This document shows, one piece after another, positions 1 to 38,090 of a stretch of DNA of 38,090 nt. Where the stretch lies: the NCBI GenBank assembly GCA_937862825.1, contig CALMEF010000276.1:1-38090 (forward strand), read 5' to 3'. Source of the stretch: an uncultured Armatimonadota bacterium. GTDB taxonomy: Bacteria > Armatimonadota > Fimbriimonadia > Fimbriimonadales > Fimbriimonadaceae. Numbering within the stretch: the first letter of the stretch is position 1; the number at the start of each line of letters is the position of its first letter. Both the position numbers and the translations under genes were made by a program. The notes below the pieces were generated by a model. The model made no database searches. It was given only the letters and a program-made list of their open reading frames with translations, and was not told the origin of the DNA.

Positions 1-1
1 G

Positions 2-472
2 ATCGAAGGGGCCGCTCGCGATGAACTGCGAACAATGCATCAAAACAACGTTCGAGTATGTGTCGCTGGACGACGCACAGAACTGCCACCTGGGTTGCAG
101 GCTGCGCTTGAACACGGCATCGAAACGACGCAGAACAACACTGGAATCACGTTCACCCTCGCTGTCAACTACGGGGGCAGAGCCGAAGTTGTTGATGCAG
201 TAAAGTCCCTGGTCTCCGAGCACGTTCCCGTCGACATGATTGACGAGGCCGCAATTGGTGCAAGACTTTATAACCCAGACCACCCCGAACCAGATTTGAT
301 GATCCGCACGGCTGGGGAGATGCGGTGGAGCAACTTTCTGCTTTGGCAAGGCGCCTACTGTGAGTTGTTTGTTACAGAGAAGACGTGGCCCGAGTTCGAT
401 CGAGAGGCGCTCATTGAGGCCTGCCTGTCCTTTCAGGACCGAACACGAAAGTTCGGCGCTCTGGCCGAATAA
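2..472 (+). CDS. uppS: Undecaprenyl diphosphate synthase, C-terminal part
   Basis: This is the last 156 residues of a cis-prenyltransferase, whose start lies before the window; the frame is open from base 2. The enzyme adds isoprene units to farnesyl diphosphate to make the C55 lipid carrier for peptidoglycan and other surface polymers, acting at the cytoplasmic face of the membrane. The visible part carries the family signatures NYGGR and IRTAGEMRWSNFLLWQ; in known UppS enzymes the arginines and serine of the second block bind the diphosphate of isopentenyl diphosphate. E. coli UppS is about 253 residues, so roughly 100 residues are missing. The family call is secure. Its operon partners, often cdsA or frr, would lie to the left and cannot be seen. 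Confidence 0.95.
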   Translation: MEGAARDELRTMHQNNVRVCVAGRRTELPPGLQAALEHGIETTQNNTGITFTLAVNYGGRAEVVDAVKSLVSEHVPVDMIDEAAIGARLYNPDHPEPDLMIRTAGEMRWSNFLLWQGAYCELFVTEKTWPEFDREALIEACLSFQDRTRKFGALAE

Positions 473-500
473 GAAAGGCCCCGCGTTAGCGGAGCCTTTC
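473..500. terminator. Probable rho-independent terminator after uppS
   Basis: A hairpin begins directly after the uppS stop codon. The arms GAAAGGC-C-CCGC and GCGG-A-GCCTTTC pair around a GTTA loop with one mismatch. The following plus-strand sequence is only moderately T-rich. It lies between two genes that converge, so it may serve both. Confidence 0.6.
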
Positions 501-525
501 CATTGTTTGGGTTAGTTACGCGACC

Positions 526-2871
526 TTACGGCAGCGGGTACACCCAGACGTTCAGCCAATCAATCTCAGTGAGCCAGCCATCTTGTGCCGGATCCTCATC
601 GTTGATCGGTGAAGTCACGAAGCGCGGCCAGATATCTCCACCTGTGGAGATGTATTGCTCGCCTTGACGATAGCCAAAGAGGTACGCGCTCGTCTGACTT
701 GCAACACTTCCTGCTGCGATTGTCCAACTTGTATTCGTGGAGTTCCAGTAGTACAACTGAGCCTGAAGGCCTGGTCGTGCTACACGATAGATCGGATAGC
801 AATAGACATCCGAGTTTTGATCAGACCAACCCGTTGAGTGGAATACGACATCCGTCGTCAGGCTTGTCGGATCGTTAAACAAGGAGTAGAAGTTGCCATC
901 TGCTGCGCAGACGTCCTGCCATGTTCCAGCAAACTCCTCGCCAGCATAGATGGACCAAAGGCCAGTCAAGCACACCCAGTTACCAATACTCAACTGAACC
1001 GTTCGGGTGATTGTCGCACCGGTGAAGCAGTTTCGGAAGGAAACCGTTCCCGTGTGCAACCCGAGCGGAAGCGAGTTGGCGTTGGCGTTGGTCGTTGCGG
1101 TCACGTTAGCAGTTTGGCCTTGATACAAGGTTCCACCGCTACTGCTCAAGGTCAACCAGGAAACGTCGTCAGTTGCTTCCCAGACATAGCCCGTGTGGTT
1201 GGCGTGACCCACCGTCCACGACGTGCCGATGCCCGATGCATTGCCCTGCTGTCGCAGGTATAGGCCGTTGCTGCCCGCAACGGTCATTGCTGGCGGGACG
1301 AGACCGTTGCCGACGCTCGCGTGAATCCGCGTTCGCCAGTTTCCGCCTGTACCATGGTATTCACCCGTCACCCACATCTTGGTGGGAGTCGTGTTGCCTC
1401 CAGGTCCATTGAAGAAGTCGTCCCAGTCCATGCTGCCACCAGCATAGTCACCGTAGCGATTCGAACCGTTCGGACCTAAACCTCCAGCCATGACGATGTT
1501 GTTGTAGTAGACGAAGTCGTCATACCAAGCGACATCAACTGAAGGATTCCAGCCTGGGCCAGCAAATGAGTGGACCAGTGCCACATTACCGCGATAGTCC
1601 GGGACCGGACACGGCATGGTGACGTTGTAACCAGCACCGTACTTGTAGTTTGACGACAAGAGATGAGTGCCGTTCCACGGGTTCAGGGCATCAAGCCGTG
1701 CACCCATCTCACCGCCAACGTTCAGGTTGTAAGCCAAGTACATGGCCCACTTCCCACGTGTGAAGTCATATGTCACACGAGCGTCCATGCCACGACAGTC
1801 AAAGCCATATCCTGGACCAATATTGTTCGCACCGGGTGCCAGGGCGTACGCTGCAACCGCATAATCAGCGGAAGTGAACGTGCCCGCCCCAAAGGGATCA
1901 TCCATTCGGAACACCCTGAGGCTGTTTCCACCTCCGGAGCCTGACGACACCATAAAGTCGGTGTTTCCACCGTTCGCATACATGTCGCAAATTCGCGTGG
2001 TAAAGGCGGCCGGGAACACGTAGTACCAGGAAGCCGTTCCCGCATACATCTGGGCCTTGTTCATGACCGACATGACCGTGCCGCGGTAGTTTCCTGAGCT
2101 CCAAGAGTATTGGTTGCCGGCTGCGTACAGAGCGTTAACTCCGTATCCCAAGTCGGCGTAGTCGCACCAGGTTTGGTCGCCTGAGTAATACCAATCCATT
2201 CCAACTGCGTAGAGCCACCAGCCAGAGGTCATCGGGTTAGAACCGTTGGAGACCAGCATGAGCAGTACGGAGTTTCGAGGATTGCTGCTTCGAGCATGAA
2301 TCATCATCGTCCAACGTTGATAGTAAGGATCGTAAATGACCTTGGGGTCGAAAAGGAACCAGCCGCTAAAGCCGCCTACCCAAGCCGAAAAGTTGTTTGC
2401 GTACAGTTCGTTACCGCATTTGTCGTAAAAAGCAAACCGGCTGTTCACAACCTGAACAATATGCCCGCCACCTACGGCTGCATCGGGATCGGGAGGAGTC
2501 AGATTGGTTTGGCTGATGCCATCAAATCCGACAACACCTGTTCCGGCGTCCGGCTCAAGCGCATTTGGGGTCGCTTCGACTCTCGTAGGTTCGATGGGAT
2601 TGGGCCAGTTGTTCTCCAACTTGCCGATGTACTTGTCCTTCTTGATGCTCGGGTTCAAAATCCCGGGAATAGACAAACTTTGTCGCGGAGCAGTTGCTAC
2701 CGAAATGACCTGAAGCGCTTTCTGAGTAACGCGCTTCTTAATCAGTTCAGGGTTACGCCATTCCGCTTCAGGCCCGGGAACGAAGTCCTTCGGGGTTGAA
2801 GCAGGTGGATCGCTAGCAACTGCGAAAACTGCCACCCCAGCGAGGGCGGCGATAAGCAATCGTTTTAACAC
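526..2871 (-). CDS. Large secreted beta-rich protein with C-terminal shared domain
   Basis: An exported protein of about 781 residues and unknown function. I place the start at a GTG (2869-2871) because GGAGGA lies 6 nt before it and a clean signal peptide (KRLLIAALAGVAVFAVA) follows at once; an upstream ATG at 2988 would add 39 residues with no such features. Residues of roughly 80-540 contain a long Trp/Tyr/Gly-rich region with blocks such as PPDPDAAVGGGHIVQVVNS and DPKVIYDPYYQRW, which resemble uncharacterised secreted proteins with propeller-like repeats. Around 545-630 there is a BACON/Ig-like segment (WLTLSSSGGTL). The last 148 residues form a separate domain shared with the protein at 14786-16159, including PINDEDPAQDGWL. 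Likely an extracellular or cell-surface protein; no enzymatic motif was recognised. Confidence 0.85.
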   Translation of the reverse strand: MLKRLLIAALAGVAVFAVASDPPASTPKDFVPGPEAEWRNPELIKKRVTQKALQVISVATAPRQSLSIPGILNPSIKKDKYIGKLENNWPNPIEPTRVEATPNALEPDAGTGVVGFDGISQTNLTPPDPDAAVGGGHIVQVVNSRFAFYDKCGNELYANNFSAWVGGFSGWFLFDPKVIYDPYYQRWTMMIHARSSNPRNSVLLMLVSNGSNPMTSGWWLYAVGMDWYYSGDQTWCDYADLGYGVNALYAAGNQYSWSSGNYRGTVMSVMNKAQMYAGTASWYYVFPAAFTTRICDMYANGGNTDFMVSSGSGGGNSLRVFRMDDPFGAGTFTSADYAVAAYALAPGANNIGPGYGFDCRGMDARVTYDFTRGKWAMYLAYNLNVGGEMGARLDALNPWNGTHLLSSNYKYGAGYNVTMPCPVPDYRGNVALVHSFAGPGWNPSVDVAWYDDFVYYNNIVMAGGLGPNGSNRYGDYAGGSMDWDDFFNGPGGNTTPTKMWVTGEYHGTGGNWRTRIHASVGNGLVPPAMTVAGSNGLYLRQQGNASGIGTSWTVGHANHTGYVWEATDDVSWLTLSSSGGTLYQGQTANVTATTNANANSLPLGLHTGTVSFRNCFTGATITRTVQLSIGNWVCLTGLWSIYAGEEFAGTWQDVCAADGNFYSLFNDPTSLTTDVVFHSTGWSDQNSDVYCYPIYRVARPGLQAQLYYWNSTNTSWTIAAGSVASQTSAYLFGYRQGEQYISTGGDIWPRFVTSPINDEDPAQDGWLTEIDWLNVWVYPLP

Positions 2872-3008
2872 TGCATTTCCTCCATTCAAAATCGCTCGGA
2901 GGCTGTTCCCCCGAACTTCAACGTACATGATACACCGGAATCTTGCGCACCCCCAAGCAAAATTGCCAATCCTGGGAACATTCTTCATGAGAAATTTGAC
3001 AACTCAAG

Positions 3009-3014
3009 TAAAGT
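3009..3014 (+). promoter_or_regulatory. -10-like hexamer, leaderless start of shikimate-dehydrogenase-like gene
   Basis: TAAAGT ends 6 nt before the GTG start at 3021, which would place transcription initiation at the start codon. No Shine-Dalgarno sequence is present. The same spacing recurs before three other genes in the window (see findings). Confidence 0.4.
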
Positions 3015-3020
3015 TGCCGA

Positions 3021-3809
3021 GTGGTTTTGGGGGTTCTCGGCGAATTTGAACCTGAAAGTTTGCTTGGTCAAGCGGTCAGAGCCGTTCTTAAGGAAAGCCA
3101 AATCCAGCCCCTCTTCGCAAACGTTTCTGGGCCTGAAGTCCCAGGACTCGTCCAAGAATGGTCCGACCAGGGTGCATTCGGTGCGCTCGTTCTTCCGCCT
3201 CTACGGGCGGACGCGGCAAGGGTTGCAGAACGCTTTTTCAGCGTACGACATTCGTTGGGAGCAGCAAACGCGTTGAGATTCACCTCAAGTGGCGTCTTTG
3301 GATTCAATACGGAGTCGGACGGATTCTGGTCGCAAGTCGCTGATATCGCGCCCTCAACGGCGCTTGTCTTAGGTGCGGGCCCCGCCGCAAGGACGGCTTG
3401 CTTGACCCTTCTCGCCAACGGGTGGAAGGTGAAGTTGTGGAATCGCACGCTGGCAAAGTCGAGAGTTTTTGGAGCCGCCCTGGCCAGCCTAGGTGAAGTC
3501 AAGTTCGCTCACGAAGCGGATCCTTCGGGATGCGGGTTGGTCGTTAACGCCACGCCGCTTGGCGCACGCGCCGGAGAACACCCTCCGGTGATTTGGACGA
3601 AAGCCGGACCCCGCACCGCCGCTTTCGATTTCGTGCTCAGGCATGTACAAACAGAGTTTCTCCGTGCAGCAAGTCTCCGAGGATTACAGACTATCGATGG
3701 TCGAGAATGCCTGTGCGAAACCCTCGCACTCGCCGTTGAAGCCGCCACGGACTCCAAAGTAAATCGGATGGCAATTCGCCGCGCTTTGGGGATCAGCGCT
3801 GACGCCTGA
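3021..3809 (+). CDS. Shikimate dehydrogenase-like protein with altered active site
   Basis: A 262-residue protein with the shikimate/quinate dehydrogenase fold. The C-terminal NADP-binding half is clear: VLGAGPAARTACLTLLANGW (about 112-131), WNRT, VVNATPLGA. The N-terminal substrate half is worn. The block that normally reads NVTxPxK is ALVLPPLRAD, so the catalytic Lys appears as Arg. The usual NTD.xGF reads NTESDGF, so the catalytic Asp appears displaced or replaced by Glu. The HSxSP substrate motif at the N-terminus is not visible. The Asn of GAxNxL is kept. It may be a paralogue with another substrate, or a poor dehydrogenase; a standard aroE could be elsewhere. The start is a GTG with no Shine-Dalgarno but a -10-like hexamer just upstream. 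It converges with the LptD-like gene and overlaps it by 17 nt. Confidence 0.75.
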   Translation: MVLGVLGEFEPESLLGQAVRAVLKESQIQPLFANVSGPEVPGLVQEWSDQGAFGALVLPPLRADAARVAERFFSVRHSLGAANALRFTSSGVFGFNTESDGFWSQVADIAPSTALVLGAGPAARTACLTLLANGWKVKLWNRTLAKSRVFGAALASLGEVKFAHEADPSGCGLVVNATPLGARAGEHPPVIWTKAGPRTAAFDFVLRHVQTEFLRAASLRGLQTIDGRECLCETLALAVEAATDSKVNRMAIRRALGISADA

Positions 3810-5286
3810 TCCTGCGATCAATTGCTTCGAACAAGTCGTCGGTGCGCAAGCGAATTCCAAAGTTCAACGAACTCGGGAACTTGCGCCAGATAACAAACGG
3901 CTCCAGACAACCGGCCACCTGCTTCAGTGACAGTTCGTGATCGTAGAATCGGCTTCGGCGAGGATCATACTTGGAAAGAAACGAGACCTTTGTTGAACCA
4001 CCGATCAAGTCAAATCTCGTATTGATGGATTCCATCGTGAACGGAAGATCGGTCTGAAGGAACGGATTGCCCGTATCAGCGGCCCTTGTGTAGGAACCCG
4101 ACAACCTGAGCCACTTGGATGGACTATGGGAAACTCCAAAGGTCCCGCTAACCCACCCATAGTTGTCTCCCGAACCTAAGTACGATTCCGTGTCCAGTCG
4201 TAAGAAGGCATCCGTCCGGGGATTGACCGACTCTAATCCAATCACGGTTGCGCCCAATGAAAGTCGGGACCTAAAGGGTCCGTCGGTGTATCCGATCCGC
4301 TGATATTTGGCCTGAGCAGCGTATCCAACGGTTTTGTTGCCTTCAGCCAACCCAAATCCCACCTCCAGGGGTGCGGTCAGCGTGTCGCGGGTTTGTCGCC
4401 CAGGGATTCCCTGATTCAAGGCACCGCCGATCGTAAGCCCCCTGTACTGAGCGGTGATTTGCTCAAACTCAGAGCGAAGAGAGAGGTTGTTGACATTCTC
4501 CAGAAAGCCATATGGTGATCTCTCAGAAAATGTCGACAGCGGAAGCCTGAAGTTACCTGGGCTGTAGCCAAACTCCAGTGCGCCCCCTAGGGGTCGTTGG
4601 GGAAATGCTTGGATCGATGCGCTCAGACCCAGTCCCCTCGAAAGTCCGAAGGACGACGCCCAAGCGGCACCGACCGTGCCATCTCGGTTCATCGACACCG
4701 TTGGGAAAGCGATGCCCTCCTTACGTGGGCCCAGGTTGAACCGGTAGGTTGGCACAGTAACTACCCTTTTGCCTCGAAAGAAGAGGCTGGCACGTCGCGC
4801 AACGCCCCTCTTGGCATCGGTCACCTCAATTGAACTTGCGCGAATCTCCAACAACGGCGGCGATTCCGCGCAAGGCGACAGGACTGCGTCAGAAAGTCTC
4901 CATCGGTTCGACTCCACGACGGCTTCTCGACCGGATACGGAGAATCGATACGCGGATCCGTAAACGTCAGTCGCAGATCCGGTACGGTTGCGCCAGTCAA
5001 ACACGAACTTGGTTGCTCGCAGCGTGCCGTCTGGATCTACAATTTGGACATCGCCTTCGGCAACACCGAACCGCTCGGTGTCTTCGAGATAGAGCACCAG
5101 CGATTTCGCGCGACATTCGGTTCCGTCGTACCGTGCAACGACTCCCTCACTGAAAATCAAGCGTTTTGGATTGACCTCAACCCGCTTATGATTCCATTCG
5201 ACAACCAGGGTGCCATCGACAACTTCAACCTGCGGTTTTTGCGGAAGTTGTTGCAAGATGCCTTCTGGGAGCGTGATGAACGGCAT
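3793..5286 (-). CDS. LptD/OstA-like outer-membrane protein
   Basis: A protein of about 497 residues. The N-terminal 110 residues (VVDGTLVVEWNHKRVEVNPK, VVARYDGTECRAKSLVLYL, VEGD-type strands) match the OstA/LptA beta-jellyroll. The rest is a series of alternating amphipathic strands typical of a beta-barrel, with the LptD-like block VPTYRFNLGPRKEGIAFPT and a C-terminal barrel rich in aromatic strand ends. In proteobacteria LptD inserts lipopolysaccharide into the outer membrane; here the molecule moved is unknown. It is shorter than E. coli LptD (784). The start is uncertain: ATG at 5286 has a -10-like TAAAAT 8 nt upstream, while TTG at 5304 adds six residues. No convincing signal peptide is seen with either, which is odd for an outer-membrane protein. 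It is transcribed divergently from the sigma factor gene. Confidence 0.8.
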   Translation of the reverse strand: MPFITLPEGILQQLPQKPQVEVVDGTLVVEWNHKRVEVNPKRLIFSEGVVARYDGTECRAKSLVLYLEDTERFGVAEGDVQIVDPDGTLRATKFVFDWRNRTGSATDVYGSAYRFSVSGREAVVESNRWRLSDAVLSPCAESPPLLEIRASSIEVTDAKRGVARRASLFFRGKRVVTVPTYRFNLGPRKEGIAFPTVSMNRDGTVGAAWASSFGLSRGLGLSASIQAFPQRPLGGALEFGYSPGNFRLPLSTFSERSPYGFLENVNNLSLRSEFEQITAQYRGLTIGGALNQGIPGRQTRDTLTAPLEVGFGLAEGNKTVGYAAQAKYQRIGYTDGPFRSRLSLGATVIGLESVNPRTDAFLRLDTESYLGSGDNYGWVSGTFGVSHSPSKWLRLSGSYTRAADTGNPFLQTDLPFTMESINTRFDLIGGSTKVSFLSKYDPRRSRFYDHELSLKQVAGCLEPFVIWRKFPSSLNFGIRLRTDDLFEAIDRRIRRQR

Positions 5287-5294
5287 CAAAGTCG

Positions 5295-5300
5295 ATTTTA
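5295..5300 (-). promoter_or_regulatory. -10-like hexamer upstream of LptD-like gene
   Basis: TAAAAT on the minus strand lies 8 nt before the ATG at 5286. There is no clear -35 and no Shine-Dalgarno. It supports 5286 as the start. Confidence 0.3.
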
Positions 5301-5373
5301 CCAATACGATTGCGAGGTGAACGCATTTGGGTTTGTGCTACGTCCGTGTTATCATAGAGATTGAGGTTTGAAG

Positions 5374-5931
5374 ATGGTTGATGCAAAACTGACCGGAATG
5401 GGAAGAGCGGAGGCTCTGTTTGAAGAGTCAACTTGGGTTAGCCGCTGTCGTCAAGGTGATGAAACCGCCCTTGGCCTGTTGATCGCCCGTCATCGTGCAC
5501 GCCTGATTCGAACCGCAGCAAACCTCCTGCGTGATCGACACGAAGCAGAGGACGTCGCCCAAGAAGCGTTTTTAAAAGCCTTCCGAGAACTTGGTCGGCT
5601 ACGCGACGATCGCGCCTTCAGCGGTTACATCTACCGAATCTGTGTCCGGCTATGCATGGATCGCCTACGTTTGAAGCGGGCTGAACCAGGCGAGTTTGAT
5701 CGAATCCAGGATCACGATGGACCATCGATAGAAAATCGCGTCGTTATTGCTCGAATTCTCGACCAACTTCCCTACGACTTGCGTACAACTCTTGTGTTGC
5801 GAGAAATGGAGCAGTTGAGTTATGAAGAGGTCGCCGAGGCGATGCATGTTCCGATAGGCACCGTGCGGTCAAGACTCCACACTGCGCGTGAGCGATTCCG
5901 AAAACTTTGGGTAGAGGCGGTTGGAGAATGA
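5374..5931 (+). CDS. ECF-type RNA polymerase sigma factor
   Basis: A 185-residue extracytoplasmic-function sigma factor. Region 2 spans about residues 33-100 (RDRHEAEDVAQEAFLKAF, then the DNA-melting and -10 contact helix around YIYRICVRLCMDRLR). Region 4 spans about 125-178 with the helix-turn-helix LSYEEVAEAMHVPIGTVRSR. There is no sigma 1.1 or region 3, as expected for this class. ATG at 5374 is preferred to TTG at 5368 because GAGG lies 7 nt before it. TATCAT at 5350-5355 is a possible -10 element. The next gene, which overlaps by 4 nt (ATGA), encodes a zinc-type anti-sigma factor, so the pair probably answers an envelope signal. What it regulates is not shown; the downstream membrane and transport genes are candidates. 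Confidence 0.95.
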   Translation: MVDAKLTGMGRAEALFEESTWVSRCRQGDETALGLLIARHRARLIRTAANLLRDRHEAEDVAQEAFLKAFRELGRLRDDRAFSGYIYRICVRLCMDRLRLKRAEPGEFDRIQDHDGPSIENRVVIARILDQLPYDLRTTLVLREMEQLSYEEVAEAMHVPIGTVRSRLHTARERFRKLWVEAVGE

Positions 5932-6368
5932 AGATTCCTTGCGGTTTCTACGCTTGGCTTGAAGGCCAGAGCCATCGGCGCGTGTTCGGTCGCTTGGCTT
6001 CCGTCGTAAGTGATCGACACACCATTTCTTGCTCCGATTGTTCAAGTGATCGCGAAGAGTTGAGTCTTGCTCTTGATATGCTTCGCGGTTCATCGATGGA
6101 CTTCGAGCCGTCTCCGCAGTTCGATGAGCGCCTGCTTCGCCGCGTCCAAGTTGATCGCGTTAGACACAGCCTCAACTATTGGTCACCTGCATTTGTCGGT
6201 GCCGCCGTTGCCGCCTTGGTGATTCTAACCGCGATCCAAATCGTTTCAGGTCCTGCCGAAATGCCCTCAATCAAGTTCGGCAATGGTCGTGCTCCTGAGG
6301 CTCGCAACACGCTCTCGTCTGAAGCGAGTTACCTGCCCACATTGGCACCGCGTATGCTTGATCAATGA
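5928..6368 (+). CDS. Zinc-type (ZAS-like) anti-sigma factor, single-pass membrane protein
   Basis: A 146-residue protein starting at the ATG that overlaps the sigma factor stop codon. Residues 31-38 read H-TIS-C-SD-C, which is the Hx3Cx2C zinc motif of the ZAS anti-sigma family, in which this segment binds and sequesters the partner sigma factor. A single membrane helix follows at about 85-107 (AFVGAAVAALVILTAIQIV), leaving a short C-terminal tail outside. The layout, a cytoplasmic zinc domain plus one membrane span, together with the overlap with an ECF sigma gene, makes the function fairly safe although the overall sequence is divergent. Some ZAS proteins sense redox change through the Cys pair and others are cut by proteases; which applies here is unknown. 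Confidence 0.8.
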   Translation: MKIPCGFYAWLEGQSHRRVFGRLASVVSDRHTISCSDCSSDREELSLALDMLRGSSMDFEPSPQFDERLLRRVQVDRVRHSLNYWSPAFVGAAVAALVILTAIQIVSGPAEMPSIKFGNGRAPEARNTLSSEASYLPTLAPRMLDQ

Positions 6369-7909
6369 CGCGGGGCCGAAGAGCAGCACTTGGTGCAATC
6401 TTCGGTGCCCTAATCGTTTTGGCCCTGCATCCGGCCTCGCGACACCTTTATCTTCCCGCTGCGAGGGCATGGGGCCCGTCGCCAGCGCTCTCCACCTCGA
6501 AGTGGACTAATGCGGGACTGCTCCCTCGTCGGGTCCGGTCACTTTCTGACGCTTCCGCTTGGCTTTCCGACGCCTGCGAGCGCTTGGTTACCAAGAGGCA
6601 ACGGAGTCCAGAGGAGATTCAAACCTTCATTGAAATCGCGACCAGAGCCGCAGCGTCTGACCCGACAAACGCCTTCTGGCTCCAAGTTCATGCGGTAATT
6701 CTCAATGCCTCGGGCGATCGTGATTCAGCGCTCGCGCTGTGGAGGCTCGCTGCACGCAAGGCGATGTGGAACGACTACCAGAGTCGGCGGTTCGAGACAG
6801 CCGCGGAAGAAGCGGAAAAGGCACATGGGAACCAGTCGTGGATTCGAGCAGCACTCTACCCTCGGAGATCAACTGCGGCGGTACGGCTCATTGAGGCCTA
6901 CTCTCGCCAAGTGCTTCAGAACGCGAGTCTGACTGATCCTCAGGGCCTGAAAATTCGCTACGATACACTGGCGAACGGAGAACTCATCCGAGATGGATCA
7001 CGCCATATTGGCATTGCTGAGTTGGGCGAAGCCATCATCGAGGCGGCTTCTCATCCTCCATCAATGGTTAGTACGCCAACGCCAAAGGGCCTTCTCCTCA
7101 GTAGGCTTGAGTTCATCAACTCGCTTAGAGAGCACGGGCTTCAAGTGGAGGCTGAGAACGCAAACCAGGCTCTTCTTGAGAATGAAGCCTGGCAGGCAAT
7201 GACCAACCGGGAGGACCCGAAAAGCACGTTTAGCAACTTTGCCCGCATTGCGGTTGCATCCAGTGTGCTTCCCATCTCCTTCCTCGTGTCGTCAATCTTT
7301 GGCTTATGTCTTTGGTGTCTTGGAACGTTTCTTCATCGCATTGAAAGCGCGAGACAAGTTTGTCGACCACCGTGGAGTGTCATTCTAGGGGTTTCTTTCG
7401 CCACCCTCGCCTATAGCGTGACTGGCCTATGGATTGCTGCTCTCACCACAGCGCTGGCTTTCGGGCTCCTCGCTATTGGACCTCCCAAGAAGCGATCTCG
7501 GCCTGATGGTGAGCTCGGGCCACTCTATCGCTTCATGCTCTTAGTGATCACCCTGGCCATGATCACGTTCATCGCGGGCTTCGTTGTCGGGGCATCAACT
7601 CCCGGGTTCTATGTCCTTGAGTCCATTGACGTCCCAAAGGAGTACAGAGACGGCTCCACGCTCTACCTCGGCTTGGTAGGTGTTTGCCTGGTCTTCAGCC
7701 TGCTTCTCGCTCCTGCCTGGGCTCTGGTTCACCGGATTGAGACGAGTCAAGTTCTGGCTAAGACTTTCCGCGAACTCGGTATCAGCCTCGCCGTAATAGG
7801 CCTCGTTCTCTCGGTCATAGCTGGCCCCGCGGCCGTCTTCGCTGACCTTTCAGTTCGAGAGCCGTTGAGCCAGATCCTTACCAATGAGTCGCTGTACTAC
7901 CTCAAGTAA
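6365..7909 (+). CDS. Membrane protein of unknown function in sigma factor operon
   Basis: A 514-residue protein starting with ATG that overlaps the anti-sigma stop codon by 4 nt. An N-terminal hydrophobic stretch (about 7-25) acts as a signal anchor. A largely helical soluble region follows; residues 80-155 have TPR-like spacing (ATRAAASDPTNAFW, SALALWRLAAR). Five hydrophobic stretches lie at about 298-322, 335-373, 386-410, 431-455 and 467-493. I do not recognise the family. Because it is translationally coupled to the sigma/anti-sigma pair, it may be the envelope sensor or the main target of that system; this is inference from position only. Confidence 0.75.
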   Translation: MTRGRRAALGAIFGALIVLALHPASRHLYLPAARAWGPSPALSTSKWTNAGLLPRRVRSLSDASAWLSDACERLVTKRQRSPEEIQTFIEIATRAAASDPTNAFWLQVHAVILNASGDRDSALALWRLAARKAMWNDYQSRRFETAAEEAEKAHGNQSWIRAALYPRRSTAAVRLIEAYSRQVLQNASLTDPQGLKIRYDTLANGELIRDGSRHIGIAELGEAIIEAASHPPSMVSTPTPKGLLLSRLEFINSLREHGLQVEAENANQALLENEAWQAMTNREDPKSTFSNFARIAVASSVLPISFLVSSIFGLCLWCLGTFLHRIESARQVCRPPWSVILGVSFATLAYSVTGLWIAALTTALAFGLLAIGPPKKRSRPDGELGPLYRFMLLVITLAMITFIAGFVVGASTPGFYVLESIDVPKEYRDGSTLYLGLVGVCLVFSLLLAPAWALVHRIETSQVLAKTFRELGISLAVIGLVLSVIAGPAAVFADLSVREPLSQILTNESLYYLK

Positions 7910-7915
7910 CGCGGG

Positions 7916-7921
7916 TATAGT
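7916..7921 (+). promoter_or_regulatory. -10-like hexamer upstream of first TrkA-like gene
   Basis: TATAGT lies 12 nt before the ATG at 7934, inside the 24-nt gap after the preceding gene. There is no Shine-Dalgarno before that ATG. It may let the TrkA genes be read separately from the sigma operon. Confidence 0.3.
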
Positions 7922-7933
7922 TTGACGGCTCCC

Positions 7934-8386
7934 ATGAAGGTTGTTATCTTTGGTTGTGGGCGGACTGGCTCCACGCTTGCTCTCCAGTTGTCTGCGAAAG
8001 GACATCAGGTCACCATTATTGAGCAAAACCCAGCGGCCCTCCGTAGGCTGGGGAACGACCATAATTGCGAAATCGTCCTTGGCTCAGGTCTTGATGACGA
8101 CGCTCTTATTCGCTCGGGTATTGAATCTGCAGACGTGTTCTTTGCCTTGACGCGAGGGGACAACACCAACCTCATGGCTGCCCAGATCGTTCGCCTCAAG
8201 TATGGGTGTGAGAAAGTCTGCGTGAAGGTTGCGGACCCTCTCAGAGCGGACGCATACCGGAATATGGGCTACTTCTGCATCAACCCGGCTGCCCTAACCG
8301 CAGGAATGATGAGGGATTGGCTTGTGGGCACACCATACGAGCCCATTGATACCTACAACGTGCTGAACGAGGAGTTGAAAGTCTAA
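7934..8386 (+). CDS. TrkA-N (RCK) NAD-binding potassium-transport regulator
   Basis: A 150-residue protein consisting of one Rossmann RCK_N domain. The nucleotide motif GCGRTG sits at residues 7-12, with an acidic residue after strand 2 (TIIEQNP) that selects NAD(H) or ATP ribose. GSGLDDDALIRSGI and ALTRGDNTNLMAAQI are typical RCK_N blocks. It lacks the C-terminal RCK_C domain present in the next gene. Such proteins form octameric rings that gate Trk/Ktr potassium transporters in response to nucleotide binding. The stop codon overlaps the next ATG by 1 nt (TAATG), so the two are likely made together and may form a mixed ring, as proposed for the adjacent ceoB/ceoC pair of mycobacteria. No transporter subunit is in the window. 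ATG 7934 is preferred over TTG 7922. Confidence 0.9.
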   Translation: MKVVIFGCGRTGSTLALQLSAKGHQVTIIEQNPAALRRLGNDHNCEIVLGSGLDDDALIRSGIESADVFFALTRGDNTNLMAAQIVRLKYGCEKVCVKVADPLRADAYRNMGYFCINPAALTAGMMRDWLVGTPYEPIDTYNVLNEELKV

Positions 8387-9054
8387 TGTACATGATTCTC
8401 GTTGGCGGCGGTAACGTTGGAATGTATCTGGCCAAGCGTCTTCTCGCTCACGAACATGAGGTGCTCTTGATCGAGCGCGACCCACGCCACGCTCAGCGAC
8501 TTGCCAGCCAACTCGGCGAAGAGAACGTCATGGTCGGTGACGGTTGTGAAATGTTGACGCAGCGGGATGCAGGGTTCGGACGCGCAGATGTCGTTGTTTC
8601 CGTAACCGGCGAAGATGAAGACAACTTGGTTGTTTGCCAGATGGCAAAGACCGTTTGGAACGTGGACCGAGTACTGGCCCGCGTAAATGACCCTTCCCAT
8701 GAAGAGGTCTTCCATCAGATCGGTGTGGATGAAACTGTGAGCGCAACCGGAATCATCTTCGCACTGATCGAGCAACAGATTTCGCCGGACGTTATCGTTC
8801 CCGTTGGAGCGCTCGCCCGCGGCAACCTTGAAGTTGTTGAGGTGGAGTTGGGCCCCCGCTCGGCGGTCGTCGGCAAAGAAGTGCGAAGCCTGGTCTTACC
8901 TCCTCAGACCAACTTGGTTTGGGTGTTGCGTGACGAACAAGGGATCGCAGTTGATGGATCGACCACTTTGCAGCAAGGCGACATGCTGGTCGCCGTGGTG
9001 CCGCGCGATCACGCTGAGGACCTGCGCGAGGTCCTGTCGCCCAGCCGACATTAG
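8386..9054 (+). CDS. TrkA-like protein with RCK_N and RCK_C domains
   Basis: A 222-residue potassium-uptake regulator. RCK_N covers residues 1-130 with the glycine motif VGGGNVG at about 6-12, the acidic residue in LLIERDP, and VSVTGEDEDNLVVCQMAK. RCK_C covers about 140-220 (VEVELGPRSAVVGKEVRSL, LQQGDMLVAVVP), the domain that usually binds a small ligand such as c-di-AMP or a cation. It starts on the last base of the preceding TrkA-like gene. The membrane partner (TrkH/KtrB type) is not nearby, so the pair must act on a transporter coded elsewhere. Placement in a run that starts with an ECF sigma/anti-sigma pair suggests a link to envelope or osmotic stress, which is inference. Confidence 0.92.
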   Translation: MYMILVGGGNVGMYLAKRLLAHEHEVLLIERDPRHAQRLASQLGEENVMVGDGCEMLTQRDAGFGRADVVVSVTGEDEDNLVVCQMAKTVWNVDRVLARVNDPSHEEVFHQIGVDETVSATGIIFALIEQQISPDVIVPVGALARGNLEVVEVELGPRSAVVGKEVRSLVLPPQTNLVWVLRDEQGIAVDGSTTLQQGDMLVAVVPRDHAEDLREVLSPSRH

Positions 9055-9059
9055 CCCTT

Positions 9060-9842
9060 GTGGCCAGAAAGCTTTTCAGTATCTTCTGGATATATCTGAA
9101 AGAATGCTTCGCGTATCCCGCGGCGAGCATCATTTGGGTTGTTGCTGACGCGCAGACCGCGATGATCCTTCCGGCAGTCTGGATGGCTGCCGGAAGTTCT
9201 TTCTTTGGCATGACGGGCAATGACATCATCGGTTACTACTTGGTCAGCATGACCCTTGCCCAGTTCATCACTTGCCATCTTATGTGGGATATTGCCTGGG
9301 ACATCAAAGAAGGATTCTTTTCGGGGCAGATCATTCGACCGGTTCCCTATTTTGGTTCTCAGGCTGCACGAAACCTATCCTGGCGCGTCGCCAAACTTGC
9401 CCTGTTTGCTCCCGTCTTTGTCGCTGTCTCGCTGGCGTACGGGCTTTCCAGCGTCCCGAGTATTGAACTCAATGTAACGTTCATTGCGGCAACGGTACTT
9501 GCCCACACTCTGAGTTACATGCTCGCGTTCGCTATGGCGATGACCGCCTTCTGGACCGTAGAATTTGTGAGCATCCTGCGCCTGTACTACCTTCCCGAGC
9601 AGTTCTTGTCTGGGCGATTAGTTCCCCTCCAATCACTTCCAGACTGGGCTGCTACTATTGCGAACGCGCTGCCCTTTCGTTGGACGAATGATTTTCCGGT
9701 ACGATTGGCCCTGGGAAAGGTGTCTGAGCACGAAGCATCGGTTGGGTTGATCATCCAAGTGTTTTGGATAGTGCTCAGCGCTGTCCTATGTAAGGTGCTG
9801 TTCGTTCGTGGCACAAGACACTATTCGGGAGTGGGCATGTGA
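9060..9842 (+). CDS. ABC-2 type transporter permease subunit
   Basis: A 260-residue integral membrane protein with about six hydrophobic segments and an amphipathic N-terminus (FSIFWIYLKECFAYPAASIIW). It resembles the COG4587/DUF990 class of ABC-2 permeases; PVPYFGSQAARN and LPFRWTNDFPVRLALG are typical blocks near the first cytoplasmic loop and before the last helix. These permeases normally come as two different permease genes plus an ATPase. Here only one is present, 5 nt after the TrkA-like gene and overlapping the next gene (histidine kinase) by 4 nt (GTGA). The partners may be elsewhere, or this copy may act alone. Substrate unknown. The start is a GTG. Confidence 0.8.
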   Translation: MARKLFSIFWIYLKECFAYPAASIIWVVADAQTAMILPAVWMAAGSSFFGMTGNDIIGYYLVSMTLAQFITCHLMWDIAWDIKEGFFSGQIIRPVPYFGSQAARNLSWRVAKLALFAPVFVAVSLAYGLSSVPSIELNVTFIAATVLAHTLSYMLAFAMAMTAFWTVEFVSILRLYYLPEQFLSGRLVPLQSLPDWAATIANALPFRWTNDFPVRLALGKVSEHEASVGLIIQVFWIVLSAVLCKVLFVRGTRHYSGVGM

Positions 9843-12800
9843 ACCTACAGTGGATCGCTGTTTTGGTTGGGTTTGCGTGCCTTTATGCAGCGACTGCGGT
9901 ATTGGGTCTCAGCTTGCTTGTTCAGCCACACGGCGTGGCGGCAGCCTGGCCAGCAAGCGGACTTATTCTTGGTTCCTTGCTGATCGCTCCGAAGAAGTTT
10001 CGTTCCGCAATTATGCTTGGCATGGTTGCTGGGAACGTTTACGCCAACATGGCCCACGGCGACAAGAACTTGCCGATTTCACTTGCCTTCAGCGGCATCA
10101 ATCTCGGCGAAGGCGTCCTTGGAGCTTGGCTTCTCGGTCGCAGCGGTAAGGAGTTTGGTCTTTTCGGCACGAACGACCTGAAACGGTTCTTTCTCTACGG
10201 TGGCTTAGTTCCACCCCTAATCGGTGGAGTTGTAGCCGGCGTGCTCGCTAGCTCAGCATTCGAAGGTGCGACGCTGGGAAACACCGCCTGGCTTTGGTTT
10301 TGCTCAGTGAGTCTGGGAACTCTAACGGTTACCCCACTGGTGCTTTGTGTGGGCAGGCGCAGTCCCCCCTTCAAACTGGACAACTTCCGCCTCGCAGAGT
10401 TTTCCATTCTAATCTCCGCAAGTACGCTTCTCGTTTGGTTTACGTTTTATCGGGACATATCGAGCCGAGTGACCATCCCTGGGTTTCTCTATGGGTCGTT
10501 TCCTATTCTCCTCTGGGCTGCGGTGCGCTTTGGAATTGCTGGAGCCTCGGCAATCTCGCTGCTCATCACCTTGGGAGCCATCCACGGCACTTGCATCAAT
10601 CTTGGAGTTTTTCAAGGGCTACCGGGTCACTTTCGCGTCGAAGCCCTTCAACTGTATTCGTTGATCGCGTTGGCGACACCCCTTGTCATTGCCTCCATTC
10701 TCGCCGATCGGGACAATGCTGAGCGGAAATTGAACCTTACTCAGTTCGCCGTTGATCATGCGTCAATCGCCGTGATATGGGTTGGTCGTGACGCAAAGAT
10801 GCGCTATGTCAATGAGGCGACTGGGCGTCTGCTCGGATACGATCCAAAAGACCTGATCGGAATGAATGTTCAAGTCTTCGACCCAACGTGGCCAACTGAT
10901 CGGTGGGACGATGTTTGGGAAATGCTGAAACGCGCCCGGCCAACAACTTTTGAACGCAAAATCCAGAGGAAAGACGGGTCCCCTCTCGACATCGAGGTTG
11001 TAACCACATTTATCACCTTCAACAATGAAGAGTTGTATGTTGCGTACGTTCGGGATATCACGGACAAGAAGAGTACAGAAGAGGCCCTCGTTGCGAGTGA
11101 GAACCAAGCAAGGCTCCTTTTCGAGGAGGCATCAGACGGAATCTTTGTCGCTGACCCCAACGGCAACTACATCGATGTCAACCGAAGCGGTTGCCGGCTG
11201 CTTGGTTATTCTCGGGAAGAAATCCTTGCGAAGTCCATTTCATCGTTGATCGCCCCCGAAGAAATCGACTCTCGACCATTGCAACTCGATGCCCTCAGGG
11301 AAGGCGGCTCGCTACTGTCCTATCGAACCATGCTACACAAAGACGGGTCACGAGTTCCGGTAGAGATCAGCGCCAAGCGCCTTCCGAACGGCAACTTTCA
11401 GGGCATTGTCCGCAACATCGCCGAGCGCTTGCGGGCAGAAAATGCGATTCGCGAGTCTTTAGCCCTCACTCAGAGAGTCGTCGAATCGTTGCCTTGCGGT
11501 GTGTTTCGCATCAGCCAGGAGGGGATTATTCAGTTTGCAAACAATGTCGCGGCTGAGTTTGTTCGCTCCACCCCAGATGAACTGAATGGCAAGTCGGTCG
11601 GAGACCTCAAGATCGTTGTTTTGGATGACGCTGGTTCGACGTATTCGGATACCAAGGCCATCCTCCAAGGTGTGATCACTTCGCACTCCTTGAGGTCGCC
11701 TGTCCTGCTTGGCGGACTCTTTTCGGACGGGACTACCCAGTGGGCACTCACTTCGGCGACACCCTTTGAAAATCCATTCACGGGACAACTCGAAGGGTAC
11801 ATGATCGCCTTCGTTGACGTCACACGCCAACGAGAGAGCGAGCAGGCACTTCGAACTTCGGAAGCCCGTCTGCGGCTACTCGTGGAAAACCTGCCGATAC
11901 TGTTCTGGACGACAGACCACGAAGGAAATGTCACCTCTATGACTGGCCGGCTCCTAATGGCGAACCACAAGCCAAGCATTTCAGCAGTGTTTGGTCCTGA
12001 GAACGCAGATCGGGTGCGCGAAACCTCCGTTCAGAGTCTTAAGTTGGGCTTACAAGCCTTGGACTTGGATGTAGGTGATCGAGTCTGGTCTTTGCGAATT
12101 GAGCCGTTTTCATTGAACGAACTGGACATTGATGGCACCGTAGGACTCGCATTCGACATCACGGAGAGAAAGGAGGCTGAACGGGCAATGCAATCGCTGA
12201 ACACAGAGTTGGAGAGACGCGTTGCTGACCGGACCGGTGAGTTAGCTCAAACGGTGCGCGATCTTGAGTCCTTTACCTATTCGGTGTCCCATGATCTGCG
12301 TGCACCGTTACGTGCAGTTGCCGGCTACGCGCACATACTACGGGAGGATTACCCCGAATCACTGCCAACTGATGCAAGAGACTTCCTGGCCCGGATCGAA
12401 GCCAATGCGAAGCGCATGGGCACCCTAATTGACGACCTACTTCGACTATCGAGGTCCGGAAGACAACCAATTGAGAAACGCTCAGTGGACACGGGAGAAC
12501 TTGTTGCTGGGTTACTTCGCGATCGAGGCGAAGAGTGGTCCGGCACAAGTTTCGCTGTGGGCACATTGCCGTCCGTGTATGGTGACGTCGCACTGCTTCG
12601 ACAAGTTTTCTCCAACTTGCTTGAGAATGCTGTCAAGTTCTCCCGCCATGCAGATTCACCGGAGGTCAGCGTGAACTACGCCAACGGCGCTTTTGTTGTT
12701 TCGGACAATGGGACAGGATTCGACATGGCTTATCAAGACAAGTTGTTCGGCGTGTTTAGTCGCCTACACTCTCAAGAAGAGTTTGAGGGAAGCGGAGTTG

Positions 12801-12904
12801 GCCTGGCAATTGTTCAACGAATTATCCAGCGACACGGAGGCCGCGTGTGGCTTGAAAGCGAACCTGGAAAGGGTACAAAAGCCTTCTTCACGATTCCAGA
12901 TTAG
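9839..12904 (+). CDS. MASE1-PAS4 sensor histidine kinase
   Basis: A 1021-residue membrane sensor kinase. Residues 1 to about 290 form a MASE1 integral-membrane sensor (FACLYAATAVLGLSLL, GVAAAWPASGLILGSLLI, then six or so further helices). Four PAS-type segments follow: about 300-410, 420-540, 545-660 and 670-790, two of them ending in typical PAC tails (YVAYVRDITDKK, GIVRNIAERLRAE). A short coiled linker (LNTELERRVADRTGEL) leads to HisKA with phospho-acceptor His818 in SVSHDLRAPLRA, the type seen in phytochrome-like kinases. The catalytic domain has NLLENAVKF (N box), VSDNGTGFD (G1) and GSGVGLAIVQ (G2). No receiver domain is fused and no response regulator gene is adjacent, so it is an orphan. 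It overlaps the ABC permease by 4 nt and converges on galE with a 4-nt overlap. Signal unknown. Confidence 0.95.
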   Translation: MNLQWIAVLVGFACLYAATAVLGLSLLVQPHGVAAAWPASGLILGSLLIAPKKFRSAIMLGMVAGNVYANMAHGDKNLPISLAFSGINLGEGVLGAWLLGRSGKEFGLFGTNDLKRFFLYGGLVPPLIGGVVAGVLASSAFEGATLGNTAWLWFCSVSLGTLTVTPLVLCVGRRSPPFKLDNFRLAEFSILISASTLLVWFTFYRDISSRVTIPGFLYGSFPILLWAAVRFGIAGASAISLLITLGAIHGTCINLGVFQGLPGHFRVEALQLYSLIALATPLVIASILADRDNAERKLNLTQFAVDHASIAVIWVGRDAKMRYVNEATGRLLGYDPKDLIGMNVQVFDPTWPTDRWDDVWEMLKRARPTTFERKIQRKDGSPLDIEVVTTFITFNNEELYVAYVRDITDKKSTEEALVASENQARLLFEEASDGIFVADPNGNYIDVNRSGCRLLGYSREEILAKSISSLIAPEEIDSRPLQLDALREGGSLLSYRTMLHKDGSRVPVEISAKRLPNGNFQGIVRNIAERLRAENAIRESLALTQRVVESLPCGVFRISQEGIIQFANNVAAEFVRSTPDELNGKSVGDLKIVVLDDAGSTYSDTKAILQGVITSHSLRSPVLLGGLFSDGTTQWALTSATPFENPFTGQLEGYMIAFVDVTRQRESEQALRTSEARLRLLVENLPILFWTTDHEGNVTSMTGRLLMANHKPSISAVFGPENADRVRETSVQSLKLGLQALDLDVGDRVWSLRIEPFSLNELDIDGTVGLAFDITERKEAERAMQSLNTELERRVADRTGELAQTVRDLESFTYSVSHDLRAPLRAVAGYAHILREDYPESLPTDARDFLARIEANAKRMGTLIDDLLRLSRSGRQPIEKRSVDTGELVAGLLRDRGEEWSGTSFAVGTLPSVYGDVALLRQVFSNLLENAVKFSRHADSPEVSVNYANGAFVVSDNGTGFDMAYQDKLFGVFSRLHSQEEFEGSGVGLAIVQRIIQRHGGRVWLESEPGKGTKAFFTIPD

Positions 12905-13881
12905 GCGTAACCACTGGGGTGGGCTTGGTGCCAGTTCCATGCGTCTGCGACAATGCGCTCAAGGTTATCAAAAACAGGTTCCCAACCCAATTCTTCGCGA
13001 ATCCGCTTGCTGCTCGCAATCAACTGCGCAGGATCGCCTGGTCGTCGGTCCGAATCTTCATAGGGAACGGTCAAACCCGTCACTCGGGAAACAGTCTCGA
13101 TAACCTCTCGAACGCTAAAGCCTGTCCCAGATCCCAAGTTGAACTGGCGGGTGCTTCCGTTATCAAGTAGGTGGCTCACTGCAAGCAAATGAGCGTTAGC
13201 CAAGTCAACGACATGGATGTAATCTCTGATACATGTCCCGTCTGGCGTGGGATAATCGGTTCCAAACACCTTCAACGCGCCCCGTTGCCCGGCGGCCGCT
13301 TTAATCGCGAGCGGAATCAAGTGCTCCTCAACTCGATGCGCCTCACCGATTGTTCCGTCAGGTTGGGCACCGGAAGCATTGAAGTATCGGAGACAAACTG
13401 ACCTGATGCCGTAAGCACTCTCGAAACTTGGCAACATTCGTTCGACCAAATATTTGCTTTCGCCGTAGGGACTCGTTGGTCGCTTTGGGTGCTCTTCGTC
13501 AATGGGCACGTACTCTGGCTCTCCGTACACGGCAGCGGTGGAACTGAACACAAACGAAGTCACTTCATTTTGTGCCATTGCCGTCAGCAAGTTCACGACG
13601 CCGGACGTGTTGTTCAGAAAGTACTTCGCAGGTTGACGTACACTCTCGCCAACGCTGATATACGCTCCGAAGTGCATCACGAGGGATGGTTTGACATCCT
13701 TGATCACACTTACAACATCTTCGGCTTTTCTAAGGTCGCCGACAACAAGTTCGCTGGGACCCAATGCCTCCTTGAATCCTTCTTCGAGGTTGTCAAAGAC
13801 CACATGGGCAATACCCTGATCTCTCAGGGCACGACAAACGTGAGAGCCAATGTATCCTGCTCCGCCAACAACAAGAATCAT
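12901..13881 (-). CDS. galE: UDP-glucose 4-epimerase
   Basis: A 326-residue short-chain dehydrogenase/reductase of the extended type. It interconverts UDP-glucose and UDP-galactose in the cytoplasm, supplying galactose for surface polysaccharide. The NAD-binding motif GGAGYIGSH is at residues 6-14. The catalytic set is present: S113/S114-T115 in FSSTAAVYGEP and the Y139-GES-K143 pair. CLRYFNASGA and CIRDYIHVVDLA are GalE-specific blocks. Length is close to the usual 330-340. It lies 7 nt after the Spy-like gene, so the two are probably co-transcribed. AAGGG lies 3 nt before the start codon. Confidence 0.96.
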   Translation of the reverse strand: MILVVGGAGYIGSHVCRALRDQGIAHVVFDNLEEGFKEALGPSELVVGDLRKAEDVVSVIKDVKPSLVMHFGAYISVGESVRQPAKYFLNNTSGVVNLLTAMAQNEVTSFVFSSTAAVYGEPEYVPIDEEHPKRPTSPYGESKYLVERMLPSFESAYGIRSVCLRYFNASGAQPDGTIGEAHRVEEHLIPLAIKAAAGQRGALKVFGTDYPTPDGTCIRDYIHVVDLANAHLLAVSHLLDNGSTRQFNLGSGTGFSVREVIETVSRVTGLTVPYEDSDRRPGDPAQLIASSKRIREELGWEPVFDNLERIVADAWNWHQAHPSGYA

Positions 13882-13887
13882 TGACCC

Positions 13888-14586
13888 TTAGAGTTTCTGC
13901 CAACGCGAGGTGAACGGGAACGGCTTACCCTGGATGGACTTCCACTTTGAAACTTGAGCCGCAGACAGAACCTGTGTGAACGCATAGGTTTCGGCTTCCT
14001 TGCGAAACTTATCATAGATCATGTCGTGCTTCTCGATCGCCGCCTTGATCTTCTGCTCACGCTTCGGATCATTCTTGTCAATCTTCGGCTGAGGGTCCTT
14101 CTTGGCGACTGCTCGAGCACGCTTGAAAATCTCATCCCACTTCGTCACGATCTTCTTATCCTGAGCCGGAGTGAGGCCAATCGCTTTTGCTGCGGGTGCA
14201 GACCGCAATGACAGGATTCCAATCGCCTGATAAGAAATCTCAGTCAAGCGGGCCTTCTGAGGTGCAGTGAGCATCCCAATGACCTTCTGATCCTTAGCCA
14301 ACTGAGCCTTTCTCAGTTCTTCCATTGGGAGATTCTTGATCTCACGAGCCAACTCCGCCTTGATCTTTTTCGTCTGGGCAGGATTGCACTTCAGTTCCTT
14401 GATGATGTTGTCAAATCCAAGGAGCCTTGCTCGGGGGACGATCGGAGGCGTCAGGCCAGGCGGGTACTTGCTCTTGGGCACTTGGATGCCCTTGTTTGAA
14501 ACCGGCGCATTTGGTCGTCCTTGAGAGACCACCAATGCGGCCAAACCAATCAACGGCAAAATGGCAACAAGACGCTTCATAACCAT
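13888..14586 (-). CDS. Secreted helical Spy/CpxP-like protein
   Basis: A 232-residue protein with a signal peptide (MKRLVAILPLIGLAALVVSQG). The mature part is rich in Lys, Ala and Gln and strongly helical. It carries several LTxxQ-like turns (LTAPQKARL, LTPAQDKKI, LSAAQVSKWK), the hallmark of the Spy/CpxP group of periplasmic proteins. In enterobacteria those act as chaperones or dampen the Cpx response; here only the motif is seen, so the role is a guess. GGAG stands 8 nt before the first ATG; a second ATG two codons later is also possible. It is upstream of galE by 7 nt. Confidence 0.7.
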   Translation of the reverse strand: MVMKRLVAILPLIGLAALVVSQGRPNAPVSNKGIQVPKSKYPPGLTPPIVPRARLLGFDNIIKELKCNPAQTKKIKAELAREIKNLPMEELRKAQLAKDQKVIGMLTAPQKARLTEISYQAIGILSLRSAPAAKAIGLTPAQDKKIVTKWDEIFKRARAVAKKDPQPKIDKNDPKREQKIKAAIEKHDMIYDKFRKEAETYAFTQVLSAAQVSKWKSIQGKPFPFTSRWQKL

Positions 14587-14785
14587 AGATGCTACTCCAA
14601 CAGGACGTCTAGAAGACGAGATTGTTCAACGCTTCGATTTACGGCGTAGGTTCCAGATTCAAAACGAACTCACTGAAACCTGGTACGCCATTTGCCATAA
14701 TTGATCACGTCTATCGTTCACGGGGCGGCATGCCGTGACTTTGTTTCGGCAACCGCACCATTTTCGTAGAGGAGGAAATGAACTT

Positions 14786-16159
14786 ATGAAAACCCCAAAA
14801 AGGTACATCGCCAAGGTGCTCGCCGGGGTGGCAGTGTTGGCTACCGTGGCTTCTTCGCAAGCTGCGATCCGCGACACCGTCACTTTCAACGGCTGGGAGT
14901 GCACCCAGACCACCAACCCAAACGAAGGAACCCTTCGATCCCACTCGTTCCCTAACTCGGGCTACACCCTGGGCAAGATCACCTGGAGCGGCACGATTAC
15001 GAAGATTAACCCTGCGGAAAACGCAGACTGGCTTCTTGAGAACCTGATTCTAGTCAAAACTCCGACCGGTGCCTGTGCGGTTATGCCGCTGGGGACCGTG
15101 ACTGGCTATACGTCGCCAGCGGCCATTTCAGGAGACTTCAACATTGACATCGGCGCAACAACGCCGTTCGCTGCTCCATGGGAGTTTCGCTATTTCAACA
15201 CTTACGACGACGGCGACGAAGGGCTTGCTGATGCGAGCATTGACATCACCATCAACCTAACCGACGAAGTGCCAACAATCACGCCTCCGTCTGCCGAAGA
15301 CCTCGGTGAGATCGGCGATCCGGGCACCACGGTGAACCGAACGCTGGATGCAAATCAAATCAAATGGTTCAAGTTCAGCATTTCTGAAATGACCGGAGCG
15401 AAGTTCTTTGATATTGCGACCTTCGGATCAGACATGGATACGGAAATCGGCGTTTACGACAAATGGGGCAACTTGATCGCGAACGACGATGATGGAGGAA
15501 CCGGTCTTGACAGCCTTCTTTCATTTGGTTCAGCATCCGCTGGACATGGAGGAAATGGCGACCTTTGCTATGCGGGCGAATACTACCTTGCGGTCGGTAA
15601 CTGGGACATGGAGTTTGGAGGCAACTTCGGGGTCACAGGTGGCGGCCCAGAAGGAGGAGCCTTGGTCGTAGCCTTCACCACCGATATCGGTGGCGGCGGT
15701 GGCGGCGGCGGGACCTTTGTGAACCCCTCAACTTACACTGTGCTTGAAGGAAGCGAGTTCAACGGGAACCTGCAGTCGCTCTTCACAAGCGACGACAACG
15801 CACTATGCCTTTTCAATGATGAGATCACCATGGGTTGCGCGGTCGAGTTTCGAGGAAGTGTCTTCCAATCGTTCTCAACGCTCACCTACATCGTCGAATC
15901 CAGCGTCACCCGCCCTGGACTTTCGGTTGGCATCTCATTGTTCAACTTTATGACGAACTCCTACAATTTCGTCGACGGAGCAGTAGCCACGACAACCGAT
16001 ACGACCCGCGAAGTTGTTATCTCGAGCAACGTTAGCCGGTTCACCAATGAAAACGGAGACCTCCGGTCAAGAGTTTCTTGGCTACCGATCAATGACGAGG
16101 ATCCCGCCCAAGATGGTTGGCTCCACTGTGTTGATCGAGCGGTCTGGAAAGTCCAATAA
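14786..16159 (+). CDS. Secreted protein with PPC-like domain and shared C-terminal domain
   Basis: A 457-residue exported protein. The start at 14786 has GAGGAGG 10 nt upstream and is followed by a signal peptide (RYIAKVLAGVAVLATVASSQA). Residues 30-160 are a beta-rich domain of no known family. About 170-300 resembles the bacterial pre-peptidase C-terminal (PPC) fold: WFKFSI, FDIATFGSDMDTEIGVYD, GEYYLAVGNW. A run of eight glycines near 305 acts as a linker. The last 140 residues form a domain also found at the end of the protein at 526-2871, with LFND, RPGL, PINDEDPAQDGWL and a final DxxxW-V in common order. The gene stands alone with its own terminator. Probably extracellular; function unknown. 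Confidence 0.85.
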   Translation: MKTPKRYIAKVLAGVAVLATVASSQAAIRDTVTFNGWECTQTTNPNEGTLRSHSFPNSGYTLGKITWSGTITKINPAENADWLLENLILVKTPTGACAVMPLGTVTGYTSPAAISGDFNIDIGATTPFAAPWEFRYFNTYDDGDEGLADASIDITINLTDEVPTITPPSAEDLGEIGDPGTTVNRTLDANQIKWFKFSISEMTGAKFFDIATFGSDMDTEIGVYDKWGNLIANDDDGGTGLDSLLSFGSASAGHGGNGDLCYAGEYYLAVGNWDMEFGGNFGVTGGGPEGGALVVAFTTDIGGGGGGGGTFVNPSTYTVLEGSEFNGNLQSLFTSDDNALCLFNDEITMGCAVEFRGSVFQSFSTLTYIVESSVTRPGLSVGISLFNFMTNSYNFVDGAVATTTDTTREVVISSNVSRFTNENGDLRSRVSWLPINDEDPAQDGWLHCVDRAVWKVQ

Positions 16160-16198
16160 CTGACGTCGTTCTTGGATTAGTACAAGGACGAAAAGCAT

Positions 16199-16230
16199 GA
16201 AGAGCGCCCTACAAATGGGCGCTCTTCTTT
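16199..16230 (+). terminator. Strong rho-independent terminator
   Basis: A perfect 11-bp stem (GAAGAGCGCCC with GGGCGCTCTTC) closes a 7-nt loop TACAAAT and is followed by TTTATTT. It ends the transcript of the secreted protein gene. The stem is symmetric enough that it could also stop a leftward transcript, though the T run there is poorer. Confidence 0.92.
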
Positions 16231-16238
16231 ATTTGGAG

Positions 16239-16309
16239 CCAGGGAGGGTCGGTTCATAACCGACTTCCCGCCTAGGAGCGGTCAGGGCTAAAACCCACGA
16301 CCTCCCTGG
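16239..16309. ncRNA. Cloverleaf-like structured element, candidate RNA
   Basis: A perfect 9-bp outer stem (CCAGGGAGG at 16239-16247 with CCTCCCTGG at 16301-16309) encloses three further hairpins: GTCGGTT-CAT-AACCGAC (16248-16264), CCGC-CTAGGA-GCGG (16268-16281) and GGG-CTAAAA-CCC (16285-16296). The 5' arm can also extend the first hairpin by pairing with CTTCCC, so two folds compete. It is not a tRNA on either strand: loop sizes and T-loop sequence do not fit. It matches no riboswitch I know. The strand is undecided. Confidence 0.35.
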
Positions 16310-16356
16310 GCTAAAGGTTCAGAATTTGTCATCTATTACACCACCTCCTAACTATG

Positions 16357-16376
16357 GGATGTCACATATGACGTCC
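16357..16376. promoter_or_regulatory. Dyad, possible operator
   Basis: GGATGTCA-CATA-TGACGTCC is an inverted repeat with one mismatch. The core TGTCA-N4-TGACG looks like a dimeric repressor or CRP/FNR-family half-site pair. It is about 80 bases upstream of the zinc-ribbon gene. It could also be an RNA hairpin. Confidence 0.3.
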
Positions 16377-16454
16377 GAGCCTCAGTGAAAAGTTCCACGA
16401 ACAACCTAAGGAAGAGGCCCTGAAAGACCGAAACTTTGCTTGGTTTTCACTGAA

Positions 16455-16742
16455 ATGCCTTCCCGTCCACTGTTCAAGACTCGACTCCAACGCGACATCG
16501 CCCTGAAAGACCTCAAAGTCTGTCCACTTTGCGGCTCATTGAACGCGTCGCGAAACAAAGAATGTCACGTTTGTGCCTGGCACGGATCGTTTGAAAAGGA
16601 CCCGCATTTGGTTGAAGAAGCACTGAACAGCCTTGTCGACCAGTCCCCGCAACTCCTGCAACTGGTCAACACCAAACAATCCTTAAATATCAGGCAAAGA
16701 ATCCTGTCTTGGTTTCGAAAGCGGTTGGATATCTGGGCATAA
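16455..16742 (+). CDS. Small zinc-ribbon protein
   Basis: A 95-residue protein of unknown function. Four cysteines in the order CPLC-(12 residues)-CHVC (about residues 28-45) form a typical zinc ribbon, and the tail is helical and basic (IRQRILSWFRKRLDIW), possibly peripheral to the membrane. The start is uncertain: ATG at 16455 is used, but a TTG at 16440 in frame adds five residues, and neither has a good Shine-Dalgarno. It ends 35 nt before dnaB on the same strand. Confidence 0.65.
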   Translation: MPSRPLFKTRLQRDIALKDLKVCPLCGSLNASRNKECHVCAWHGSFEKDPHLVEEALNSLVDQSPQLLQLVNTKQSLNIRQRILSWFRKRLDIWA

Positions 16743-16762
16743 CCTGCGGACAATGCGTCGCG

Positions 16763-16768
16763 TAAAAT
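16763..16768 (+). promoter_or_regulatory. -10-like hexamer upstream of dnaB
   Basis: TAAAAT lies 9 nt before the dnaB ATG, and no Shine-Dalgarno is present between them. A nearly leaderless dnaB transcript would result. No clear -35. Confidence 0.35.
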
Positions 16769-16777
16769 TGGGTTTCC

Positions 16778-18145
16778 ATGCGAACCCAAACTGAGCCGCA
16801 CATTCCCCTTCAGTCCATCGAGGCGGAGATGAGCGTGCTCGGCGCGATGATCCTCATGGAGTCCTCTGCAGAAGAGGCGATAAACATCATCTCTGAGGAC
16901 GATTTCTACGTCCCGGCCCATCGAGAGGTCTTCCGGGCGATGCGTAGCCTGATGAACGCGAATCGTCCGATTGACCTCGTTACCCTCAAGCTTGAACTCT
17001 TGGAACGCGGAAGCCTTGCCGAGGTGGGCGGCGAAGATTATCTCGTTCAACTTGCCGAGTTTGTTCCAAGTGCTGCAAGCGGGGGACACTATGCGCGAAT
17101 CGTGCAGGAAAAGGCGATGCTCCGACGCCTGGACCAAGCAGGTCATGAGATCGTCAAAGTCGTCCGAGAAGACGACGGGACCGCGGACGACAAACTGGAC
17201 AAGGCTGAGCAACTCGTCTTTGAGGTGGGCGCTTCCCGCCTGGGACAAGACTTCCTTGAGATCAAGAGCCTCGCCAAGGACTTCATGGTTGACATGGATA
17301 CCCTTGTTGAAACCGGCGAGCCAACACTTGGCGTCCCAAGTGGTTTCCATGATCTGGACCATATGACGACGGGGTTCTATGGCGGCGACTTTATCATTGT
17401 CGCTGCGCGTCCCTCAATGGGTAAGACCTCGCTCGTCCTCAACATGGCGATCAACGTTGCCCGAAACCGCAAATCACAGGGTAGTGTGGCCGTGTTTTCG
17501 CTTGAAATGAGCGGCAAACAACTTGCTCGCCGAATTGCGTCAATGGTTAGCGGAGTTTCAAGCAGCGTCCTCAAACGAAACGACCTCAGTCCTGACTCGT
17601 ATCGTCGGCTTGCTGACGCTTGCGAAGTCATGTACGATTTGCCTATCTACATTGACGAGTCTTCAGACATCAACGGGTTGGAAATGCGAGGGAAATGCCG
17701 TCGCCTGGCTCGCGAAGGAGGACTCTCCCTCGTTTTGGTTGACTACCTGCAGTTGATGCGTGGAAACCGTCGCACTGAAAATCGTGTGCAGGAGATTTCT
17801 GACATCGCTCGATCTCTCAAGGCGATGGCTAAAGAACTTGATGTTCCAGTGATTGCTTTGTCGCAGTTGAATCGTGCGGTCGAGAATCGTGAGAACAAAA
17901 GGCCCCAACTCTCGGACATTCGCGAGTCGGGTTCGATCGAGGCTGAAGCAGACTTGGTCATGTTCATTTATCGTGACGAGTACTACAAGGCGCGGGAAAA
18001 CCCTGAGGATTACGCGATCGAATATTCACCGGATCGAGTCGAGGAATCTGAGATCATCATTGCAAAGCATCGAAATGGCCCGGTCGGTACGGTCAAGTTA
18101 GGATTCCAGCCGTCCTATGCTCGGTTTGTCAATCTAAAGCAATGA
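16778..18145 (+). CDS. dnaB: Replicative DNA helicase
   Basis: A 455-residue DnaB. The hexamer unwinds DNA 5' to 3' on the lagging strand at the replication fork and docks primase. The N-terminal domain (about 8-110) begins with the usual LQSIEAEMSVLGAMIL. The RecA-like domain (about 180-455) has Walker A AARPSMGKT (Lys216), Walker B LVLVDYLQLM, the SLEMS motif and the arginine-finger region ending in DIRESGSIEAEADLVMF. Length is normal and no intein is inserted. The last codon overlaps the first of purD by 4 nt (ATGA). Confidence 0.98.
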   Translation: MRTQTEPHIPLQSIEAEMSVLGAMILMESSAEEAINIISEDDFYVPAHREVFRAMRSLMNANRPIDLVTLKLELLERGSLAEVGGEDYLVQLAEFVPSAASGGHYARIVQEKAMLRRLDQAGHEIVKVVREDDGTADDKLDKAEQLVFEVGASRLGQDFLEIKSLAKDFMVDMDTLVETGEPTLGVPSGFHDLDHMTTGFYGGDFIIVAARPSMGKTSLVLNMAINVARNRKSQGSVAVFSLEMSGKQLARRIASMVSGVSSSVLKRNDLSPDSYRRLADACEVMYDLPIYIDESSDINGLEMRGKCRRLAREGGLSLVLVDYLQLMRGNRRTENRVQEISDIARSLKAMAKELDVPVIALSQLNRAVENRENKRPQLSDIRESGSIEAEADLVMFIYRDEYYKARENPEDYAIEYSPDRVEESEIIIAKHRNGPVGTVKLGFQPSYARFVNLKQ

Positions 18146-19374
18146 GAGTCCTCATCCTTGGCTCGGGTGGGCGTGAACATGCATTGGCATGGCAACTATC
18201 AAAGAGCGCTGACGTTCACTGCGCGCCAGGCAACCCGGGCACTGCAAAAGTATCTACAAATCACACGATCAACCTTGGTGATCATCTGCAACTTGTCGAG
18301 TTGGCGAACCGACTAAGGCCCGACCTGATTATCATTGGTCCCGAGGATCCATTGATCACGGGAGTAGCCGATGTCCTCCGAACTGCGGGATTCGACCCAG
18401 GCAAGGCAGGGGCAAGCCTTGAAGGTTCAAAGGCCTACTCAAAGACGTTGATGGCAAAGGCAGGCGTCCCAACGGCCCGATTTCGAAACTTCACGGACCC
18501 ACAGCAGGCTCAAGAGTTTGCCCGCACATTATTCGCAACTGGGAACGGGGCCGTCGTAAAGGCGAGTGGAGCCGCCTTGGGAAAGGGAGTGATGGTTACA
18601 GATAGCGTGGAGGAGGCAATCGAAGCGATCCGTTGGATGCTTTCCGGAGGTCTCGGAGAAAGCGGCAAGGAAATCGTTGTCGAAGAGCGTCTGCTTGGCA
18701 GGGAGTTTAGTCTGCTCACGATATGCTCCGGAATGTCGTTCGTCAGCCTTCCAGTTGCCCAAGATCACAAGCGGGTCGGGGAAGGAGATGTAGGCGCAAA
18801 CACCGGAGGCATGGGGACCTTTGCTCCAGCAGACTGGGTCTCCCCGGATACGGTTCGTCAAACCCATGAGCGAGTCGTTGCGCCCATGTTGCAGCGACTC
18901 AATCAGGACGGAATCGACTATCGTGGAGTGCTTTTCTCTGGGCTACTGGTCCAAGACGGCATTCCCTATTGTCTCGAATATAACGTTAGGTTCGGCGATC
19001 CCGAAACTCAGTCCATCATGCGATTGGTCAAGTCCGGGCTGTTAGAATGCCTTACTTCGGCAGCAAGGGGCGAGGCAGTGCCGAAAGTTTCTTTATCCGA
19101 CGACTCAGCAGTTACGGTTATCGCAGCAAGTGCGGGCTACCCGGGAGAGGTTAAGAAGGACTTCCCTATCTCGCTTCCTTCAGATTCAGGGAACGTCGTC
19201 GTTTTTCACTCGGGAACTCGCGAAAGCCATGCCGGTCTGCAGACTGCTGGTGGGCGCGTGCTCGGAGTGTCCGCAACAGGTCCAACAGTGGCCGCCGCAA
19301 GAGACGAGGCTTACGAGTTTCTCAAGCATGTTTCTTTTGAGGGGATGTTCTATCGGCACGACATCGCCCGGTAA
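18142..19374 (+). CDS. purD: Phosphoribosylamine-glycine ligase
   Basis: A 410-residue ATP-grasp enzyme that joins glycine to 5-phosphoribosylamine, the second step of purine synthesis. It opens with LILGSGGREHALAWQL, the GARS N-terminal signature, and contains KASGAALGKGVMV (ATP-grasp loop), GANTGGMGTFAPA and NVRFGDPETQ (metal and substrate loop). The length is slightly below the common 420-430. It overlaps dnaB by 4 nt and is followed after 9 nt by upp, so helicase, purine synthesis and pyrimidine salvage appear linked in one transcript. The purD tail also carries the -10-like hexamer of upp. Confidence 0.97.
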   Translation: MRVLILGSGGREHALAWQLSKSADVHCAPGNPGTAKVSTNHTINLGDHLQLVELANRLRPDLIIIGPEDPLITGVADVLRTAGFDPGKAGASLEGSKAYSKTLMAKAGVPTARFRNFTDPQQAQEFARTLFATGNGAVVKASGAALGKGVMVTDSVEEAIEAIRWMLSGGLGESGKEIVVEERLLGREFSLLTICSGMSFVSLPVAQDHKRVGEGDVGANTGGMGTFAPADWVSPDTVRQTHERVVAPMLQRLNQDGIDYRGVLFSGLLVQDGIPYCLEYNVRFGDPETQSIMRLVKSGLLECLTSAARGEAVPKVSLSDDSAVTVIAASAGYPGEVKKDFPISLPSDSGNVVVFHSGTRESHAGLQTAGGRVLGVSATGPTVAAARDEAYEFLKHVSFEGMFYRHDIAR

Positions 19375-19377
19375 TCT
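19372..19377 (+). promoter_or_regulatory. -10-like hexamer upstream of upp
   Basis: TAATCT overlaps the purD stop codon and ends 6 nt before the upp ATG. The eight bases GGTAATCT plus N6 before the start recur exactly before the Gfo/Idh gene (34354-34361), in a different reading frame of the upstream gene. Confidence 0.35.
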
Positions 19378-19383
19378 GGAGAC

Positions 19384-20004
19384 ATGAGTTTAACGGTACT
19401 TGATCACCCACTCGCCGCGCACCTTGTTGCCGGGCTGAGAGACAAAGCCACAGGGCCAGAGCGCTACAGGCACCTTACCAGGGAACTTACGACCATCCTC
19501 GCGCTTGAGGCAACCCGCGGGATCAGAACGAAACAGGTGCAAATCGCAACTCCGCTCGAAGCAACAACGGTTTCTATCTTGGACCAAGGTCTTGCGGTCG
19601 TACCGATTTTACGTGCTGGGCTGGGAATGCTTGATCCGATCACAGAGTTGTTTCCGGATGTCTCAGTGGGATACATTGGGCTTGAGCGAAATCACGACAC
19701 AGCGATCGCTCATAGTTACTACTGTAAGTTGCCAGATCTTCATGGCAAATACACCCTGTGCGTCGACCCGATGCTTGCCACCGGGGGCTCGGCTTCTCAA
19801 GCCATCAACTTGATCAAGGGGCACGGTGCAGCAAACGTTGTCATGATGTGCGTTGTCGCAGCACCCGAGGGCGTTGAAAAGATCCAGCATGATCACCCAG
19901 AAGTAGAAATCGTTACGGCCGCCTACGACAGAGGTCTCAACTCGAAAAAATACATCCTTCCCGGTCTTGGAGACTTTGGCGATCGGCTATTTGGGACGAT
20001 GTAA
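19384..20004 (+). CDS. upp: Uracil phosphoribosyltransferase
   Basis: A 206-residue salvage enzyme that makes UMP from uracil and PRPP. It has the Upp opening VLDHPLAAHLVAGLRD, the LRAGLGM block, the PRPP-binding loop VDPMLATGGSA (about 127-137) and the C-terminal uracil-binding segment YDRGLNSKKYILPGLGDFGDR. Length matches the family (208-210). Its 3' end overlaps that of folD by 18 nt on the opposite strand. Confidence 0.97.
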   Translation: MSLTVLDHPLAAHLVAGLRDKATGPERYRHLTRELTTILALEATRGIRTKQVQIATPLEATTVSILDQGLAVVPILRAGLGMLDPITELFPDVSVGYIGLERNHDTAIAHSYYCKLPDLHGKYTLCVDPMLATGGSASQAINLIKGHGAANVVMMCVVAAPEGVEKIQHDHPEVEIVTAAYDRGLNSKKYILPGLGDFGDRLFGTM

Positions 20005-20847
20005 TCGTTCAGCAGCGTCAACCGCATTTGAAAGCAATGAGGCGACGGTCATCGGTCCCACACCACCTGGTACTGGCGTGATCCAATCGGCTACCGCCGA
20101 TGCCGATTCGTAGTGGACGTCACCTACATCGCCCTTACGCCCCTCAACCTTGTTGTAGCCCGCATCAACAACCACACATCCTGGTTTCAACCAGTCGCCT
20201 TGAACCATTTCTGCTCGGCCAACGGCTGCAACCAAGATGTCCGCAGACCGACACAGGTCCGGTAAGTCTTTAGTCTTTGAATGGGCAATAGTTACGGTTG
20301 CGTTCGCTTCCAAGAGCATCAGTGCTGCCGGCTTGCCCAAAATCACCGAACGCCCAATGACTACGGCATGCTGACCCGATAACGGAATCTGGTGATGGGC
20401 GAGCAACCTCATGATTCCAAGCGGGGTCGCACATCGAAAGCCGGGTAGACCCGAGACAAGGCGGCCGAGTGACTGCGAAGTTATGCCATCTGCATCCTTG
20501 TCAGGACCAAGGGCCACCAAAGCGGCGTCCTCATCCAAGTGCTTTGGCAAAGGATGTTGGAGCAACACACCATGCACCTCGGGATTGCTATTCAGTTCGG
20601 CGATTTTGTCGAGAAGTTCGTTCTGCGAGGTGTTGCTATCAACGGGAAATGACTCACTTACGATTCCGGCTTCGGCGCACCACTTCTGCTTCATGGCGAC
20701 ATAAGCGAGGCTTGCGGGGTCCGTGGTTGCAACAATGGCGTCAAGTCTTGGCTGGACGCCCCTGGATTTGAGTTCCTGAACACGTTGAGCGACCTCATCT
20801 CGAACTATTCGAGAGAGGGCTTTGCCGTCAAGAATCTTTGCACTCAA
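19987..20847 (-). CDS. folD: Bifunctional methylenetetrahydrofolate dehydrogenase/cyclohydrolase
   Basis: A 286-residue FolD. It oxidises 5,10-methylene-THF with NADP and hydrolyses the product to 10-formyl-THF, feeding purine and formyl-Met synthesis. The catalytic pair Y49xxxK53 is in the block YVAMKQKWCAEAGI. VLLQHPLPKHLD, DKDADGITSQSLGRL, VIGRSVILGKPAALML (nucleotide loop) and PVPGGVGPMTVASLL are family signatures. It overlaps the nusB 3' end by 4 nt (ATGA) and is the last gene of the accB-like to folD run. Confidence 0.97.
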   Translation of the reverse strand: MSAKILDGKALSRIVRDEVAQRVQELKSRGVQPRLDAIVATTDPASLAYVAMKQKWCAEAGIVSESFPVDSNTSQNELLDKIAELNSNPEVHGVLLQHPLPKHLDEDAALVALGPDKDADGITSQSLGRLVSGLPGFRCATPLGIMRLLAHHQIPLSGQHAVVIGRSVILGKPAALMLLEANATVTIAHSKTKDLPDLCRSADILVAAVGRAEMVQGDWLKPGCVVVDAGYNKVEGRKGDVGDVHYESASAVADWITPVPGGVGPMTVASLLSNAVDAAERLHRPK

Positions 20848-21407
20848 GATGCTTGGTCCTCGTTACGGATCTTCCAGTTTCCAACACGCGACAACTCCTC
20901 CAGCCGAGGGTCGTCGCCGGTCAAGACCTCGGGCTCCAACAACTCATCGGCTTCCTCCGGTGCTTCTTCACTCAGCGGTTTCTCTGGCGGAACCCAGTTA
21001 GCCTTGTCAGTCTTCGCAAGCAACCGCCCAAGAACACCATTGACGAACTTGCCACTTTCCGCCGTGCTGTAGCGTTTTGCAAGTTCGACAGCCTCGTTAA
21101 TAGTCACTGCCGGGGGCAAATCGGGTTCAAACATCAGTTCGTATGCGGCGATGCGCATGATGTTCCGATCAACGGCCACGATTCGCATGAAATCGTAACC
21201 TGGAGTTAGACCCTCGAGCGCACCATCGATCGTTTGGGAGTTTTGACCAATGCCCTTTACAACCTGTTCGGCATACTCAGCCAGTTCTTCCGGGAGACTG
21301 CCATTCTCAATGACATCGGCCATGGATTCGCGCAGATTCGTCTTGCCAACTTCGGCCCGATACAAGGCCATGAGCGCAGCCTCCCGAGCCTTGCGGCGAG
21401 ATTTCAA
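20844..21407 (-). CDS. nusB: Transcription antitermination protein NusB with acidic tail
   Basis: An all-helical RNA-binding protein that works with NusE/S10 on boxA in rRNA antitermination. The start is taken as TTG at 21405-21407, which overlaps the accC stop codon as TTGA and has GGAGGG just upstream; this gives 187 residues beginning KSRRKAREAALMALYRAE. The core ends near residue 140 with VDRNIMRIAAYEL, PAVTINEAVELAKRYSTAESGKF and VNGVLGRLL. A further 45 residues rich in Glu, Asp and Pro extend beyond the usual NusB end (about 140-150 residues). The role of this tail is unknown. Confidence 0.92.
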   Translation of the reverse strand: MKSRRKAREAALMALYRAEVGKTNLRESMADVIENGSLPEELAEYAEQVVKGIGQNSQTIDGALEGLTPGYDFMRIVAVDRNIMRIAAYELMFEPDLPPAVTINEAVELAKRYSTAESGKFVNGVLGRLLAKTDKANWVPPEKPLSEEAPEEADELLEPEVLTGDDPRLEELSRVGNWKIRNEDQAS

Positions 21408-22756
21408 TTGCCCTCCGCCAAGAACTTGCCCACCCACGAGGTGTGAACGTTGCCGCTCACGTAGTCAGGATGGGAAACCAACCGACGCAAAAATGGGATG
21501 TTTGTGGCTATACCTGCCACATGAAACTCAGCCAAAGCGGACTGCAGTCTGGTCACTGCCTCGGCCCGGTTAGAACCTTTCACAATCAATTTTGCCAGCA
21601 TCGGATCGTAAAAGGGCGAAACCGAGAAACCAGCATAACAGTGGGTGTCCATTCGAACACCTCGTCCCCCTGGAGCCCGCCAATCTGTGATGCAACCTGT
21701 ACTCGGCGCGAAATCGTTATCTGGGTCTTGTGCGGTGATTCGCGCTTCTATCGCGTGACCGCTCAATCGAACCTCTTCCTGTGATAGCGGCAACCGTTCT
21801 CCCGAGGCGATCCTCAGCATCAAGTGCACCAAATCTATCCCGGTGACCTCTTCGGTGACTGGGTGCTCCACCTGGAGTCGAGTATTCATCTCAAGGAAGT
21901 AGTAGTTGAAATCCTTGTCAACGAGGAATTCAACGGTTCCCGCATTGGCATAGCCCACTGCCTGGGCAACCCGGACAGCATCGCGACCCATTTGCTGGCG
22001 AACCTCATCGGGAAAGGCAGCAAACGGTGCTTCTTCAATCAACTTCTGGTGACGGAGGTTTTGAACAGAGCATTCTCGTTCACCAAGGTGAATCATGTTG
22101 CCATGCTCATCGCCGATCACTTGGATCTCTACGTGTCTCGGCTCGACCACGCACTTCTCGACGAGCATGTCGCCATTGCCAAAACTCGCTTGGGCTTCCG
22201 CGCTCGCTGTCTTCCAGTTTTGGGGAAGGTCATCCGGGCTATCGACGCGCCGAATGCCACGCCCTCCCCCACCTGCAACCGCTTTTAAGAGGATCGGATA
22301 GCCAACTTGCTGGGCGAACTCCAGTGCCTCCGTATCGGACTCAACAATGCCATCCGAGCCAGGAACCACCGGGCAATTGCTCTCAATAGCCGCTTTCTTC
22401 GCGCTCGCCTTGTCTCCCATTGCTTCTATGGCGGAAACAGGCGGGCCAATAAACTTGATATTCAGGGACGAGAGTGCTTGAGCAAAGTTGGAGCGTTCGC
22501 TGAAGTAGCCATAGCCTGGATGCACAGCCTCTGCGCCCGAGATTTGGCACGCCATCAGGACGTTGGCCAAGTTCAAGTACGAATCGGTATTGCTACCCGA
22601 TCCAACACAAATCGCCTCATCGGCCATGAGCGTATGAAGGCTCTTCGCGTCAGCCTCCGAATAGATCGCGACGGATCGGACCCCGAGTTCTCGGCAGGCG
22701 CGAATGACTCGACAAGCAATCTCACCACGATTTGCTATCAGAACCTTCTTAAACAT
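21404..22756 (-). CDS. accC: Biotin carboxylase subunit of acetyl-CoA carboxylase
   Basis: A 450-residue ATP-grasp enzyme that carboxylates biotin on BCCP, the first half of malonyl-CoA formation. It starts MFKKVLIANRGEIACRVIRA; the ATG overlaps the pseudopilin stop codon by 4 nt, and the ten residues before it are not part of the family. Key blocks: VAGGGGRGIR (glycine-rich lid), HLGERECSVQNLRHQKLIEE and EMNTRLQVEHPVTEEVTGID. The length equals that of E. coli AccC, so it is a stand-alone subunit and not a pyruvate or acyl-CoA carboxylase fusion. Its expected BCCP partner, two genes upstream, lacks the biotin lysine. Confidence 0.97.
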   Translation of the reverse strand: MFKKVLIANRGEIACRVIRACRELGVRSVAIYSEADAKSLHTLMADEAICVGSGSNTDSYLNLANVLMACQISGAEAVHPGYGYFSERSNFAQALSSLNIKFIGPPVSAIEAMGDKASAKKAAIESNCPVVPGSDGIVESDTEALEFAQQVGYPILLKAVAGGGGRGIRRVDSPDDLPQNWKTASAEAQASFGNGDMLVEKCVVEPRHVEIQVIGDEHGNMIHLGERECSVQNLRHQKLIEEAPFAAFPDEVRQQMGRDAVRVAQAVGYANAGTVEFLVDKDFNYYFLEMNTRLQVEHPVTEEVTGIDLVHLMLRIASGERLPLSQEEVRLSGHAIEARITAQDPDNDFAPSTGCITDWRAPGGRGVRMDTHCYAGFSVSPFYDPMLAKLIVKGSNRAEAVTRLQSALAEFHVAGIATNIPFLRRLVSHPDYVSGNVHTSWVGKFLAEGN

Positions 22757-23130
22757 CAATACTTCTCGTGTCCCGGATGGGGACAAGACACCGTTCCAGT
22801 GGTCGAATCATAGACGTAGGCTTCTTTGCCGATTGGGCAGTTTGAGAAGTCCTTTGGCAGCCCGCGCAGATCGGAGATTGCGTTTGGATAGCCTTCCTCT
22901 CCACCAGTTGATTGAACGTAGATCATTTGGCGAACCTGGTTCACATTGGACCGACAAACCTCATCCTTGGCACGAAGCATGGTCTGACCGATGACCGTCG
23001 CCCCCTTGCCGTCCGGGCGTGCGCTCTTCGAGTCTCCAAAAGCCCTCATTCCGACTGTAGCTCCAACTGCTAGAACAGCAATGATTGCCATCACCGCCAA
23101 TATCTCCACCAATGAAAAGGCCTTTCTCAT
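22756..23130 (-). CDS. Type II secretion/type IV pilus-like prepilin (pseudopilin)
   Basis: A 124-residue protein with a class III signal: a short basic leader MRKA, then the processing site A/F and FSLVEILAVMAIIAVLAVG, with Glu at position +5 as prepilin peptidase requires. The rest is a small soluble domain with three cysteines and C-terminal Pro/His/Gly. It sits, with 4-nt overlaps on both sides, between the accB-like gene and accC. The pilin or secretion machine it belongs to is not in the window. The combination is unexpected, as ACC genes and pseudopilins have no known joint function. Confidence 0.9.
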   Translation of the reverse strand: MRKAFSLVEILAVMAIIAVLAVGATVGMRAFGDSKSARPDGKGATVIGQTMLRAKDEVCRSNVNQVRQMIYVQSTGGEEGYPNAISDLRGLPKDFSNCPIGKEAYVYDSTTGTVSCPHPGHEKY

Positions 23131-23534
23131 GAACTCACCTTCACTCTGCCGATTTCTTGCCCGTATTGGACAGGAGAATCGTCTTCAACGCTGACCTCTA
23201 CCACTTCGCCTGAAACCTTGGACTCAACCTCTGAAGCGAGTCCGAGCGCAATGATTGAGCCGATTACGTCGCCCTTCTTGATATGGGCTCCAACAAAGAG
23301 AGCGTCCGCTCTACGGAAAAACCCGACAGCCGTAGCCTTGATGGGTGCGGTATCGTCGGATTCCGTGACCGAATCGCCGCTCGGCTCAACGGCGTGGTGA
23401 GCGACTGGCGACGAGATTGGCATCAACTTGGCTTCGAACTTGACGTCATCGTACTCCAGTTCGAGTTCCGTGCACCCATTGTCACGAGCCACCTGAAGGG
23501 CGTGCCTTATCCACCCGAACTCAGATTCCGCCAT
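23127..23534 (-). CDS. BCCP-like protein lacking the biotinylation lysine
   Basis: A 135-residue protein with the full plan of the acetyl-CoA carboxylase carrier AccB. The helical N-terminus (about 6-38, WIRHALQVARDNGCTELELE) matches the AccB N-terminal segment, a loose linker follows, and a biotinyl/lipoyl hammerhead domain covers about 64-134 (VGAHIKKGDVIG, SEVESKVSGEVVEVSVEDD, PVQYGQEIGRV). Where AccB has EAMK(L/M), this protein reads I95-A-L-G98: the modified Lys is Gly and the flanking Glu and Met are also lost. It therefore cannot be biotinylated at the usual place. I chose ATG 23534 because the family homology begins there. It heads the run pseudopilin-accC-nusB-folD. Alternatives: a structural or regulatory subunit, as plant BADC proteins are for plastid ACC. 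A true AccB would have to be elsewhere. Confidence 0.85.
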   Translation of the reverse strand: MAESEFGWIRHALQVARDNGCTELELEYDDVKFEAKLMPISSPVAHHAVEPSGDSVTESDDTAPIKATAVGFFRRADALFVGAHIKKGDVIGSIIALGLASEVESKVSGEVVEVSVEDDSPVQYGQEIGRVKVSS

Positions 23535-23556
23535 CCTTAAGAGATTACCAGCAAGA

Positions 23557-23587
23557 ACGGGTTCGAACCACATGGATTCGAACCCGT
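23557..23587 (-). terminator. Hairpin, probable terminator of the PEP-CTERM gene
   Basis: A perfect 11-bp stem (ACGGGTTCGAA with TTCGAACCCGT) closes a 9-nt loop, 20 bases beyond the PEP-CTERM stop codon. On the minus strand it is followed only by TTCTTG, so the U run is weak. It separates the PEP-CTERM gene from the accB-like gene. Confidence 0.55.
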
Positions 23588-23607
23588 CTAACAAGGCTTC
23601 GGTAAAA

Positions 23608-24246
23608 CTAGCCTCTTTTGCGACGCGCGAGGAGCCCGAGTCCAAGCAAGCCCAAAGCAAGCAAGGAAGAGGGCTCTGGCACTGCCTGAAGGTTAAAGTT
23701 GTCAACATGAACCCAACTGGCGCTCACACTAGGATCATTCCTGACGGTCAGATAAGTGGCGTCGGAGTTTGCCACAAATGAGCCAGAAAGGCTGATCCAG
23801 TTATCAACTCCACCCGTCCCAGAGAACACCAGCGTACCAAAATCGTTGGCGCTGTTGGATATCCCAATTTGGATGGGTCCATTGTTTGGGTCAAAGTCAT
23901 CAACATTGGCCGCATCGAAGCTGATCACATACTCAGTTCCGCTTACAATGCCGCTGTTCAAGTCAAACGAAAACGCGTCTACCGCGGCGATGTCTCGTTT
24001 TGAGTGAAGTCCCAACTTCCAAATCCCATCGCTGGCCGTAGGCCCGTACTCGTTTGAGTTCATGAGGTCAATCTCATCGGAATCGCCAAACCCGGTAACC
24101 CCCGAAACCAGAAGCGAAAACGCTGAGTTGGTTAGGTTGTACTCGTTGATTGCCGCCGAGTTGAACTCGAAGCTCCCGTTCAAAATCATATTGGCGCTTG
24201 CGGAGCCGGTCACGGCAAACGCTGCCAAAATCAAAATCCTTTTCAT
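23608..24246 (-). CDS. PEP-CTERM sorted extracellular protein
   Basis: A 212-residue exported protein. A signal peptide (MKRILILAAFAVTGSASA) is followed by a beta-rich domain starting with NMILNGSFEF, typical of carbohydrate-binding-like PEP-CTERM proteins (LVFSGTGGVDNWISLSG, WVHVDNFNL). The tail has the PEP-CTERM tripartite signal: VPEPSS, a hydrophobic Leu/Gly helix, then RRKRG. Such tails are processed by exosortase (EpsH/XrtA), which is not in the window. GAGGAGG stands just before the ATG. Its function on the surface is unknown. Confidence 0.93.
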   Translation of the reverse strand: MKRILILAAFAVTGSASANMILNGSFEFNSAAINEYNLTNSAFSLLVSGVTGFGDSDEIDLMNSNEYGPTASDGIWKLGLHSKRDIAAVDAFSFDLNSGIVSGTEYVISFDAANVDDFDPNNGPIQIGISNSANDFGTLVFSGTGGVDNWISLSGSFVANSDATYLTVRNDPSVSASWVHVDNFNLQAVPEPSSLLALGLLGLGLLARRKRG

Positions 24247-24341
24247 TTCTTCCTCCTCGTAAGTTTCCCGGCTGGGAATCCTACTGGTACGTGCAGTTTA
24301 GCCCAGGTGAGCATGCTGTGTAGCCAGCAAAGTTGCGAGTA

Positions 24342-24704
24342 TCAGTTTTTGCCGGGTTCGAAAAGTTCCACAAGATTGCCAACCCCGTCCTCAACGACCG
24401 CTTGTCGACCACCAGGTCCGGAGATCGGCTCGCTTCTTGGTTTAACTCCCAGGCTTGAAAGGGCTGCTTCAAGATTCTCAACGGTAACGACAATCCGGTT
24501 AAACCCACCAGGGCTGGGCTCTGTGCCATCATCAAACGGGCGTTGGGCGGACGTCCCAGGCCCACTGAGCCACAAAGTGACTCCATCGCGCTCCACCATG
24601 GCAAAGGCGTCGCCCCATTGTTCCAAGACTTCGAAACCGAGTCGGCCCGAATAGAACCCAAGGGCTGCCGTCACATCAGTTACGAGGATACGTACCGCAA
24701 CCAT
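24342..24704 (-). CDS. VOC superfamily (glyoxalase/bleomycin-resistance-like) protein
   Basis: A 120-residue protein with the paired beta-alpha-beta-beta-beta modules of the vicinal oxygen chelate fold. VRILVTDVTAALGFYSGRLGF and WGDAFAMVERDGVTLWL form the first module; IVVTVENLEAALSSLGV and AVVEDGVGNLVELFEPG the second. Members bind a divalent metal or sequester drugs; the typical final Glu (LVELFEPG) is present, but the first metal-binding His of glyoxalase I is not evident. Substrate unknown. A -10-like TATACT ends 6 nt before the ATG. Confidence 0.88.
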   Translation of the reverse strand: MVAVRILVTDVTAALGFYSGRLGFEVLEQWGDAFAMVERDGVTLWLSGPGTSAQRPFDDGTEPSPGGFNRIVVTVENLEAALSSLGVKPRSEPISGPGGRQAVVEDGVGNLVELFEPGKN

Positions 24705-24710
24705 TTAGAA

Positions 24711-24740
24711 AGTATAGGCGATCAGCCTCAGTGCCTTCAA
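24711..24740 (-). promoter_or_regulatory. Promoter of VOC gene, leaderless arrangement
   Basis: On the minus strand TTGAAG (24735-24740) and TATACT (24711-24716) are separated by 18 nt. The -10 hexamer ends 6 nt before the ATG at 24704, so the transcript should begin at or next to the start codon. This is the clearest promoter of the leaderless type in the window. Confidence 0.5.
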
Positions 24741-24748
24741 ATGACAAA

Positions 24749-24774
24749 GCCCTGCCGTCTGACGACAGCAGGGC
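24749..24774 (-). terminator. Rho-independent terminator after Ig-repeat protein gene
   Basis: GCCCTGC and GCAGGGC form a 7-bp stem with a partly paired 12-nt loop. On the minus strand it is followed by TTTGTCATTT. It lies 15 bases past the stop codon at 24789. Confidence 0.75.
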
Positions 24775-24788
24775 AAAGCGCAACGGAC

Positions 24789-27482
24789 TTAGTTGTCTGG
24801 AAGCACCCTCAACACCTTCGTGCGAGGGACCCCATTGTATGTTGCGGTGATCGTCACGTTAACTGGGAACGAGACCTCGTTCGTCGTAATGATGAAGTTC
24901 CGCTTTGACCAATCCGTTGGCACAGTGATTGAAGCAGGAACTTGCGCGACAGATACCGAACTTGATCGAAGGGTAACCAATGCTCCAGGCGCGTTAACCA
25001 GCCCGCTCATGACGACGGTTCCCGTAACGCTATTACCACCTACCACTTCGGTTACGGGCAACGTAACGTCTTGGAGGAACGGTACAACGACCGTTAGCAG
25101 GGCCGTTCGGGTTATGCCGCGAGCCGTTGCTGTGATCGTTGCATTCTGGGTGCTAGTCACTCGGGTAGTCGTGATATTGAATACTCGTTGTTGCTGCGCA
25201 GCAAAGACGGTTACCACGGCTGGAACGCTAGCCAATGTCGGACGCGCACTCGTCACACTTACCGCGAACGGGCTACTAGCCACTCCATTCAATCGGACAG
25301 TTCCCGTTGTCGTCTTACCTCCCGTAATCGGCGAGTTGAGCGTCAACTGCTGAAGACCCAGTGCGTTCAGAGTCAGCTGCTGATAGGAATGCCGACACGA
25401 TATGTCGGCTCCAATCATGACTGGAGTTCGAGTCAAGACGGAGGTTACGGTTACCGTAAACTCGGCAGTGTCCTCGCCTTCAGCGACTGTTACGCTGAAC
25501 GGAACGGTGGCAGCAGGGTTGTTGCTTGAAAGGTGAACACGCTGACCGCCCGCGGGGGCGACATCATCAAGTACGACAAAGCCATCAACTGTTCCTGCAC
25601 CAGCGAAGGTTGTTGGGTTTAGGACCACCTGGATGGGCCTGAGATCGCCGATTACCGGAGCCACACAAATAGTTCGTGACTTGGTGAGACCAGCATAGGT
25701 CCCTCGAATCGTCACCACGTAGTCTTGGTTAACCACGGGCGGACTCATATCGAAAAATACGAAGGACGCTCCTTCTGGAACTGTCACCGTAGCAGGTACC
25801 GGCAAGATGTCTGTGTTGCTACTTGTTAGCGCCACGTCAACTCCGCCAGCAGGAGCCCAACCCGTAAGTCGAACCCTAGCCTGAGTGGTGACACCACCTT
25901 CAATGATTGCAGGAGACGTGATATCTCGAATCTCCGTTTTCAAGAGGGTTAGCTGACGGTTTAACGTATGGCCCTCGTTAGTGGCTCCTATCGTCACACC
26001 AGTGAACTCGCTAACGCCAGAAGTGGGAATCTCGAACTCGACTTCGGTTTCGCCAGCAGGCACAGTGACCGTAGCCGGGGGCTGAGCCGCCGGATGGCTA
26101 CTTGAAAGAGCAACGACGGTTCCACCGGGCAAGGCAGGTCGATCAAGGGTTAGGGTCGCGTCAACTTTCGTGCCACCACCAGCAGGATTCGGAGCAAAAG
26201 TAAGGTTGACGGGATATCGAATCGGGCTAAGTAGCACCGAACGAAGTTGGCCATCTTTCAAACCAACTGCAGTGATTTGACCGGCATCATTGATGGACGT
26301 CGCTTCCAATATTTGCCAACCGCTGTTTGGAGGCAGAAATGAATCAAGCGGAATAGGCGTTCCGAGATAGTCAATCTGAAATGTTTCTGGGTCGCAGATT
26401 CTCGGGAACCAGATGACACCCCGCCAAAAGTAGCGACCAGACACCGAGTCCGACTCGAATCGACCACTTCGGCCCACAACGATACCGCTGTTGTTGATGC
26501 CTCTCGGTTCTGTGAGTGAGTCTCCAGGAAGCCCGTTAAGGTAGTAGCGCGGTTCGCAGAAAATGTCTCCACTAATGTCAAACACCCAACCCGTGGGTTG
26601 GTAGAAATTTTCAAAGCCGAACGGCGGGCGGATGTGAATGCCAGTTGAACCTACCACCATATCCAAGTCATTGATGTCGAAGACCTCAAGGCCAGTGTCA
26701 TCTTGTCGGCGGACATTGTTCAGTTCGTTCGTTTGTCCTTCATACTGCGCACCAGCAGGTGGCGCCCATCTAAAGGCCTTGGGTTCGCCGTTGGCGGCGA
26801 TGTTGATACCAACAACTGTGTTCAGGTTGTTGATAGCCCGAGCAAAAAGCGAATCGCCAGTACCCAGCGGCTTGATGTACAGCGGATTGTAGGGCAATGC
26901 GATTGGGTTATCTGCAGGGTTAAACCACATCGCGATATTGCCCGTGATCTCCAGACCCGTTGACGGCTGCTGGGGTGAGCCGAACCCGTTGTAGACGTAA
27001 GCCCCGCCGTTGTTGATTGCTACTCCGTCAAAAACATCCATGAATCCGGGATGTCGCTGCGGCGGCTCAATCCCAGTTGGGTTTGTAATCGGATCTGGGA
27101 GGACGTAATCTAGGGCTGACATCCCGCCTGCCGGAGACCACATAAACCCGCGGACATCACCGTCGCGACCACTTTGACCAAGCACAACCTCCAAAGCATT
27201 GATGGCCCTGGGGCGAGCAGAGTCATCGTCAATTCGGAGGACGCCAATGTCGCTGTTGGTTCCGTTGCGGTAAATCCACGCATTGAAGGTGCCTTGACCA
27301 GGATAACTTTCTCCGATCACTGATCCGCCAGAACTGACGCGAACAGGTCGAGAAGAAATGGATCCTCCCGGAGCACCGACATCAGTTACGGAGTAGCGAT
27401 CTTGAGCGCCTGCAATGCAAGCGGACAAGGCAAAAATCAGCGAGCCAATGGCCCGACCATCCCAAATAAACCTCTTACCCAT
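24789..27482 (-). CDS. Large secreted protein with five Ig-like repeats
   Basis: An 897-residue exported protein. A signal peptide (SLIFALSACIAGAQ) follows a basic start, and AGGA stands 7 nt before the ATG. The first 430 residues contain HAF-like repeats (FNAWIYRNG...IGVL, AVGLKDGQLRSVLL, INNSGIVVGRSG), which resemble the motif of the extracellular HAF family, and may form a propeller. The rest, about 435-897, consists of five tandem Ig-like units of about 93 residues. Each has the order V.L.P...GG....G.V.L...A..GG..V.LSSS.P....VP.tVTVP.G.....F.I.T..V. This architecture suits a cell-surface stalk or adhesin; no anchor signal is seen at the C-terminus (it ends KVLRVLPDN). Function unknown. 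Confidence 0.85.
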   Translation of the reverse strand: MGKRFIWDGRAIGSLIFALSACIAGAQDRYSVTDVGAPGGSISSRPVRVSSGGSVIGESYPGQGTFNAWIYRNGTNSDIGVLRIDDDSARPRAINALEVVLGQSGRDGDVRGFMWSPAGGMSALDYVLPDPITNPTGIEPPQRHPGFMDVFDGVAINNGGAYVYNGFGSPQQPSTGLEITGNIAMWFNPADNPIALPYNPLYIKPLGTGDSLFARAINNLNTVVGINIAANGEPKAFRWAPPAGAQYEGQTNELNNVRRQDDTGLEVFDINDLDMVVGSTGIHIRPPFGFENFYQPTGWVFDISGDIFCEPRYYLNGLPGDSLTEPRGINNSGIVVGRSGRFESDSVSGRYFWRGVIWFPRICDPETFQIDYLGTPIPLDSFLPPNSGWQILEATSINDAGQITAVGLKDGQLRSVLLSPIRYPVNLTFAPNPAGGGTKVDATLTLDRPALPGGTVVALSSSHPAAQPPATVTVPAGETEVEFEIPTSGVSEFTGVTIGATNEGHTLNRQLTLLKTEIRDITSPAIIEGGVTTQARVRLTGWAPAGGVDVALTSSNTDILPVPATVTVPEGASFVFFDMSPPVVNQDYVVTIRGTYAGLTKSRTICVAPVIGDLRPIQVVLNPTTFAGAGTVDGFVVLDDVAPAGGQRVHLSSNNPAATVPFSVTVAEGEDTAEFTVTVTSVLTRTPVMIGADISCRHSYQQLTLNALGLQQLTLNSPITGGKTTTGTVRLNGVASSPFAVSVTSARPTLASVPAVVTVFAAQQQRVFNITTTRVTSTQNATITATARGITRTALLTVVVPFLQDVTLPVTEVVGGNSVTGTVVMSGLVNAPGALVTLRSSSVSVAQVPASITVPTDWSKRNFIITTNEVSFPVNVTITATYNGVPRTKVLRVLPDN

Positions 27483-27651
27483 GGATAAGTCCTAACCACC
27501 CGGCTGCAGCCCGGGCGAAACTATTTCTTCATTATTGCTCGAAAACCGTCCCCATGTGGCAACGATTTCCGCTTATAACTGAGGTTTAGACGCAGCGAGA
27601 ACCCAAAATGATCTGGGGCCGGAGGTCTTTCTATGTCAAAATCGGGGCTCG

Positions 27652-28238
27652 ATGTCCGCATTCACCACCTATTCGGGCCGCATCGCGGTTTACCCATCCG
27701 ACCATGTCGATACCGACCGAATCATTCCGGCAAGGTTTCTTTCCATGGTTACGCGGTCAGGCTACGGAGAACGCTTGTTTTCGGATGTTCGCGGTGGAGA
27801 CTTTCCGCTTGATCAAAAGGATGCTGAAGGAGCCTCGATTCTCGTGGTGGGAACGAATTTTGGGTGCGGCTCCTCTCGCGAGCATGCCGTGTGGGCGATT
27901 CAACAGGCTGGGTTCCGGGCTGTAATCGCGCGCCAAGATCCCGACAGTCCCGGCTATTCTGATATCTTCCGCCAAAATGCCGCGAACTGCGGGCTCCTAC
28001 TCGTTGAACTTCCCGCGGAGGATCACCGACACCTGATTGACGCTGGTTCCGGCGCTGAAGTCACTCTTGACCTTCCCAATCAAACGGTTGCTCTCGGTTC
28101 GAAGAACTTCGGATTCAACATCAACCCGACGGTAAAAGATGCACTGGTTAAAGGCCTTGATCTGATCGGGACCACTCTTGAATTCATGCCTGAAATCGAA
28201 TCGTACGAGAAATCGTCTAAAGCCTACGTACCAAGCCG

Positions 28239-28242
<4 letters not shown>
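27652..28242 (+). CDS. leuD: 3-isopropylmalate dehydratase small subunit
   Basis: A 196-residue aconitase-family swivel domain protein. With LeuC it isomerises 2- to 3-isopropylmalate in leucine synthesis. DHVDTDRIIPARFL, GTNFGCGSSREHAVWAI and GFRAVIARQDPD are family signatures, and the C-terminus ends with the usual DLIGTTLEF region. LeuC is not adjacent, which is unusual; it must be elsewhere. The start at 27652 has no Shine-Dalgarno, but CAAAAT ends 9 nt upstream, so it may be leaderless. It overlaps the next gene by 4 nt (ATGA). Confidence 0.95.
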
Positions 28243-30103
<1,861 letters not shown>

Positions 30104-30189
30104 TTATCTCAACCAGTAAGAGGATACCGTAAGTTTCGCTACCTCCTCACAAATCTCTGTTGACTTTTTTCGTCGCCACGGGATGTTAG

Positions 30190-30281
30190 ATGTGGACAGG
30201 CTAAAAGAAGATGGCCCCGTTGGAGGAAGAGGAGGGAAACGGGGCCTTGGGAGGGAGGACCTTTTTTTTGTTGGTCCACAT
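30190..30281 (+). ncRNA. Candidate sRNA or attenuator upstream of apt
   Basis: GGCCCCGTT (30213-30221) and AACGGGGCC (30238-30246) form a perfect 9-bp stem around a 16-nt purine-only loop. T8 follows at 30262-30269. ATGTGGAC (30190-30197) pairs perfectly with GTCCACAT (30274-30281), enclosing everything. GGACC (30257-30261) can instead pair with GGTCC (30273-30277), placing T8 in a loop. The two last pairings exclude each other, as in an attenuator. It could also be an independent small RNA ending in T8. Confidence 0.45.
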
Positions 30282-30367
30282 ATTGGAACGGTTTAGCCAT
30301 CAAAAATGTTCCAACTCGACCTTAACGTTTCGAAATTTGCGGCCTGGGTAGCAATCGCAACAGGCGG

Positions 30368-30373
30368 TATAGT
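30368..30373 (+). promoter_or_regulatory. -10-like hexamer upstream of apt
   Basis: TATAGT ends 9 nt before the apt ATG. GGAG lies between them (30376-30379), only 3 nt from the ATG. If used, apt is transcribed from here and the hairpin element upstream is a separate transcript. Confidence 0.35.
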
Positions 30374-30382
30374 ACGGAGCGA

Positions 30383-30904
30383 ATGCCAGATTTGATCGCA
30401 AAGAGTTTGATTCGCGACGTTCCCGACTTTCCTAAGCCGGGAATTATGTTCAAGGACATCGCACCGGTACTTCAAAGTCCAGCCGCAGTGGCTGAAGCAG
30501 TGGCCCTTCTAAGTGCTGACGCCCGGGAAAAGGGGACGGAAGTGATTGTTGGAATTGAAAGTCGTGGCTTCGTTTTTGGCGTTCCAATAGCCCTCCAACT
30601 TGGGCTTCCCTTCGCGATGGCGAGAAAGCTCGGAAAGTTGCCCTATGATCGGATTTCGGAGGAGTATGCGCTCGAATACGGAACAAACACGGTCGAGATG
30701 CATACTGACTCAGTCAATCCAGGGCAAAGGGCGTACATAGTTGACGACCTGCTTGCCACCGGTGGCACGGCTGCGGCATCTGCCCGGCTCGTCGAACGAC
30801 TGAATGGAAATGTTTGCGGCTTCGGTTTCTTGGTGGAACTCTCGTTCCTCGAAGGCAGACAAAATCTGCTTGGCTACCCAATCGAGGCTTTGATTACGTA
30901 TTGA
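30383..30904 (+). CDS. apt: Adenine phosphoribosyltransferase
   Basis: A 173-residue salvage enzyme that makes AMP from adenine and PRPP. IRDVPDFPKPGIMFKDI at the start, GIESRGFVFGVPIA and the PRPP loop VDDLLATGGTA are the family signatures. Length is typical (170-180). It starts a run of closely linked genes: the OB-fold protein begins 8 nt after its stop codon. Confidence 0.98.
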   Translation: MPDLIAKSLIRDVPDFPKPGIMFKDIAPVLQSPAAVAEAVALLSADAREKGTEVIVGIESRGFVFGVPIALQLGLPFAMARKLGKLPYDRISEEYALEYGTNTVEMHTDSVNPGQRAYIVDDLLATGGTAAASARLVERLNGNVCGFGFLVELSFLEGRQNLLGYPIEALITY

Positions 30905-30912
30905 GGTTGAAC

Positions 30913-31314
30913 ATGAAACGAATTTTCTCTCTGAGTCTGCTTGCCCTTGCGATCCCAATGGTCGCCCTGGCACAAACGGTTATCAGCGCCGATGATCTGA
31001 TCAAGGATGCGGCGAAACTCGACACCAAGGTCGTGACGGTCAAAGGAACTGTCGCTGAGTTTAAGCAGAAGACCTCCCGAAAGGGAAATCCTTACTACAC
31101 TTTCACGCTGAAGACCAAGGTGAAGGAAACGCCGGTAAACGTCTATGGTCGAGGGACCTTGGAAAAGCCTCTCAAGGACGGTTCGAAGGTTGAGATCACC
31201 GGCACATTCCGCAAGGAAAAAGAGGTTTCGGGATTCACGGTCAAGAACGAAGTTGACGTGACCCCGAAGGAAGGCGAAAAGCCGAAGATCAAGGTTACCG
31301 AGCCTGGCAAGTAG
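30913..31314 (+). CDS. Secreted OB-fold (tRNA_anti-like) protein
   Basis: A 133-residue exported protein. GAGG lies 7 nt before the ATG, followed by the signal peptide MKRIFSLSLLALAIPMVALAQ. The mature domain is a small OB-fold: VVTVKGTVAEFKQKTSRKGN, YYTFTLKTKVKETPVNVYGR, GSKVEITGTFRKEKEVSG. Such domains bind nucleic acid in the cytoplasm, but periplasmic or surface members (YgiW-like and others) have other ligands. The function here is unknown. It lies between apt and miaA; its stop codon is close to or inside the likely miaA N-terminus. Confidence 0.8.
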   Translation: MKRIFSLSLLALAIPMVALAQTVISADDLIKDAAKLDTKVVTVKGTVAEFKQKTSRKGNPYYTFTLKTKVKETPVNVYGRGTLEKPLKDGSKVEITGTFRKEKEVSGFTVKNEVDVTPKEGEKPKIKVTEPGK

Positions 31315-31339
31315 CAAAGCGCCTCTGCTCGTAGGAGTT

Positions 31340-32194
31340 ATGGGCCCGACTGCTTCGGGAAAAACTGCGCTGGCAGAGGCCCTTGCCGACTCTCTCGACG
31401 CCGAACTTCTGAATGCAGATGCATTCCAGGTCTACCGCGGACTGAATATTGGGACGGCGAAGCCGGTTGAACGAGGCCGATATCACTTGGTTGACATTTT
31501 GGAACCAACCGAGCCGTTTGGCCTCGGTGCCTTCATTTCGAAAGCAATGGTGGTCCTTTCTGATGCGTTCCGAGCCAAACGAAGCGTTGTCGTTGTTGGA
31601 GGATCCGGGTTATACATTCGTGGCTTGTTCGAAGAATACGCCTCGGTTGGAGCCAAACCTGATCCTTCAGTACGTCGTTTCTATGAGGACGTAGAGAGGC
31701 ATCAAGGCTTGGAAGCCCTCGTGAAGTTGTTGACTGAGCGATCCCTAGCGGACGCGGAAAGAACTGACCTTAGAAACCCGCTTCGAGTCAGGCGCGCACT
31801 TGAGCGACTCGATTCAGCCCCTGCGGAAGCCCATCGTCTTCCAGCGTTTGTCAAGCACAAAGTGGCTGTGAGCCCCGAACCCGAGGTTCTGGATCGCCGA
31901 ATCAAGCAGCGAGTTTTGGCGATGTTGGAACAAGGGTGGATTGAGGAAGTACAAATGCTGATGTTACGGGGTATACCGTTGGATGCGCCCGGTATGCGAG
32001 CAATCGGATATCGGGAGATCGCGACGCGGCTCATTGAAGGAACCCCACTTGAGGGTTTGGAGGAGGAACTCGCTCTTCGCACGAGACAGTATGCAAAACG
32101 TCAACGAACGTGGCTACGGTCAGAACCGAACTTGCACTTTCTCCGCAGTGAAGACTGTGAAGCGCAACGTAAGGAGGCGGTCTTTTTGCTATGA
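31340..32194 (+). CDS. miaA: tRNA dimethylallyltransferase
   Basis: Transfers a dimethylallyl group to A37 of tRNAs that read UNN codons. Signatures: [15 protein letters not shown] (P-loop), [27 protein letters not shown]-type block [18 protein letters not shown], and AIGYREI near the C-terminus. As given, the 284-residue protein starts at the ATG just before the P-loop, so the first beta strand (PLLVGV, coded at 31322-31339) would be missing. The frame is open back to 31262 but has no ATG, GTG or TTG there; CTG at 31304 with AAGG 9 nt upstream is a possible start. The stop overlaps a potential hfq start (ATGA). miaA-hfq order is conserved in many bacteria. Confidence 0.95.
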
Positions 32195-32214
32195 ACGTGA
32201 GGGATAGGAAACCA

Positions 32215-32484
32215 ATGGCGAAATCCATCAATCTTCAGGATATGTTCCTGAACCAAGTCCGTAAGGAAGGGATCAGCGTGACGATCTATCTTGCGAACAG
32301 CGTCCAATTGAAGGGACAAGTTCGTGGCTTCGATGCGTTTACGGTGCTGCTTGATGCGCCCGGTAAGGCGACTCAACTCGTCTACAAGCACGCGATCGCG
32401 TCAATCGTCCCAGCGAAGCCTGTGGGCGGTTATCGTGACGAGCACGCCGTAACCATGCATGAGGTTCACGAATACCAGGACTGA
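32215..32484 (+). CDS. hfq: RNA chaperone Hfq
   Basis: An 89-residue Sm-like protein forming a hexameric ring that helps sRNA-mRNA pairing. [39 protein letters not shown] and the diagnostic [11 protein letters not shown] (with the YKHA that lines the proximal face) are present. The tail is acidic and His-rich ([16 protein letters not shown]) rather than the long disordered tail of E. coli. ATG 32215, with AGGA before it, matches the usual MAK start; ATG 32191, overlapping the miaA stop codon, would add eight residues. Its presence fits with sRNA control in this organism. Confidence 0.96.
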
Positions 32485-32498
32485 TTCGCTTTTCCAAA

Positions 32499-33302
32499 AT
32501 GCACGGAATCGGCAACGATTTCGTCGTCGTTGACCTTGTTGCTGAGTCTCATTCGGTTGACTGGTCAGTGCTCGCCCAAGATTTGTGTCGCCAGCACTTT
32601 GGCGTCGGTGCAGATGGACTTCTGTTGCTAAGCCGCGATACGAACATGGTCCTGAGAATGACCATGTTCAACCCCGATGGTTCTGAGGGGGGCATGTGCG
32701 GCAACGGCGTCAGGTGCGTTTCCAGACTTGCCGTGGAGCGCTGTTACGCTTCGTCTGCTTTTGACCTGAAAGTTGGTGATCGAGTCTTGCAGATCGAAAC
32801 TGGGCAAGACCAAGTTGCCGTAAACATGGGAACTTATTCGCTTGAGGGGTCCGCCTTGGGGCTCTCTCCTTCTGCAACCGATCCAATCATCGGTCTGAGA
32901 TTCCAGTTTGATGGCTTTGTCGGCTATGGCACGGCAGTCTCCATGGGGAATCCCCACTTGGTTTTCTTGGTTGACGACCTAGATGTCGTCAGCGTTGAGG
33001 CCGTTGGCCGCCATTTTGAACATCATCCCTGGTTCACGCAACGATGCAATGTGCAGTTCGCCCAAGTGGAGAACTGGGAAACGATCCTATTGCGAACATG
33101 GGAGCGCGGAGCCGGACTTACCCTCGCATGCGGATCAGGAGCGTGTGCTTCTGCGGTCGCCGCTTCCTTGTCAGGAAAGACCGGGCGAAGGGTGTTGGTG
33201 CGACTTCCTGGTGGAGATTTGACCATCTCGGTTCTTGAAGATGAGTCTGTGATCATGTCGGGTCCTGCAGAAACAGTCTTTAGTGGCGAATGGCTGCTAT
33301 GA
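32499..33302 (+). CDS. dapF: Diaminopimelate epimerase
   Basis: Converts LL- to meso-diaminopimelate for lysine and peptidoglycan. The two catalytic cysteines are visible: Cys67 in GGMCGNGVRC and Cys211 in ACGSGACAS. NPDGSEGG and AVSMGNPHLVFL are also typical. The start given is the ATG of MHGIGNDF. Most DapF proteins have a strand before it (xxFxKMHGxGND), and the upstream codons indeed read IRFSK, in frame and directly after the hfq stop codon. No ATG, GTG or TTG is available there; an ATT at 32484 overlapping the hfq TGA, or a CTG at 32481, could be the real start. Length 267 residues as drawn. Confidence 0.96.
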   Translation: MHGIGNDFVVVDLVAESHSVDWSVLAQDLCRQHFGVGADGLLLLSRDTNMVLRMTMFNPDGSEGGMCGNGVRCVSRLAVERCYASSAFDLKVGDRVLQIETGQDQVAVNMGTYSLEGSALGLSPSATDPIIGLRFQFDGFVGYGTAVSMGNPHLVFLVDDLDVVSVEAVGRHFEHHPWFTQRCNVQFAQVENWETILLRTWERGAGLTLACGSGACASAVAASLSGKTGRRVLVRLPGGDLTISVLEDESVIMSGPAETVFSGEWLL

Positions 33303-34363
33303 ATGTGCCGTTCTACTACCATCCCCGGATGCTCGCCTACGACTTTGGTGCGAACCATCCCTTGAAACCCGAGCGGCTAAGAAGGACCATCGAACTCCTT
33401 GGACGACTCGGTTGGCCCGCTCCCGCCGACCCGGGACCAGGTTCGACTGAAGATGTCTTAAGAGTTCACTCCCCTGATTACGTAAAGGCCGTGAGGGCTC
33501 TTGGACAGGGTGGACATCCAACTGGATCAAGCGACTATGGGTTTGGATCGCTCGACAATCCGGTCTTTGCCATGATGCACGAGGCAGCCCTCGCTTATGT
33601 TTCTGGGACTGCGGCCGCGGCTCGGGACGTCGCAGGGGGCGCTCCATTGGCGATCAACTTGAGCGGTGGGCTACATCATGCTCAGCGATCTCGCGCCAGC
33701 GGATTCTGCGTCTACAACGATCCAGCCATTGCGATTTCGATTCTGCGAGAGTCTTCTGACCGTGTTGCCTACATTGATATCGATGTTCATGCGGGGGATG
33801 GGGTGCAGGCGCTTACTTTCCACGATCCCTCCGTACTCACGTGCAGCATTCATCAGGATCCCCGCACGATTTATCCGGGGACGGGTTTTGTTGAGGAGAT
33901 CGGTGCGGAAGGGACGGCAGTCAACGTTCCCCTCCCTCCCGGGACCACGGGTGACATATGGCTTCGTGGTATTCGAGAGGGTGTCCTTCCTTATGTGGAT
34001 GCTTTCCAACCAGGCGCTGTCGTTCTCCAAATGGGCACGGACGCGCACTTCACAGACCCGTTGGCCCGATTTCAAGTGACAGCAAGCGAGTGGATCGCCG
34101 CCATCGGCGACGTTGCGTCCATGGGGATCCCCGTCGTGGCTGTTGGGGGCGGAGGGTATAGCCTTTCTGCAGTCCCAAGAATGTGGGCTGCCACATGCTT
34201 TACCCTTGCAGGTCTTAAGGTCCCGGACATTCCATCAGACCTGCAAGGGGCCTGGGATTTGCCGAACTTCTTTGACGATCCGATCCCTGAGCCACGCGGC
34301 GTAGGCGAACAGACCCTCGACGTGGTATTGGCGACTCGACGAGCCCTTCAAGCGGTAATCTAG
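33299..34363 (+). CDS. Histone deacetylase family (AcuC-like) hydrolase
   Basis: A 354-residue zinc-dependent deacetylase of the class I HDAC/AcuC fold. Starting from ATG 33299 (ATGA overlap with dapF), the motifs appear in order: PFYYHPRMLAYDFGANHPLK, GGLHHAQRSRASGFCVYND with the HH charge-relay pair, YIDIDVHAGDGVQ with zinc ligands Asp and His, GTDAHFTDPL with the third ligand Asp, and GGGGYS with the transition-state Tyr. The usual second His of DVHHGDGV is Ala here; it is not a zinc ligand. Substrates in bacteria include acetyl-CoA synthetase and polyamines; which applies here is not shown. ATG 33290 in frame is an alternative. Confidence 0.92.
   Translation: MNVPFYYHPRMLAYDFGANHPLKPERLRRTIELLGRLGWPAPADPGPGSTEDVLRVHSPDYVKAVRALGQGGHPTGSSDYGFGSLDNPVFAMMHEAALAYVSGTAAAARDVAGGAPLAINLSGGLHHAQRSRASGFCVYNDPAIAISILRESSDRVAYIDIDVHAGDGVQALTFHDPSVLTCSIHQDPRTIYPGTGFVEEIGAEGTAVNVPLPPGTTGDIWLRGIREGVLPYVDAFQPGAVVLQMGTDAHFTDPLARFQVTASEWIAAIGDVASMGIPVVAVGGGGYSLSAVPRMWAATCFTLAGLKVPDIPSDLQGAWDLPNFFDDPIPEPRGVGEQTLDVVLATRRALQAVI
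34356..34361 (+). promoter_or_regulatory. -10-like hexamer upstream of Gfo/Idh/MocA gene
   Basis: TAATCT lies inside the last codons of the deacetylase gene and ends 6 nt before the GTG at 34368. The preceding GG and the spacing match those at upp. There is no Shine-Dalgarno. Confidence 0.35.
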
Positions 34364-34367
34364 CCTC

Positions 34368-35348
34368 GTGCCGGTTCGGATTGGATTTCTTGGTGTCGCT
34401 CACATGCATGCCTATGGTTACGGTAACGCGTTGAACCAGATACCCGAGGCTGTGAATGTTGGAGTTTGGGATTCGGACAGCGAGCGCTCAAGGAAGTTTG
34501 CCGAGCGTTTCAACACCCAGTCATTCGACAGCATGGACTTGTTGTTGTCAAATGTTGACGCAGTGATTGTGACTAGCGAGAATGTCGAGCACGCACGGTA
34601 CGGCATTGCCGCCGCAAAGGCTGGCAAGTCTGTTCTCTGTGAAAAGCCTCTGGTCACCTCCGAGGAGGATGCTCAGTCACTGCTTGACGCGGTGTCGTTG
34701 TTCGGTGTGGTCCTCATGACGGCGTTCCCATGCAGGTTTTCCCCCGCCTTTCAGCGACTGAAGGAGCGGTGTGCAACAGGCGAAATCGGGGCCATCAAGG
34801 CTGTCTGCGCAACCAACCGAGGCACATGTCCGCACGACTGGTTCGTTGACAGGGCCAAGTCCGGAGGAGGCGCGATGATTGACCATACCGTCCACGTTGC
34901 GGACTTGCTACGCGACCTCTTACAAAGCGAGGTCCGTCAAGTGCATGCGACCACAGGAAACAGAATGTATGGCCAAGAGTGGGAAGACACGGCAATGCTT
35001 TCGCTGACCTTTGAGAACGGAGTGATTGCTACCCTGGATTCAAGTTGGAGCCGACCCTCCAGTTATAAGACTTGGGGGGATGTGACCATGACTGTTGTTT
35101 GCGAATCGGGCGTGATCGAACTGGACATGTTTACGCAAAGTTTGGATGCGTATCGGAACGAGTCCATGCGACACGGAATGGTTGGCTGGGGCTCAGACCT
35201 TGACCTGCTGCTTACGAGAGCCTTTGTTCAATCCGTCGGGAATCGCTCTGAACCGCCGGTCACTGGGCAAGACGGTTGGAAGGCCGCCCAGGTGGCTTTG
35301 GCCGGTTACGAGAGCGTGCGTTCGGGTCAGCCGGTGTCGCTGGCTTAA
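34368..35348 (+). CDS. Gfo/Idh/MocA family oxidoreductase
   Basis: A 326-residue NAD(P)-dependent dehydrogenase. The Rossmann half has GFLGVAHMHAYGYGN and the hallmark CEKPLVTS with Lys93. The C-terminal half has GGGAMIDHTVHVADLLRDL, containing the Asp-x-x-x-His of the active site. Members act on sugars, inositols or related ring compounds; the substrate is not visible. The start is a GTG that has no Shine-Dalgarno. The last 89 bases overlap the secreted-protein gene read from the other strand. The family assignment is firm. Confidence 0.92.
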   Translation: MPVRIGFLGVAHMHAYGYGNALNQIPEAVNVGVWDSDSERSRKFAERFNTQSFDSMDLLLSNVDAVIVTSENVEHARYGIAAAKAGKSVLCEKPLVTSEEDAQSLLDAVSLFGVVLMTAFPCRFSPAFQRLKERCATGEIGAIKAVCATNRGTCPHDWFVDRAKSGGGAMIDHTVHVADLLRDLLQSEVRQVHATTGNRMYGQEWEDTAMLSLTFENGVIATLDSSWSRPSSYKTWGDVTMTVVCESGVIELDMFTQSLDAYRNESMRHGMVGWGSDLDLLLTRAFVQSVGNRSEPPVTGQDGWKAAQVALAGYESVRSGQPVSLA

Positions 35349-36297
35349 CCCACGTCGCCATCACCTCCATCCTCTTGGGGTCGAACAGAGTCGCCTTGGT
35401 CGGCCCGTAAACCAGTAGCCCACCCAGTGCTCCCGCAACCTTACTTCCTGTCGGGGTGTCCAGAGTTTGGCCGGTTTGAAGGTCGTGCACCGTTTGACGT
35501 TCTCCTAGTCGGTTAACGCAGAACGAGTTTGTTTCAACCGTCAGCACGCCAAGAGAACCGGTTGATTCCAGCAGGTCGCGACGCTTTGAGTCAAACAAAT
35601 CAACGCGAACCAAACGCTTGACCCTTCCTGAAGCCTGCTCAACGACAAGTGCAAGTCTCCGGTTTATTTGCGTTGCGACAAGGAGTCCTTCACCAATATC
35701 AACGGCTGATGTAGACCCATCGAGTAGATTGACTCGGCCAACCCCCCACTTGTTATCAGTAAGGCGAGTCACCCCAAGCACTTCACTGCCCACAAAGGAC
35801 AGGGTTGCTCGCTGCGGAGTTGTCTTAGCGAGACGCCCTGGCCACTTGCCGATGAGTGCTGGCTTTACCGACTCGTCAGTCAAACTGGCTCGATAGGCAA
35901 CGTCTGCCCAGGACACGCCTTTGGAGTCATTCCACCTCACCACACAAACCACTTCGTCACCGATCCTGAGACTGGCGATCAGTTCGGAAACCTCTCGTTT
36001 GGCCTCTTTGCCTGCGATCCGTTGTTTAATGCCCGCTATTTCTTCGGCTGTCCACAACTTTGGACTCAAAGCAGCGTCTTCGAACCTTGTTGTAAATGTC
36101 TTCTTTCCTTTGCGAATCGTTAGCCCACGCGAATCCCAAACCACAAAGGCATCGTCTTTACGGTAGACAACTTTCTCGTTCTTTTCGGTAGTCTTAGGCG
36201 CAACTTCGTAAGTTAACGACCCATAGCGAAAGGCTTGGCCGTCATACGTCAGATTCTGCTGACTTTGAAACGCAAGGCTAAGAACGGCAACAACCAT
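35260..36297 (-). CDS. Exported protein of unknown function
   Basis: A 345-residue protein with a short hydrophobic start (MVVAVLSLAFQSQQ) that may be a signal peptide. The body is beta-rich with repeated short strands (VVYRKDDAFVVWDSRG, LGVTRLTDNKWGVGRVNLLDG, LGVLTVETNSFCVNRLGE, LLVYGPTKATLFD), suggesting a propeller-like fold. The tail is Pro/Arg/Asn-rich (NARSRNRPKPPGRPSNRL). I do not recognise a family. Its final 89 bases lie under the 3' end of the Gfo/Idh gene, and its start codon is 6 nt from the divergent small Cys-rich gene. Confidence 0.75.
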   Translation of the reverse strand: MVVAVLSLAFQSQQNLTYDGQAFRYGSLTYEVAPKTTEKNEKVVYRKDDAFVVWDSRGLTIRKGKKTFTTRFEDAALSPKLWTAEEIAGIKQRIAGKEAKREVSELIASLRIGDEVVCVVRWNDSKGVSWADVAYRASLTDESVKPALIGKWPGRLAKTTPQRATLSFVGSEVLGVTRLTDNKWGVGRVNLLDGSTSAVDIGEGLLVATQINRRLALVVEQASGRVKRLVRVDLFDSKRRDLLESTGSLGVLTVETNSFCVNRLGERQTVHDLQTGQTLDTPTGSKVAGALGGLLVYGPTKATLFDPKRMEVMATWVKPATPADPNARSRNRPKPPGRPSNRLAQ

Positions 36298-36303
36298 AGA
36301 GCA

Positions 36304-36501
36304 ATGACGTGTAGAGACTGTCCCCGATATGATTCTGAACGGTTACGATGCTCAGACGCAAAGGTCAACCCACGATCTTGGACGCAGGCCGTGGAAGTCT
36401 CTAATGTGCTGGGTATTCGAGCGATTTGCACATTCAACGACTACCGCGAGCGCTTGATACAGTCGCGGGCGAAAGCAGAACCATGTGGAGAGGACCGCTA
36501 G
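36304..36501 (+). CDS. Small cysteine-rich protein
   Basis: A 65-residue protein beginning MTCRDCPRYD. Cysteines fall at 3, 6, 16 and 42 (CxxC-x9-C-x25-C), so a zinc or iron-sulfur site is possible. The phrase AKVNPRSWTQAVEVSNVLGI between them looks conserved-protein-like, but I cannot name the family. The ATG is 6 nt from the divergent start codon at 36297, so the two genes share a tiny regulatory region. It ends 4 nt before the next gene. Confidence 0.6.
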   Translation: MTCRDCPRYDSERLRCSDAKVNPRSWTQAVEVSNVLGIRAICTFNDYRERLIQSRAKAEPCGEDR

Positions 36502-36505
36502 TCGA

Positions 36506-37015
36506 ATGGCTTTCTCAAAGAAATTGAAGTTAGGCTGCGGAGCAATAGTCGTTGTCTTGGCAGGCGCTGGATTGTTCTTTGGCCCGGCAATTGCCGACCT
36601 TTGGGAGGTTGGTAAGGCTTACCTTGAGAAGGATGAGAAGCGCACCTATTCGGCCAGCAGCGTTGAGAACCTCAAAGCGCTCCATACGGCGATGATGCTA
36701 TATCACGAAAGCGAAGGGCAGTTCCCAGTGGCCTCCGGCTGGATGGACGCGCTTCGGTCGCGAGTTCAAACCAACGACCTGGATGCAAGCGAGGCCATGA
36801 AGAAGTTTGTTAGGCCTGGTGCCAAGCCTGGAGAGTTCGGATATGCCATGAACTCAGAGGCTTCTGGGAAGTACGAAGGGGATCTTCCGAAGGAGACTAT
36901 CCTGGTGTTCGAGTCAGATGATATGAAATGGAATGCTTCGGCAAAACCCACTCCGAAGGATCGGGGCATCACGATTAGCGGCGCACTTTCGACCGACGAC
37001 CCCAAAACCCAGTAA
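36506..37015 (+). CDS. Membrane-anchored protein with pilin-like soluble domain
   Basis: A 169-residue protein. An N-terminal helix (LGCGAIVVVLAGAGLFFGPAI, about 8-28) anchors it, after a basic MAFSKKLK start. The soluble part begins with a helix (SSVENLKALHTAMMLYHESEGQFPV) that closely resembles the helix and first turn of pseudopilin GspG-like proteins (NLKQLxxAxxxYxxxxGxYP). It lacks the prepilin cleavage site (G/A-F..E5), so it would not be processed as a pilin. It sits in a row with the Cys-rich and HDOD genes. Role unknown. Confidence 0.75.
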   Translation: MAFSKKLKLGCGAIVVVLAGAGLFFGPAIADLWEVGKAYLEKDEKRTYSASSVENLKALHTAMMLYHESEGQFPVASGWMDALRSRVQTNDLDASEAMKKFVRPGAKPGEFGYAMNSEASGKYEGDLPKETILVFESDDMKWNASAKPTPKDRGITISGALSTDDPKTQ

Positions 37016-37102
37016 TTTTCAGTCCGCTTGTACTCTAAGGCTCATCCCCGCAACTGCCAAAAACTAACCTACTAGAGGGAAACTAGGGGAAGCGACGACC
37101 AC

Positions 37103-37972
37103 ATGCGGATTACGGATTACACTCAGCTCGAACTACTGTTCAAGCGTTCAACTTCTTTGCCACCTTTGCCATCGTCGGCACTCAAACTTATCAAAGCGAT
37201 TGACTCCGGTGAAGCGTCGGCGATTGAAATTGAGCGCATTATCAATGGCGATCCAGCCCTCGCTTCCAACGTGCTTCGGGTGACCAGTAACGATGGGCGG
37301 GTTGCGAGTACTCGCCTTGCAATCATGAGGATGGGGCAAAAGACGGTTCGCTCGCTCGCAGTTTCCATGGCGGTTCAAGCGCTATATTCCTCTCCCTCTG
37401 AGTGCGGCTTTGACGCTCACCTCTTTTCCCGCCATTCTGCCTTCACCGGCTTCTTGGCGAGATACCTCGTGGTCCGGGGCAAGCAACTTGGGACTATTGA
37501 GGTCACCGCTGCCCCAGACGAGGTGTTCGCCGCTGGATTGCTCCATGATTTGGGAATCGCTCTGCTCGCAAAGGTTGCTCCAGAGGCTTATCTCCATGTC
37601 GCGGCTACCGCCCAGGCCTCGGAAGTCAGCCTTGAAGAGGCGTTCTTTGACCTGTACGATAAGCCGTTGGTCAGCCTTGCGGCCGTGGCTGCATCAACCT
37701 GGGGACTACCAAGCGTTTTTTGCACCGTATTTGAGCATCTTAGTGATCCTGTTGGTGCTGGGCCCGAACGCGGACTCGTCGCTTGTGTTGCTATCGCCAG
37801 TGACTATGCCAACCAAGCCGCGATGCGATGTGAACCTTGGGACTACGTGAGCACCCCTAGTGACGTCTTAGTCGCCGAACTCGGAATACCCGACGACGAG
37901 CTGACCAATGCGGTCGGGCTCGTAACCGAACAAACTACCGCTTTCGTGCCGGAAACCAAGAAGGCCGCATAA
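37103..37972 (+). CDS. HDOD domain signalling protein
   Basis: A 289-residue protein consisting of one HDOD domain, an all-helical relative of HD phosphohydrolases. SLPPLPSSALKLIKAI, ERIINGDPALASNVLRVTSN and RLAIMRMGQKTVRSLAVSMAV are the typical first helices; FAAGLLHDLGIALLAKVAPEAY holds the remaining LLHDLG motif. A full HD-GYP active site is absent, so it probably acts through binding, as other HDOD proteins do in motility, biofilm or stress control. It stands directly before a prepilin gene. Confidence 0.92.
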   Translation: MRITDYTQLELLFKRSTSLPPLPSSALKLIKAIDSGEASAIEIERIINGDPALASNVLRVTSNDGRVASTRLAIMRMGQKTVRSLAVSMAVQALYSSPSECGFDAHLFSRHSAFTGFLARYLVVRGKQLGTIEVTAAPDEVFAAGLLHDLGIALLAKVAPEAYLHVAATAQASEVSLEEAFFDLYDKPLVSLAAVAASTWGLPSVFCTVFEHLSDPVGAGPERGLVACVAIASDYANQAAMRCEPWDYVSTPSDVLVAELGIPDDELTNAVGLVTEQTTAFVPETKKAA

Positions 37973-38019
37973 TTTCACTGCATTTTTCTTGGTTTTCCGT
38001 CTTATAATGCAGGAAAGCC

Positions 38020-38090
38020 ATGAAAACCTTGCGCAAAGCGTTTACGCTCATTGAGTTGTTGGTCGTTATCGCGATCATCGCGATTCTGGC
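38020..38090 (+). CDS. Prepilin-type protein, N-terminal fragment
   Basis: The window ends after 23 codons. They give MKTLRKAFTLIELLVVIAII, the classic prepilin signal: basic leader, A/F cleavage site, Glu at +5 and a hydrophobic helix. Proteins starting this way are abundant in Armatimonadota and Planctomycetota, often with a DUF1559-type C-terminus, but the rest is not visible. GGAAA lies just upstream, and TATAAT stands at 38003-38008. Confidence 0.9.
   Translation, partial: MKTLRKAFTLIELLVVIAIIAIL

Follow-up and report, generated by a model that had tools for sequence, protein, structure and literature searches.

The window analyzed here, 38,090 nucleotides in length, is the entire contig C276 of a 3.4-Mb draft genome from the family of Armatimonadota that contains Fimbriimonas. 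Its central feature is accB', a gene for an AccB paralogue without the biotinyl lysine, which heads a run of genes ending at folD:

23557..23587, minus strand: strong hairpin without a T-run, after the stop codon of the PEP-CTERM-like gene upstream and before accB'
23127..23534, minus strand: accB', encoding an AccB paralogue of 135 aa that has lost the biotinyl lysine (open frame)
23243-23241, minus strand: codon GGA for Gly98, at the biotinyl-lysine position of accB' (read from the sequence)
22756..23130, minus strand: pseudopilin-like gene (N_methyl, type IV pilin N terminus, 124 aa), between accB' and accC
21404..22756, minus strand: accC, biotin carboxylase, with its true start ATG at 22756-22754
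20844..21437, minus strand: nusB-like gene after accC, given as the longest frame, with a probable start near 21407 (conserved order)
19987..20847, minus strand: folD, the final conserved gene of the operon run

All five genes lie on one strand and each overlaps or touches the next, the accB' stop sharing an ATGA with the pseudopilin start codon and the pseudopilin stop sharing a TGATG with the start of accC; the original prediction that accB' and accC belong to one operon is borne out by these overlaps. The region containing the hairpin (23535-23615) has a folding energy of -29.2 kcal/mol (z = -3.6), and comparison of the hairpin with Rfam gave no match. Positioned 5' of accB', the hairpin likely separates the transcripts of accB' and the PEP-CTERM-like gene. 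A plasmid search gave no match. Two large secreted proteins are encoded elsewhere in the window, one of 897 aa with repeated Ig-like/autotransporter-type domains (24789-27482) and a second of 820 aa (526-2988).

The AccB' protein consists of an N-terminal helix (residues 7-18), a hairpin (23-36), a disordered linker (41-57), and a hammerhead (62-133). Gly98 lies within the ungapped stretch VIGSIIALGLASEV, the counterpart of which in the other AccB of the same genome is VGLIEAMKVFNEI, confirming that the biotinyl lysine is replaced by glycine. When AccB' was compared with TIGR00531, the family of AccB/BCCP proteins, the biotinyl lysine of the EAMK/ExMK motif was found to be absent, with ALG in 30 of 30 aligned sequences; the score of 38.9 bits is below the curated cut-off of 115.2, and the protein passes Pfam Biotin_lipoyl. 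An hhalign comparison of profiles with 23 lysine-bearing Armatimonadota AccB sequences gave a probability of 99.6% and an E value of 1e-23 over 133 columns, the match taking in the N-terminal domain. In the AlphaFold model, residue 98 forms the turn joining strands 90-96 and 99-104, the hammerhead has a pLDDT of about 95, and the PDB structure that matches best, at 1.2 Å, is 1bdo, the biotinyl domain from E. coli; the hammerhead is thus predicted to be intact on both sides of the turn, as had been proposed. AccB' therefore shares its fold, N-terminal domain, length, and accC operon with the AccB/BCCP of heteromeric acetyl-CoA carboxylase (ACC; TIGR00531, PF00364; E. coli 1bdo and 4hr7). These proteins have a biotinyl lysine and a full thumb (the SPSPDAKA insertion in E. 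coli), whereas AccB' is without the lysine and, in alignments with 4hr7 chain B and with the in-genome AccB, has a thumb approximately five residues short.

In the 30-sequence family alignment, L13, A16, G20, F33, and A35 of the N-terminal domain are near-invariant, and G71, G82, and G98 of the hammerhead are invariant, Gly98 being one of five invariant columns. The suggestion that the protein carries another group, such as lipoyl or phosphopantetheine, or biotin on a different residue, could draw on its fold, which is of the biotinyl/lipoyl domain type, and on a weak similarity to GcvH (2ka7), in which Gly98 of AccB' is aligned to the lipoyl lysine that GcvH and lipoyl domains possess. However, no conserved K, S, or C was found in the old attachment turn or in the invariant columns, and the replacing residue, usually Gly, is elsewhere R, T, or H, making such a modification highly improbable.

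A second accB with EAMK, as the original prediction advised looking for, is present in the same genome. It lies on contig C259 and encodes a thumb-bearing AccB with the motif LIEAMKVFNEI; the genome also encodes another BCCP, which reads LEAMKTQ, as well as a second biotin carboxylase. This separate thumb-bearing AccB has K in 59 of the 59 Armatimonadota genomes read. Where a genome is complete or nearly so, it has exactly two biotin carboxylases, one operonic and one similar to that of methylcrotonyl-CoA carboxylase (MCC), and in each of 10 such genomes carrying accB' there is only one of the ACC type. The assignment of the second biotin carboxylase as MCC-like follows from its neighbors, as in relatives it adjoins an enoyl-CoA hydratase and in one genome (G105) also an HMG-CoA lyase, with an EAMK carrier of its own. 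No ACC-type biotin carboxylase other than the AccC of the window was found in this genome; on the basis of gene content, this AccC must therefore serve the lysine-bearing AccB encoded elsewhere and carboxylate the biotin on it.

Two other assignments of partners were rejected. AccB' is not the only carrier of ACC, as a K-bearing AccB was found wherever both were sought, the rare gaps falling in drafts. The thumb-bearing AccB was also considered as the partner of the second biotin carboxylase; that enzyme is encoded in an MCC-like cluster, with proximity of the two genes in G018 and G127 only. Separately, none of AccB, AccB', or operonic AccC is encoded in two reduced, 1.5-Mb genomes of the same family (G028 and G158; loci L203, L204, L359, and L360), which retain an AccA-like protein of about 500 aa and an MCC-like biotin carboxylase together with its BCCP.

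Within the Fimbriimonadaceae, every one of the 61 genomes read has Gly in place of the biotinyl lysine, and this agreement excludes a sequencing error at Gly98 or a corrected base call that would restore EAMK. A search of 61 genomes near the window gave a match in 59. Across 100 Armatimonadota genomes, this position of the operonic AccB' is occupied by glycine in 84, arginine in 4, threonine in 2, histidine in 1, and lysine (K) in 9. Thus, the glycine holds among close relatives, where restoration of EAMK would have counted against the original prediction, and K at the operon position was confined to nine families or genera distant from that of the window. Where K persists, the operonic position may hold an ordinary AccB.

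The absence of the catalytic residue and its several independent losses are what a decaying accB duplicate might display. Yet over 200 pairs the lysine-less AccB' has a median dN/dS of 0.21 and a maximum of 0.53, the value for lysine-bearing AccB being 0.24, and a ratio of approximately 0.2 indicates ordinary purifying selection. Reading frames are intact in 290 of the 291 Armatimonadota genomes matching the family profile, which catches true AccB too, and the Gly is invariant and the operon position lasting. Decay is scarcely credible on this evidence, and for the lineages read, the dN/dS values refute a pseudogene, in agreement with the earlier view that the gene is not decaying.

The order accB'-pseudopilin-accC-nusB-folD is spread through most of the Armatimonadota. 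With or without the pseudopilin gene, accC is directly behind accB' in 91 of 100 Armatimonadota genomes, and the pseudopilin gene intervenes in 82 of these 91, so that the gene set singled out in the original prediction is indeed found across relatives. In families f2 and f11, accB' is not adjacent to accC. Members of f2 (L089, L105, and L106) keep an AccB' with VLGIPNE away from the accC operon, and retention of the protein is thereby independent of operon position. The pseudopilin encoded between accB' and accC, a secreted protein of the prepilin type, has a conserved CPxxGHE-like C-terminal end across most of the phylum and is equally present where AccB' has K. In the active-site loop, most Armatimonadota AccC proteins are one residue longer (QxxRHQK, e.g., QNLRHQK) than those elsewhere (QRRHQK); in the window, L090, L094, L099, and others, no tracking of this insertion with the K state of AccB' was found.

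In a tree built from the linked AccC proteins, K/non-K changes numbered at least four and the five residue states changed at least nine times, the tree giving the number of changes at the biotinyl position and not their direction. Well-supported sister pairs include L099 (K) with L097 (R) and L091 (K) with L090 (G). As K at this position is ancestral to all BCCP, the tree is most simply read as repeated loss, and from these sequences the absence of the lysine in AccB' is most likely derived and has most likely arisen repeatedly. If so, the existence of two AccB genes predates the loss of biotin in one of them. An accC-adjacent AccB in bacterium Yes70-31 (L224) has the thumb and EVMG in place of EAMK, and may thus be intermediate in form between AccB and AccB'.

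A DNA pattern, x-[LMI]-G-...-VE[YF]GQ, was used to search 84,980 genomes and identified at least 120 stretches, all of which, among the matches listed, encode AccB homologues without the biotinyl lysine; the pattern selects Gly by design, and these matches therefore carry no information on the share of K in the phyla concerned. The matches listed were mostly from Chloroflexota, with others from Neobacillus kokaensis, Brevinematales, UBP9, Vulcanimicrobiota, and unplaced metagenome-assembled genomes (MAGs). The Neobacillus kokaensis match comes from an isolate genome and not a MAG; labels of MAGs may be wrong, as one "Burkholderiales" match groups with UBP9. Among the matches listed, the accB' stop in these other phyla is mostly 3 to 26 bases before accC, and outside the Armatimonadota a lysine-bearing AccB often shares the cluster, as in the gene orders accA-accB'-accC-fabZ-x-fabF-accB(K) at L223 and tetR-accB'-accC-accB(K) in Neobacillus kokaensis (L237). 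Comparison of Chloroflexota with Armatimonadota AccB' gave a 99.7% match across the N-terminal and hammerhead parts, and the N-terminal helix-hairpin, the columns of which are outside the search pattern, is strongly conserved in the Chloroflexota proteins. On this similarity and a tree of AccB paralogues in which deep branches are weak, the AccB' proteins of the two phyla may form one orthologous group. In the open-access papers searched, no lysine-less AccB was found described for bacteria.

ACC catalyzes the first committed step of fatty acid synthesis. The retention of both AccB domains, the loss of the carrier residue, the co-translation with AccC, and the fact that the true AccB is never replaced point to AccB' being a non-catalytic subunit of the AccC-AccB subcomplex. 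It is probable that AccB' acts as a second, non-catalytic AccB of the heteromeric ACC, assembling with AccC and the true AccB in a manner similar to the plant BADC proteins. Under this proposal, AccB' would share its transcript with AccC, with its helix-hairpin and hammerhead kept and unable to take biotin, and would occupy a slot in the AccC-AccB subcomplex that an AccB could fill. The N-terminal helix-hairpin would join those of the true AccB and AccC, the biotin-free hammerhead would stay outside catalysis, and the AccB'/AccB ratio would set the assembly or activity of ACC, as BADC does in plastids. We infer the physical binding, the occupied slot, and the net effect on ACC, for which assembly is preferred over braking.

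A model for the helix-hairpin may be found in the fused BC-BCCP protein BC1 of Chloroflexus aurantiacus (8HZ4), in which BCCP hairpins form a beta-barrel bridging two BC dimers, and BC activity falls when this barrel is disrupted (PMC11077971). By analogy, the hairpin of AccB' could take part in a comparable junction; the BCCP of BC1 has EAMK, is biotinylated, and is fused, whereas AccB' is a separate paralogue. Chain 8hz4_E was also considered as a solved structure of a lysine-less AccB and was rejected, being a normal EAMK BCCP. The AccE/epsilon subunits are small, non-catalytic proteins that aid assembly of the actinobacterial acyl-CoA carboxylase holoenzyme (PMC7835884); they differ from AccB' in being unrelated small proteins that bind the CT subunit and not BCCP paralogues.

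Like the plant proteins BADC1-3 of Arabidopsis, AccB' is BCCP-like without the AMK motif, and both coexist with a biotinylatable BCCP and one BC. BADC, without the AMK motif (AMKL), is not biotinylated, serves a heteromeric ACC, and binds BCCP and BC; it has been argued to be either an assembly "glue" or an inhibitor, whether it helps or hinders ACC is disputed, and it has been called unique to plants (PMC11926652). BADC is nuclear encoded and plastid targeted, whereas AccB' is bacterial in all loci read and in an operon with accC. No BADC chain was present among the PDB matches to AccB', and the proposal is that AccB' would work like BADC as far as anatomy goes, with no claim of membership in the BADC family.

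AccB' could instead be a competitive brake only, lowering ACC activity by sitting in the BCCP site of AccC or in a slot of the AccB oligomer with no role in assembly, as in the older, inhibitory view of BADC. A lost lysine and a kept fold are the expected look of a dominant-negative subunit, and BADC proteins were first described as inhibitors, according to work cited in PMC11926652. However, a brake held in a fixed ratio with the cell's only ACC-type AccC, in every genome of the family, would be an odd form of regulation, and a structural role is a simpler account of the constant pairing of accB' and accC; we therefore consider a pure brake unlikely.

James and Cronan reportedly found in 2004 that E. 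coli AccB represses accBC, with the activity ascribed to its N-terminal part. AccB' might accordingly have kept a single task, autoregulation of the acc operon at the transcriptional or translational level, and both the conservation of its N-terminal domain although catalysis is lost and the position of accB' at the head of the operon in most lineages would fit. Yet the hammerhead, needless for a purely N-terminal regulator, is equally conserved in its invariant glycines, and no DNA-binding domain was found in the AccB' protein; there is little to recommend this explanation over a non-catalytic subunit assembling with AccC and the true AccB.

More tentatively, it is possible that several phyla have a heteromeric ACC of two AccB-like subunits, one biotinylated and the other structural or regulatory, the second having lost its biotin repeatedly, with BADC one instance. 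Were this two-BCCP design true, plant BADC would be one case of a wider design and not a plant invention. Bacterial proteins that share the loss seen in BADC and are encoded with AccC would offer a simpler system in which to study the role of such subunits. For annotation, a family score can miscall a protein as a biotin carrier, or miss the kinship, once the attachment lysine is gone. Cultured carriers of the lysine-less protein exist in the Neobacillus isolate and in Fimbriimonas.
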